From assembly GCF_003666605.1 (NCBI RefSeq), contig NZ_RCIV01000001.1, positions 310,001-374,000 on the forward strand: DNA of 64,000 bases, written 5' to 3'. This document shows, piece by piece, positions 1 through 64,000 of the stretch (positions within the stretch are counted from its first letter, which is position 1; each line of letters begins with the position of its first letter). The notes under the pieces are model-generated. The model did no database searches. It was given only the letters and a program-made list of their open reading frames with translations, and was not told the origin of the DNA. Made by a program: the position numbers and the translations under genes. The DNA comes from Propionibacterium australiense (GTDB lineage Bacteria > Actinomycetota > Actinomycetes > Propionibacteriales > Propionibacteriaceae).

Positions 1-8468: not shown

Positions 8469-9098
8469 TCAGACGAGGATGTAGCGGACGAGGACCATGC
8501 CAGCCAGCACGAGCAGGACGGCGATGGTGATGATCCAGTCGTTGCCGCTGGCGACGAACCAGCGCATGCGCGCGCTGCTCGGCAGCACGTGGTCGCGTAC
8601 GTTCATGCGGGTCAGGCCCGCCCACACCAGCGTCGTCGTGACCGTGATGAGCAGGCACCACGGGCACAGCGCGTGGATGACGAAGTAGGACTGGGTGAAC
8701 AGCCACAGGGCGAAGAGCAGCGCCACGGTGTAGAGCGCCTCAGCACAGCGCATGTACCAGCGCGGGAACCGCACGCCGGCGACGGTGGCCACCGAGATGG
8801 CCAGCACGATGCCCTCGAACAGGATGCCGAGGAAGGCATTGGGGAAGCCGAGCAGGGTGGCCTGCCAGGTCTGGGCGACGGTGACGCAGCTGATGCGCTC
8901 GTTGATGTCGCAGGCCAGCTCGAGACCGGGGTCGCCGGCCAGCTCCCAGGCCTCGATCGACAGCTTGAACGAGACGAACAGCCCCAGCAGGCCGGAGACG
9001 ATCATCTCCGTCGCGGTGCGGGCCCGCCATCGCTGAGGGGCCGGACCAGTCAGATCGGGGTCGAGTTCGACCGTTCCGGACTCGAGGTCTGCTGTCAC
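8469..9098 (-). CDS. Vitamin K epoxide reductase (VKOR) family disulfide-forming membrane protein
   Basis: A 209-residue VKOR homologue with four or five transmembrane segments. The active-site CPWC is in FVIHALCPWCLLITVTT, and the upstream loop pair of Cys is in LACDINERISCVTVAQTW with the conserved following LGFPNAFLGI. In actinobacteria VKOR reoxidises a DsbA-like partner and passes electrons to quinone, promoting disulfide bonds in exported proteins. The GTG at 9098 was chosen because GAGGAG sits six bases before it; the ATG at 9116 would place that Shine-Dalgarno inside the gene. No DsbA partner lies adjacent. Confidence 0.85.
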   Translation of the reverse strand: MTADLESGTVELDPDLTGPAPQRWRARTATEMIVSGLLGLFVSFKLSIEAWELAGDPGLELACDINERISCVTVAQTWQATLLGFPNAFLGILFEGIVLAISVATVAGVRFPRWYMRCAEALYTVALLFALWLFTQSYFVIHALCPWCLLITVTTTLVWAGLTRMNVRDHVLPSSARMRWFVASGNDWIITIAVLLVLAGMVLVRYILV

Positions 9099-9234
9099 GC
9101 TGGACTCCTCGTGCATCTGCTTGGCTTCGGGAATGGACGCCGAACGGGCGCCTCGTCGAGCATACCCGCCAGGGCCCGGTCGGCGGCGTGCCGGCAGTGC
9201 CCCGCCCCCACTGCACCGGCCCACCGGGACGGCG

Positions 9235-9268
9235 AAGGGCCCGCTCCCCCGACGGGGAGCGGGCCCTT
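9235..9268 (-). terminator. Intrinsic terminator downstream of tuf
   Basis: Perfect 15-bp inverted repeat AAGGGCCCGCTCCCC around a four-base loop, 23 bases beyond the tuf stop. On the minus strand the stem ends CCCTT with no long T tract, as is common in GC-rich actinobacteria. Confidence 0.85.
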
Positions 9269-9290
9269 GATGCCTGATACGGAAATCAGC

Positions 9291-10481
<1,191 letters not shown>

Positions 10482-10639
10482 TGGGGCTCCTTCATGATGT
10501 CGCGTCACGCTGGCTTGCGGGACGCCCGTGTTGACTACTGCGGGGGTTCTCCCGCAGTCCTGATTGTGTCAGTTCCCGGTACCGGCCGGTGACATACCGG
10601 GCCCGATAACGCATGGGCAGGTGCCCACGAACTTTTGCA

Positions 10640-10668
10640 ATTTTGGTCCTTCCCCGCTGCATAGTCAA
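10640..10668 (-). promoter_or_regulatory. Candidate tuf-specific promoter
   Basis: On the minus strand, TTGACT (10668-10663) is followed after 17 bases by CAAAAT (10645-10640), a near-consensus sigma-70-type pair about 160 bases upstream of tuf. A hairpin (ACTGCGGG/CCCGCAGT) lies in the resulting leader near 10536-10558. Confidence 0.6.
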
Positions 10669-10688
10669 ACGCCATGGGAAGGGACCGG

Positions 10689-10720
10689 GGTCCGCCCGCC
10701 GCGTCGGCGGCGGGCGGGCC
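10689..10720 (-). terminator. GC-rich hairpin after fusA
   Basis: 14-bp arms (10689-10702 and 10707-10720) with one G-U-type mismatch and a four-base loop, 13 bases past the fusA stop. There is no T tract. With the downstream promoter it may partially separate tuf from the rest of the str operon. Confidence 0.6.
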
Positions 10721-10732
10721 TGCCCAGCCGGT

Positions 10733-12835
10733 TCACTCGGCGATGCCGCGGGCCTTCGCGACGATCTCGTCGGCGATCGACTTCGGCACCTCGCCGTAGG
10801 AGTCGAACTCCATGGTGTAGGAGGCCTGGCCCGAGGTCTTGGACCGCAGATCGCCCACGTAGCCGAACATCTCCGACAGCGGGACGAGTGCGCGGACGAC
10901 CTTGTTGCCATGCTCCTCGACCATCTCGCGGATGTGGCCGCGACGGCCGTTGATGTCGCCGATCACGGTGCCGAGGAAGTCCTCGGGCGTGGTGACCTCG
11001 ACGGCCATCATCGGTTCGAGGAGGGCCGGGTCGGCGCGACGCGCGGCCTCCTTGAAGACCATCGAGCCGGCGATCTTGAAGGCCAGCTCCGAGGAGTCGA
11101 CGTCGTGGTAGGCGCCGTCGGTCAGGGTGACCTTGATGTCCTCGACCGGGTAGCCGGCGAGGACGCCGAACTGCATGGCCTCCTGGATGCCCGCGTCGAC
11201 GGCGGGGATGTACTCCTTGGGGACGCGGCCGCCGGTGACTGCGTTGACGAACTCGTAGCCGCTGCCGGGCTCGGTGGGCTCCAGGTCGATGATGACCTTG
11301 CCGTACTGGCCCGAACCACCGGACTGCTTCTTGTGGGTGTAGTCCACGTTCTTGACCGGGCGGCGCAGGGTCTCGCGGTAGGCGACCTGCGGCTGGCCGA
11401 TGTTGGCCTCCACGCGGAACTCGCGCTTCATGCGGTCGATGAGGATGTCGAGATGGAGCTCACCCATGCCGGCGATGATCGTCTGGCCGGTCTCCTCGTC
11501 GGTGTGGACCTGGAAGGTCGGGTCCTCCTCGGCGAGCCGCTGGATGGCGACCGACAGCTTCTCCTGGTCCGCCTTCGACTTCGGCTCGATGGCCTGCTCG
11601 ATGACGGGGGCCGGGAAGGTCATGGACTCGAGCACGACCGGGCTGCCGGCATCGCAGAGGGTGTCGCCGGTGCCGGTGTCCTTCAGACCCATGACGGCGC
11701 AGATCATGCCGGCGGGCATCTCCTCGACCTCTTGGCGCTTGTTGGCGTGCATCTGGTAGATCTTGCCGATGCGCTCCTTCTTGCCCTTGGTCGAGTTGAG
11801 CACCTGCGAGCCGGTCTTGAGGACGCCGGAGTACACGCGGACGAAGGTCAGCTTGCCCAGGTGGGGATCGGCCGCGATCTTGAACGCCAGGGCGCTCAGC
11901 GGCTCGTCCTTGCTGGGATGGCGGTCGATCTCGACGGACTCGTCACCGGGCTTGAAGCCGCGGATGGCGGGCACGTCGATCGGGCTCGGCAGGTAGTCGA
12001 CGATCGCGTCGAGCAGGGGCTGGACACCCTTGTTCTTGAAGGAGGTGCCGCACACGACGCCGGTGAAGGCGCCGGCCAGGACGCCGCGGCGGATGGCGGC
12101 CTTGAGGTCCTCCCTGGTCCAGTCCTCGCCGCCGAGGTACATCTCCATGAACTGCTCGTCGTTCTCGGCGACCGTCTCGACCATCTCGGCGCGGGCGGCC
12201 TCGGCGGCCTCGGCCATGTCGGCCGGGATCTCCTCGACCTCGTAGTGGGCACCGAGCTCGGTCTCGCCGCGCCAGGTCTTGGCGTGCATCTCGACCAGGT
12301 CGACGACGCCGATGAAGTCGGCCTCGGCGCCGATCGGCAGCTGCAGCAGCACCGGGATCGCGTTGAGGCGCTCCCGGATGGTCTTGATGCACCAGTCGAA
12401 GGAGGCGCCGGTGCGGTCGAGCTTGTTGACGTAGCAGATGCGCGGGACGTTGTACTTGCTGGCCTGACGCCACACGGTCATCGACTGGGGCTCGACGCCG
12501 GCGACACCGTCGAACACCGCGACGGCGCCGTCGAGGACGCGCAGGGCGCGCTCCACCTCGACGGTGAAGTCGACGTGGCCGGGGGTGTCGATGATGTTGA
12601 TCTGGTAGTCGTTCCAGAAACAGGTCGTGGCGGCCGACGTGATCGTGATACCGCGCTCCTGTTCCTGCTCCATCCAGTCCATGGTGGCCGCACCGTCGTG
12701 CACCTCACCGATCTTGTGGTTCACGCCGGTGTAGTACAGGATGCGCTCGGTCGTGGTGGTCTTACCGGCGTCAATGTGGGCCATGATGCCGATGTTGCGC
12801 ACCTTGGCCAGGTTCGTCTGCAGGTCCAGGGCCAC
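10733..12835 (-). CDS. fusA: Elongation factor G
   Basis: A 700-residue translocation GTPase, full length for EF-G. The G1 motif [19 protein letters not shown], the effector loop [13 protein letters not shown]3 DTPGHVDF and G4 [10 protein letters not shown] are all present, with domains III-V following ([20 protein letters not shown]). It starts with GTG at 12835, preceded by AGAGGTT. It lies 92 bases after rpsG in the str operon. Confidence 0.98.
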
Positions 12836-12927
12836 TGGATCAAACCTCTATTTCTTGGTCTTGGTTGAACGATCTGCCCCAGAGCAGGGCGGTGCCCCCG
12901 CCACGGCGAGCGGGGCCTTGACAGCGA

Positions 12928-13398
12928 TTACCAGCGGTAATGGGCGAAGGCCCGGTTGGCCTCCGCCATGCGGTGGGTGTCCTCACGCCTCTTGACCGAG
13001 GCGCCCAGGCCATTGCTGGCATCCAGGATCTCGTTCATGAGGCGCTCGGCCATGGTCTTCTCGCGGCGCGCGCGGGCGAAGCTCACGAGCCAGCGCATGG
13101 CCAGCGTGTTCGAGCGTGAGGGCTTGACCTCGACGGGCACCTGGTAGGTGGCGCCGCCGACGCGACGGGAACGGACCTCGACCGAGGGCTTGACGTTGTC
13201 AAGAGCCTTCTTGAGGGTCTGCACCGGGTCGACGCCGGTCTTCTCACGGGTGCCCTCGAGGGCGGTGTAGACGATGCGCTGCGCAGTGGTCTTCTTGCCG
13301 TCGAGCAGGATCTTGCTCACGAGCTGGGAGACCAGCGGGGAGCTGTAGACCGGGTCGATGATGACAGGGCGCTTGGGCGCGGGTCCCTTGCGAGGCAT
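12928..13398 (-). CDS. rpsG: 30S ribosomal protein S7
   Basis: A 156-residue primary 16S rRNA-binding protein of the small-subunit head. [20 protein letters not shown] and [14 protein letters not shown] are typical ends. Its ATG overlaps the rpsL stop by one base (TAATG), so the two are translationally coupled. Reading the same frame further upstream crosses rpsL and is not real. Confidence 0.98.
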
Positions 13399-13769
13399 TA
13401 CTTCTCCTTCTTCGCGCCGTAGCGGCTGCGGGCCTGCTTGCGGCCCTTGACACCCTGGGTGTCGAGGGCGCCACGGATGATCTTGTAACGAACGCCGGGC
13501 AGATCCTTGACGCGGCCGCCGCGCACGAGCACCATCGAGTGCTCCTGCAGGTTGTGTCCGATGCCGGGGATGTAGGCGGTGACCTCGACACCGGAGCTGA
13601 GACGGACGCGGGCGACCTTGCGCAGCGCCGAGTTCGGCTTCTTCGGGGTCGTCGTGTAGACGCGCGTGCACACGCCGCGGCGCTGGGGCGATCCCTTGAG
13701 CGCCGGCGTCTTGGCCTTGCTGACCTTGTCGGTGCGGCCCTTTCGGACCAGCTGCTGAATTGTGGGCAC
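13398..13769 (-). CDS. rpsL: 30S ribosomal protein S12
   Basis: A 123-residue decoding-centre protein. [16 protein letters not shown] starts it (GTG codon at 13769), and the streptomycin-interaction segments [19 protein letters not shown] and [17 protein letters not shown] carry the wild-type lysines, so no classical streptomycin-resistance substitution is seen. First gene of the rpsL-rpsG-fusA-tuf operon. Confidence 0.98.
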
Positions 13770-14133
13770 CTGCTGGTATCTCTTTCGTTGTTAGAGGGAT
13801 TCTCCTGATGGCGCAACTCCCCCAGCAACCCGACCGCCGCACCCAGCAACCGATGCGCGTTCGAAGGACGATGGGTCGTTGCCGCACACATCCTGGGACC
13901 GCCGGGCCGCCTCGCAACGTTCAGGAGCCAGGCCGTGAGGTTATGTGCTTCATCCGGGCAAACCGAACCAAGTCACAAGTCTACGCGGCACACCCCGGGT
14001 TGGCAACAATGTGCCACGGCTCCCCCGCCGGGCAGTGGCAGCGGACCGCGGCCGGGCCCATGTGAGATCTGTCACACGAAGCCGGTGACAGATCGTACTG
14101 CCACCCGGCGGCCTGAGGCGAAAGCATGGAGCC
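13770..14133. other. 364-base divergent intergenic region between the str operon and an ABC exporter
   Basis: No gene is supported here. It must hold the str operon promoter (minus strand), for which I cannot pick a convincing -35/-10 pair, and the promoter of the exporter operon (plus strand), which includes the inverted repeat at 14066-14094. Confidence 0.7.
14066..14094. promoter_or_regulatory. Inverted repeat upstream of the exporter/two-component operon, candidate operator
   Basis: GATCTGTCAC at 14066-14075 is followed, after nine bases, by its exact complement GTGACAGATC at 14085-14094. It lies 40 bases before the ATG of the ATPase gene. The two half-sites sit about two helical turns apart, which fits a dimeric regulator such as the NarL-type regulator encoded at the end of this operon; that link is inference. 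Confidence 0.65.
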
Positions 14134-15072
14134 ATGAACAGCACAACCGCACCCGAACCGGCCGTGAGGATCAGCGGCCTGACCAAGTCCTTCGGCCCGC
14201 TCGTCGCGGTGGACCGGCTCGACCTCTCGGTCGCCAGGGGCGAGGTGGTCGCCTTCCTCGGCCCGAACGGTGCCGGCAAGTCCACCACGCTCGAGGTCCT
14301 CCTCGGCCTCTCACAGGCCGACGCCGGCACCGTCTCGGTGCTGGGCGGCACGCCCACCCAGGCCGTACAGGGCGGCCGGGTCGGCGCCATGCTGCAATCC
14401 GGAGGCCTGCTGCCCGAGTTCACCGTGCGACAGACCCTCGACGTGGTCGCCTCCCTGCAGCGGAGGGCCCCCGACGTCGAGGCCATCATCGCCCAGACCA
14501 GGCTGTCGGGGCTGCTGCGCCGCAGGATCGGCAAGTGCTCCGGCGGGGAGATCCAGCGCATCCGCCTCGCGCTGGCCCTGCTGCCCCAGCCCGAGCTGCT
14601 CGTCCTCGACGAGCCCACCACAGGCATGGACGTCACGGCCCGCGCCGCCTTCTGGGAGACCATGCGCGAGGCGACGGCGCAGGGCCGGGCGATCCTGTTC
14701 GCGACCCATTATCTGAACGAGGCGGCCGATTTCGCCGACCGCATCGTCATCATCGACCGCGGCCGGCTCGTCGCCGACGGCTCCGTGGACGAGGTGCGCG
14801 CGCTCGGCGAGGGCACCACCGTCACCGCGCGCTGGCCGGGGCTGAGCGGCGAGACCGAGCTGCGCGAGGCGCTCGCCCCCGCGGCCGACTCCCTGCTCAC
14901 GGTGAGCGTCCACGGCGAGCACGTGGAGCTGCGCACCGCCGCCGCCGACGACGTGGCCCGGCTCCTACTCACCCGGACCCCGGCAGAGCACCTGGGCATC
15001 ACCGCGCTCAGCCTCGACGAGGTCTTCACCGGGCTCGTCAACCAGGAGCAGGACACCGTACCGTCGGCCTGA
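14134..15072 (+). CDS. ABC exporter ATP-binding protein
   Basis: A 312-residue ATPase of the drug/antibiotic-export (DrrA/CcmA-like) class. Walker A is FLGPNGAGKSTTLEVLLG, the Q loop is AMLQSGGLLPEFTV, the signature is CSGGEIQRIRLAL (a Cys replacing the usual Leu of LSGGQ), Walker B is LLVLDEPTTGMD and the H loop is LFATHYLNEA. A C-terminal domain of about 80 residues follows. The ATG is preceded by GGAG. It pairs with the permease at 15165 and with the downstream sensor/regulator, an arrangement typical of export systems that sense cell-envelope stress or an antimicrobial. Confidence 0.9.
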   Translation: MNSTTAPEPAVRISGLTKSFGPLVAVDRLDLSVARGEVVAFLGPNGAGKSTTLEVLLGLSQADAGTVSVLGGTPTQAVQGGRVGAMLQSGGLLPEFTVRQTLDVVASLQRRAPDVEAIIAQTRLSGLLRRRIGKCSGGEIQRIRLALALLPQPELLVLDEPTTGMDVTARAAFWETMREATAQGRAILFATHYLNEAADFADRIVIIDRGRLVADGSVDEVRALGEGTTVTARWPGLSGETELREALAPAADSLLTVSVHGEHVELRTAAADDVARLLLTRTPAEHLGITALSLDEVFTGLVNQEQDTVPSA

Positions 15073-15164
15073 ACCCGCCCCACTGCCGCGGGCCCACGGC
15101 GCAGGCAGACCAGTGCTGCGAGGCGACGGCCCCGCGCGAAGAACTCACGAAGGACACACCGACC

Positions 15165-15959
15165 ATGACGACACTCACCACGACCAGCAGACGGCCCGGG
15201 CTGCGCACCTATACGCGCATCGACGCGCTGACCATCCTCAAGCGGGCCGATATGATCCTCTTCACCATCGTCCTGCCGCTGGGCATGTACCTGTTCTGGG
15301 GCGCCATGCAGGACTACTCCGACATCGACGTCGGACGCGGCAATGTGGCGGCCTCGACGATGGTCAACATGGCGGTCTTCTCCGTCGCGGTCGCGGCGAC
15401 CTGCACGGCGGCCGGCGCCGCGGTGGAACTGGCCGGCGGCTGGGGACGGCAGATGGCCCTCACCCCGGTCGGCACCCGCGGCTACGTCCTCGTCAAGCTG
15501 CTCGGCGCCGTCATCGTCTCGGCGGTGCCGGTCACCGTCATCTTCATCGCCGGACTGTTCACCGGCGCCGAGATGGACGCCGTCTGGGTGTGGGCCGCGA
15601 GTTTTCTGCTCGCACTGGCGCCGACGGCCCTGCTCTTCGGCTGCTACGGGCTGGCCGTGGGGCTGTGGTTCCCGGCCCAGGGAGCCGTCGGCCTCGCGGG
15701 GACCTCGATCGCGCTGTTCGGTTTCCTCGGCAATCTGTTCATGCCGCTCGACGGCACACTGTTCGCCCTGAGCCGCTTCACCCCCATCTACGGCGTGGGG
15801 GCCCTGGGCACCCGTCCCATCCTGGGCGACGACGTCATCATGATGAGCGACATCGCCACCGAGGCGCTGTGGGTTCCGCTCACTAACATGATCGCGTGGA
15901 CCCTGCTCTTCGCCCTCGTGTGCCTGGCGGCGCGCCGCCGGACGACCCGGCGCAGGTGA
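15165..15959 (+). CDS. ABC-2 type export permease
   Basis: A 264-residue membrane protein with six predicted transmembrane segments (for example ADMILFTIVLPLGMYLFWGA and FLGNLFMPLDGTLFALSRFT), the ABC-2 permease layout. The ATG at 15165 follows AAGGA. It begins 92 bases after its ATPase partner. Substrate unknown; linearmycin/bacitracin-type or lipid export are common for such sets. Confidence 0.85.
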   Translation: MTTLTTTSRRPGLRTYTRIDALTILKRADMILFTIVLPLGMYLFWGAMQDYSDIDVGRGNVAASTMVNMAVFSVAVAATCTAAGAAVELAGGWGRQMALTPVGTRGYVLVKLLGAVIVSAVPVTVIFIAGLFTGAEMDAVWVWAASFLLALAPTALLFGCYGLAVGLWFPAQGAVGLAGTSIALFGFLGNLFMPLDGTLFALSRFTPIYGVGALGTRPILGDDVIMMSDIATEALWVPLTNMIAWTLLFALVCLAARRRTTRRR

Positions 15960-15964
15960 GCACG

Positions 15965-17113
15965 ATGACCGACCGCGCGGCGAGCCCGGCCGGTGACCGG
16001 GCGGGATTCTGGCACCGGATCGACTGGATGGCGAGCATCTGGGTGATCTTCCTCCTCGTCCCGCTGACCTTGCTCGTCGGCTCCGCCGCGTCCTGGCCGG
16101 TCAAGGCGGGCGGGGTGGTGGGCATCTGTGGTTTCATCGTCGTCTATCTCGTCATGGTGAACTCCTCGTCCGAGGCCTTCGCGTGGAATCGGCTGCCGGA
16201 GGGCGCCTCGCCGGCCGAGCAGCTGCGGGTACCGCTGCGCGCCAGTGCCGTTCTGCTCGTCCCCGTGGCGCTGACCCTGCCGGGCCTGGGCTGGTGGGCG
16301 TTCTACTTCCTGCCCTTCTTCACCGCACTGCTGCTCTACACGACGCGGCTGGGCACGGGGCTGCTGGCCGTGGCCCTGCTGAACGCGGGTGCCGTGATCT
16401 GCGCAGTGCTGTTCATCCACGACGCCGAGACGAGGTGGAGCGGCGTACTGGGGCCGTGCTTCTCGGTGTTCCTCGTCGCTCTGTCGCGCATCGGCGTGGA
16501 TGCCGAGGAACGCCGCCAGGTCAAGGAGCGCGAGCTCGCCGCGGCGGCCGAGCGCGAGGAGATCAGCCGTGACGTCCACGACCTGCTGGGGCACTCCCTC
16601 ACCGTGCTCACCCTCAAGGCCGAGGTCGCCCAGCGTCTCGTGCGCCGCGACCCGGACGCCGCCGAGCACGAGCTCGGTGAGATCGTCGGGCTCGCCCGTA
16701 CGGCCCTGGCGGACGTGCGGGCCACCGTCACCCGGCTGCGCGTACCGGATCTCGCCGGCCAGCTGGAGGCCTCTCGCACGGCCTTCGCCGCCGGCGGGCT
16801 CGAGGCCGCGTTCTCGGGACGGGCCGAAGCCGTGCCCGCCCCTCAGCGGGAGCTGCTCGCCTGGGCCCTGCGCGAGGCGACGACGAACGTCCTGCGCCAC
16901 GCCGGGGCGCGCAGCGTGCGCGTCGAACTCGCCCCGGGCCTGGTGCGGGTCACCGACGACGGCGCCGGAACCACCGGCTGCGAGCTGGGCAACGGGCTGC
17001 GGGGACTGTCCGAACGGATCCGGGCCGCCGGGGGCACGCTCACACTCACCAGCCCGGCCCCCGAGAGTTGCGCAGGCCCCGGCCCGGGAACCCTCCTGGA
17101 GGTGAGGCTGTGA
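15965..17113 (+). CDS. NarL/DesK-type sensor histidine kinase
   Basis: A 382-residue sensor with an N-terminal membrane domain of about six segments (to residue about 170) and no large extracellular domain, so it probably senses within the membrane. The HisKA_3 phosphoacceptor is in EEISRDVHDLLGHSLTVLTL (His in RDVHD). The ATPase domain has an N box in ALREATTNVLRHAGA and a G box in VTDDGAGT and GNGLRGLSERI. The ATG at 15965 is preceded by GGTGAG; GTG at 15956, overlapping the permease stop, is an alternative start. It is coupled to the regulator by a four-base overlap. Confidence 0.9.
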   Translation: MTDRAASPAGDRAGFWHRIDWMASIWVIFLLVPLTLLVGSAASWPVKAGGVVGICGFIVVYLVMVNSSSEAFAWNRLPEGASPAEQLRVPLRASAVLLVPVALTLPGLGWWAFYFLPFFTALLLYTTRLGTGLLAVALLNAGAVICAVLFIHDAETRWSGVLGPCFSVFLVALSRIGVDAEERRQVKERELAAAAEREEISRDVHDLLGHSLTVLTLKAEVAQRLVRRDPDAAEHELGEIVGLARTALADVRATVTRLRVPDLAGQLEASRTAFAAGGLEAAFSGRAEAVPAPQRELLAWALREATTNVLRHAGARSVRVELAPGLVRVTDDGAGTTGCELGNGLRGLSERIRAAGGTLTLTSPAPESCAGPGPGTLLEVRL

Positions 17114-17727
17114 ACCCCTCCCCCATCAGGGTGCTCATCGCAGACGACCAGGGGCTCGTCCGCGGGGCGCTCGCCACGCTGCTCGGGCTCGAACCCGACA
17201 TCGAGGTGGTCGCCCAGGTCGGCACCGGAAGCGCGGCCCTCGACGCGGTGCGCGCCCACGCGATCGACGTGGCCCTGCTCGACATCGACATGCCGGACAT
17301 GGACGGGCTGGCCGCCGTGGCGACGATCACCGAGCTGTACCCGAGCTGCCGCAGTCTCATCGTCACGACCTTCGGCCGTCCCGGCTATCTCTCGCGGGCC
17401 CTCGAGGCCGGCGCGAGCGGCTTCCTCGTCAAGGACACCCCGCCGTCCGAGCTCGCCGAGGCGATCCGCAGGATCGCCCGTGGGCTGCGCGTCATCGACC
17501 CGACGCTGGCCCAGGAGTCGGTACTGCTGGGGCCGAACCCGCTGACCGAGCGCGAGAAGGACGTCCTGCGGCTGGCCGCCGAGGGGGCGGACGCGCAGGG
17601 CATCGCCCGGGAACTGGCGCTCGGCGAGGGCACGGTGCGCAACTACCTGTCGGGCGCCATCGCCAAGACGCATGCCCGCAACCGCACCGAGGCGGCCCGG
17701 ACCGCGGAGCGGAACGGCTGGCTGTAG
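17110..17727 (+). CDS. NarL/LuxR-type response regulator
   Basis: A 205-residue regulator. The receiver domain (IRVLIADDQGLVRGALATLL) has the acidic pair DD, the phosphoacceptor Asp in ALLDIDMPDMDGL and the switch Lys in GFLVKDTPPSELAEAI. The LuxR helix-turn-helix is LTEREKDVLRLAAEGADAQ followed by GEGTVRNYLSGAIAKTHARN. The GTG at 17110 overlaps the kinase stop and follows GGAGGTGAGGCT. Its most likely target is the exporter promoter, including the inverted repeat at 14066-14094. Confidence 0.92.
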   Translation: MNPSPIRVLIADDQGLVRGALATLLGLEPDIEVVAQVGTGSAALDAVRAHAIDVALLDIDMPDMDGLAAVATITELYPSCRSLIVTTFGRPGYLSRALEAGASGFLVKDTPPSELAEAIRRIARGLRVIDPTLAQESVLLGPNPLTEREKDVLRLAAEGADAQGIARELALGEGTVRNYLSGAIAKTHARNRTEAARTAERNGWL

Positions 17728-17753
17728 CGTCCCCCTGCGGCGGGGCACCGCGT

Positions 17754-18704
17754 TCATCCGTCGGCCGGCAGCCAGGGCAGGCCCGGGCTCGGCCGGGCGG
17801 CCTCGTCGGTGACCGTCAGGTACTCGACGCCGTCGAGCAGCCCGGCCAGCCGTCCAGCCGACCGCATCATGAGGGCCGTCGCCGCGACCTCGGCCCGCAT
17901 GCCGTCGGCGCACACCGCGGTGGCCTGACGCACACCGGCATCGGACGGCCGGCCGGTGGCCGGGTCGACGACGTGGTGCACGAGCTGCCCGTCGACCAGG
18001 CCCGGCAGCTGCTGCAGCTGGTCCCCCGAGGTGGCCAGGTCGGCGCCGTCCGCCAGTTCGACGGAGCCGAGGATGGCCTCGCCGGTCGGGGTGTTGACGC
18101 CGACCCGCCAGGGGCGCCCGTCCGGCCTGGTGCCGGCCGCGGCGATCGACGAGGCTCCGACCGAGACGAGGGCGGCCTCGACCCCCCGGTCGAGGCAGAG
18201 CCCGCGGACGGCGTCGGCGACGAATCCCTTCGCGATGGCCCCCAGGTCGAGCCGCGCCCCGCCGTGCAGGCGGTAGGCGCGTTCATCCACCTTCTCGAGC
18301 AGCCCGGGCGCGCAGCGCCGCCGCGCCGCGTCGAGCACGTCCTGGCCCGGCGGCTGCACGGGCCGCCCGGCGGCGAGCCCGGCCAGCCAGCCCTTGACGT
18401 TCCACAGCTCGCTGAGCGCGCCGATGCACGGTGTGAAGGCCCCGTCGCTGAGTCCGGCGAGCGTCAGGGCGGCGTCGAGCACGACGGACGTCGCCTCGGC
18501 CACCTCGACGACGCCGCCTGCGGCGCGGTTGAGCGCGGACACGTCCGAGTCCGGCTGGAAGCGCGACAGCAGCGACTCGTGGTGGACGAGCAGCCCGGCG
18601 GTCTCCTCCACGAGCCCGTCCAGCCGGGGCGTCACCACGATGACCTCGACGATGGTCGCCATCGAGGGCAGGACGAAGCGCTGCGCCCCGGCCGTCGCCC
18701 TCAT
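17754..18704 (-). CDS. apbE: FAD:protein FMN transferase (ApbE)
   Basis: A 316-residue ApbE that attaches FMN through a phosphoester to Thr/Ser of extracytoplasmic flavoproteins. Characteristic blocks are LLSRFQPDSDVSALNRAAGG, LDLGAIAKGFVADAVRGL, the VSVGASSIAAAGTRPDGRPW segment, HHVVDPATGRP and the late MRAEVAATALMM with its metal-binding region. No obvious signal peptide is seen at this ATG, which has no strong Shine-Dalgarno, so the start is uncertain. It is the last gene of the iron operon and follows an FMN-binding lipoprotein carrying the ApbE target motif, its likely substrate. Confidence 0.9.
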   Translation of the reverse strand: MRATAGAQRFVLPSMATIVEVIVVTPRLDGLVEETAGLLVHHESLLSRFQPDSDVSALNRAAGGVVEVAEATSVVLDAALTLAGLSDGAFTPCIGALSELWNVKGWLAGLAAGRPVQPPGQDVLDAARRRCAPGLLEKVDERAYRLHGGARLDLGAIAKGFVADAVRGLCLDRGVEAALVSVGASSIAAAGTRPDGRPWRVGVNTPTGEAILGSVELADGADLATSGDQLQQLPGLVDGQLVHHVVDPATGRPSDAGVRQATAVCADGMRAEVAATALMMRSAGRLAGLLDGVEYLTVTDEAARPSPGLPWLPADG

Positions 18705-18750
18705 GCGCGCGGCCGCCCCGGGGACGGTGCGGCGCTGCGGGGACTGCTGA

Positions 18751-19287
18751 TCAGTAATCCTCGTCCTCCAGCCCCAGGCCGGGCATGTTGATCGTGTCGG
18801 CCCGGCCGTCGTCCTCGACGCCCTGCGCCTGGTAGACGGCGCGCAGCGCGGCCTGCAGGAACTGGCTGTGCGCCACGGTGGCGCCCGAGATCGTGTCGAC
18901 CGCGGTCGGGTCCTGGGCCTCGACGAGGGCGGCCGAGTACTGCTCGTAGGAGGCGACGGCGGCCTGGGCGCGCTGGTAGTACTCGGCGTTGGCGATCTCC
19001 CCCGAGCTGTCCTTGCCGTAGTTCTCGTCCTTGACGGTGCCGTCGGACTCGACCGTCTCGTAGGAGGCCTCGATGATCCGGCCGCCCTCGACGGTGATGG
19101 TGACGGTGCCCACCGAGCCCTGGTCGTCCTCGTTGGACTGGCCGGTGTAGGTGCCGTCGCTCATCGGGATGCCCATGTCGACGAGCTCGTCGTCGCCGGA
19201 GCAGGCGGTGAGCATCATGGCGCCGACCGCGCCGAGCCCGGCGAAGGCGGCGAACCGACGGGTGAGACCGCGGTGCGTGGTGTTCAT
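18751..19287 (-). CDS. FMN-binding-domain lipoprotein, probable ApbE substrate
   Basis: A 178-residue exported protein. The lipobox is MMLTACSG, with the lipidated Cys at about residue 29. The FMN_bind domain contains YTGQSNEDDQGSVGTVTITV, and the flavinylation motif DTISGATVAHSQF has the acceptor Thr in SGAT. It should be anchored outside the membrane with a covalent FMN added by the neighbouring ApbE. Its ATG overlaps the ATPase stop by four bases. The context suggests it moves electrons in ferric reduction or ferrous oxidation next to FTR1/P19; this is inference. Confidence 0.88.
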   Translation of the reverse strand: MNTTHRGLTRRFAAFAGLGAVGAMMLTACSGDDELVDMGIPMSDGTYTGQSNEDDQGSVGTVTITVEGGRIIEASYETVESDGTVKDENYGKDSSGEIANAEYYQRAQAAVASYEQYSAALVEAQDPTAVDTISGATVAHSQFLQAALRAVYQAQGVEDDGRADTINMPGLGLEDEDY

Positions 19288-20039
19288 GCCTGTTCCCCCT
19301 GGTCCTCGCCGCCGGTCATGACCACGTCCGGCTGGGCGGACTGCCCGGCGCCGGGCTCGTCGTGGTCGTGTCTGGTCGTCTCGACGATCCTGCCGTGGTC
19401 CAGCCGGACCTCGCGCTGGCCCTTCGAGGCGACCCAGGCGTCGTGGGTGACGACGATGAGCGTGGTGCCCTCGGCGTGCAGTTGACCGAAGATGTCGAGC
19501 ACGATGCGTTCGTTCTTCTCGTCCAGGTTGCCGGTGGGTTCGTCGGCCAGGACGATCTTCGGCGAGTTGATGAGGGCGCGGGCGACGCAGACCCGCTGCT
19601 GCTCGCCGCCGGACAGCTGGCTCGGCAGGTGAGTGGCCCGCTCGGCCAGTCCCACCCGGGCGAGGGCTGCGAGGGCCTCGGTCTCGTCGGGCATCGAGTG
19701 GTAGTACTGCGCGACCATGACGTTCTCGAGGGCCGTCAGGTGCGGGATGAGGTGGAACTGCTGGAAGATCAGGCCGATCGTCTCACGACGTACCTGGGTG
19801 AGGTCGAAGCCGGAGAACTTGGAGATGTCCCGGCCGTCGAGCATGACGGTGCCCTCGGTGGGCCGGTCCATGCACCCGATGATGTTCATCATCGTCGTCT
19901 TGCCCGAGCCGGACGGGCCGACGATCGAGACCCACTCGCCGCGCTGGACGGTGAGGTCGACGTGATCGAGGGCGTGCAGGTCACCGTAGATCTTCGAGAC
20001 GTCGGTGAGCTGCAGCAGATCGGACGTGGTGTTTGTCAT
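19284..20039 (-). CDS. LolD/MacB-type ABC ATPase of the iron operon
   Basis: A 251-residue ATPase of the MacB/FtsE class. Walker [20 protein letters not shown] loop [18 protein letters not shown], signature [15 protein letters not shown], Walker [13 protein letters not shown] and H loop [11 protein letters not shown] are all intact. About 30 acidic/polar residues extend the C-terminus. It is coupled to the two FtsX-type permeases upstream and to the FMN lipoprotein downstream. Such transporters usually act on the outer face of the membrane as mechanotransmitters. It corresponds to the ATPase in the Campylobacter p19/FTR1 locus. Confidence 0.9.
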
Positions 20040-20047
20040 GATGGTTC

Positions 20048-21289
20048 CTATTCTCCGCGCAGCACGAGGGCGGGGTCGACGTCGACGGCTCGGCGCACCG
20101 GGATGAGGCTCGCCAGCGTCGACACGAGGACGGCCGCCACGACGGTGCCGACGAGGATGAGCAGGTGCGCCTCGACGGTGCGGTGGAAGACGTTGAGGGA
20201 GATCACCTGGGCCAGGCCGAATCCTGCCGCCGCGCCGATGAGGCCGCCGATCAGGCCGAGGACGACGCCCTCGCCGAGGAACTCCCCGATGATCGATCCG
20301 TCATCGGCGCCGAGGGCCTTGCGCAGGCCGATCTCGTTGCGGCGCTCGGTGACGACGGCCATCATCGTCGTTGAGACGCCGATCATGATGAGGGCGAGGA
20401 CGATGACCGAGATGATCACCATGAGCGAGCGCAGCATGCCGAGGACGTCGGAGTCGGACTGGGCGAGGCGGGCGACCGGGGCGGCACTCACCTCGGGATG
20501 GCGGGCGCTGATCCGGTCGGCCAGCGTCTGCAGGGCGTCGCCCTCGCCCGAGATCGAGAACTCGGCGACGGTGAAGACCGGGGGCTCGCCGGTCAGCTCG
20601 GTCAGCTCGTCCATGGCCAGGTAGACGAAACCGTCCTCGTTGCCACCGGTCTCCAGGACGCCCGAGACCGTCACCGTGGTCTCGGCGCTCGTCGTGGCCC
20701 CGGCCCGGCTCACGTCCTGGTTCGAGATCTCCTTGCCGTTCTCGTTTGTCGCCGCCGCGGCCGGGGTCGAGGCGTCGCCCTCACCGTCGCCGGAGTCGTC
20801 CTCGGCGAGCATCGACAGGGTGATCGTGTCACCGGCCTGCGCGTCGACGGCCTCGGCGATGTCCCGGCCGATGAGCACCTGGCCGGCGCCGGAGGGCCAT
20901 GCGCCGTCCACGTACCAGTACGGGTTCAGCCGGCGGGCGGCATCGAGGTCGGCGCCGGCCGCCACGTACGGCAGGTCGTTGACGAGGACCGCCTCGTAGT
21001 CGATGCCGACCGCTCCGACGAGCTCGTCGGAGCCGATCTCGCCGGTGATCTCCTCGACGACCGAGACGTCGAAGCTGTTCGCGTCACCGGCCGGCGTCAG
21101 CAGCATGTTGGCGCCGGCGGAGCGCATCTCGCGGGCCATCTGGCGCGGCACGTCGACCGAGATCGTGGCCAGGGCCGACAGCGTGGTGGCGCCCACCGCG
21201 ACGGCCAGCATCGCGACGACGACGCGGGAGTGCCGCCGCAGGATCGACGACATCACCATGCGGATGAACAGTCTGCGCTTGGGGTTCAT
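20048..21289 (-). CDS. FtsX/MacB-type ABC permease 2 of the iron operon
   Basis: A 413-residue permease. One N-terminal transmembrane segment (VVVAMLAVAVGATTLSALAT) precedes an extracytoplasmic domain of about 240 residues, and three C-terminal segments contain the FtsX motif ERRNEIGLRKALGADDGSII. The ATG at 21289 follows GGGAGGTGAG; a longer reading overlaps the previous gene and is rejected. It is paralogous to the gene at 21294, the pair forming a heterodimer with the ATPase. Confidence 0.88.
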   Translation of the reverse strand: MNPKRRLFIRMVMSSILRRHSRVVVAMLAVAVGATTLSALATISVDVPRQMAREMRSAGANMLLTPAGDANSFDVSVVEEITGEIGSDELVGAVGIDYEAVLVNDLPYVAAGADLDAARRLNPYWYVDGAWPSGAGQVLIGRDIAEAVDAQAGDTITLSMLAEDDSGDGEGDASTPAAAATNENGKEISNQDVSRAGATTSAETTVTVSGVLETGGNEDGFVYLAMDELTELTGEPPVFTVAEFSISGEGDALQTLADRISARHPEVSAAPVARLAQSDSDVLGMLRSLMVIISVIVLALIMIGVSTTMMAVVTERRNEIGLRKALGADDGSIIGEFLGEGVVLGLIGGLIGAAAGFGLAQVISLNVFHRTVEAHLLILVGTVVAAVLVSTLASLIPVRRAVDVDPALVLRGE

Positions 21290-21293
21290 CGGC

Positions 21294-22583
21294 TCACCTC
21301 CCGTGCAGCACTTCGGCCGGGCGCAGTCGCAGCAGGAATCTGATTGCGGGGATGGAGCCGGCCAGGACGACGAGCAGGACCAGGGCCGCGACGATCCCGG
21401 CGACCGAGGGCAGGATCGACATGGCGGAGCCGAACACGAGATGCCCGATGAGCTGGGCCAGGCCGATGCCGGCACCGAACCCGAGCAGGCCCCCCACCAG
21501 GCCGATGATGAGGATCTCGGTGAGGATCAGCCCGACCACCGCCGCATCGCGGGCGCCGATGGCTTTCATCAGGCCGATCTGGGCGGCGCGCTCCATGACG
21601 TTGGCGGTGACGAGATTGGCGATGGCGAGCGCGGCACCGGCCATCGACAGGATCGTGACGAGCACCATGAGCAGCTGCGTCTTCTCGAGGATGGTGCCCT
21701 CGGACTCGGAGACCTGGCGCACCGCGCGGGCCGTCGAGTCGGGGATGACCTCCTCGATCTGGTAGGCGATCGAGGAGACGTAGGCGGTGCAGTACCAGGT
21801 CTCGCGCTCGGCGACCGAGAGGCTGGCCGGGTTCTTCGCCGCCTTCCTGGCCAGGTCGTTGTCCGGCGTGGTGAGGGCCGAGACCTCGACCTCGCCGACC
21901 GCGCCGGGGGTGGCGATGAGTTCCTGGGCTGCGCCGATGTTGGTGAGGACCTGGTTGTCCTCCTCGGCGCCCGTGGTGACGATGCCCGACACCGTCATCT
22001 GCTCGGCGACGCCGCCCCTGGTGAGCGTGACGGAGTCGCCGATCCCCAGGCCGTTGTCCTGGGCGAAGGTGACGCCCACGACGACCTGGTCATCGGCGTC
22101 CTGGGCCGGCCATGAGCCGTCGATCGTCCACCAGCCGCGCATGTTCACCAGGCCGGTGTCGACCGATTCGCCATCGGCCAGGTCGAGGTGCCGGGTGAAC
22201 CAGGTGCCGACGACGGTCACGCCCTCGGCAGTCCCGCTCGTGGTCGCCGCATCGGCGCTCGTGGTGAGCAGGGGCGCGAAGTCGACGATGTTGTAGGTCC
22301 AGAAGATCGTCTTGATCTTCGGCAGGTCCGCCTCGTCGAGGTAGGACTGCTGGGTGTCACCGCCGCCGACGTCGTAGATGTCCTGGACGACCGCGGCGTT
22401 CTGGGGGCGGACGACGATGTTGGCGCCGTAGGCCTTCAGCTCCTGGTTGATCTTGTCGCCCACGGAGAACATGACCGAGAGCATCGAGGTGGCGACCGAG
22501 GCACCGAGGGCCACGGTCGCGATGATCATGAGACGCCGGGAACGCTGCCGGAGCAGCGCGCCGCGGAGCATGCGAAGGAACAT
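21294..22583 (-). CDS. FtsX/MacB-type ABC permease 1 of the iron operon
   Basis: A 429-residue permease with the FtsX layout: one N-terminal transmembrane segment (LMIIATVALGASVATSMLSV), a large extracytoplasmic domain, then three segments with ERAAQIGLMKAIGARDAAVV. The ATG at 22583 is preceded by GAGGTGG; a GTG three codons upstream is less likely. Four bases separate it from the next permease. Its extracytoplasmic domain could contact P19 or the DUF2318 protein; this is inference from co-location. Confidence 0.88.
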   Translation of the reverse strand: MFLRMLRGALLRQRSRRLMIIATVALGASVATSMLSVMFSVGDKINQELKAYGANIVVRPQNAAVVQDIYDVGGGDTQQSYLDEADLPKIKTIFWTYNIVDFAPLLTTSADAATTSGTAEGVTVVGTWFTRHLDLADGESVDTGLVNMRGWWTIDGSWPAQDADDQVVVGVTFAQDNGLGIGDSVTLTRGGVAEQMTVSGIVTTGAEEDNQVLTNIGAAQELIATPGAVGEVEVSALTTPDNDLARKAAKNPASLSVAERETWYCTAYVSSIAYQIEEVIPDSTARAVRQVSESEGTILEKTQLLMVLVTILSMAGAALAIANLVTANVMERAAQIGLMKAIGARDAAVVGLILTEILIIGLVGGLLGFGAGIGLAQLIGHLVFGSAMSILPSVAGIVAALVLLVVLAGSIPAIRFLLRLRPAEVLHGR

Positions 22584-22603
22584 GGTGACCACCTCGTTCG
22601 GGT

Positions 22604-23926
22604 TCAGGCGAAGACGCCGGCGCTGGACTCCAGGACCTGGATCGGCACGCTCAGCTCACCGTTGGCGATCGTGTAGTCGATCGGGATCGGGTTGCACCCG
22701 CCCTTGAAGCCGATGGTGGCGATGTTCATGGCGACACCGCAGAGCTTGCAGATGACCTGGCCGTCCTCCTCGTAGTAGCCGCTGGGGCCGCAGATCTCGC
22801 AGGCGTCCAGGCCGACGCCGAACGAGGTGCCGGCCTTCTGGATCGCGATGAACCGCACCCTGGTTCCCGAGGAGGTCTGGTACTCGAAACGGTGCAGGTG
22901 CGCGTCGCTGATCGCATCGAGCCCGACGACGACATTGTCGTCCCTGACGTCGAAGGGCTCCGGGTCCGACAGCTCGACCTCCTGCGTGGCGTAGTGCTCG
23001 CCGACGGTGAGGACGCCGGCGGCCACGGCCAGGGTGCCGAGGCTGAGGACCGAGCGGCGGGTCATCGAACGGACGCCGGCCTTCTTCAGCCGCCGCTCGG
23101 GTGCCACATCGGACTCGGTGGGCGTGCGACGGGCCGAGACCAGCAGGATCACGGCGGCGACGGCCGTGGCGGCCATCGCCGCGAAGGAGAACAGGTCGCC
23201 GTGATTGGCCAGCCAGGACATCGTCGTGGCGGTCTGCTTCGAGACGCGGATGACGCGCAGGGAGTACAGCAGCCGGACGATGAGGAAGACGTGTGTCGCG
23301 GTGAGGATGAGACCGGAGACGGTGAACAGCGCCGGGGCGTGGGACGGCCGCCGCGCGCACATGAGCGAGACGCTCGCCCCGGCGACGACCGCGATGGCGA
23401 CGCCGGCCAGGAAACCCAGCACGTTGAGGAAGGTGGTGCTGGAGAACAGCGTCGAATTGGAGGGCACCCACTCCCAGATCTGCAGGTAGACGCTCTGGCC
23501 GGCGCGGAAGACGATGGCCAGGGCCCAGACGGAGCCGGCCGTCGAGACGACGGCCCGCCACGGCCTGGGGATCGGGTTGGCGACGCCGGCGCCGGCCAAG
23601 GAGTCGCCCCGGGCCCCGCGGAGGAGCCCAAGGGTCCGCCGGCCGAGGAACCAGACGAGGGCGAGCAGGACGACGAAGAGCCCGACGGTGGGTTCGAGCG
23701 TGGTGAGGGTGAGGCGCTGCCGGTCGAAGCGGATGATCGAGAACTGGTGGACGACGATGAACGCCAGCCCGAGCGCCGCGCCGGCCAGCGCGCCCCAGGC
23801 CACCGGGCGGGGGCCCGGGCGAGCCGGGTCCCCGCCACAGGCCAGGCGCACGCTGGGAGCCAGCGCCCCGATCGTCAGGGCGACGAGGATGAGCGAACCG
23901 AGTGCGTCAACGAGCTGTGCGAGCAC
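22604..23926 (-). CDS. Membrane protein with C-terminal DUF2318 (CxxC/CxxC) metal or Fe-S domain
   Basis: A 440-residue protein. About eight transmembrane segments fill residues 1-280, a further one (RRSVLSLGTLAVAAGVLTVG) follows, and the C-terminal DUF2318 domain shows CEICGPSGYYEEDGQVICKL, CGVAMNIATIGFKGGCNPIP and HRFEYQTSSGTRVRFIAI. The two CxxC pairs plus a fifth Cys suggest an Fe-S cluster or metal centre facing outward. DUF2318 proteins occur in p19/FTR1 iron loci (for example Campylobacter), where an electron-transfer role is assumed. GTG start at 23926 after GGAGAG. Confidence 0.85.
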   Translation of the reverse strand: MLAQLVDALGSLILVALTIGALAPSVRLACGGDPARPGPRPVAWGALAGAALGLAFIVVHQFSIIRFDRQRLTLTTLEPTVGLFVVLLALVWFLGRRTLGLLRGARGDSLAGAGVANPIPRPWRAVVSTAGSVWALAIVFRAGQSVYLQIWEWVPSNSTLFSSTTFLNVLGFLAGVAIAVVAGASVSLMCARRPSHAPALFTVSGLILTATHVFLIVRLLYSLRVIRVSKQTATTMSWLANHGDLFSFAAMAATAVAAVILLVSARRTPTESDVAPERRLKKAGVRSMTRRSVLSLGTLAVAAGVLTVGEHYATQEVELSDPEPFDVRDDNVVVGLDAISDAHLHRFEYQTSSGTRVRFIAIQKAGTSFGVGLDACEICGPSGYYEEDGQVICKLCGVAMNIATIGFKGGCNPIPIDYTIANGELSVPIQVLESSAGVFA

Positions 23927-24011
23927 TGTCTCTCCTGTACGGCTGAGGACTGTTTCACCAGTGCGTCATCACGAGCACCGGCCGGGCCGGCTGGCTGGTG
24001 GCCGCGGCCCG

Positions 24012-24647
24012 TCACCACCACACGGCCTCGGGATCCCAGTGCCAGTCCGGGAAGCTCGCGACGATCGGCTCGGTCCAGAAGCGACCCTCGACCCCGGTCT
24101 CCTTGTCGGTGTGCAGCATCCAGCCGTTCTCCTCCGGGGAGTGGACGATGATCTCGAGCGTGTAGTCGCCGGCGGCCAGCTCGGGCAGGTTGAGGCCGTA
24201 GTGGGGGCCGTCCGAGGCGTTCATCGCCATGAAGGTGCCGCTCTGCACCTCGTTGCCGGAGGCGTCCTTGATGGCGTACTCGACGGTCAGGCCGGGGACG
24301 AAGTCGCCGGCGCCGTAGCCGAGCTTGTTGTCCTCGACGGCCGTGATGTCGGCCTCGAGGTGCATGGCGGCCTGGGAGGCGTCGACGCCCATCTTCGGGG
24401 TCATCTCGACGGGCTGGAAGTAGACGGCCGCGATCTTGAGGGGGCCGGAGAAGACCTCGTCGCCGACGGGTTCTTCCTGGAAACCGGCGTCACCGCCGTC
24501 GTCGGCGGTCTCGGCGGCAGTGGCGGTGCTGCTGCTGTCCGCCGAGCTGGAGCCCGAGGAGCTCGAGCCGCCGGAGCAGCCGGCCATCAGACCGGCCAGC
24601 GCCAGCACGGCGATGAGGCTTCCAAGCTTCTTGACTGACATGGACAT
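24012..24647 (-). CDS. P19-type iron-transport lipoprotein
   Basis: A 211-residue lipoprotein with lipobox LAGLMAGCSG and a Ser-rich linker, then a P19 domain. Metal-site residues seem conserved: the Met in VEMTPKMGVD, AAMHLEADITAV, the His in GPHYGLNLP and the C-terminal FPDWHWDPEAVWW. P19 binds Cu/Mn/Fe at the outer face and supports ferrous/ferric delivery to the FTR1 permease. The ATG at 24647 follows GGAGACATTTC. It lies 31 bases after the permease gene. Confidence 0.9.
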   Translation of the reverse strand: MSMSVKKLGSLIAVLALAGLMAGCSGGSSSSGSSSADSSSTATAAETADDGGDAGFQEEPVGDEVFSGPLKIAAVYFQPVEMTPKMGVDASQAAMHLEADITAVEDNKLGYGAGDFVPGLTVEYAIKDASGNEVQSGTFMAMNASDGPHYGLNLPELAAGDYTLEIIVHSPEENGWMLHTDKETGVEGRFWTEPIVASFPDWHWDPEAVWW

Positions 24648-24678
24648 GAAATGTCTCCTGTGATGAGAGGATTCGGTG

Positions 24679-26313
24679 TTATTCAGTTGTCCGGTTCGCC
24701 GCCGTCTGCCCGCCCCGGCCACTGGCCACGAGGCCACGACGACGCTGGCGCCGGGAGCCGATGACGTAGAGAGCAACGATGATGATGAGAACCACGGCCT
24801 GACCGGCCAGGTTCTCAACCCTCGGGTAGAGCCCCAACAGGTCGATCGTGGGCAGCCCGCCGATCGCCGTCGACGGCAGGACGTCGGCCTCCTGCAGTTC
24901 CTTGATGCCCGACCCGGTGAAGACGATCGCCATGACGGCCAGGAAGATCGAGGTGACGATGAAGAAGGGGCGTAGCGGGATACGCAGGCTGAAGAAGCGG
25001 ATCGCCACGTAGACGAGGACGAGGCAGACCACGCCGACAACCAGGCCGAGCCACACGAGGTGGGTATCGTCACCGGCCATGGCGAGGATCGGCTGGTAGA
25101 ACAGGATCGTCTCGGCGCCCTCGCGCAGCACGGCGACGAAGGTCACCAGGACGAGCGAGAACAGCGAGGCGCGGCTGATGCCGTGCTCGGTCGATCCCGG
25201 CAGGTACTTCTGCCAGGAGGAGTGGTCGGAGTTCTGGATCATCCAGTTCGACACCCAGATGAGCATGGCCACGGCGACCAGCGCCGTGACGCCCTCGAGC
25301 AGTTCCTGGTTGGAGCCGGCCGCGGCGGTCACGAAGTGGAACAGGAGCGCCAGGGCGGCCGAGAGGAGCACGGCCAGGGCCACGCCGGCCCAGATGAGAC
25401 GCGACTCGCGCCTGAGGCCGGCCTTGATCATGAAGGCCATCACGGCTGCGACGACGAGGATGGCCTCGAGGCCCTCCCGCAGGATGACGAGGAAGGCCGA
25501 GAGGAACAGGGTGAGGCCGCCCCCGCCGCTCGTCGCTCCGGTGCTCGGGTCGTAGCCGTCAAGCGTATTGGCGTCCTGGATGAGCATGACCTCGAGCTGG
25601 GCGACACGGGCCGCGACCGAGTCGTTGTCCTGACTGGTCATGTCCCGTTTGATGTTGGCGAACTCCAGTTCGATGGTGGACACGCGCGCACCGGAGACCC
25701 TGCTCATCGTGACCTTCTCGAAACCGGTCGTCTCGTAGTTCCCGTAATAGGCCTCGTTGACGAGTTCCTTGCCGCGTTCGGGATCGCCTGCCGCCGAGGC
25801 GTCCCGGCCCTGGTTGAGCAGGTCGATCATGGTCGAGGCGACCTGACCCCACTTGCCGGGGCTGATCGCCATGTCCTCGGCGCTCTGGGAGCCGCCGTCG
25901 AGGCTCTGGGCGGCGCTCGTCACGAGTTTCTTGAGCTCGTCGGTCCGGCTGTCGACCTCGGCGCCGTCGTTGTCCTTGATCGCCTGAATGAGCAGCGCGA
26001 AGTCCATGTCGGCGTCCTTGACGTCGGCGCCCGACTTGGCCCCGAGGGCCTCCTCGAAGCCCGAGCCGACGTAGGTCTTGTAACGGGTGTCCCTGACCCG
26101 GTTCTTGGCGCCGTCCCGGTCACCGTCGTGGAAGGTGGCTGCCGCCGCATCGAGTTCGTCACTGATCTTCTGGGCCACACCGGTCCACTGCCCCGCGGAG
26201 GCCGAGGGCTCGGCGGCGGCCGTCGCCGAACGACCGATCGGCAGCAGCACCAGGAGAAGCAGCAGCGCGCCGACGACGGTCAGGCGCCGCAGACGGGCCT
26301 GCCCGTCCACCAT
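24679..26313 (-). CDS. FTR1-family high-affinity iron permease with duplicated extracytoplasmic N-terminal domain
   Basis: A 544-residue iron permease. A signal-like segment (LTVVGALLLLLVLLPIGR) is followed by an extracytoplasmic region (about 38-255) and seven transmembrane segments. Both FTR1 motifs are present: REGLE at 279-283 and REGAE at 397-401. The extracytoplasmic region is an internal duplication: GQWTGVAQKISDELDAA to about 145 matches GKWGQVASTMIDLLNQG to about 255, including GSGFEEAL/TTGFEKVT. The ATG at 26313 gives the best signal peptide but has a weak Shine-Dalgarno; GTG 26337 or ATG 26352 are possible. It heads the operon directly downstream of the tandem DtxR boxes. Confidence 0.88.
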   Translation of the reverse strand: MVDGQARLRRLTVVGALLLLLVLLPIGRSATAAAEPSASAGQWTGVAQKISDELDAAAATFHDGDRDGAKNRVRDTRYKTYVGSGFEEALGAKSGADVKDADMDFALLIQAIKDNDGAEVDSRTDELKKLVTSAAQSLDGGSQSAEDMAISPGKWGQVASTMIDLLNQGRDASAAGDPERGKELVNEAYYGNYETTGFEKVTMSRVSGARVSTIELEFANIKRDMTSQDNDSVAARVAQLEVMLIQDANTLDGYDPSTGATSGGGGLTLFLSAFLVILREGLEAILVVAAVMAFMIKAGLRRESRLIWAGVALAVLLSAALALLFHFVTAAAGSNQELLEGVTALVAVAMLIWVSNWMIQNSDHSSWQKYLPGSTEHGISRASLFSLVLVTFVAVLREGAETILFYQPILAMAGDDTHLVWLGLVVGVVCLVLVYVAIRFFSLRIPLRPFFIVTSIFLAVMAIVFTGSGIKELQEADVLPSTAIGGLPTIDLLGLYPRVENLAGQAVVLIIIVALYVIGSRRQRRRGLVASGRGGQTAANRTTE

Positions 26314-26403
26314 CGCTGTCAGCTGTGCGGAATGCACTGGCGGACACCCCATTCCCCGAGAAGGACTCGACCGTTCACAGATTCTCGACAGAACCCACAA
26401 ACG

Positions 26404-26441
26404 ACTAGCTTAGGCTAACAGTTGATTAGCTTAGGCTAACA
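26404..26441 (-). promoter_or_regulatory. Two tandem DtxR/IdeR iron boxes over the iron-operon promoter
   Basis: TTAGGCTAAC, the core of the DtxR/IdeR consensus (TTAGGTTAGGCTAACCTAA), occurs at 26410-26419 and 26431-26440, each extended on the left as TAGC. The two centres are 21 bases apart, two helical turns, as in promoters bound by paired DtxR dimers. The boxes overlap the expected promoter of the FTR1 operon (TTGTTA on the minus strand at about 26443-26438 is a candidate -35). Iron-loaded repressor should shut the operon off. Confidence 0.85.
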
Positions 26442-26645
26442 AGTTCCCGGGGGCCAGTCGGCCCCGGGATCCTTCCGTTCCGGCTGGTCGGGCCGGCTTC
26501 CTCCCCGGCCACCGGACATCTGGCACGGCACCGCCCGCCCAGGGGCATGGCTGCGGTCGGGGGAGCCCGCTCCGCTGGAAGGCCACTGACGTCGTCCCCG
26601 CGTCCCCGGGGAAGAGCCCGGCTCATGGTGGGGCGCACAATGCGC
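26442..26645. other. Non-coding stretch between the iron operon promoter and the rpoC terminator
   Basis: Together with the DtxR boxes and leader (26314-26441), this spans more than 300 bases without a gene. I see no conserved ORF, tRNA or riboswitch here; only short spurious frames. Confidence 0.6.
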
Positions 26646-26675
26646 GAGGGCGCCCCGCGGATGCGGGGCGCCCTC
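26646..26675 (-). terminator. rpoC terminator
   Basis: Perfect 13-bp inverted repeat (GAGGGCGCCCCGC and its complement, four-base loop) 18 bases beyond the rpoC stop. No strong T tract. Confidence 0.85.
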
Positions 26676-26692
26676 AGTTCGGCCGGGCGGGT

Positions 26693-30583
<3,891 letters not shown>

Positions 30584-30672
30584 GTTGGTTCTCTTTCCCC
30601 TGCTTCCAGCAGGCGGCTAAAACTGTGGATCCAGTGGTCGTGGGACGGGCCGGAGCCCGACGCCGAGAGGCG

Positions 30673-33600
30673 TCAGGCCTCGGACTCCAGCTTGTACGAA
30701 TCGGCTCCCGGCCGACGGGAGAGGTCGATGCCCAGGTCGTCGGCGGAGCGGAAGTCGTCCTCCGAGTCGCGCAGATCGATGATCTGGCCGTCGACACCGA
30801 GCACCTCGACGTTCAGGCACAGGGACTGCATCTCCTTGACGAGGACCTTGAAGCCCTCGGGGATGCCCGGCTCGGGGATGTTCTCGCCCTTGACGATGGC
30901 CTCGTAGACCTTGACCCGGCCGGCCACGTCGTCGGACTTGATGGTGAGCATCTCCTGCAGAGCCCAGGCGGCGCCGTAGGCCTCCAGTGCCCACACCTCC
31001 ATCTCGCCGAACCGCTGGCCGCCGAACTGGGCCTTGCCGCCCAGGGGCTGCTGCGTGATCATCGAGTACGGGCCGGTGGAGCGGGCATGGATCTTGTCGT
31101 CGACCAGGTGGTGCAGCTTCAGCATGTACATGTAGCCGACACCCACCTTCTCGGGGAAGGGCTCGCCGGAGCGACCGTCGAAGAGCGTGGCCTTGCCGTC
31201 GCTGTCGACGACCATGTCACCGTCCCGGTTGGGCAGGCCATTGGCCAGCAGGCCCGAGATCTCCGCCTCGTCCGCGCCGTCGAACACCGGGGTGGCCAGG
31301 TGGGCGTCGCCTGCGACGTGCTCGAGTCCGACCTCGCGCAGGCGCTGGGCCCAGGGCTCGTCGCACTCACCGATGTCCCAGCCCGAGTGGGCGACCCAGC
31401 CGAGGTGCATCTCGAGCACCTGGCCGAGGTTCATGCGCGAGGGCACGCCGAGCGGGTTGAGGATGATGTCGACCGGGGTGCCGTCGGCCATGAAGGGCAT
31501 GTCCTCGACAGGCAGGATCTTGGAGATGACGCCCTTGTTGCCGTGACGGCCGGCGAGCTTGTCGCCCACCTGCACCTTGCGTTTCTGGGCGACGTAGACG
31601 CGGACCATCTGGTTGACGCCGGGCGGCAGCTCGTCGGAGTCCTCGCGGTCGAAGATGCGCACGCCGATGACGGTGCCCTCCTCGCCGTGCGGGACCTTCA
31701 TCGAGGTGTCGCGGACCTCGCGGGCCTTCTCACCGAAGATGGCGCGCAGCAGACGCTCCTCGGGCGTCAGCTCGGTCTCGCCCTTGGGGGTGACCTTGCC
31801 GACGAGGATGTCACCGGTGCGCACCTCGGCGCCGATACGGATGATGCCGCGCTCGTCGAGGTTGGCGACCATGTCGTCGGACACGTTCGGGATGTCGCGG
31901 GTGATCTCCTCCGGACCGAGTTTGGTGTCACGGGCGTCGACCTCGTGCTCCTCGATGTGGATCGAGGTGAGGACGTCCTCCGAGACGACCCGTTCGGACA
32001 GGATGATGGCGTCCTCGTAGTTCAGGCCGTTCCACGGCATGAACGCTGCCAGCAGATTGCGACCGAGGGCCAGCTCGCCCTGGTCGGTGCAGGGGCCGTC
32101 GGCCAGCGGCGTGCCCTTCTCCACGTGCTGTCCGGGGACGACGATGGGGCGCTGGTTGACGCAGGTGCCCGCGTTGGAGCGCTGGAACTTCTCGAGCTTG
32201 AACGTCTGGTAGGTGCCGTCGTCGCAGGCGATGTCGATGAGATCACCGGTGACGGAGGTCACCGTGCCGGGCTTGGAGGCGCAGGTGACCTCGCCGACGT
32301 CGATGGCCGTGCGGTACTCCATGCCGGTCCCCACGAAGGGGGCCTCGTTGCGCACCAGCGGGACCGCCTGGCGCTGCATGTTGGCGCCCATGAGGGCCCG
32401 CGAGGAGTCGTCGTGCTCGAGGAACGGGATGAGCGCCGAACCGACCGAGACCATCTGGCGCGGGGAGACGTCCATGTAGTCGACCTCGTCGCGCGGGAGG
32501 AGATCGACCTCGCCGTGGCGCTTGCGCACCAGGACGCGGTCCTCGACGAAGCGCCCGTCCGCGTCGACCCCGGCGTTGGCCTGGGCGATGATGTGACGGT
32601 CCTCCTCGTCGGCGGTCAGGTAGTCGACGTCGTCGGTGACCATGCCGTCGACGACCTTGCGGTACGGCGTCTCGATGAAGCCGAAGGCGTTGACCCGTGC
32701 GAACGAGGCCAGCGAACCGATGAGGCCGATGTTCGGACCCTCGGGGGTCTCGATCGGGCACATCCGCCCGTAGTGGCTCGGGTGGACGTCACGGACCTCC
32801 ATGCCGGCGCGGTCGCGGGAGAGACCGCCGGGGCCCAGGGCCGACAGACGGCGCTTGTGCGTCATCTCGGCCAGCGGGTTGTTCTGGTCCATGAACTGGG
32901 AGAGCTGGCTGGTGCCGAAGAACTCCTTGAGCGCGGCGGTGACCGGCCGCACGTTGATGAGGGTCTGGGGCGTGATGGCCTCGATGTCCTGCGTGGTCAT
33001 CCGGTCGCGCACGACGCGCTCCATCCGGCCGAGGCCGGTGCGCAGCTGGTTCTGGATGAGCTCGCCGACGGTGCGCAGACGGCGGTTGCCGAAGTGGTCG
33101 ATGTCGTCGGCCTCCACCAGGAGACCGCCCTCGAGCTCGGTCCTGCCCTCGTGCAGGGCGCAGATGTAGTGGATCGCGGCCTTGATGTCGTCGATCGTCA
33201 GCACCTGCTGGTCGAACGGCAGGTTGAGGCCGAGCTTCTTGTTGATCTTGTAGCGGCCGACCTTGGCGGTGTCGTAGCGCTTCGGGTTGAAGTAGAAGTT
33301 CTCCAGCAGCGTCTGGGCGGCGTCGCGGCTCGGCGGCTCACCGGGGCGCAGCTTGCGGTAGATGTCGAGGAGCGCCTCCCCCTGGGTGGTGACGTGATCC
33401 TTCTCCATCGTCATGCGGATGGACTCGTGCTCACCGAACTCCTCGAGGATCTGCTCCTCGGTCCAGCCCAGCGCCTTGAGCAGGACGGTGACGTTCTGCT
33501 TGCGCTTGCGGTCGAGGCGGACGCCGACGGTGTCGCGCTTGTCGATCTCGAACTCGAGCCAGGCGCCCCGGGAGGGGATCACCTTGCAGGTGAAGATGTC

Positions 33601-34149
33601 CTTGTCGCTGGTCTTGTCGGGGGTCTGCTCGAAGTAGACGCCCGGGGAGCGCACCAGCTGGGAGACGACGACGCGTTCGGTGCCGGTGATGATGAAGGTG
33701 CCCTTGTCGGTCATCAGCGGGAAGTCGCCGATGAACACGGTCTGGCTCTTGATCTCACCCGTGTCGTTGTTCATGAACTCGGCGGTGACGAACAGCGGCG
33801 CCGCGTAGGTGGCGTCACGGTCCTTGCACTCGTCGATGGTGTACTTGGGCTCCTCGAAGCGATGGTCGCGGAAGCTCAGCGACATCGTCTGGGAGAAGTC
33901 CTCGATCGGGGAGATCTCCTCGAAGATCTCCTCGAGTCCGGACTTGGTGTTGACACCGGTGCGCCCCGCGGCCAGGGCCTCGTCCACCTCGTGCTGCCAC
34001 ACGTCGTTGCCGACGAGCCAGTTGAACGATTTCACCTGCAGGTCGAGCAGATTGGGGACTTCCAGGGGCTCCTGAATCTTCGCGAAGGAGATTCGTCCGC
34101 TGGCGGAGACGACATCGGTATTCTTCAACGCATTGCGCGAGGCGGCCAA
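30673..34149 (-). CDS. rpoB: RNA polymerase beta subunit
   Basis: A 1158-residue beta subunit. The rifampicin region reads [20 protein letters not shown] then [18 protein letters not shown]; the positions matching E. coli Asp516, His526 and Ser531 are wild type, so no resistance substitution is evident. The start is taken as TTG at 34149, because GGAAGGACC precedes it and the resulting N-terminus ([20 protein letters not shown]) matches actinobacterial RpoB; no ATG or GTG fits as well. Upstream extension of the frame is spurious. Confidence 0.97.
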
Positions 34150-34240
34150 GGTGTGGTCCTTCCAAGAACTCGCAAGGTTCTTTGCATGCAAAACGGCCCG
34201 CGGCGAGACGGGTCGTCCATATGGCGATAAGCAACTATGA

Positions 34241-34269
34241 ACTATAGACCAGATCCGGCAGAAGGGCAA
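34241..34269 (-). promoter_or_regulatory. rpoBC promoter
   Basis: On the minus strand TTGCCC (34269-34264) and TATAGT (34246-34241) are separated by exactly 17 bases, the best sigma-70-type match I noticed in the window. It lies about 90 bases upstream of the rpoB TTG start. The leader contains the palindrome TTTGCATGCAAA near 34180. Confidence 0.82.
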
Positions 34270-34400
34270 GCTCACGCCAGAGGTCTTTCCATCGCTCACC
34301 GCAAGGCCCACAGGCAGTGGCCTGCGCGGCGGACCACGCCTCAGATGATACGCACGCGCCCCCGCTCCGACGTGCCCCGGCGCGCCGCGCGGGCCGCGGG

Positions 34401-35012
34401 TCAGCGGATCGCGTTGATCTGGTCGAGGTGGACGATGTCGTCGCACAGCCGCCTCGCCAACGGCGGGCTGTGCGTGATGACGAGCAGACCGACCCGGCGT
34501 TCTCGGATGAGCCCGAGCAGCCGCGACCAGATGAGCGCCTGGGTGATCGGGTCGAGCATGGTCGTCATCTCGTCGGCGACGAGATAGCGCAGCCGCGGGT
34601 GCAGCGCCCGCGCGATGCAGAAGCGCTGCAGCTCTCCCCCGCTGAGTTCGCCGGGAAACCGGGTGAGCCAGGCCTTCTCGATGCCGAGCGCCCGGCGGGT
34701 TCTCTCGTCGACCGGCCAGCACTCGGTGAGAATGCGCTCCATGCGCCAGCGGGGGTTCACCGCCAGCTCCGGGTTCTGGTTGAGGTACTGCACGAGGCCG
34801 GGGCGTTCGGCGTTGACCGGACCGCCGTCGAGCGTGACCTTCCCGCCCTGGGGGCGTTCCCAGCCGGCGAGGATACGGGCGAAGGTGCTCTTGCCGTAGC
34901 CGGACGGGGCGATGAGCCCGCGGACCTGGCCGGCGGCCAGGTCGAGGCTGACGTCGCTCAGGACGGGGGTGCCGCTGCGGTATGCGAAGCGAATGTTCTC
35001 AGCCCTCAGCAT
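34401..35012 (-). CDS. Opp/Nik-type ABC ATPase 2 (OppF/NikE-like) of the riboswitch-controlled transporter
   Basis: A 203-residue ATPase. Walker A is [17 protein letters not shown], the Q loop [20 protein letters not shown] is of Opp/Dpp/Nik type, the signature is [17 protein letters not shown], Walker [16 protein letters not shown] and the H loop [13 protein letters not shown]. It is shorter than OppF (about 320 residues), lacking the C-terminal oligopeptide-binding extension, which is more like NikE/CntF. Asp-Glu-Met-Thr replaces the usual DEPT/DEPV. The ATG at 35012 follows GAGGAGG and overlaps the upstream ATPase by 14 bases. Confidence 0.85.
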
Positions 35013-35832
35013 GCCCGGCCTCCTCTCCCCCGGCATCGGTTCCCTCGGCCAGCGACAGGTCGGCGCCGTCGAAGTCGTGCTGGGGCAGGGCCCGCCACAG
35101 CCCTGCCGCGTACCGGCCGTTGTCGTAGTGGTCGGGGTCCATGAACTCGCGCGCCGGCATCTCGGCGATCATGCGCCCTCGGTTGAGGATGAGGACGCGG
35201 TCGGAGACCGCGCTGATGAGGTCGACGTCGTGACTGATGACGATGAGGCATCGCCCCTCGTCGGCCATGGCGCGGAAGTCGGCGAGCATGCGCTCGGCCA
35301 GGTCGACGGACAGGCCGGGCGTCGGCTCGTCGGCGATGATGAGACGCGCACTGCTGAGCATCGCCGTGGCGAGGAGAACACGCCGGGCCATGCCCCCGGA
35401 CAGCTGGAAGGGGAACTTGTCCAGGTCAGCGCGGCTCAGCTCGAAGCGTTCGGCGATCTCGTCGAGTTCGTCCGCACTGGGCTCGGCACTGGTGAGCAGC
35501 TGGCGGCGCACCCGCATGAGCGGGTCGAGATAGCTGATCGACTGGGGGATGAGGGCGAACTCGCTGCCCCGCAGTGCCCTGGTGCGTTCGGGCGTGAGGG
35601 GCTGCCCGTCGTAGCTCACCGTCCCGCCGACACGGGCGTTGTACGGCAGCAGGCCCATGATGGCATGGGCCAGGAGCGATTTGCCAGAGCCCGATGCCCC
35701 GACGACGCCGAGGATCTGCCCGGCCTCCGCGCACGCGTCGAGTCCGTCGACGGCCCAGCCGGTGGCGCGCCGGTAGAAGGTGCGGTACATCGTGAAGCCG
35801 ACCCGCAGGTCGTTCACCTCGAGAAGGGGCAT
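34999..35832 (-). CDS. Opp/Nik-type ABC ATPase 1 (OppD/NikD-like)
   Basis: A 277-residue ATPase with Walker A VVGASGSGKSLLAHAIMGLL, Q loop ALIPQSISYLDPLMRV, signature FQLSGGMARRVLLATAML, Walker B LIIADEPTPGLSVDLAER and H loop LIVISHDVDLI. The opening VNDLRVGFTMYR and the later REFMDPDHYDNGRYAAGLWRA are of the peptide/nickel branch. It sits nine bases downstream of the permease gene and overlaps the second ATPase. Confidence 0.87.
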   Translation of the reverse strand: MPLLEVNDLRVGFTMYRTFYRRATGWAVDGLDACAEAGQILGVVGASGSGKSLLAHAIMGLLPYNARVGGTVSYDGQPLTPERTRALRGSEFALIPQSISYLDPLMRVRRQLLTSAEPSADELDEIAERFELSRADLDKFPFQLSGGMARRVLLATAMLSSARLIIADEPTPGLSVDLAERMLADFRAMADEGRCLIVISHDVDLISAVSDRVLILNRGRMIAEMPAREFMDPDHYDNGRYAAGLWRALPQHDFDGADLSLAEGTDAGGEEAGHAEG

Positions 35833-35841
35833 CGTCGTCTC

Positions 35842-36699
35842 CTAGTTCTGCGCCGCGGCCGGGCTGACGAGGGCCTGCAGGGAGTCGCCGCAGCGGTCGA
35901 CGACCAGGACGATGGCCAGCAGGGCCAGGCCGGGGAAGACGCCGAGCCACCAGGCACCGGTGGACAGGTACTGCATCGACTCGGACAGGATGACTCCCAC
36001 GGCCGGCAGTTGGCTGGGGATGCCGAAGCCCAGGAAGGTCAGGCCGGACTCGTGGAGGATGGCGTGCGGGAACATGAGGATCGTGTTTACCAGGGCCTGC
36101 GGCACGATGTGCGGCAGGAAGTGGGAGCGGGCGATGAACCAGCGGGAGCGCCCCATCTGCCGCGAGGCGATGACATAGGCGCTGGTGCGCAGGTGAAGGG
36201 TCTCGGCGCGCACGATGCGACACAGACTCACCCAGTGGGTGACCGCGACGCCGATCATGACGCCGGGAATGCCCCGGCCCACCAGGATCGCGATGAAGAT
36301 CATGAAGATCAGGTGCGGCATGCCCTGCATGAGGTCGACGAGCCAGAGCACGGCCCGGTCGACCCAGCCGCCGCAGACCGCGGCGCCGATCCCCAGCAGC
36401 AGGGCGATGAGCGTGCTCACCAGCGAGGCGAACAGGCCGATGCGGATCGAGATCGACAGGCCTCTCAGGGTTCGCATGAGCATGTCGCGCCCCAGCCAGT
36501 CGGTGCCGAACAGATGCGCAAGGCTCGGCGGCTGGTTGGCCCGGTCGAAGTGCACGGCGTAGGCGCTCTCGGGGATCATGCCGCCGAAGACGCCGAGCAC
36601 GACCATGAGCAGCGCCGTGCCGGCGAAGACGACGGTCGCCCTGCGACGTCCGTTCCAGCGTTCGACGACGGGTTCGCTGGCGAGTACGAGGGCGCTCAT
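35842..36699 (-). CDS. Opp/Nik-type ABC permease (DppC/NikC-like)
   Basis: A 285-residue inner-membrane permease with about six segments. FGTDWLGRDMLMRTLRGLSI is the DppC/NikC N-terminal motif. The EAA loop region reads TSAYVIASRQMGRSRWFIAR, with HFLPHIVPQALV following. The ATG at 36699 overlaps the stop of the DppB-like gene by four bases; the longer frame upstream is inside that gene. Confidence 0.88.
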   Translation of the reverse strand: MSALVLASEPVVERWNGRRRATVVFAGTALLMVVLGVFGGMIPESAYAVHFDRANQPPSLAHLFGTDWLGRDMLMRTLRGLSISIRIGLFASLVSTLIALLLGIGAAVCGGWVDRAVLWLVDLMQGMPHLIFMIFIAILVGRGIPGVMIGVAVTHWVSLCRIVRAETLHLRTSAYVIASRQMGRSRWFIARSHFLPHIVPQALVNTILMFPHAILHESGLTFLGFGIPSQLPAVGVILSESMQYLSTGAWWLGVFPGLALLAIVLVVDRCGDSLQALVSPAAAQN

Positions 36700-37730
36700 G
36701 CCCACTCCTGTCTGATTCTCGGGTCGATGACGGGGTACAGCAGGTTCGCGATGAGATTGCCGATGAAGACGATCGTGGCGCTGATGAGGGTGATGCCGAT
36801 GAGCAGCGGCAGATCCCCCTTGGTGCCCGCCATGGAGGTCAGGGCGCCGAGCCCGGCGTAGCTGAAGACGGTCTCGGCGAGCACAGAGCCGCCGATGATC
36901 TCGCTGATCGAGCCGAACTGCAGGGTGACGAAGGGCTTGAGGCAGTTGCGCAGTCCGTGCCGGATGACGAAACGCCACGGCCCCTCACCGCGCCCGGCGG
37001 CGAAGAGCGCGTAGTCGGACTCGGACTCCTGCACCAGGCGGGCCCGGGTCTGCAGCGCGATGGAGGAGACGCCCGAGACTGACAAGGTCAGGGCGGGCAG
37101 GATCATGTGGTGGAGCCGCTCTGCCAGGCTCGAGTCGGCGAGGCTGACCCCGGCGCTCGTCGACAGCCCGATGGGGAACCAGCCGAGGTGGACGGCGAAC
37201 AGAAGCAGCATGAGCAGACCGAACCAGAAGGTCGGCAGGGCCGCGAAGACATAGCAGATCGTGCTGATGAGCCGATCAGGCCATCCCCCGCGGTTCTTGC
37301 CCGCGACGATGCCGAGCACGGCACCGAGGACGCCGGAGGCCAGCCATGCGGTCGCCAGGAGCATCACCGAGTTCGCCAGCCCCTCGGCGATCACCTCGGC
37401 GACCGGCCGCTGGAGCATGAGCGAGGTCCCGAGATCGCCATGCAGGGCATTGCCCCACCACCGGAGGAACTGCCCGACGGCCGGTTCGTCGAGCCCCCAC
37501 TTGGCGGACAGGGCCTCGTACTGGCTGGGGTCGACGGCGTTCTCGGCGCCCAGGTACGCCGATACCGGGTCAATTGGCGAGACCTTGGCCAAGAAGAAGG
37601 TGAGCACACTCACCGCGAAGATCAGCGAGGCGCACTTGATCAGCTGACCGCCCGCATAGCGCAGGGGCCCGATGAACACCCGCCGGCCCGTCCGCCGGGT
37701 GTGCCCGGCGGGGGCCGCAACGGCACTCAT
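36696..37730 (-). CDS. Opp/Nik-type ABC permease (DppB/NikB-like)
   Basis: A 344-residue permease. The N-terminal segment SLIFAVSVLTFFLAKVSPID and the later LALTLSVSGVSSIALQTRARL-like region, followed by ESDYALFAAGRGEGPWRFVI, are typical of DppB/NikB, with the EAA-type loop at the latter. About six transmembrane segments. The ATG at 37730 overlaps the binding-protein stop by four bases, so all five transporter genes appear co-translated. Confidence 0.87.
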   Translation of the reverse strand: MSAVAAPAGHTRRTGRRVFIGPLRYAGGQLIKCASLIFAVSVLTFFLAKVSPIDPVSAYLGAENAVDPSQYEALSAKWGLDEPAVGQFLRWWGNALHGDLGTSLMLQRPVAEVIAEGLANSVMLLATAWLASGVLGAVLGIVAGKNRGGWPDRLISTICYVFAALPTFWFGLLMLLLFAVHLGWFPIGLSTSAGVSLADSSLAERLHHMILPALTLSVSGVSSIALQTRARLVQESESDYALFAAGRGEGPWRFVIRHGLRNCLKPFVTLQFGSISEIIGGSVLAETVFSYAGLGALTSMAGTKGDLPLLIGITLISATIVFIGNLIANLLYPVIDPRIRQEWA

Positions 37731-39406
37731 CCGCTGATGTCCCATGTGTTGAGGTTGTAGAGCACGTGCAGGAAGTGGTCGTGCGGGTGCACTCGCTGGG
37801 TCCCGATGTCCAGGCCGTCGCGCACGTAGTAGTTGTGGCGGATGTAGCCGACGCATAGATAGGGATTGTCGCCGAGCACCGAGCCGCCGGTCCTGCCATC
37901 CCACAGGGCCTTGTGCCAGTGCTCGTCGGCGCTCTTCTGGTCGGTGGCCGTCAGGGCCTGTTCGAGGTGCTCCTCGACGGTCGGGTTGTCATAGCAGGCG
38001 ATGTTGGCCCATCCGCTGTCGTGGCTGAGCGCACTCGAGAGCATGGTGCGCACGTGATAGGGATTCAGCCGGCCTCCGCCGAGGACGACGGCGCTGGAGC
38101 GGTTGCGCTCACGCATCCAGGTGAAGTCCCCGCCCTCGTTCTGCACCTCGATCCCGAGTTCGGCCATCTGGGCCTTGAAGGCCTCGGCGATGGCTTGACG
38201 CCCCGAATCGTTGGTCGGGTAGAGCAGGGGGAAGCTGGCGCGCTGCCCATTCTTGACGCGGATGCCGTCCGGACCTGTGACCCAGCCGGCATCGTCGAGG
38301 AGTTTCCTGGCCGCCTCGACGTCGCCGTCCCTGAGCTGTTTCGTGTCCTCCTTGATGCCCCAGTCGAAGGCGTCGAAGATGTCGAAGGCGACCTCGCCGT
38401 AGCCGTACAGGCAATCGTCGATCATCTGCTGACGGTTGACTCCGGTGGCCATGGCCTTGCGGATGACCGGATCGCTCGTCACGGCATTGCCGACCTGCTG
38501 CCCCTCGACCTCGAAGGCGCCCGGTTCCTGGCAGGGCAGTGAGATGACGCGATATCCGAAGGTCGGCAAGCTCTTGAGGCTGAATCCGTTCACCTGCTGG
38601 CCGGACAGATTCGGATAGACCTCGGCGACATCGACCTGGCCCGATCTGGCGGCGGCCAGGGCCGCGTCGGCTTCCATGAGGAGCAGGGTGGCCTTGGCGA
38701 ACACCGGCTTGGTGCCGTAGTAGCCGTCATTGCGCTCCATGATGAGCTGCTGGCCCTGGACGTAGTCGACCAGCTTCCACGGGCCGGAGCCGACCGGTTT
38801 CGAGGCGAAGACGGCCTCGTCATAGCCGGCCTCGGGCACGATGCCGAGCGTCGCGGCCGTGTGCAGCAACGTCGACCAGGGCTTGGTGAGGATCAGCTGA
38901 ACCGTGTTCGGATCGACCACGACCGCTTTGTCGAAACCGGGCATGGAGACGGAGGCGGCATCCTTCGCCTTGTTGTAGGTGAAGGCGACATCGCCGGCGG
39001 TGAGCGGGCTCCCGTCACTGAACGTGACATCCGACCGTATGGCGAAGGTCCAGATCAGTCCGTCATCGCTGATGGAGTACTCAGTGGCCAGGTCGTTGAC
39101 GATCTGATTGTTGTCGTCGGCGGCCATGAGGGTGCTGTTGAAGAGCAGGACGCCAGTCTCGCCGAAACCCTTGATCGGGTCGAAAGGAGCCTTCACAGTC
39201 GATGGGTCCATCGCCACAATGACCTCCTTGCGACCCGCCAGACGCTCGGGCAGCGCTCCGGTCGAGGCCGCCGAGGAGCCAGCACCAGAACAGCCGGTGA
39301 GCCCCAGACCGCCCATCGCGGCGAGGGCGGCTCCCCCACCGAGCAGGGCACGACGACTGAGCTGCCGCGAGGGCAGTTGACGGTTTCGCTGGGACGTACT
39401 GCTCAT
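37727..39406 (-). CDS. Opp/Nik family extracellular solute-binding lipoprotein
   Basis: A 559-residue SBP_bac_5 protein. The signal region RQLSRRALLGGGAALAAMGG has a twin-arginine pair, followed by lipobox GLGLTGCSG, so it is likely Tat- or Sec-exported and lipidated. EYSISDDGLIWTFAIRSDVT, FSDGSPLTAGDVAFTYNKAK and VGSGPWKLVDYVQGQ are family landmarks. The C-terminus has a His cluster, RVHPHDHFLHVLYN, that would suit metal or metallophore binding, though this is not proof. The ATG follows GAGGAGC. Its leader holds a cobalamin riboswitch, arguing for cobalt, a cobalt chelate, a corrinoid or a related metal complex rather than peptides. Confidence 0.88.
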   Translation of the reverse strand: MSSTSQRNRQLPSRQLSRRALLGGGAALAAMGGLGLTGCSGAGSSAASTGALPERLAGRKEVIVAMDPSTVKAPFDPIKGFGETGVLLFNSTLMAADDNNQIVNDLATEYSISDDGLIWTFAIRSDVTFSDGSPLTAGDVAFTYNKAKDAASVSMPGFDKAVVVDPNTVQLILTKPWSTLLHTAATLGIVPEAGYDEAVFASKPVGSGPWKLVDYVQGQQLIMERNDGYYGTKPVFAKATLLLMEADAALAAARSGQVDVAEVYPNLSGQQVNGFSLKSLPTFGYRVISLPCQEPGAFEVEGQQVGNAVTSDPVIRKAMATGVNRQQMIDDCLYGYGEVAFDIFDAFDWGIKEDTKQLRDGDVEAARKLLDDAGWVTGPDGIRVKNGQRASFPLLYPTNDSGRQAIAEAFKAQMAELGIEVQNEGGDFTWMRERNRSSAVVLGGGRLNPYHVRTMLSSALSHDSGWANIACYDNPTVEEHLEQALTATDQKSADEHWHKALWDGRTGGSVLGDNPYLCVGYIRHNYYVRDGLDIGTQRVHPHDHFLHVLYNLNTWDISG

Positions 39407-39489
39407 GTGATGCTCCTCGGCACGACACGCCCCGGGCGCGGGCACGGCTGAGCCATTGGCCCTCCACGAGGCAGGAATCGAACGGCGAC

Positions 39490-39690
39490 GGCTGTCGCCG
39501 CACTGGCAGGTCTTCGGGCTCATGGGCGTTCCGGACCATGCCGGGTTCCTCCGCCGCTGCTTCCCGGACACCTGTGCCCAGTGCACTCGATGCGGCATCG
39601 TTCCCACTGACCGCTGCGGGACAGCTCCGGACTCACACCGGATTCCCTCTTACGACGATTCACCGAAGGCGAACCGAACCAGCGAGTTCA
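39490..39690 (-). promoter_or_regulatory. Cobalamin (AdoCbl) riboswitch upstream of the Opp/Nik-type transporter
   Basis: On the minus strand the conserved core reads AGAGGGAATCCGGTG, then GTGAGTCCGGAGCTGTCCC, GCAGCGGTCAGTGGGAA, and ends with the B12 box AGCCCGAAGACCTGCC at 39520-39505. These match the cobalamin riboswitch consensus in order and spacing; end coordinates are approximate. A 7-bp hairpin (CGGCGAC/GTCGCCG, 39483-39500) follows and may belong to the expression platform. The start codon is about 95 bases further on. There is no T tract, so translational control is likely. Cobalamin should reduce transporter synthesis. Confidence 0.9.
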
Positions 39691-39844
39691 CCGTACTGGG
39701 GGCCGGCCGTGACGGGGAACCCACTGAGAGACTCATCCGTGAGCCGCCGCGTGATCCGCACACCCGCCCCGTCGTCGAAGTGGGCCGGAGCGATCGCCTG
39801 CTTCGCCCCGACCCACCCGTGGCGACGAGACCGGTCATGAACCT

Positions 39845-39867
39845 AGCATAAATGCGAATGATTCTCA
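39845..39867 (-). promoter_or_regulatory. Zur/Fur-like palindrome with -10 element in the transporter promoter
   Basis: On the minus strand TGAGAATCATTCGCA (39867-39853) is a 7-1-7 palindrome with one mismatch pair. It agrees at 12 of 15 positions with TGAAAATCATTTTCA, which I recall as the actinobacterial Zur-type consensus. A plausible -10 (TATGCT, 39850-39845) lies just downstream, so the palindrome occupies the -35/-10 spacer, a repressor position. Which Fur-family protein binds cannot be decided here. Confidence 0.6.
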
Positions 39868-39879
39868 AAAGGTGTGGTG

Positions 39880-40509
39880 TCATCGTCGCTGCAACTGCGT
39901 GGGCGAGCAGGCCGCGTCCCGGTCGGCCCCCTGAGCGAGATTCGAGTAGTGCCCGTCGCACCAGTTCTGGGCGTCCTCTTCGGAGCCGAAGCGCTCGACG
40001 ACGAGGGTGACGAGGATGTACTGATCGTCGGTGACCGCCGGGCCGTAGGCGGAACGGCGCACGAGGAGCACCTGGGTTCCGTTGAAGGCGAACCGGTCGG
40101 CGAGGGACTCGTACTCGGCCAGGACGACCGGGGCGGAGTCGACCGTGGCCTTGCCGCTCGGTCGGGCTGCTGGTTGATTCGGCGACAGGACGAGATGGAT
40201 GCCCACCTGAACCGTCCACTGGCCCTGGACCGGCTGGATGCTCGCCCAGCCGGCATCGGCCAGGCTCGACAGCGCACTGTAGGCCTGGACATCGGTCGAC
40301 ATGGAGGAGCCCGAACCCGGCGCAGCCGCGGTGGAGACCGCACGAACGGACTCCGAGCCGACGCCGCCTGTGAGCCGGTCCTGTTGTTCGTCGTTCCGCG
40401 CGGAACCGACGCCGACCGTGAACAGGATGGCGACGAGCAGCAGCGCCACCCCGATGGCCGACCAGCGGACGAGTTCGCTACGGCTGCGCTCACCCCGTAC
40501 TGCGTTCAA
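39880..40509 (-). CDS. Hypothetical single-span membrane-anchored protein
   Basis: A 209-residue protein I do not recognise. A basic N-terminus and one transmembrane segment (RWSAIGVALLLVAILFTVGV) lead into an extracytoplasmic domain of about 155 residues with no Cys pair except C188-C197-like positions near the end (NWCDGHY and DAACSP). The start is taken as TTG at 40509 because GAGGAGGAG immediately precedes it. The promoter of the riboswitch-controlled transporter begins just past its stop. It lies downstream of rplL. Confidence 0.6.
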   Translation of the reverse strand: MNAVRGERSRSELVRWSAIGVALLLVAILFTVGVGSARNDEQQDRLTGGVGSESVRAVSTAAAPGSGSSMSTDVQAYSALSSLADAGWASIQPVQGQWTVQVGIHLVLSPNQPAARPSGKATVDSAPVVLAEYESLADRFAFNGTQVLLVRRSAYGPAVTDDQYILVTLVVERFGSEEDAQNWCDGHYSNLAQGADRDAACSPTQLQRR

Positions 40510-40631
40510 GGCCACTCCTCCTCGGTACGCCCCGACTCGTCCAGAACTCCTCCACCGTACCGGTCCGCTCCTGCCGGGGACACTCCTGCACCGGTACGAG
40601 TGCACGCGGGCCCCGAGGGCCAGCACGCAGA

Positions 40632-40663
40632 GCGGGCACCGACCCGTGAAGGGTGGTGCCCGC
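40632..40663 (-). terminator. rplJL terminator
   Basis: GCGGGCACC(G)ACCC at 40632-40645 pairs with GGGTGGTGCCCGC at 40651-40663, with a one-base bulge. It lies 44 bases beyond the rplL stop; no T tract. Confidence 0.7.
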
Positions 40664-40706
40664 CCGGTTCGGCCGGCTCAACGAGCCGCCAGGATCATGT
40701 GCCGTC

Positions 40707-41108
40707 TCACTTGAAGGAGACGGTGGCGCCGGCGGCCTCGAGCTTCTCCTTGGCCTGGTTGGCGGCGTCCTTCGCGACCTTCTCGAGAAGAACCTTGGGA
40801 GCGGCCTCGACGAGATCCTTGGCATCCTTGAGGCCGAGGTTCGTCAGGGCACGGACCTCCTTGATGACCTGGATCTTCTTCTCGCCAGCGGCCTCGAGGA
40901 CAACGTCCACCTCGGCATCGCTGTCGTCCGCGGCGGCGTCGCCACCGTCAGCAGCAGCGGCGCCGGCGGCCGGGGCAGCGGCGACGGCCACGGGAGCGGC
41001 CGCCTTGACGTCGAAGGCATCCTCGAAGGCCTTCACGAAATCGGACAGTTCGATGAGGGTCATGTCCTTGAACTGGTCAAGGAGCTCCTCGGTGCTGAGC
41101 TTCGCCAT
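40707..41108 (-). CDS. rplL: 50S ribosomal protein L7/L12
   Basis: A 133-residue stalk protein. The N-terminal dimerisation domain [20 protein letters not shown], an Ala-rich flexible hinge and the C-terminal factor-binding domain [20 protein letters not shown], with [19 protein letters not shown], are canonical. It recruits translational GTPases such as EF-Tu and EF-G. It follows rplJ by 15 bases. Confidence 0.98.
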
Positions 41109-41123
41109 GATGGGCGTCCTTCC

Positions 41124-41771
41124 TTACTCGTTCGATGCAGCGTCAGCCGCGTCTGTAGTGGCCTCGGCAGCATCTGCTGCTTCGGGTGCCGAGTCCTCGG
41201 CAGTGTTGTGCTCCTGGTCTGCGGCGGGGCTTCCGGGCCCGCCGATGACGGAGGGATCCTGGGCTGCCTTCTCCTGGAGCGCGCCCATGGTCTGGGCGGC
41301 CTGCGTGAGCGGGGCAGCGAACAAGGCCGCGGCCTTGCTCATGGATGCCTTCATGCCGCCGGCCAGCTTGGCGAGCAGTACCTCACGCGACTCGAGGTCG
41401 GCGAGCCTCCGGACCGTGTCGGCGTCGAGGATCTTTCCGTCCATGACGCCGCCCTTGATGACCAGAAGCGGGTTGTCCTTTGCGAAATCACGCAGACCCT
41501 TCGCCACGTTGGCGACATCGCCCGAGATGAAGGCGATGGCCGTCGGACCGGAAAGCTGGTCGTCGAGTCCGTCGACACCGGCCTTGGCAGCAGCGAGCTT
41601 GGTCAGGGTGTTCTTCGCAACGGCGTAGGTGGCGTCGTCGCCAAGGGACCTGCGCAAGTTCTTCAGGTCCTTGACGGTGAGTCCGCGATACTCGGTCAGC
41701 ACGGCGGCGTTGCTCTCCGCGAACTGCGCAGAGAGCCGCTCGACCGTGGCTGCCTTGTCAGGCCTCGCCAT
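41124..41771 (-). CDS. rplJ: 50S ribosomal protein L10
   Basis: A 215-residue stalk base protein ([20 protein letters not shown]), with [19 protein letters not shown] and [13 protein letters not shown] conserved. The C-terminal 40 residues are an acidic, Ala/Asp/Glu-rich tail ([20 protein letters not shown]) longer than in E. coli L10 (165 residues). The ATG at 41771 follows GGAGACCCA. Its leader contains an attenuator-like terminator and a GGGTCT segment able to pair with AGACCC at the ribosome binding site. Confidence 0.97.
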
Positions 41772-41832
41772 TGGGTCTCCTTCCCACTTCATCGTTCGTG
41801 CCGAAGACCCAGACGACCCTCCCGGGAGCATC

Positions 41833-41862
41833 AAAAAAGCCCCGGCACACACGTACTGGGGC
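41833..41862 (-). terminator. Attenuator-type intrinsic terminator in the rplJL leader
   Basis: On the minus strand GCCCC...GGGGC (41862-41839), with an inner GTAC/GTGC helix, is followed by TTTTTT (41838-41833). It is one of the few hairpins in the window with a true T tract. It lies about 60 bases upstream of the rplJ ATG, inside the L10 leader, where L10-L12 autoregulation usually acts. Confidence 0.8.
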
Positions 41863-42005
41863 ACGGCAAGGAAAATGTCGTGAACAGCACCTGCGCGGGC
41901 GCCGCCTCACGGGGAGACGGCATTGTGGAGAACCACCAGCGGTCTTCGGCCCGACCGAGCATACCCGTCGATCCGGGACGAACCAAACCATCGGGCTCCG
42001 GACGC
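41863..42005. other. rplA-rplJ intergenic region, distal part
   Basis: With the flanking hairpins this makes a 311-base gap between rplA and rplJ (41772-42082). It should hold the rplJL promoter and the L10-binding leader. I see no ORF. Confidence 0.6.
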
Positions 42006-42045
42006 AGGGAGGGGGCCGATCCCCGTCGGGATCGGCCCCCTCCCT
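42006..42045 (-). terminator. rplKA terminator hairpin
   Basis: Perfect 18-bp inverted repeat (AGGGAGGGGGCCGATCCC and its complement, four-base loop), 37 bases beyond the rplA stop. There is no T tract. It separates rplKA from rplJL. Confidence 0.8.
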
Positions 42046-42082
42046 GAACTGCCGTACGCGGTCGGCTCTCAACCAGACCGGT

Positions 42083-42781
42083 TCATTCCGCGGGGCGCGC
42101 GGCGGCCGGGTCGATCTGGACTCCGGGACCCATGGTGGTCGAGAAGGTGACCTTGCGCACGTACCGGCCCTTGGCGGTACTCGGCTTGAGGCGGAAGACC
42201 TCCTCAGCGGCTGCCCGGTAGTTGGCCAGCAGGGCGTCCTGGTCGAAGCTCAGCTTGCCGATGACGAACTGCAGGTTCGCATGCCGGTCGACGCGGAACT
42301 CGATCCGTCCGCCCTTGATGTCGGAGACGGCCTTGGTGACGTCCATGGTCACGGTCCCGGTCTTCGGGTTCGGCATGAGGCCACGAGGGCCGAGCACACG
42401 GCCGAGCCGGCCGACCTTGCCCATGAGATCCGGGGTCGCGACGACGGCGTCGAAGTCGAGATAGCCGTCGGCCACGCGGGCGATGAGCTCGTCCGCGCCG
42501 ACCTCGTCGGCGCCGGCCGCGACGGCCTCGTCTGCCTTGGCACCCTGGGCGAAGACGAGGACCCTCGCCGTCTTGCCCGTGCCATTCGGCAGGTTGACCG
42601 TGCCGCGCACCATCTGGTCGGCCTTGCGGGGGTCGACCCCCAGACGCATGGAGACCTCGACGGTCTCGTCGAACTTGCCTGGTTTGTACTGCTTGATGAT
42701 GGCCAGGGCCTCCTCAGGCGAGTACAGCTGATTGCCGTCGCGCAGCTGCGCGTCGGCGAGATAGCGCTTTGAGTGCTTCAT
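42083..42781 (-). CDS. rplA: 50S ribosomal protein L1
   Basis: A 232-residue L1 stalk protein, which helps release deacylated t[43 protein letters not shown] and [20 protein letters not shown] are signature blocks. It is 108 bases after rplK. Confidence 0.98.
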
Positions 42782-42889
42782 GCTGGTTCCTTTCCGTCAG
42801 CCTCGTGAGCTGATCCACCAGTTCTGGTGAGGGGAGCACTGCCCCTTCCAGGTCTTGGGGAGCGGCACCGCAGGGGCCGCCCGTGGGAT

Positions 42890-43318
42890 TCACTGAACGA
42901 CGACGCCCATGGAGCGGGCGGTGCCCGCGACGATGTTCATGGCGGCCTCGATGTCATTGGCATTGAGGTCGGGCATCTTGGTCTGGGCGATCTCGCGCAC
43001 CTGGTCGGCCGTGATGGTGCCGACCTTCTCGGTCGCCGGCTTGCCCGAACCCTTCTGGAGGCCGGCCGCCTTCTTGATGAGCTCGGCCGCCGGCGGGGTC
43101 TTCGTGATGAAGGTGAAGGTGCGGTCCTCGTAGATCGTGATCTCGGCAGGAACGATGGTTCCGCGCATGGCCTCCGTCTTGGCGTTGTACGCCTTGACGA
43201 ACTCCATGATGTTGACGCCGTGCGGGCCGAGGGCGGTGCCGACCGGCGGCGCGGGAGTCGCGGAACCAGCCTGAATGGCGATCTTGACGATCGCCGCTAC
43301 CTTCTTCTTGGGAGGCAT
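42890..43318 (-). CDS. rplK: 50S ribosomal protein L11
   Basis: A 142-residue protein of the GTPase-associated centre. [39 protein letters not shown] and the C-terminal [19 protein letters not shown] are conserved. The thiopeptide-contact prolines PAPPVG are wild type. Confidence 0.98.
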
Positions 43319-43427
43319 GTCGTGGGTCCTTCTCTGCTGGTTTCCGGCGCACTGCGCAAGGGACCGTGTGCCGGTGGTGGTGATGGGCGCCCCTGCCGCC
43401 CCGACCCGCGGTGGGCCGTGCAGGTCC

Positions 43428-44297
43428 TCAGCCCAAGGCCTTCTGGATCTGCGGGAAGGTCAAGTCTACTGGGGTCTCACGACCCAGGATCTCGACGTTG
43501 GCCTTCAAGCGCTGGTTGTGGGTGTTGATCTCGGTGATCGTGGCATGGACACCGGCGAAGGGGCCGTCGATGACCATGACCTGGTCGCCCACGGCGTAGT
43601 CGACGACCTCGACCCGGGCGCGGGCGCTGCGGCTCGTGGACCGGCTCTCGGCGTTCAGCCGGGCGATGACCGAGGGCTTCAGCATGTTCTCGACCTCGGC
43701 CAGGCTCAGCGGGGTGGGTTCCTGGGCGCTGCCGACGAAACCGGTCACCGAGGGGGTGTGCCGCACGGTGCCCCAGCTCTCGTCGGTCATCTCCATGCGC
43801 ACGAGGACGTAGCCGGGCATGTAGGTGCGCGTGACGTTCTTCTTCTGGCCGTTGCGCATCTCGACCGCGTCCTCGGTGGGCACGATCGTCTCGTAGATGA
43901 AGTCCTCCATGTTGAGGGACTTCACGCGATTGTCGATGTTCTGCTTGACCCGGTTCTCCATCCCGGAGTAGGTGTGCACGACGAACCAGTCACCGGGCTT
44001 GACGACGAGTTCGTCGTGGAGTTCCTCCAACGCCTGGGCAAGGGCCTCGTCGGCGTCGGTGTCCTCGACGACGGGCTCATCAGCCTCCGGTGAGGTTTCC
44101 TCGGCCCGGGCGACCTGCTCGGCCTCGTCCACTGCTGCGAGGTCGATCTGGACATCGTCGGAGGCCTCGGAGGAGAAGTCATCGAAGTCGAGGTTGATGC
44201 CCGGGTCACTGGGCTCCTCGGCTCCCTCGAGGGAACCGAGATCGATCTGGATGTCGTCGGCGGGCGCGGTGAAATCGTCCTCAGGAACGTCAGTCAC
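43428..44297 (-). CDS. nusG: Transcription termination/antitermination factor NusG
   Basis: A 289-residue NusG, about 100 residues longer than E. coli NusG because of an acidic N-terminal extension typical of actinobacteria. That extension contains two near-repeats ([16 protein letters not shown] and [16 protein letters not shown]). The NGN domain begins [20 protein letters not shown], and the KOW motif is in [20 protein letters not shown]. It links RNA polymerase with Rho and ribosomes. It starts 19 bases after secE. Confidence 0.97.
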
Positions 44298-44316
44298 GTG
44301 TGTCTCCTCCTGGTCC

Positions 44317-44772
44317 TCAGCCGAACAGCTTCAGCAGTAGTTTCGTGAAACCGAAATCGAGGCCAGCGACGATCGCCATGATGAACACGACGAACACGAG
44401 CACGACGACGAAGTACTGGCTGACATCCTGACCGCTGGGCCAGATGACCTTCTTCAGCTCGCCGACGGACTGCTTGGCGAAGTTCCACGGAGTGGTGCGC
44501 CCGCGCTTGGCCGCCTCCGGCGGCTTCTTCTTGTCCGTACTGGTGCGCCGGGTCGGCGCCGTCGTGTGCTTGCGTTCGATGGTCCTCGCAGGGGCGTCGG
44601 CCCCGGTCTCGTCCTTGGCGAGGCGGCGCTTCGGCTTCCCGGAGCGACCCCTCTTCCTGGCAGCGCGCGACCCCGCCACGGCGTCACCGGTTGTCACGGA
44701 CTCATCCTCACCCCGGGACGCGCGCTCGTCAGCGTCGGCGGCCTCACCCGCGCGCATGCTCTCATCGGCCAC
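44317..44772 (-). CDS. secE: Preprotein translocase subunit SecE
   Basis: A 151-residue SecE with a single C-terminal transmembrane segment (YFVVVLVFVVFIMAIVAGLD), preceded by the conserved amphipathic helix VGELKKVIWPSGQDVSQ. The first roughly 85 residues are a charged actinobacterial extension. The GTG at 44772 follows AGGGG at good spacing; the ATG at 44757 is an alternative. It is part of the SecYEG channel. Confidence 0.93.
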   Translation of the reverse strand: MADESMRAGEAADADERASRGEDESVTTGDAVAGSRAARKRGRSGKPKRRLAKDETGADAPARTIERKHTTAPTRRTSTDKKKPPEAAKRGRTTPWNFAKQSVGELKKVIWPSGQDVSQYFVVVLVFVVFIMAIVAGLDFGFTKLLLKLFG

Positions 44773-44936
44773 GTACTGCCCCTGTTCGAGTCTTCTGGGA
44801 AGCACCGGCCGGTGCCCCCGGTGGTACCGGGACGAGGACGCCCCTGTGCCGCTTGCGAGCCGGCCGGCCCACAAGCATCGAGGGCACGTGCCGCACCGCA
44901 GACCTGACCAGACCGGCTGTGCGGGACGCGCCCTTG

Positions 44937-45009
<73 letters not shown>

Positions 45010-45710
45010 TCGGGCCCAGCCGACCCTCGACCGACCCGGCCGAGAGCGCACTGCGCCACCAAGAGAAGAAGTTTAGCGGCAAAAGCCTCGGAACGAAACC
45101 AGGGACCCCGCGTCATCCTCATAGCCGACCGAACAGCGCTCAAACCCGACCACCGCAGGAGATGAGCCATCCATCCCTCCCGCCTCGGAATCAGGGACCC
45201 CCTCATGTTGGGTCAGGGTTCAATCAGGGTCATGTCCTCATGCGCCTCATAGCCTTCACAGAAAGCATTGACGCAAGCCATCCGGCTGTTCTAAGCCCGG
45301 AAGTCGGCTGCCAGGGCAACAGATGGCAACTGTTTTCACAGCTCATTCTTATCTTGAACACAGCCGAGAGTGAACTAAACCCTGACTGACAAGCACACTT
45401 GTCGATCAGGGTGAAATCCCTCTCCCTCAGGGCGCGAGACGCCTCCGTGACCCCGGCCAGCCCATGCGGGGGAATCGTGGTTTTCCAGAGTCTGAGGCGA
45501 TAGCCTTCTCGTCACGAAGCCAACTCCGACCCCCGGCTGTCAGACAGCAGGAGCCTCACCCCCAACCAGCGGAACCATCGCCGCAACTTCCACTTGTGCG
45601 ATCACCGTGGCCATGGCGGGAGCCCCCGCAGCCAGGCGCGGTGTCGGTTTCTGCATGGACATCTGTACGCCCTCTCACCGAAAGCTGGTGATTCCGTCCG
45701 CGGATCTGCC
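45010..45710. other. 701-base non-coding, relatively AT-richer region between tRNA-Trp and a glycosyltransferase
   Basis: No frame here looks coding, and codon use and GC differ from neighbours around 45060-45430. It contains the promoter side of tRNA-Trp (minus) and of the glycosyltransferase (plus). It also has several copies of TCAGGGT or its complement (about 45214-45232 and 45378-45412), and the inverted repeat at 45380-45411. No tRNA or riboswitch is recognisable. Confidence 0.6.
45380..45411. repeat. 14-bp inverted repeat upstream of the glycosyltransferase
   Basis: CCCTGACTGACAAG (45380-45393) and CTTGTCGATCAGGG (45398-45411) form a hairpin or operator with a two-base internal mismatch and a four-base loop (CACA). 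There is no T tract after it. It lies about 300 bases before the gene start and could regulate it. Confidence 0.6.
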
Positions 45711-47249
45711 ATGTCAACCATCACCAAGGATCAGTCGCTCGCCGACTTCGACGAGACGAACTTCGACGAACTCTTCTTCAACATCGGCGCGGACGCCGCT
45801 CTCCGCAACGAGTGGCGCGACAACGTCGAGCCTCGCGACAGGGTTCGCCGGCGCAACGCCGGGATCGTCTGGGGCATAGCCGGTTGCGATGTCGTCATCA
45901 TGGCGATCGCGACACTCGCCGCCGACCGCTTCCGTGATGCCATCGGCTGGTTCGGCACCACTAGTACCGTCGGTGCCGCCGCCCTGCTCATGGTCCTGGT
46001 GTGGCTGATCTGCCTCAGGCAGTGCGGAAGCTACAACGTTCGGAACATCGGCGTGGGGGTCATCGATTACCGCACCATCCTGCACGGCTCGCTCATCGCC
46101 ATGGCATTGAGCGGCACGGGGGCCTATCTTCTGAACGCCTCGCTCTCGCACGGCTATTTCTTCCTCACCTATGCCTTCGGCATCCCGGCGCTGCTGGTCA
46201 GTAGGTGGGGTCACCGGCGCATCATCTTCGCCTTGCACGAGCGGCGGCGTATCAAGCGCTCGGTTATCGTGGCTGGGGACGCGACCCATGTGGCGGACGT
46301 CATCCGGGTCTTCCAGCGCGAGCGCTGGCTGGGTTACGACGTGGTCGGCGTGCTCACCCCGAACATGATGCCCTGCATGCAGTACCCGAGCATCCCGGCC
46401 GTCGGGATGCTCGAGAACGTCCTGGATGTGGCCCGCACGAGCGGTGTCAGCACGATCGTCTTCGCCGAGGGCTCCTTCTCCCGTTCGCACATGTTCAACC
46501 GCCTGGCCGCCAAGCTGGAGGCCGAGCGGGTCGAACTCATCGTCGTCCCGGCCCTGAGCGACATCTCCTCCCAGCGCATGACCATGCGCCCCGTGGCCGG
46601 GATGCCGCTGATGCACATCGACAAGCCATCGACGCACAGCTACAGTCAGGTCACCAAACGCGTCTTCGACGTCGTCTGCTCGGCACTGCTCATCCTGCTC
46701 AGCCTGCCGATCATCGCCGTCACCGCCATCGCGATCAAGCTCGAGGACCGCGGTCCGATCATTTTCAAGCAGCAGCGCATCGGCATCGGGGGCAAGCCCT
46801 TCGAGTGCTACAAGATCCGCTCCATGGTCACCAACGCGGCCGAGATCAAGGAGCAGCTCATCGCCCAGCACCAGAACGAGTCCGAGGGCGATGTGCTGTT
46901 CAAGATGAAGAAGGATCCGCGCATCACGAAGGTGGGCGGGTTCATCCGCCGATTCTCGATCGACGAGCTTCCCCAGTTCGTCAATGTCTTCAAGGGCGAC
47001 ATGTCCCTCGTCGGGCCGCGTCCCGCGCTCAAGTCGGAGGTCGACAAGTACGAGCAGCACGTGCGGCGCCGCCTCGACGTGCGCCCGGGCATCACCGGGC
47101 TGTGGCAGGTCTCCGGTCGTTCGGACCTGTCCTGGGCCGACACCGTCCGCCTGGACCTGTACTACGTCGACAACTGGTCACTGGTGCAGGATTTCAGCAT
47201 CCTGGCCAAGACCTTCAAGGCCGTGTTCAGCTCCTCCGGCGCCTACTGA
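45711..47249 (+). CDS. Polyprenyl-phosphate sugar-1-phosphate transferase (WbaP/CpsE-type, polyisoprenyl-phosphate hexose-1-P transferase)
   Basis: A 512-residue initiating glycosyltransferase for exopolysaccharide, capsule or glycan synthesis. Four N-terminal transmembrane segments and a CoA-binding-like central domain (RRIKRSVIVAGDATHVADVI) precede the catalytic domain. That domain begins after VTKRVFDVVCSALLILLSLP, with FKQQRIGIGGKPFECYKIRS, RITKVGGFIRRFSIDELPQF, MSLVGPRPA and GITGLWQVSGRS. The catalytic Asp-Glu pair is in SIDELPQ. It transfers a sugar phosphate to undecaprenyl phosphate. It stands alone, opposite in strand to its neighbours, in a block whose order is otherwise conserved. 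Confidence 0.9.
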   Translation: MSTITKDQSLADFDETNFDELFFNIGADAALRNEWRDNVEPRDRVRRRNAGIVWGIAGCDVVIMAIATLAADRFRDAIGWFGTTSTVGAAALLMVLVWLICLRQCGSYNVRNIGVGVIDYRTILHGSLIAMALSGTGAYLLNASLSHGYFFLTYAFGIPALLVSRWGHRRIIFALHERRRIKRSVIVAGDATHVADVIRVFQRERWLGYDVVGVLTPNMMPCMQYPSIPAVGMLENVLDVARTSGVSTIVFAEGSFSRSHMFNRLAAKLEAERVELIVVPALSDISSQRMTMRPVAGMPLMHIDKPSTHSYSQVTKRVFDVVCSALLILLSLPIIAVTAIAIKLEDRGPIIFKQQRIGIGGKPFECYKIRSMVTNAAEIKEQLIAQHQNESEGDVLFKMKKDPRITKVGGFIRRFSIDELPQFVNVFKGDMSLVGPRPALKSEVDKYEQHVRRRLDVRPGITGLWQVSGRSDLSWADTVRLDLYYVDNWSLVQDFSILAKTFKAVFSSSGAY

Positions 47250-47253
47250 GCCA

Positions 47254-47304
47254 CCGGCGCCCGGGCCCCCGAGACCTCCTCCTAACGGGGGACCCGGGCG
47301 CCGG
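47254..47304. terminator. Bidirectional terminator between the glycosyltransferase and murB
   Basis: CCGGCGCCCGGG-CCCCCG (47254-47271) pairs with CGGGGGACCCGGGCGCCGG (47286-47304) with a single bulge around a 14-base loop. It separates two convergent genes. Confidence 0.85.
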
Positions 47305-47310
47305 GTCGGA

Positions 47311-48456
47311 TCAGATCTGCACGCCGACCAACACGGGTTCTGGCACGAGTGTCACCCCGTAGGCGGACAGGACGCCGTCCCGGATGGTCCTGGCCAGGGC
47401 GCTGACGTCCTCGGCCGTGGCGTTGCCGCGGTTGGTCAGGGCCAGCGTGTGCTTCGTCGACAGGCCCGCCGGGCCGTCGCCGAAGCCCTTGTGGAAACCG
47501 GCATGGTCGATGAGCCAGGCGGCCGAGGACTTCACCCGGCCGTCCGGCTGGGGGAAACGCGGGGCCTCGGCGGGCAGCCGGGCGGCCTGCTCGGCGCTCA
47601 TGATCGGATTGGTGAAGAACGAGCCGGCGGACCAGGTGTCGTGGTCCGCAGGGTCGATGACCATGCCCTTGCCGGCCCGTAGGGCCAGCACGTGCTCGCG
47701 GACCAGCGCCGACGGGGCGTGCTCACCGGGCTCGACGCCCAGCCGCCCGGCCAGCTCGGCGTAGGCGATCGGCATGGACTGGTCCCCCAGGAGGAACTGG
47801 AAGACGACCTCGAGGATGACGTAACGACCGGTCGGTGAGCCGGGCGAGCGCGTCTGCTTGAAGACCGAGTCGCGGTAGGCGAATCCGCAGTCGGCGTTGG
47901 CGAAGGTCCGGTAGCCCCTGGTCTCGCGGTCCCAGGTACGCACCTGGTAGACGTACTGGCCCACGTCGGCGCCGTAGGCGCCGACGTTCTGCACGACGGT
48001 CGAGCCGACGAGTCCCGGGATGCCCGACAGGGCCTCGGGCCCGCGCCACTGGTTGCGCACGGCGAACGCGACGAAGTCGTCCCAGACCTCGCCGGCACCG
48101 ACGCGCACGACCGCTCCCCCGCAGGCCGAGACCTCGGCCCGGATGCCGTGGTTGTCGACCCGCACGACGGTGCCGTCGAAACCGGCGTCGCTGATGAGCA
48201 CGTTCGAGCCGCCCGAGAGCACCAGGAGCGGCTCACCGGCCTCGTCGGCCTCGGTGACCGCGTCGATGAGTTCGCGTTCGGTGCGGGCGATGACGAAACG
48301 CCTGGCCGGCCCGCCGATGTGGAAGCTGGTGTGCTCGCTCAGCAGCGGCGAGTCCGGGACCGTCCGTGGTTCGAGGAAACCGTCGGCACGATCGAGGCGG
48401 CAGCCCTCGCCCGCGGCCGGGAACCGGTCGACGTCCTCCTCCCATTCGATGCTCAT
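47311..48456 (-). CDS. murB: UDP-N-acetylenolpyruvoylglucosamine reductase
   Basis: A 381-residue type I MurB, which reduces UDP-GlcNAc-enolpyruvate to UDP-MurNAc with NADPH and FAD in peptidoglycan synthesis. LSEHTSFHIGGPARRFV, LVLSGGSNVLISDAGFDG and ALSGIPGLVGSTVVQNVGAY are FAD-site blocks, and the catalytic Ser is in WSAGSFFTNPIMS. The ATG overlaps the stop of the upstream MaoC gene by four bases. Confidence 0.95.
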   Translation of the reverse strand: MSIEWEEDVDRFPAAGEGCRLDRADGFLEPRTVPDSPLLSEHTSFHIGGPARRFVIARTERELIDAVTEADEAGEPLLVLSGGSNVLISDAGFDGTVVRVDNHGIRAEVSACGGAVVRVGAGEVWDDFVAFAVRNQWRGPEALSGIPGLVGSTVVQNVGAYGADVGQYVYQVRTWDRETRGYRTFANADCGFAYRDSVFKQTRSPGSPTGRYVILEVVFQFLLGDQSMPIAYAELAGRLGVEPGEHAPSALVREHVLALRAGKGMVIDPADHDTWSAGSFFTNPIMSAEQAARLPAEAPRFPQPDGRVKSSAAWLIDHAGFHKGFGDGPAGLSTKHTLALTNRGNATAEDVSALARTIRDGVLSAYGVTLVPEPVLVGVQI

Positions 48457-48905
48457 GCGCGTTCTCCGAGGAAGACGTGGGCGCGAGCGGCTCCGAGAAC
48501 CTTGCTGTCCTTCTCCCCCTCGGCGGCAGCGGGGATGCGGGCGTCGATGAGGATGGTGGCGGTCTCGTCGACGATCTCCGTGACCCTGGCGGTGACTCGC
48601 ACGAGAGTGCCCTCGTCATCGTCCGGCAGCCGGACGGGGCTGGTGAAGCGCACCGAGTAGTCGATGAGGCGCGCCGGATCGGCGCACCAGTCGGTGACGA
48701 CGCGCAGCGCCGAACCCATCGTCCACATGCCGTGGATGATGACGCCGTCCAGGCCCAGCTCGCGGGCCGAGCGGTCGCTCCAGTGGATGGGGTTGAAGTC
48801 GGTCGACGCGCCGGCGTAGCGCACGGCGGCGGCACGGGTGGCGTGCAGGTCCACGGCGGGCAGCTCGTCGCCGACGGCGACGGCGGCGGGGTCGAATGCG
48901 TTCAT
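48453..48905 (-). CDS. MaoC-like hydratase/dehydratase domain protein (HadB-like)
   Basis: A 150-residue hot-dog protein with the hydratase-2 motif YAGASTDFNPIHWSDRSARE, including catalytic Asp and His, and GVIIHGMWTMGSA. It is coupled by four-base overlaps to the companion upstream and to murB downstream. In mycobacteria the equivalent pair HadA/HadB forms the fatty acid synthase II (3R)-hydroxyacyl-ACP dehydratase. In bacteria without mycolates the substrate is unclear, so the functional name is inference from order and motif. Confidence 0.85.
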   Translation of the reverse strand: MNAFDPAAVAVGDELPAVDLHATRAAAVRYAGASTDFNPIHWSDRSARELGLDGVIIHGMWTMGSALRVVTDWCADPARLIDYSVRFTSPVRLPDDDEGTLVRVTARVTEIVDETATILIDARIPAAAEGEKDSKVLGAARAHVFLGERA

Positions 48906-49336
48906 GCCGCGTCCTCCTGCCTGGTGTGGACGAGGGTGGAGATGGCGGTGCAGCAGGGCTCGCCCTCGACGGTGTCGAGCCGGACCGAAATGGTGACCAT
49001 GTCGGCGGGACCGCGACGGCGCACCTTCGTGATGGTCAGTGTCGAGACGACCCGGTCGCCGGCGCGCAGCGGCCGGGTGATCTCGAAACGCTGGTCGGCG
49101 TGGATCGTGCGGTGCAGGGCCAGGCCGAGCTCGGGATCGTCGAAGATCGCGCTCCAAGCCCGGGCGGCGATGACGGCGGCGAAGGTGGGGGGTGCGATGA
49201 CGGACTCGTCGTCACCGGTGTACGCGGGGTTCGTGTCACCGAGCGAACTGGCGAACTCCTCGATCTTGGCGCGACTCACCGTGTAGGGCTGTGGGGACGG
49301 GTAGATCCGTCCCTCGTGTTCAGTGCCGATGCTCAC
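48902..49336 (-). CDS. MaoC-like N-terminal dehydratase domain protein (UPF0336/HadA-like)
   Basis: A 144-residue hot-dog protein: RIYPSPQPYTVSRAKIEEFA, SLGDTNPAYTGDD and IAPPTFAAVIAARAW. It lacks the full Asp-His dyad found in the partner, as in HadA-type non-catalytic, substrate-stabilising subunits. It overlaps its partner by four bases, which suggests an obligate heterodimer. Confidence 0.83.
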   Translation of the reverse strand: MSIGTEHEGRIYPSPQPYTVSRAKIEEFASSLGDTNPAYTGDDESVIAPPTFAAVIAARAWSAIFDDPELGLALHRTIHADQRFEITRPLRAGDRVVSTLTITKVRRRGPADMVTISVRLDTVEGEPCCTAISTLVHTRQEDAA

Positions 49337-49415
49337 CCCTCAATCTTAGGGTGACCAGCACTGCCCTCATCGTCTCCCGCGGCCCATCGGGCCGCCGGGC
49401 CATGGGGCGGACGGG

Positions 49416-51206
49416 TCACCGACGGTCGGCGGCACCCGCCTCGTCGCCGGGAGCGGAGCCTCCCGGTGCTGGCGAGGCATCCTTCCCGGTGTCGCCGAGC
49501 CCCAGGCCGGGCGGGGTCCAGCCGGCGGCCGCTCCCCCGCCGGGCCGCCAGGTGCTCGGCTGCCAGGCCCCGGGCCGCCAGGTGGAGGTGGCGTGGGTGC
49601 CGGAGGGGCTGCTCGCCGGTTCCCAGTTGCTCGTGGGCTGCCAGCTCGTGCCGGGTGAGAACGGCTCGCTCGACGGGGTCCATGTGGTCACTGGCGTGAA
49701 CCAGTCGTCGCCGTGGGCGGGTGCGGAGCCGGTCGGCGCTGCCGACTGCAGGGCCTGCTCCGCCTGGTTGGCGACTCGTTCGGGAATCCGCCCCGCCGGC
49801 TGCGCGACGGCATCGGATGCGGCGGGTTGGCTGGCGGGCTCCGGTTCTGCCGGCTGCCCCGGGGAGGGGGGCCGGGAGAGCCACTCGGCGGGCTCCGGTT
49901 CTGCCGGGGCGGTGCGTGAGGCCGGCCCGGGCGGCGTCACCGGCCGGCGCAGGGCGGCCGGCAGCATCGTGGTTCTGGGCCGGGGCAGAGCGGCGAGCGG
50001 CCCGGCCGCGCTGTGGGCCGGCTGGACCTGGCCGTCGCGGCCGTCGTGCGGGGTCGGCAGTCCGTCGAGTGCGCGCTCGTCGCGGCCGGGTGCCGGCTCG
50101 CCCGGGGCGTGGGCGCCGATGTAGGCGTCGACGAGCGGGTCGTCGACCTCGAAGGCCTCGGGCGCGAGCTCCCAGAACAGCTCGGGTGCGATGAGTGTCC
50201 GGCCGTCGGGGCGCAGCGGCAGCTGCGCCGCGTCCGGACCGAGCGACAGGTTCGCCGTCCAGGCGCGTCCGGCCCCGTCGCGCAGGCCGATGACGCAGCC
50301 GGGGCCAAGGGTGCCGAAGACGTAGACGGGCTGGCGCCGGGCCGGCTTGGGCATCACGGGGTCCTCGCCGTTCCCGTCCTTCGTCCGGGGACGCGGCTGT
50401 GGTTCGTTGACGGCCTTCGGGTTGTGGAGGTAGGCCATGGGCCGTGTCGAACCCGGCTGGGCGAGCAGGACCTGCTCGCCGTGCTGCTGCCACTCCAGCA
50501 GGTGAACGTCCGTCGGCTGGGTGAACAGGCGCCTGCGGGCGCGGCGGCTGGCGGCGCGAACCCACCAGCCCGCGATGACCAGGCCCATGACCACTGTGGT
50601 GCCGAAGGGCAGGGGGCTGCCCGGCGAGGCGTGCCCGCTGTCGAAGCCGGCCAGCGCCCAGGCGCAGAAGAGGCCGATCACCAGGCACATGACGATCCTG
50701 CCCACGGCGGTGGTCCTCTCGATCGTGGCCATGGCGCGGCCGCTGCGTCGCTCGGTCTCGGTGAGCAGGAAACCGATCATGCCCCGGCCCGCCTCGGCGT
50801 AGCGTCGCTTGTCGATCGCGTGCAGCAGCGGGACGAGTGCGTAGCAGACGGTCATCGCGACGGCAGGGGCGAGCATGGCGGCACTCACGCCATCCGCGCC
50901 GAGGAGCAGGCCGGCGCCCAGCAGCAGGCTCCCCGCACAGCCGACCCAGCAGCTCGTCAGCGGGACGAGGAGCACGATGAAGGAGGCCATGACGACCAGG
51001 CGCGCGCCGATCAGCATGAGGACATGGCCGTAGGGGCCGGCGCCGAGCACGCCGAGGACCCACCAGTCGCCGAGAACGGCGACGACCGCGCCTCCGAGGC
51101 GCACCAGGACGGTGCCGGACGCCGAGTGCCACAGCTCGTCGGGGGCGTTGGGCGCCGGCGGGTAGCGGTCCGGGGCCAGGCGGGGATGGGCCGAGGAGGT
51201 CTTCAT
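49416..51206 (-). CDS. Hypothetical membrane protein with Pro-rich tail of Trp-Pro repeats
   Basis: A 596-residue protein of unknown function. Residues about 25-240 have six or so transmembrane segments (VLVRLGGAVVAVLGDWWVLG; VLMLIGARLVVMASFIVLLV; TTVVMGLVIAGWWVRAASRR). A soluble region of about 150 residues follows (VYVFGTLGPGCVIGLRDGAG). The remainder is Pro/Ala/Ser/Thr-rich and ends in a run of W-x-P units (SWQPTSNWEP, STWRPGAWQPSTWRP, GWTPPG). It sits between rpmG and the MaoC pair, genes that are usually neighbours. High GC could exaggerate the Pro content, but the frame is long and starts at a reasonable ATG. Confidence 0.7.
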   Translation of the reverse strand: MKTSSAHPRLAPDRYPPAPNAPDELWHSASGTVLVRLGGAVVAVLGDWWVLGVLGAGPYGHVLMLIGARLVVMASFIVLLVPLTSCWVGCAGSLLLGAGLLLGADGVSAAMLAPAVAMTVCYALVPLLHAIDKRRYAEAGRGMIGFLLTETERRSGRAMATIERTTAVGRIVMCLVIGLFCAWALAGFDSGHASPGSPLPFGTTVVMGLVIAGWWVRAASRRARRRLFTQPTDVHLLEWQQHGEQVLLAQPGSTRPMAYLHNPKAVNEPQPRPRTKDGNGEDPVMPKPARRQPVYVFGTLGPGCVIGLRDGAGRAWTANLSLGPDAAQLPLRPDGRTLIAPELFWELAPEAFEVDDPLVDAYIGAHAPGEPAPGRDERALDGLPTPHDGRDGQVQPAHSAAGPLAALPRPRTTMLPAALRRPVTPPGPASRTAPAEPEPAEWLSRPPSPGQPAEPEPASQPAASDAVAQPAGRIPERVANQAEQALQSAAPTGSAPAHGDDWFTPVTTWTPSSEPFSPGTSWQPTSNWEPASSPSGTHATSTWRPGAWQPSTWRPGGGAAAGWTPPGLGLGDTGKDASPAPGGSAPGDEAGAADRR

Positions 51207-51262
51207 GTCCCGGACTCTATAGCGATCTCGTCGTGGCTGTCTGCGCGTCCCGGCGTGACAGA

Positions 51263-51307
51263 ACGTCGTTGGGGCCGCCGGGCCTCGCCCGGCGGCCCCA
51301 ACGACGT
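51263..51307 (-). terminator. rpmG terminator
   Basis: Perfect 21-bp inverted repeat (51263-51283 and 51287-51307) with a three-base loop, 14 bases beyond the rpmG stop. It is the longest perfect stem in the window; no T tract. Confidence 0.85.
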
Positions 51308-51321
51308 GGACCGGATTCCGC

Positions 51322-51492
51322 TCAGCGGGTCTCGCGGTGAGCGGTGTGCTTGCCGCAGCGGGGGCAGAACTTGCTCAGCTCAAGACGATCCGGCGTGTTG
51401 CGGCGGTTCTTCTTGGTGATGTAGTTGCGCTCCTTGCACTCGGTGCAGGCAAGCGTGATCTTGGGGCGGACGTCCCCGGTCTTCTTGGCCAT
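51322..51492 (-). CDS. rpmG: 50S ribosomal protein L33 (zinc-binding type)
   Basis: A 56-residue L33. [20 protein letters not shown] and [20 protein letters not shown] show two CxxC pairs (CTEC and CPRC), the C+ zinc-binding form. The ATG at 51492 was chosen over longer frames. The position downstream of tRNA-Thr and tRNA-Met is conserved. Confidence 0.96.
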
Positions 51493-51613
51493 GATCGAAC
51501 CCTCTGTCTTGCCGGTGCTCCACGGAGCACGTCTCGTCGTTCCCCGCACGGACCCGTAAGGCCCCTGCGGCTCTCATGAGAAAGCCATGGCGCACGTGGT
51601 GCCACGACCCTGG

Positions 51614-51686
51614 TAGCGGGAGCGGGATTCGAACCCGCGACACAGCGATTATGAGCCGCTTGCTCTGCCGCCTGAGCTATCCCGCC
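51614..51686 (-). tRNA. tRNA-Met (CAU)
   Basis: A 73-base cloverleaf: acceptor GGCGGGA/TCCCGCT, D arm GCTCAGGCGGCAGAGC, anticodon stem AGCGG/TCGCT with CTCATAA (CAU), T arm GCGGGTTCGAATCCCGC, discriminator A. The anticodon stem lacks the three G-C pairs of initiator tRNA, so it is elongator Met; a CAU-reading tRNA-Ile is less likely. Confidence 0.93.
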
Positions 51687-51764
51687 TCTTGCCTGCCGGT
51701 CGCCCGGCCCGCAAGCAGCTGCCCTGATGACCGGGTCGCGCGGTGTACGGCCCTGCCGCAGCGG

Positions 51765-51837
51765 AGCCCCCATGCGGAATCGAACCGCAGACCTTCTCCT
51801 TACCATGGAGACGCTCTACCGACTGAGCTATAGGGGC
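51765..51837 (-). tRNA. tRNA-Thr (GGU)
   Basis: A 73-base cloverleaf: acceptor GCCCCTA/TGGGGGC, D arm GCTCAGTCGGTAGAGC, anticodon stem TCTCC/GGAGA with ATGGTAA (GGU), T arm TGCGGTTCGATTCCGCA. Probably co-transcribed with tRNA-Met and rpmG. Confidence 0.95.
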
Positions 51838-52121
51838 CAGCCGGGGAAGAATGTTACCGGACCCCGACCCGGGTTCTCAAATCGTCTCGGTGTTGCGGGC
51901 CGGGCCCGCCACGGAAGGAATCGTCCGGGACCAGATCACCGGGGCACCGGGCCGGGTCGGCCTCCCCGGCAGCGGAACGGTCAGCGCCAGGACATCGCCT
52001 GCAAGGGTCCGCCGAGCCCGGCCATGACGCAGCGGGCACGTCCAGGACTGTGTGACCCGGAGCAGGACCGGCTGGCAGGCAGTGCCCTAGGCTGGGTCGC
52101 AGCCCCGACCCCGGAGAGAAC

Positions 52122-53195
52122 ATGCCCGCACCACAAGGACCGGCCACCCGGCGCCGCATCCCGAGCACGATGTCACTCGCCGCCATCCTCGCCCTCGCCC
52201 TACTCGTCGCGGCAACAACGATCCGCTGGGCCGCAGGGCAGCAGGAGCGGGAGCGCTGCGGCGGTCAGCCCTGCCCGCAGACCTCGCCGAGCACGTCGGC
52301 TCCGAGCAGCTCAGGGCGGGACGGCACGACAGGAACGGGTGGGAGCCGTCACGGGTCCTTCACCGATCCCGAGTTCATCGCCTGGGCAGTGGCCGACACC
52401 GAGGACACCACGGACGGTTTCACGCCCACCAGACTCCGGGTTCGGGTTTCAACGGAAACGATGGTCATCAGCGGCCATGACGCCTCTGGTGCCTACGTGA
52501 TCCGCCGGTACTCCACGAACGGTTTCGAGCAGGAGAGCAGATCCGATCCAGCCGAGAACCAGGGCCCGGCCGGTACCAGCATCGAGGCTCCCCTACCGAC
52601 CGGGGCCGAGTTCTACGAACGCCTCGTGATCCATCTGGAGGACGCCGATCCCGAGTGTCGGGACCGCCCGGGGGTCAGCGCCACGAGCACCTGGTCGCAA
52701 CAGGCCGTCTACTCGCAGTTCTGTTCCTACCGATTGACCCGGGCTTGGCTGAACGAAACGCAGATCCCCCTGCTCGACAGCCTCAGCGATGCCACAGCGA
52801 TCTCCGAGATCCTCGATCAGCCATTCGCCGTCGCCGCACCCGATCGTCCCGTCACCCGCGTCGTACTGCGCTACGGCAACAGCCGGGAGGGCTGGGACGG
52901 TTGCAGCGTCTACCAGGACGATGCCGAGGGTTTCCTGGTGACGACCAGTCACCTGACCGGGAGATCCGACGATGCCATCACCACGCGGTGGACGTCGGGT
53001 AGGACAAGGAGCTGGGAGACCGGACACGAGCTGAGCCGCGACGAGATCGATCCCACCGTCATCGAAACCATCATGAACAGCACCATTGATGAGCATGGAC
53101 AGCTGGCCATCGGCTGGAACACCGGGTTCGAGCAGTTCACGATCCGGGCCCGCTCCGGCGCCGAGTACGCGCTCGACGGGACCCGGCTGAACTGA
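52122..53195 (+). CDS. Hypothetical membrane-anchored protein, tandem paralogue A
   Basis: A 357-residue protein I do not recognise. One N-terminal transmembrane/signal segment (MSLAAILALALLVAATTIRW) and a Ser/Thr/Gly linker lead to an extracytoplasmic domain: DPEFIAWAVADTEDTTDGFT, a Cys pair region (DADPECRDRP and YSQFCSYRLTRAWL) and a C-terminal EYALDGTRLN. The ATG follows GGAGAGAAC. It aligns over its whole length with the next gene (EFIAWA/EFVRWA, FTPTRLRV/FQPTRIVM, YRLTRAWL/YALTRAWL, YALDG/YTLDG), so the two are a tandem duplication. Confidence 0.75.
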   Translation: MPAPQGPATRRRIPSTMSLAAILALALLVAATTIRWAAGQQERERCGGQPCPQTSPSTSAPSSSGRDGTTGTGGSRHGSFTDPEFIAWAVADTEDTTDGFTPTRLRVRVSTETMVISGHDASGAYVIRRYSTNGFEQESRSDPAENQGPAGTSIEAPLPTGAEFYERLVIHLEDADPECRDRPGVSATSTWSQQAVYSQFCSYRLTRAWLNETQIPLLDSLSDATAISEILDQPFAVAAPDRPVTRVVLRYGNSREGWDGCSVYQDDAEGFLVTTSHLTGRSDDAITTRWTSGRTRSWETGHELSRDEIDPTVIETIMNSTIDEHGQLAIGWNTGFEQFTIRARSGAEYALDGTRLN

Positions 53196-53267
53196 CCCCT
53201 CACCCCGGCGCACCCCCGCTGGCCCACTCGTTAGGATCGGGGGCGACCCTCAGGAACAAGGAGCCCC

Positions 53268-54317
53268 ATGCGACTGCGTCACAGCCCCTTCACCAATCCG
53301 TCGGCGATGCTCAGGAGACGCCTGCAGAAGATGCTCGTCATCGCCCTGGCCAGCCTCCTGGCCCTGCTCGTCGTCCTCGCCGTCACCGTCACCGGCGCCA
53401 TCGCCGGGCTCTTCTCGCCCACGCGGGACGAACCGAGTGCGATCCACCCCACCGGGCCGAGCCAGTCGCCGGACGACTCGGTCGCCGAGCCCGAGTTCGT
53501 CAGGTGGGCGATCGACCAGTCACTCGCCACGGACCCCGCCTTCCAGCCGACCCGCATCGTCATGACCACGGACGAGTTCACCATCGCCGGCACGAGCGGC
53601 TCCGACGGAGTCCGGCACAGCTACCGCCTCCCCGGCAGGGAGGCCACGAGCACCACCGACCGGGACGTCGCCCTCGCCGCCCTGGACCGGGACGGCATCG
53701 ACCTCGACCGGCTGCAGTCGGTCTGGACGGGCGCCCGGTGCGAGCACGACTCCCCGCAGGTCCAGGTCACGGCGGCACGCAGCGGCGCCACCGCGTACTC
53801 GGTGCTGTGCCCCGCCGGTCCCGGCGGAGACTACGCGCTGACCAGGGCATGGCTCGGGGACGAGGAGCTGAGGCTGCCGGAGAGCTTCTCCTCGTCCGAG
53901 TCCGTCACCAGGGCACTCACCGAGACACTGCCCGCCCTGACCGGCGACGCCCCGCTGTCGCAGGTCATCGTCCGGCAGGACCAGAACGACCCGAGCAAGG
54001 AAGTGCTCCAGGTGTCCCAGCCTGCCGACGAGCCCGGCCGGGGCGTGTTCACCACTCATCTGCAGGCGCGCGGGGCCGCGAACCCGGCCGTGCTCACCGT
54101 GCCCGACGAGAACGTCAAGGTGACCGGTCGGTTCACCTGGGACGATGTCGACCCGCAGGTCCTCGCCCGGATCGCCGACGCATGCCGTGAGGATCCCGCG
54201 GTGAACCTCTACCAGGGACTCCAGGTGCACTGGTCGGACGACTACTGGCAGCTCGTCGTCACGACGAACTCGAACCCGTCGCGCACCTACACGCTCGACG
54301 GGATCCTCCTGGGCTGA
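53268..54317 (+). CDS. Hypothetical membrane-anchored protein, tandem paralogue B
   Basis: A 349-residue paralogue of the preceding gene. A single transmembrane segment (IALASLLALLVVLAVTVTGA) is followed by a short linker and the same domain: EPEFVRWAIDQSLATDPAFQ, GGDYALTRAWLGDEELRL and TYTLDGILLG. A Cys pair is again present (GARCEHD, YSVLCPAG). The ATG follows AAGGAG. It ends at the bidirectional terminator with ahpF. Function unknown; a cell-surface or periplasmic-side role is inferred from topology only. Confidence 0.75.
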   Translation: MRLRHSPFTNPSAMLRRRLQKMLVIALASLLALLVVLAVTVTGAIAGLFSPTRDEPSAIHPTGPSQSPDDSVAEPEFVRWAIDQSLATDPAFQPTRIVMTTDEFTIAGTSGSDGVRHSYRLPGREATSTTDRDVALAALDRDGIDLDRLQSVWTGARCEHDSPQVQVTAARSGATAYSVLCPAGPGGDYALTRAWLGDEELRLPESFSSSESVTRALTETLPALTGDAPLSQVIVRQDQNDPSKEVLQVSQPADEPGRGVFTTHLQARGAANPAVLTVPDENVKVTGRFTWDDVDPQVLARIADACREDPAVNLYQGLQVHWSDDYWQLVVTTNSNPSRTYTLDGILLG

Positions 54318-54324
54318 TGGTGCG

Positions 54325-54375
54325 CCGTCCGGCTCGGTCCACCACGAGGAGGATGCCGGAGTCCGAGCCGGACGG
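54325..54375. terminator. Bidirectional terminator between paralogue B and ahpF
   Basis: Perfect 13-bp arms CCGTCCGGCTCGG (54325-54337) and its complement (54363-54375), with a 25-base loop, between convergent stop codons. Confidence 0.7.
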
Positions 54376-54380
54376 GGGCA

Positions 54381-55946
54381 TCAGGGCTGGGTGCGGACCA
54401 GCCAGTCCCAGGCCGACAGGCCCGCGGTGGCGCCGGCGCCCGAGGCTATGACGATCTGCTTGTAGGGCGTGTCCGTGCAGTCACCGGCGGCGAAGACGCC
54501 GGGCATGCTCGTCGCGCCCCTGGTGTCGATGACGATCTGGCCGCGGGCGTCGCGGTCGACTTCGTCGGGCAGCCAGCCGGTGTTCGGCGCCAGGCCGATC
54601 TGGACGAAGACGCCGTCGAGCCGGACCGTGGTCTCCTCACCGCCGGCGCGATCCCGGTAGCGGATCGCCTGCACCCGGGTGCCGTCGCCGAGCACCTCCT
54701 GGACGGCGGCGTTCGTGACGACGTCGATGTTCGGCGCCTCGCCCATGCGCTGCAGCAGCACCTCGTCCGCCTTGCACTCGGGCATGAACTCGATGACGGT
54801 GACGCTGCGGGCGACACCGGCCAGGTCGAGCGCCGCCTCGACACCGGAGTTGCCGCCGCCGATGACGGCGACGTCCTTGTCCTTGAAGAGCGGGCCGTCG
54901 CAGTGGGGGCAGTAGGTGACGCCCTTGTTGCGGTACTCCTGCTCGCCGGGGACGCCCATGTGCCGCCAGCTGGCGCCGGTCGCCAGGATGACGGCCCGGG
55001 CGCGCAGGGTCGCGCCGGGACCCGCCTGGATCTCGATGGTGCCGTCGCCCGCCCGGGTGAGGCCGGTCACGGTGACTCCGTCGATGATGTCGATGTCGCC
55101 GTACTCGCCCGCATGGGCACGCAGGTCACGAGCCAGCCTCGGGCCCTCGGTGTGCGGCACCGAGACGAGGTTCTCGATGGCCATGGTGTCGTTGACCTGG
55201 CCGCCGAAGCGGTCACCGACGAGGCCGGTGCGGATGCCCTTGCGGGCCAGGTAGATGGCCGCCGAGACACCGGCCGGGCCCTGCCCCACGACGAGCACCT
55301 GGTAGGGCTCCCGGTCGTTGAGGCCGGCCGCGGCGGCGGCGCCGGCCTCGGGGTCGAGGGCGGCGATGATCTGGGCGGCCTCCATGCGGCCCTGCCCGAA
55401 GAGCTCCCCGTTGAGGTAGATGGTCGGGGTCGCCAGGATGTTCCGGGCCTCGACCTCGTCGCGGAACAGGGAGCCGTCGACGACGGTGTGGCGGATCCTC
55501 GGGTTGAGGACCGCCATGGCGTTGATGGCCTGGACGACGGTCGGGCAGTTCTGGCAGGTCAGCGAGATGTAGGTGGTGAACTCCTGGTCCGTCTGGACCG
55601 CCCTGACGGCCTCGATGGTCGCCTCGTCCAGCTTGACGGGGTTGCCGCCGACCTGGAGCAGGGCCAGGGCGAACGAGGTGAACTCGTGGCCGAGCGGCAG
55701 CGCCGAGAAGGTGATCGAGATCCCGGTGCCCGGCGAGGTGAGCGAGAAGGACGGCCTGCGCTCGTGGGCGGTGTCGTCGCGCCGGACGCTGATGCGCTCG
55801 GACAGGGCGGCGACCTGCCGGAGCATCCCGTCGATCCGGTTCGACTGCTCGCGGTCGTCGAGGCTGACGACGAACTCGACGGGCCGGGTGATGCGGTCCA
55901 TCAGTGCGCTCAGCTGGGCGATGAGTTTCTCGTCGAGAACTGCCAT
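54381..55946 (-). CDS. ahpF: Alkyl hydroperoxide reductase subunit F
   Basis: A 521-residue flavoprotein disulfide reductase that recycles AhpC, exactly the E. coli AhpF length. The N-terminal thioredoxin-fold domain has the redox pair in LTCQNCPTVVQA, the FAD loop is LVVGQGPAGVSAAIYLARKG, the second redox pair is YCPHCDGPLF and the NAD site is VAVIGGGNSGVEAALDLAG, ending GVFAAGDCTD. The ATG at 55946 gives the standard N-terminus (MAVLDEKLIAQLSALMDRIT). It is 50 bases downstream of ahpC. Confidence 0.97.
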   Translation of the reverse strand: MAVLDEKLIAQLSALMDRITRPVEFVVSLDDREQSNRIDGMLRQVAALSERISVRRDDTAHERRPSFSLTSPGTGISITFSALPLGHEFTSFALALLQVGGNPVKLDEATIEAVRAVQTDQEFTTYISLTCQNCPTVVQAINAMAVLNPRIRHTVVDGSLFRDEVEARNILATPTIYLNGELFGQGRMEAAQIIAALDPEAGAAAAAGLNDREPYQVLVVGQGPAGVSAAIYLARKGIRTGLVGDRFGGQVNDTMAIENLVSVPHTEGPRLARDLRAHAGEYGDIDIIDGVTVTGLTRAGDGTIEIQAGPGATLRARAVILATGASWRHMGVPGEQEYRNKGVTYCPHCDGPLFKDKDVAVIGGGNSGVEAALDLAGVARSVTVIEFMPECKADEVLLQRMGEAPNIDVVTNAAVQEVLGDGTRVQAIRYRDRAGGEETTVRLDGVFVQIGLAPNTGWLPDEVDRDARGQIVIDTRGATSMPGVFAAGDCTDTPYKQIVIASGAGATAGLSAWDWLVRTQP

Positions 55947-55996
55947 GGTGTGTTCTGTCTCCTGGTCCTGTCTCCTGGTCGTCGGCCGGTCCTCCG

Positions 55997-56560
55997 TCAG
56001 ATCTTGCCGACGAGGTCGAGGCCCGGGGTCAGGGTGTCGCCGGTCTCGTCCCAATGGGCGGGGCAGACCTTGTCGGGGTGCTCACGGATGTACTGGGCGG
56101 CGCGCACCTTGCGCAGCAGCTCGGAGGCGTCGCGTGCGATGCCGTCGGCGCTGACCTCCATGAGCTGGATGACGCCGTCGGGGTCGATGAGGAAGGTGCC
56201 GCGGTCGGCCAGCCCCTCGCCCTCGCGGAGCACCTGGAAATTGGTGGCCAGCTGAGCCGAGGGATCGCCGAGCATGTAGTACTGCACCTTCTTGACCTGG
56301 TCGGAGTCGGCGTGCCAGGCGGCGTGGACGAAGTGAGTGTCGGTGGAGGCGGAGTAGATCTCGACGCCGAGGGCGGTGAACTCCTCGTAGTGGTCGGCCA
56401 GGTCGCCGAGCTCGGTGGGGCAGACGAAGGAGAAGTCCGCCGGGTAGAAGAAGACGACGGCCCACCGGCCGCGCAGGTCCTCGTCGGTGATCTCGACGAA
56501 GTCGCCCTGGTGGAAGGCGGTGGTCTTGAAGGGCAGGAGCTGGGTTCCTACGAGCGACAC
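55997..56560 (-). CDS. ahpC: Alkyl hydroperoxide reductase subunit C (2-Cys peroxiredoxin)
   Basis: A 187-residue typical 2-Cys peroxiredoxin: peroxidatic Cys47 in [12 protein letters not shown] and resolving Cys near 166 in [13 protein letters not shown]. The GTG at 56560 follows AGGAGG, matching the usual AhpC length; a longer upstream frame is not supported. It detoxifies H2O2 and organic peroxides using AhpF. No oxyR or perR gene is adjacent and I could not identify an operator with confidence. Confidence 0.96.
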
Positions 56561-56787
56561 TTCGGGTACCTCCTGGTCGTTGGATGGTGTCACCGGTTCA
56601 ACCCGGAAGCCGGGCAGCGTTGTTCCCCGGACGGCCGCCAATTCGCCGATCGCACCCCGACAGCCCCCCGCATTCCATGAATTACCTTGTCAGAAGCGGA
56701 AAATGAGGTCTCAGCCGAGGGCGAACAGGCATGCTGGGGCAGTCCTCCCGCAGATGGACACATGTCCTGCTCCCCACGCGAACCTGC

Positions 56788-57492
56788 TCAGGCGTCGTGG
56801 ACCTCCAGCACGAGCTCCCGGTCGGACCAGTGGAACAGCCGGGCCCTCCGATCGCTGCGCTGCTGCACCTCACCGTCGTCGGCCCACCCGGCCGACCGCA
56901 GTGCCCGATGTGCCCGGAGATTGCGCGCGTCGGGTTCGACGAGAACCAGATGACATTCGGGATCGGCCTCAATGAGCGCATCGGCGAGGATGGGCAGCAG
57001 CGGCGAGAACAACCCCTTGCCGGTCAGCTCGGGTTTCCCGACCGCGATGTGGAACCCCAGGTCGTGGGGTCTGGCCGCATAGCACCGGCTGATCTCGTCG
57101 CGTGCCGGGCGGTAGACCTCCAGGTACCCGACCTCATCCCCGCGGTACAGCAGGATCAGGGGCAGCGAGTAGGTTCCCGCCAGCCGCTCCCGCCAGTCAC
57201 GGGCCCACTGCCCGGCGGACCATGCCTGGTCCCAGGTCTCGGCGAGGTGGGGCCTGGCCATCCACGCGGCAACCGTTGCGGCGTCACGGCCGGGATCGGC
57301 GACCCGCAGTCCGGCATCGGCGTGCCCCAGCCGGCGTCGGGTCAGCCGGGCCAGATCGGGCACCGGGGGCCTGTCGGTCAGCACCCAGTCCCGCGGCACA
57401 TCCGTGCGAAGACGCCTCAGCACCTGCTGCGTGGCCTCGTGCTCGTCCCCGACAACCGTCGGCTCCTGCTGATCCATGATCCCGATGATCAT
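56788..57492 (-). CDS. MbtK/IucB-like lysine N-acyltransferase (siderophore-type GNAT)
   Basis: A 234-residue GNAT of the hydroxamate-siderophore branch. WMARPHLAETWDQAWSAGQW, GTYSLPLILLYRGDEVGYLE, VYRPARDEISRCYAARPHDLG, FHIAVG and LVLVEPDARNLRAHRALRSA follow the MbtK/IucB pattern (HLAxxW, substrate-binding LPLI...GYLE, catalytic His of DLGFHIAVG). It should acylate the epsilon-amino group of lysine or N6-hydroxylysine. It is divergent from an MbtG-like lysine N-oxygenase. No NRPS or IucA/IucC-type synthetase lies in the window. Confidence 0.82.
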   Translation of the reverse strand: MIIGIMDQQEPTVVGDEHEATQQVLRRLRTDVPRDWVLTDRPPVPDLARLTRRRLGHADAGLRVADPGRDAATVAAWMARPHLAETWDQAWSAGQWARDWRERLAGTYSLPLILLYRGDEVGYLEVYRPARDEISRCYAARPHDLGFHIAVGKPELTGKGLFSPLLPILADALIEADPECHLVLVEPDARNLRAHRALRSAGWADDGEVQQRSDRRARLFHWSDRELVLEVHDA

Positions 57493-57923
57493 CGCCCGAC
57501 TCGGTCAATTCAATTGACCGGGGCCGTCGTGAAGCTTGTTCACAGAATATCCTTGGCGCACCCCGAAGAATGATGGTGGCAGCCTCGGAACAGGCGCCCG
57601 CGGATTCCGATAGCCGGGTCGGCGAGCACCGATCGTGAGTCGATTCCCCGTAGCTGCCGCCCGACTTCCGGTATGACCCCGGTCATCATGCAGGGCATTT
57701 CCGCGCGCTGTCCCCGGTTTTTCTGCGGACACCTGAAACATTCCAGACGTAGCCCATATCAGCATGGTGCAGCGCACCCCTTCAGGGCTCACTGGGAGTC
57801 ACCCAAGACGATCCTGTGAATGATCCTCATTGCATTCTGGGCAGTTATTCGCGAATAAGCTTCAGGTGGTGCACGAACAGTGTTGATGATTTTTCCATCC
57901 GTTGTCGAAGGAGTTGATCGGTT
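57493..57923. other. 431-base divergent intergenic region of the siderophore-type gene pair
   Basis: No convincing gene; a minus-strand frame at 57505-57792 has no recognisable content. It contains two palindromes, a 19-base one at 57502-57520 and TTATTCGCGAATAA at 57845-57858. No DtxR/IdeR TTAGGCTAACC-type box is visible, which is unexpected for iron genes. Confidence 0.6.
57502..57520. promoter_or_regulatory. Perfect 9-1-9 palindrome at the start of the MbtK-like gene
   Basis: CGGTCAATT-C-AATTGACCG, an exact palindrome with a one-base centre, lies 9 bases upstream of the start codon at 57492. This is a typical size for a TetR/MarR/GntR-type operator; the cognate regulator is not in the window. 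Confidence 0.65.
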
Positions 57924-59303
57924 GTGGCGTCTCTCGTCGTTGTCGGCGCCGGACCCAAGGCCGTCGCCGTCCAGGCCAAGGCGCACGCCCTGCGGAGACT
58001 GGGCATGACGATCCCCGAGATCCAGGTCGTCGATCCCATCGGCGTCGCGGGCAACTGGCTTCCGGAGGGCGGCTGGACCGATGGCCGGCATCTTCTGGGC
58101 ACCTCGCCCTTCAAGGACATCGGCTTCCCCTATCGCACGCGTATCGCAGACGATCCGCCGCCGCACCCGGAGATCGCTGACACGCGCGGCCCCTTGAGCC
58201 GGGCCGTCGACCGGGAGCTGCTCACCCTGAGCTGGGTACGGTTCCTCATCGAGACCGGCCGGTACGCCTCATGGATCGACCGCTGCCAGCCGCAACCGCA
58301 GCACCGGCTGTGGGCCGAGTACCTGCGCTGGGTCGCAGCCCGCACCGGGCTGGACCTGGTTCGGGGCCGGGTCACCGGCATGCATGCTGGGGCCGAGGGC
58401 TGGTCGCTGTCGGTCTGCATGACCGATGGCCGGGTGCGGACCGTCACCGCTGACGCCCTCCTGGTCACCGGCCCCGGGCCCAGCACGCACCGCATCGCCG
58501 AGATTCCCCGTGTGCTGTCCCTGGCCGGCTTCTGGAAGGCGATCGCCGACGACGAGCTGCCCGAGAGCTCCAGGATTGCCGTCATCGGGGCCGGCGAGAG
58601 CGCCGCCAGCGTCATCACCGAGGTGATCCGGCACGACGTCGACGAGATCTGCCTCGTCTCCCCCGCCGCCACGGTCTTCTCGCGGGGCGAGGGGCGGTTC
58701 GAGAACGCGATGTACACCGATCCACGCCGGTGGGCGGACCTCGACGAGCAGGCTCGCCGGGACTTCATCGCGCGGACCGACCGAGGGGTCATCTCGGTCG
58801 GCATGCAGGACTGCCTGAGCTCCGATGACCGGGTCGCACATCTGCGCGGCAGGGTGCTGGAGGCCCGCGACACCGCGTCGGGGGTGGAACTGACCATGAC
58901 CGATCCAGCGCGAGGACACCGCACCGCCACCTTCGGCCTGGTGATCGACGCCCGCGGCGGCAGCCCCGTGTGGTTCACCGAACTGATGGACCCGCAGACC
59001 CGGTCGCTGGTGTCCGCGGCGTGTGGTGGCGAGCTCACCGCCCGTTGTTTCGAGGACCGCATGACACCGACGCTCGCTCTGGCCGACCTGGCCCCGACGC
59101 TGTTCGTTCCGGCGCTGTCCGGGTTCCGGCAGGGGCCGGGGTTCGCGAACCTGAGCTGCCTCGGCGAACTCTCGGACCGGATCCTCGCGGGCATCGGCGT
59201 CGGCCGGCTGCCGGAGAGCAGTCCCGCCGCTCGACCTGGGCAGCTGCCCCACGGCATGAAAAATCCCCGTACCCATCCGGCACGGGGATTTTCGACCGCG
59301 TGA
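57924..59303 (+). CDS. MbtG-like lysine N6-monooxygenase (siderophore flavoprotein)
   Basis: A 459-residue flavin monooxygenase resembling mycobacterial MbtG: VVVGAGPKAVAVQAKAHALR, GVAGNWLPEGGWTDGRHLLG, TSPFKDIGFPYRTRI, RLWAEYLRWVAARTGLDLV, VIGAGESAASVITEVIR (NADPH site), GEGRFENAMYTDPRRWADL, ARTDRGVISVGMQDCL and SGFRQGPGFANLSCLGELSD. It should hydroxylate the lysine side-chain nitrogen for a hydroxamate siderophore. GTG start after GAAGGAG. The last 30 or so residues run through the tRNA-Tyr terminator on the opposite strand, so the C-terminus may be an extension. Confidence 0.87.
   Translation: MASLVVVGAGPKAVAVQAKAHALRRLGMTIPEIQVVDPIGVAGNWLPEGGWTDGRHLLGTSPFKDIGFPYRTRIADDPPPHPEIADTRGPLSRAVDRELLTLSWVRFLIETGRYASWIDRCQPQPQHRLWAEYLRWVAARTGLDLVRGRVTGMHAGAEGWSLSVCMTDGRVRTVTADALLVTGPGPSTHRIAEIPRVLSLAGFWKAIADDELPESSRIAVIGAGESAASVITEVIRHDVDEICLVSPAATVFSRGEGRFENAMYTDPRRWADLDEQARRDFIARTDRGVISVGMQDCLSSDDRVAHLRGRVLEARDTASGVELTMTDPARGHRTATFGLVIDARGGSPVWFTELMDPQTRSLVSAACGGELTARCFEDRMTPTLALADLAPTLFVPALSGFRQGPGFANLSCLGELSDRILAGIGVGRLPESSPAARPGQLPHGMKNPRTHPARGFSTA
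59260..59292 (-). terminator. tRNA-Tyr terminator, lying inside the 3' end of the convergent MbtG-like gene
   Basis: AAAATCCCCGT and ACGGGGATTTT flank an 11-base loop. On the minus strand the stem is followed by TTTTT, and it lies about 30 bases after the tRNA 3' end. It is within the coding frame of the convergent gene. Confidence 0.8.
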
Positions 59304-59320
59304 CCTCGGCCCCGCGGTGG

Positions 59321-59402
59321 TGGCAGGTGAAGGATTCGAACCTTCGTAGGCATCGCCGACGGTTTTACAGACCGCTCCCATTGGCCGCTCGGGCAACCTG
59401 CC
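59321..59402 (-). tRNA. tRNA-Tyr (GUA)
   Basis: An 82-base type II tRNA with a long variable arm: acceptor GGCAGGT/ACCTGCC, anticodon loop CTGTAAA (GUA) between CGGT and ACCG, T arm GAAGGTTCGAATCCTTC, discriminator A. No CCA is encoded. Confidence 0.95.
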
Positions 59403-59533
59403 ATGCGCCGTCAGACTCTACCAGCCTCTCCCCTCAAGGGGAAATCGGGAGGACGCCCCGAACCGGGGATCCGGCCCGTGCCCGGGGCGGGACCGACCTG
59501 GTGCGGCGGTCCGCGCCGGACCGGGCCCCGGGG

Positions 59534-60043
59534 TCAGCGCTCGTCGCTCCTGCGGCGGTACCGCCTGGCGGTGAGCACGGGCCTGGGCGTGGCCAGGACG
59601 AAGACGCAGCCCAGCACGGTGAGGAGGATGCTGAGGACGGCCCAGCTCCACAGGAGCAGGGAGTCGCGCAGGGCATCGACCATCAGGGTCGAGTTCCCGG
59701 CCAGGCCGTAACCGAGCTGCACCGCACCATCGATGACGAGCAGCAGGGCTCCGACCCTGGGGGTGCCGTGGCTCCGGACGAGACCGATGACGGCCAGGAC
59801 GAACAGGACGGCGCCGATGAGGACGGCGGCGAGGGCGAGCAGCAGGATGCCGGCACTGGCGGCATCGGAGGTGGCGCCCATCGTCGAGCGCAGGATGAGC
59901 GGGACGAGTAGCAGGGCGAGCAGCAGCACGGCGGCGCCGAGTGCGGCGCCAAGTGCGGCGCGGCTGCGCCGGGGTTCGACATCGAGTCTGACCGCACCGG
60001 CCGCAGACGGTGGCTGCGGGGCCTTCGGGCGGCGAGGGCTCAT
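59534..60043 (-). CDS. Small four-span hypothetical membrane protein (paralogue 2)
   Basis: A 169-residue membrane protein with four predicted spans (AALGAALGAAVLLLALLLVP; ILLLALAAVLIGAVLFVLAV; VGALLLVIDGAVQLGYGLAG; LLWSWAVLSILLTVLGCVFV). Function unknown. It overlaps the upstream gene by four bases and shares with it the block VLAVIGLxRxxxxxRxGxxL, so the two look like a duplicated pair. Confidence 0.7.
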   Translation of the reverse strand: MSPRRPKAPQPPSAAGAVRLDVEPRRSRAALGAALGAAVLLLALLLVPLILRSTMGATSDAASAGILLLALAAVLIGAVLFVLAVIGLVRSHGTPRVGALLLVIDGAVQLGYGLAGNSTLMVDALRDSLLLWSWAVLSILLTVLGCVFVLATPRPVLTARRYRRRSDER

Positions 60044-60567
60044 TCGGGCCCGGCCTGCCCGCCGTCCCCCGTGGCTCCCCCCGCGCCGTCCGAGCCGGCG
60101 TCTCCGCCGGCGGCGCGCTGCGGCGGGCCGGAGGGGTACTGCGGCTCGACGGCGCGGGGCGTGTCGGCGGTGTCGGCGGCGCGGCGGCTGACGAAGACGA
60201 TGCCCAGGACGATCGCCGCGTACATGACGACAACGGCGGCGAGCATGGCGGCGCTCACCGGGCGCAGGGTGTGGTCGGTCAACTGGACGATGACGGCGTC
60301 GGCCGCCGCAGCGACGATGAAGAGGACGTCTCCGATGCGCACCCTGCTGCCGTCCCGGAACAGGCCGATGACGGCCAGGACCACCAGGATGGCCGAGGCG
60401 ATCACCGAGGGGAAGGCGAGGAAGGGCGCGTTGACCGGGGAGAGCAGGCCCCACCCCAGGCCGAGACCGATCACGATGGCCAGGGCCGCGGCCAGCAGGG
60501 TGGTGCTGGAGCAGAAGGACGCAGGCCTCCTCGCCGCCCCCGCACCAGGGGAAGTAGTACTCGTCAT
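60040..60567 (-). CDS. Small four-span hypothetical membrane protein (paralogue 1)
   Basis: A 175-residue membrane protein with four predicted spans (LLAAALAIVIGLGLGWGLLS; IASAILVVLAVIGLFRDGSR; VLFIVAAAADAVIVQL; MLAAVVVMYAAIVLGIVFVS) and a Gly/Ala/Pro-rich tail. The ATG at 60567 is chosen; the frame can be read 3.3 kb further upstream as a shadow of xthA and the mannosyltransferase, which is not real. Divergent from xthA. Confidence 0.7.
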   Translation of the reverse strand: MTSTTSPGAGAARRPASFCSSTTLLAAALAIVIGLGLGWGLLSPVNAPFLAFPSVIASAILVVLAVIGLFRDGSRVRIGDVLFIVAAAADAVIVQLTDHTLRPVSAAMLAAVVVMYAAIVLGIVFVSRRAADTADTPRAVEPQYPSGPPQRAAGGDAGSDGAGGATGDGGQAGPE

Positions 60568-60607
60568 GCCCCCTAGTGTGTCAGCTCGGGGCCGCGGCCA
60601 ACGCATC

Positions 60608-60649
60608 ACACCCCGTTGGTGAACCGATACACCCCGTTGGTGAACCGAT
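60608..60649. repeat. 21-bp tandem direct repeat between divergent promoters
   Basis: Two exact copies of a 21-base unit beginning ACACCCCGTTGGTGAACCGA occupy 60608-60628 and 60629-60649 in the 105-base gap between the membrane pair and xthA. The period is two helical turns, and each unit contains the imperfect palindrome GGTGAACC. Confidence 0.85.
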
Positions 60650-60672
60650 CGGACCTGGTTAACCTGGCTGGC

Positions 60673-61617
60673 ATGCTGACCCTCGCCACCTACAACGTCA
60701 ACGGCATCCGCGCTGCTCAGCGTCGTGGTTTCGGCGACTGGATCCGGCGCCGCCGACCCGATGCGGTCTGCCTGCAGGAGGTGCGCTGCCCTGCCGACAA
60801 GGTGCCGCTGGAGGTCTTCGACGGCTACCACGTCGTCTACAGCCCGGGGACGATCGCCGGCCGCAACGGGGTCGCCGTCATGACCCGGACGCCGGTCACC
60901 GCCGTCCGCTCCTGGGGCGGGCAGGTCTTCTCGATCGACGACGGGCGGCTGTCCGCCACCGATCCCGGACTGGTGGGCATGGCCGGCGGCACCCTGGCCC
61001 GCGCTCTGACGGAGTTCGTCGACGAGGGCCGCTACATCGAGGTCGACCTGGCCGACGAGCCGGTCACCGTCGGCTGCCTCTACCTGCCCAAGGGCGACTC
61101 GATGCTCGCCCCGAGCATCCGCACGAGGACGCCGACACCGGAGCAGCTGGAGGGGGTGCGCAGCCGCTACGAACGCAAGATGCGCTTCTTCGATGGCTTC
61201 GGCCCCCAGCTCGCCCGGTCCCGCAAGGCCGCGCTGCGGGCGGGCCGCGAGTTCCTCCTCGTCGGGGACTTCAACGTCGCCCGCGACACGGTCGACGTGA
61301 AGAACTGGCGCCCGGCGCAGAAGGCCTCCGGCTTCCTGCCCGAGGAACGAGCCTGGCTGGCCGGGCAGCTGGGCCCGCGGACCCTCATCGACGTGGTGCG
61401 CTCGCTGCACCCGGATGAGAACGGCCCCTACTCGTGGTGGAGCTGGATGGGTCAGGCCTTCGCCCGGGACACCGGCTGGCGGATCGACTACCACCTGGCC
61501 ACGCCGGGGCTCGCGAAGACGGCCGTCAGCGGCACGACCGAGCGGGACGAGGACCCGGCGGCCCGGGTGAGCGACCACTGCCCCGTCGTCGTGGAGTACG
61601 ACACCGCCCAGTTGTGA
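60673..61617 (+). CDS. xthA: Exodeoxyribonuclease III / AP endonuclease
   Basis: A 314-residue AP endonuclease of the ExoIII family for base excision repair. Motifs: LATYNVNGIRAAQRRGFGDW, VCLQEVRC (metal Glu), GRNGVAVMTRTPV, CLYLPKGDS (Tyr), LLVGDFNVARD (Asp-Asn), SWWSWMGQAFARDTGWRIDY (catalytic Asp) and VSDHCPVVVEYD (catalytic His). The insert after VRSWGGQVFSIDDGRL makes it about 45 residues longer than E. coli ExoIII. The ATG at 60673 begins the conserved N-terminus directly. Confidence 0.94.
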   Translation: MLTLATYNVNGIRAAQRRGFGDWIRRRRPDAVCLQEVRCPADKVPLEVFDGYHVVYSPGTIAGRNGVAVMTRTPVTAVRSWGGQVFSIDDGRLSATDPGLVGMAGGTLARALTEFVDEGRYIEVDLADEPVTVGCLYLPKGDSMLAPSIRTRTPTPEQLEGVRSRYERKMRFFDGFGPQLARSRKAALRAGREFLLVGDFNVARDTVDVKNWRPAQKASGFLPEERAWLAGQLGPRTLIDVVRSLHPDENGPYSWWSWMGQAFARDTGWRIDYHLATPGLAKTAVSGTTERDEDPAARVSDHCPVVVEYDTAQL

Positions 61618-61688
61618 CGCCTCGCGCCGCACACAGCGGGGCAGCGGACCGCAGGCCTCGTGTCGGTCGGCGGCCCGCGCGCCGCGGT

Positions 61689-63335
61689 TCAGCCGTCCTG
61701 GGCCTTGGCGCCGCCGGACGTCCCGGTCCGTGCCCCCCGGACGTCCGCGATCTCCAGGTGAGCCGCCGTCTCGGGCACGCGCCCGGGCACGGTGACCGAG
61801 GAGAGATGGGACCAGGTCATGAACAGGAAGGCGATGACGGCGGCGATCGAGATCGCCAGGCCATTGTTGCGCAGGCTCATGTCGATGGCGTCGTAGCCGA
61901 GCAGCGCGAAGTTGACCCAGATGGCGACCGTGATCTGGCGCGAACTCGGGCGCGCCAGCGGCAGCGTCAGGCCGCCCCAGAGCATGTACCAGGAGTGCAG
62001 GGCGGGGCTGGCCATTGCGGCGATGAGGTAGCCCCAGGAGACGAAGGTGGCCGGCCGGCGGCGGGCCACCGTCAGGGCGGTGACGGCGAGCAGCACGACG
62101 CCGATGGCCAGGAACACGGTGTGGCTGATGTCGATCGCGGTGCGGCTGGCCGGGTCGCCGCCGGCGAGGCGCAGACCGAGCCGGACCAGCTGACCGACGA
62201 TCGTCGAGGGCGCCGGCGAGTTCGAGCTGCCGGGCACGCTCACCGCGTTGTACCAGCCGAAGTCGAGGCCCGTCCACAGGCTGATGCCTGCGAAGGTGCC
62301 GATCGCCACGAGCATCGAGACGAGGACCCGGGAGACCGAGATGAGGCCCTCGCGCAGGCCCGGCCCCGACCAGCGGCGGGCCAGCATGGGCACGACGTAG
62401 GCGGCGAGCAGGGCCGGCTGCTTGATGGAGGCGCCCACGCCGCAGGCCACCGCACCGAGCAGCCACCACCAGCCGCCGTCGGACCAGCTGCGGCGCCGGG
62501 TCTGCGGGGTGCGGTTGGCGGGTGGGATGGTGGCGAGCCACAGGCCGAGGACGACCAGGCCCATCATGAGTGCGTCGTTGTGGCAGCCGCCCACGAAGTC
62601 GATGATGAGCAGCGGGTTGAGGGTGCCGAACCAGGCGGTGAAGGCCGGGTCGATGTGCAGGCGCGTCGCGATGCGCGGCAGGCAGACCCCGATGAGGACG
62701 ACGCCGACCAGCGCCGGGATGCGCTGGGCGACGGCGGACCAGTACGGGTCGAAACCGAAGACGTGGAGCAGCAGATGGGAGATCTGCATCGACAGCGGGC
62801 CGTACGGGCTGGGGGTGTCGCGCCAGACCCAGGAGACCTGGTCGGCGAAGGCGCCCGGCAGCACCCCGGGGCCCGAGTAGTAGGGGTTGATGCCGTTGTG
62901 CACGAGCCAGCCCTGCGCCGCGTAGGAGTAGGCGTCGTGGCTGAAGATGGGAGGGGCGAGCAGGAACGGGACCGACCAGATGGCCAGCACGGCCCAGTGC
63001 TTGACGTGCCGGTAGACCTGCGGTCCGCGGCTGCGCGAGCCGGCCTGGGAGGAGCGCAGTGGGCGCAGCGCGAACCAGGCGCTCATCACCAGCAGCAGGC
63101 CGGCCATCGTGACGACGGTGCCGGTGATCTTCGACAGCGAGCCCTCCAGCCGCAGGGAGGCGAGCATCCGCCACCACGGGGAGCTGCGCGGCAGATAGGC
63201 CGGGCTCAGTGCGCCGATGGCGATGAGCGCGGTGCCGTAGAAGCCCCGGCGGACGATGCCCACCCGGGCAGCGGCCAAGAGATCGGCACCGAGACGCCGC
63301 ATCGTGGCGAACGCACCCGGGGCCGCAGAAGACAT
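61689..63335 (-). CDS. MptA/MptB-like polyprenyl-phosphomannose-dependent mannosyltransferase (GT-C)
   Basis: A 548-residue membrane glycosyltransferase with about 12 spans. The first extracytoplasmic loop has the GT-C acidic motif in IFSHDAYSYAAQGWLVHNGI, followed by NPYYSGPG and TPSPYGPLSMQISHLL, as in alpha-1,6-mannosyltransferases of lipomannan/LAM-like glycolipid assembly. GASIKQPALLAAYVVPMLAR and ASPALHSWYMLWGGLTLPLA are further family blocks. It should use C50-type polyprenyl-phosphomannose. Single gene, divergent from korA. Confidence 0.85.
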   Translation of the reverse strand: MSSAAPGAFATMRRLGADLLAAARVGIVRRGFYGTALIAIGALSPAYLPRSSPWWRMLASLRLEGSLSKITGTVVTMAGLLLVMSAWFALRPLRSSQAGSRSRGPQVYRHVKHWAVLAIWSVPFLLAPPIFSHDAYSYAAQGWLVHNGINPYYSGPGVLPGAFADQVSWVWRDTPSPYGPLSMQISHLLLHVFGFDPYWSAVAQRIPALVGVVLIGVCLPRIATRLHIDPAFTAWFGTLNPLLIIDFVGGCHNDALMMGLVVLGLWLATIPPANRTPQTRRRSWSDGGWWWLLGAVACGVGASIKQPALLAAYVVPMLARRWSGPGLREGLISVSRVLVSMLVAIGTFAGISLWTGLDFGWYNAVSVPGSSNSPAPSTIVGQLVRLGLRLAGGDPASRTAIDISHTVFLAIGVVLLAVTALTVARRRPATFVSWGYLIAAMASPALHSWYMLWGGLTLPLARPSSRQITVAIWVNFALLGYDAIDMSLRNNGLAISIAAVIAFLFMTWSHLSSVTVPGRVPETAAHLEIADVRGARTGTSGGAKAQDG

Positions 63336-63439
63336 GCTCACAGCGTAGCGTTCCGTGCTGTCCTGGCCTGGGAACAGCACATCGAGCACGGCTACCGTGG
63401 GTGGTGACGGCGGGGTCACCAGAGCGGGGAGGAGAGACC

Positions 63440-63481
63440 GTGGCCGCAGGTGACATGCCCGCCAGTGAGGATCGGACGTGA
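63440..63481 (+). CDS. Putative 13-residue leader peptide coupled to korA
   Basis: A GTG at 63440, preceded by GGGGAGGAGAG, opens a 14-codon frame (MAAGDMPASEDRT). Its TGA overlaps the korA GTG start as GTGA. The Shine-Dalgarno is stronger than the one directly before korA (GAGGAT). It could serve translational coupling; it may also be chance, since no regulatory codon run is obvious. Confidence 0.4.
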   Translation: MAAGDMPASEDRT

Positions 63482-64000
63482 GCGTCGACCAGACCAGCAC
63501 CCAGACCAAGCAGATCGATCGTGTCGTCATCCGGTTCGCGGGCGACTCCGGCACCGGCATGCAGCTGGCCGGCGGCCGTTTCGGTTCTGAGTCGGCGGGC
63601 TCCGGCAACGACATCACCACCTTCCCCAGCTATCCGGCCGAGATCAGGGCCCCCCAGGGCACGATCGCCGGGGTGAGCAGCTTCCAGGTCCAGTTCGCGA
63701 ACCACGAGGTCACCACCGTCGGCGAACGTCTCGACGTGCTCGTCGCCATGGGCCCGGCCTCCCTGAAGGCCCACGCCGGGGACGTGCGGCGCGGCGGCCT
63801 CATCATCGTCGACGACCACGGCTTCACCGCACGAGCCCTCACGAAGGCCGGCTACCGGACCAATCCCCTCGAGGACGGCTCGCTGGACGCGCACCAGCTC
63901 GTCCACCTGGACATGACCGCGCTGACCAGCACCGTCGTCCAGGCACTCGGCCTGGGCCGCCGGGAGGCCGAGCGATCCCGCAACATGTTCGCGCTGGGGC
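63478..64000 (+). CDS. korA: 2-oxoacid:ferredoxin oxidoreductase subunit alpha (KorA), N-terminal part
   Basis: At least 174 codons, running off the window. RVVIRFAGDSGTGMQLAGGR, GSGNDITTFPSYPAEIRAPQ and IAGVSSFQVQFANHEVTTVG are the fused gamma domain at the N-terminus of actinobacterial KorA. This subunit of 2-oxoglutarate:ferredoxin oxidoreductase converts 2-oxoglutarate, CoA and oxidised ferredoxin to succinyl-CoA, CO2 and reduced ferredoxin, an alternative to 2-oxoglutarate dehydrogenase. korB should follow outside the window. GTG start after GAGGAT. Confidence 0.93.
   Translation, partial: MSVDQTSTQTKQIDRVVIRFAGDSGTGMQLAGGRFGSESAGSGNDITTFPSYPAEIRAPQGTIAGVSSFQVQFANHEVTTVGERLDVLVAMGPASLKAHAGDVRRGGLIIVDDHGFTARALTKAGYRTNPLEDGSLDAHQLVHLDMTALTSTVVQALGLGRREAERSRNMFALG

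Follow-up and report, generated by a model that had tools for sequence, protein, structure and literature searches.

A conserved actinobacterial iron-uptake operon of an already described kind, in which a predicted flavin-carrying lipoprotein occupies the place of the thioredoxins of related bacteria, lies at positions 17754-26400 (minus strand) of the 64,000-nucleotide stretch of Propionibacterium australiense DNA analyzed here (hereafter the window). With a probability of roughly 60%, it encodes an iron-starvation-controlled P19/FTR1 (fetMP-fetABCDEF) iron importer with a flavin redox arm. Such importers span several bacterial phyla, and the question at stake is how their redox parts work. 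Gene content and order, the regulatory box, the sole, signal-less ApbE and the predicted Rieske fold were computed directly. The least expected features are the flavin-attaching enzyme devoid of an export signal and the predicted Rieske-like fold of the outer domain of a membrane protein. The pairing of an FMN protein with P19/FTR1 has already been published, as seen in the available parts of Liu 2018 (PMC6083913) and Meheust 2021 (PMC8238504). No published account was found of three details (the signal-less linked ApbE, the Rieske-fold prediction for DUF2318 and the Tat-like motif), and none of these proves function.

As the original prediction had it, the eight genes encode FTR1, P19, FtrD (DUF2318), two FtsX permeases, an ATPase, an FMN-type lipoprotein and ApbE, in this order and all on the minus strand, with spacing (from gene coordinates) ranging from a 4-base overlap up to 85 bases; Pfam profile matches fit the families named, the seventh lying below the cut-off. 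The likening of the first six genes to the Campylobacter p19/FTR1 locus also held, in that the order FTR1-P19-DUF2318-FtsX-FtsX-ATPase characteristic of fetMP-fetABCDEF operons is found in the window with the same kinds of genes. The FTR1 iron permease (24679..26400; PF03239, E 6e-49) has an N-terminal extracytoplasmic region and two REG-E motifs (read from the translation); its identity is clear, but its start codon is uncertain. The P19 lipoprotein (24012..24647; PF10634, E 8.9e-51), iron-binding by family, matches solved chains of P19, FetP and FtrA, and residues H95, E97, M139, M141, H148 and H178 are invariant in 12 aligned sequences.

Two DtxR-type boxes had been claimed upstream of FTR1, and pattern matching located them at 26405-26418 and 26426-26439 (no strand assigned). 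When both strands of the window were scanned with up to 2 mismatches, 4 matches were obtained, compared to 0.24 expected, and none of 100 shuffles reached 4. The whole-genome scan (≤1 mismatch) gave 5 match rows at 4 places, only weakly above the reversed-pattern control (2). Of 18 family members scanned with a DtxR-type consensus, 16 have such a site upstream of FTR1 (single-base-shuffle p ≤ 0.025), and the genome contains one DtxR-family gene. The boxes point to a putative iron-responsive control of the operon.

A search for the conserved gene order, suggested together with the original prediction, was carried out. The core is in order in all 16 family relatives with a readable locus, the FMN gene is present in 16/16 relatives with room for it, and ApbE in 15/15. 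Among the named loci (the best 80 of 551 candidates), the six-gene order was the same in all 61 holding all six genes, the first five placed by script and the ATPase read from the gene listing; since the search patterns included the DUF2318 cysteines, conservation in this set is partly circular. The original prediction was to fall if the FMN protein and ApbE were absent from most related operons. This is not the case inside the family, but outside it only 13 of 59 named loci (again from the best 80 of 551 candidates) have an ApbE gene following in the same orientation. ApbE occurs somewhere in 45 of 50 genomes outside the family, and none was found in the other 5, some of which are incomplete metagenome bins. 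A recognised FMN-type seventh gene is missing in 4 of 63 loci. The operon also has a patchy distribution: in the genus of the window, P19 is absent from two of four genomes. Duplicates (L048, equal to L044, and L078, equal to L042) were removed from these counts, and L046 (P19 alone of the eight genes, E 1.6e-22) and L047 (ATPase only) were left out.

The seventh gene (18751..19287) encodes a protein with a lipobox cysteine and the motif DTISGAT (both read from the translation), whose predicted acceptor is Thr137 (codon 18877-18879). Of the claimed SGAT-type FMN lipoprotein, the motif, the lipobox and a match to the model of the Listeria flavoprotein PplA were borne out (E 1.2e-11; 44 bits, under the model cut-off of 325), but the Pfam FMN_bind cut-off was not reached (E 0.0018; 19.3 bits versus 22). 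The flavinylation motif with its predicted acceptor is present as GAT in 10 and as GAS in 8 of 18 aligned FMN lipoproteins. This is the only credible FMN_bind protein of the genome; a second match (E 0.5), located in a permease-like frame, was set aside. The signals of the FMN lipoproteins are mostly of the plain Sec type, and by reading a twin arginine is missing from about 12 of the 18 aligned, so that Tat export of the lipoprotein was rejected as a general explanation for the signal-less ApbE; it may apply in the window, where the signal contains TRRF, and in the nearest relatives.

By analogy with its relatives, P19 would hold iron outside the membrane and pass it to FTR1, which would move it across in a redox-dependent step. 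ApbE would join FMN to Thr137 of the lipoprotein, and the resulting flavoprotein would shuttle electrons between the FtrD DUF2318 domain and iron at P19/FTR1. The FtsX-FtsX-ATPase unit, the least certain element, probably powers a conformational change or partner exchange. This explanation is supported by the gene content, the conserved order, the DtxR-like boxes, the single ApbE with one credible, PplA-like FMN_bind substrate, and the predicted DUF2318 fold, which is that of an electron-carrier family, as well as by the published genetics of C. jejuni (PMC10783030) and B. breve (PMC5449479), both available in part. Counted against it are the sub-cut-off FMN_bind score, the mostly unlinked ApbE outside the family, the genomes without ApbE (5/50), the loci without a recognised FMN-type seventh gene (4/63) and the patchy occurrence of the operon.

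FtrD (22604..23926, minus strand; PF10080, E 1.4e-30) has eight predicted membrane helices (predicted structure, pLDDT 87) and a DUF2318 domain (22607..22984, minus strand) with the motif CxxC-x13-CxxC, invariant in all 19 sequences retrieved through P19. The model of this domain (pLDDT 96) has a predicted Rieske fold, all 50 chains listed in the structure comparison being of this fold. The best Z, 8.4, is just above the 7 to 8 typical of the tool's best hits for models without a clear match, and the call leans on the single fold across all 50 rows and on alignments that cover 90 to 100 residues. Foldseek gave no match for the domain at E ≤ 0.001 (best E 0.035). The Rieske cluster ligands CxH and CxxH are absent, four cysteines being present instead, and none of 66 DUF2318 domains searched matched PF00355 (E ≤ 0.1). 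Comparison of a DUF2318 profile with Rieske sequences (chosen by motif pattern, one per locus) was not significant (E 0.046).

The electron route proposed originally ran through a membrane DUF2318 centre. A redox arm outside the cytoplasm, as proposed there, is retained, in agreement with the impairment of B. breve sifE and apbE mutants by ferrous, not ferric, chelation (PMC5449479, available in part), but a centre within the membrane is not. A transmembrane haem protein was not supported, since the membrane part has no conserved histidine pair (best His column 61/95), and the DUF2318 centre is better described as a domain outside the cytoplasm that is tethered by a membrane anchor. For the membrane part, Foldseek found nothing among known folds at E ≤ 0.001, and a transporter-like fold was discarded, the Z values (up to 9.6) being in the usual range for unrelated helical bundles. 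A Tat-like motif, TRRSVL, is located at the start of helix 8 (23045..23062, minus strand). A twin-arginine motif precedes the last helix in 13/13 TatC-positive versus 1/6 TatC-negative family members (12/13 versus 1/6 with a stricter pattern); the patterns were picked after the sequences had been read, the first giving 24/99, and the co-occurrence loses significance in a tree-aware test (median p 0.125). The motif is absent from 9 of 26 TatC-positive genomes overall.

A distinct possibility, at somewhat less than even odds, is that DUF2318 serves for structural zinc or disulfide exchange, with FtrD as a scaffold and the electrons of the FMN protein coming from elsewhere. A zinc-ribbon model weakly matches 35 of the 66 DUF2318 domains, and the structural matches include NirD proteins, which have a Rieske fold without a cluster; against this stand the predicted Rieske fold, the cysteines being in register with the cluster ligands in the non-significant profile alignment, and the Pfam name of PF10080, FtrD-like iron-sulfur protein, which is a name only. 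Disulfide chemistry has also been suggested for the C. jejuni system (PMC10783030, in the part available). It is a tentative proposal, and on balance an unlikely one, that DUF2318 would be an all-cysteine Rieske-fold redox centre on the outer side of the cell membrane, exported folded by Tat in some actinobacteria and exchanging electrons with an FMN lipoprotein flavinylated before export by the signal-less ApbE. Candidates for the centre are rubredoxin-like iron or a four-cysteine 2Fe-2S cluster. If true, the usual order of secretion followed by flavinylation would be reversed. The fold prediction gives the central protein of the importer a concrete, testable identity.

The direction of electron flow may also be the opposite, though we think this rather doubtful: P19-bound Fe(II) would be oxidised as it passes to FTR1, with the FMN lipoprotein and FtrD domain taking up the electron and leading it off. 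Yeast Ftr1 works with an oxidase partner, but the ApbE-flavinylated proteins studied to date mostly deliver electrons outward. In the parts available, B. breve sif mutants are affected by ferrous chelators only (PMC5449479), and C. jejuni FetE resembles thiol oxidases, FetEF promoting oxidation in extracts (PMC10783030); this likeness of FetE does not agree with simple iron reduction, the direction favoured by Liu 2018 (PMC6083913) and Meheust 2021 (PMC8238504).

The ApbE gene (17754..18704, minus strand; PF02424, E 2.3e-54), the only one in the genome, was identified correctly in the original prediction, but its product has no signal peptide. Judged by reading and by a heuristic based on hydrophobicity and lipobox, neither a signal nor a lipid anchor was found in any of 30 operon-linked ApbEs, compared to 20 of 25 unlinked ones with a signal (same heuristic); this split also tracks phylum. 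Linkage alone was rejected as the cause, since unlinked or divergent actinobacterial ApbEs (L071, L072, L152 and L153) are also signal-less; the missing signal may follow lineage rather than operon. Nearly all of the linked ApbEs come from actinobacteria; the linked L066 (Clostridium) is likewise signal-less. The lack of an export signal in the sole ApbE suggests that the lipoprotein is probably flavinylated in the cytosol before export. It appears unlikely, more so than reversed electron flow, that ApbE acts outside by an unrecognised route or that the linked enzyme is an FAD hydrolase and not a transferase. Most ApbEs do act outside (PMC12052999, available in part), the lipoprotein signals are mostly Sec-type, and a metal-site Asp is replaced by Glu in 29 of 30 linked ApbEs, which could alter activity (the metal-site residue names were not found in PMC4767422), but in several relatives the start of the ApbE gene runs into the 3' end of the FMN gene, leaving no space for a signal peptide. 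The signal-less ApbE raises the question of the membrane side on which a secreted flavoprotein is made, and a genome with one ApbE and one credible substrate offers a clean test case.

The remaining genes encode two FtsX-type permeases (21294..22592; PF02687, E 4.3e-14, and PF12704, E 1.6e-10; and 20048..21289; PF02687, E 1.3e-18) and a MacB/LolD-type ABC ATPase (19284..20039; PF00005 (ABC_tran), E 2.7e-36), all on the minus strand; the best NCBIfam models of the latter (MacB, LolD and FtsE) each score below their own cut-off. Permeases of the FtsX/MacB type are not known to be importers. That this unit itself imports iron or an iron-chelate beside a separate FTR1/P19, as Lanigan 2017 (PMC5449479, available in part) proposed for sifABCDE and bfeUO on separate transcripts with different chelator profiles, is improbable given the same core order in 61/61 named (best 80 of 551 candidates) and 16/16 family loci and the similar behaviour of C. 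jejuni strains with a single mutation in one half or the other (PMC10783030, in the part available).

Several known systems come close to this operon. In the published P19 clusters of the FMN type, P19, FTR1 and an FMN-binding gene occur together, mostly in Gram-positive bacteria. In the available parts of these papers, the FMN protein is the seventh gene in four phyla (Liu 2018, PMC6083913), 260 P19 clusters have an FMN-binding gene (Meheust 2021, PMC8238504), and the FMN proteins are described as replacing thioredoxins, with a role in iron reduction suggested; ApbE at position eight, its missing signal and the DUF2318 fold were not found there. The iron-regulated C. jejuni locus fetMP-fetABCDEF (CJJ81176_1649-1656; PMC6083913, PMC10783030, both in part) shares the kinds and order of the first six genes, and under low iron C. 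jejuni needs fetA, fetB, fetC, fetD and the fetEF pair (PMC10783030). It differs in that positions seven and eight are taken by two thioredoxin-like genes in place of the FMN lipoprotein and ApbE, in its Fur box where the window has DtxR-like ones, and in an additional YHS domain in FetA.

The bfeUO-sifABCDE genes of Bifidobacterium breve are of the same seven kinds, sifE being the FMN gene, but form two transcripts, with apbE (Bbr_1825) located elsewhere; GAS, not GAT, is present in the FMN genes examined from Bifidobacterium. According to the available part of Lanigan 2017 (PMC5449479), bfeUO, sifABCDE and apbE are required under chelation, mutants being chelator-sensitive. Tn5 mutants of sifE and apbE were impaired by dipyridyl and phenanthroline but normal on ciclopirox; mntH and oppC mutants share a similar ferrous-only pattern, which is thus not unique to sifE and apbE.

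FtrD resembles the actinobacterial Rieske proteins exported by dual Sec/Tat routes in its polytopic membrane part, the twin arginine before the last helix and the domain of (here predicted) Rieske fold that follows (Tooke 2017, PMC5449189, in part), but it has CxxC-x13-CxxC and not CxH/CxxH, eight helices and no PF00355 match, and its dependence on Tat is putative. The window lipoprotein has a PplA-like flavinylation motif, as in the Listeria PplA/FmnB system of extracellular electron transfer; flavinylation in Listeria is extracytosolic (PMC9973259, in the part available), whereas the ApbE of the window is signal-less.

The pairing of FTR1 and P19 with an FMN lipoprotein and ApbE, as claimed in the original prediction, is real. 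The 3.0-Mb genome carrying the window contains an eight-gene operon on the minus strand, extending from FTR1 (26400) to apbE (17754), with intergenic spacing from a 4-base overlap up to 85 bases. Seven of the eight genes are backed by Pfam matches. The product of the seventh gene falls under the FMN_bind cut-off, yet it matches a model of the Listeria flavoprotein PplA (E = 1.2e-11), and both a DTISGAT motif and a lipobox are present. The P19 protein matched solved P19, FetP and FtrA chains. The combination of an FMN protein with P19-FTR1 is already known, as it appeared in print in 2018 and again in 2021. At its 3′ end the operon faces a convergent gene pair (15896–17727, plus strand) for a histidine kinase and a LuxR-type response regulator.

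The predicted DtxR-type boxes were found upstream of FTR1, where two such sequences (26405–26439) exceed shuffles within the window; the genome encodes one DtxR-family protein. The same pattern occurs in two further places in the genome (5 rows versus 2 for the backward control, so a weak count), upstream of genes read by eye as enterobactin-type-esterase-like and iron-complex-binding-lipoprotein-like. Among 18 family members included in the analysis (L045 was left out), 16 have a DtxR-like site 5′ of FTR1 at shuffle p ≤ 0.025, and none was detected at this threshold in L028 and L029. No DtxR-like site was found upstream of FTR1 in six Bifidobacteriaceae loci (L086, L097, L099, L111, L122 and L125).

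The distribution of the operon is patchy, since P19 is restricted in the order, class and phylum surveys and has no match in two of the four genomes of the genus. At E ≤ 1e-10, P19 was detected in 19 of 293 genomes of the order, every one in the same family, and among 394 genomes of the class this threshold was reached only by the P19 of the window itself. At the phylum level, 18 of 396 genomes gave matches at E ≤ 0.001, mostly weak. The expected conservation of gene order held within the family: the core order is kept in all 16 relatives with all six core genes (18 fetched), the FMN gene is present in 16/16 cases where room exists, and apbE in 15/15. Outside the family, among 78 distinct named loci (from the best 80 of 551 candidates, found with patterns including the DUF2318 cysteines), the six-gene order is kept in all 61 with the complete set, and in 52 of 63 the seventh gene was detected by an FMN profile. 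Seven of the 11 misses (Actinomyces, Bifidobacteriaceae) have a GAS-motif gene at that position, and no FMN-type gene was recognised there in L118, L120, L121 and L123. Beyond the family, apbE is usually not linked: it follows on the same strand in only 13 of 59 named loci, and an ApbE is encoded somewhere in 45 of 50 of these genomes. In two Actinomyces loci (L071, 4744–5802; L072, 4947–5921) and one of Pseudoscardovia (L097, 4563–5597), an apbE-like gene is found immediately 5′ of FTR1, in the opposite orientation, rather than at the operon end. Several Firmicutes and Coriobacteriales loci (L063, L069, L091, L100, L112 and L115) carry a second FtsX-like and ATPase gene pair after the FMN gene.

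Among 18 aligned FMN lipoproteins, eight (L030, L033, L034, L037, L038, L039, L041 and L043) have GAS in place of GAT, which makes Ser rather than Thr their predicted flavin acceptor; GAS is also found in the Actinomyces and Bifidobacteriaceae seventh genes. The ApbE of the window, the sole one of its genome, has 14 residues ahead of its domain. Heuristic analysis and reading revealed no signal peptide in any of 30 operon-linked ApbEs (the window, 16 relatives and 13 named loci), with start codons uncertain where frames extend far upstream; the single hydrophobic value above 2 (L040) comes from a segment inside the domain. In a subset of 25 unlinked ApbEs, the best-scoring matches from named genomes, a lipobox or a hydrophobic segment at the N-terminus is present in 20 and absent from five. 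Phylum confounds this contrast: almost all linked ApbEs come from actinobacteria, and the few actinobacterial ones that are unlinked or divergent have no signal either. Glu replaces the metal-site Asp in 29 of the 30 linked proteins (exception L059) and in unlinked L142 and L152, while most others have Asp; 4xdt and 4xdr are PDB entries that differ at this Asp. The linked ApbE of L033 (9123–9800), which lacks a conserved-histidine stretch present in nearly all others, may be degenerate or misassembled. Cytosolic ApbEs are known that serve a cytosolic fumarate reductase (PMC12052999). In the literature searched, mostly open-access papers, no exported lipoprotein was found to be described as the substrate of an ApbE that has no signal.

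In the full model of FtrD (DUF2318), eight predicted membrane helices are followed by a C-terminal domain. Modelled alone (66 sequences; pLDDT 96, pTM 0.89), this domain was structurally closest to BphA3 (Z = 8.4, 94 residues, 3.1 Å), and all 50 chains listed in the comparison are Rieske-fold proteins, judged by title except for the small subunits of nitrite reductase and of arsenite oxidase, which belong to this fold. Foldseek gave no match at E ≤ 0.001, its top match being a Rieske oxygenase (E = 0.035, probability 0.99, TM 0.51). Instead of the Rieske ligands CxH and CxxH, the domain contains CxxC-x13-CxxC (C376, C379, C393, C396), invariant in all 19 sequences retrieved via P19. When its profile was aligned to 30 Rieske sequences, the match was not significant (E = 0.046, probability 0.6 percent); in this alignment C376 and C393 fall at the positions of the Rieske cysteines, C396 at that of the second histidine and C379 one residue beyond the first histidine. 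A protein of the Rieske family PF00355, present in 16 of the 19 genomes that were searched, was not found in the window genome. The DUF2318 cysteine motif has been likened to iron-sulfur domains (Liu 2018), and fusions to DsbD-like and metal-binding domains have been noted (PMC4938975); the word "Rieske" was not found in the main text of any of four papers naming DUF2318.

Helix 8 of FtrD opens with a Tat-like [ST]RRx motif (TRRSVL). Within the family it occurs in 13/13 genomes with TatC versus 1/6 without (Fisher p = 5e-4; stricter pattern, 12/13 versus 1/6, p = 0.003), and over 69 genomes in 17/26 versus 3/43. In a tree-aware test, about 3.7 of 9 independent pairs agreed and 0.1 were opposite; the trend persists but is not significant, and the co-occurrence is a lead only. 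The initial search in Tooke 2017 was for proteins in which the count of helices ahead of the motif is even; FtrD would have seven.

The likeliest reading of the operon is a redox-assisted iron importer, given its parts, the box and the published mutants of two relatives. The signal-less ApbE, the predicted DUF2318 fold and the Tat-like motif, as computed leads, make the system more testable. In C. jejuni under low iron, fetA, fetB, fetC, fetD and the redundant pair fetE/fetF matter (PMC10783030); in B. breve under chelation, the bfe and sif genes plus apbE matter (Lanigan 2017, PMC5449479). The apbE phenotype was attributed by the authors of the B. breve study to iron-sulfur repair; since apbE and sifE share a ferrous-only phenotype in B. 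breve, flavinylation of SifE would fit at least as well.
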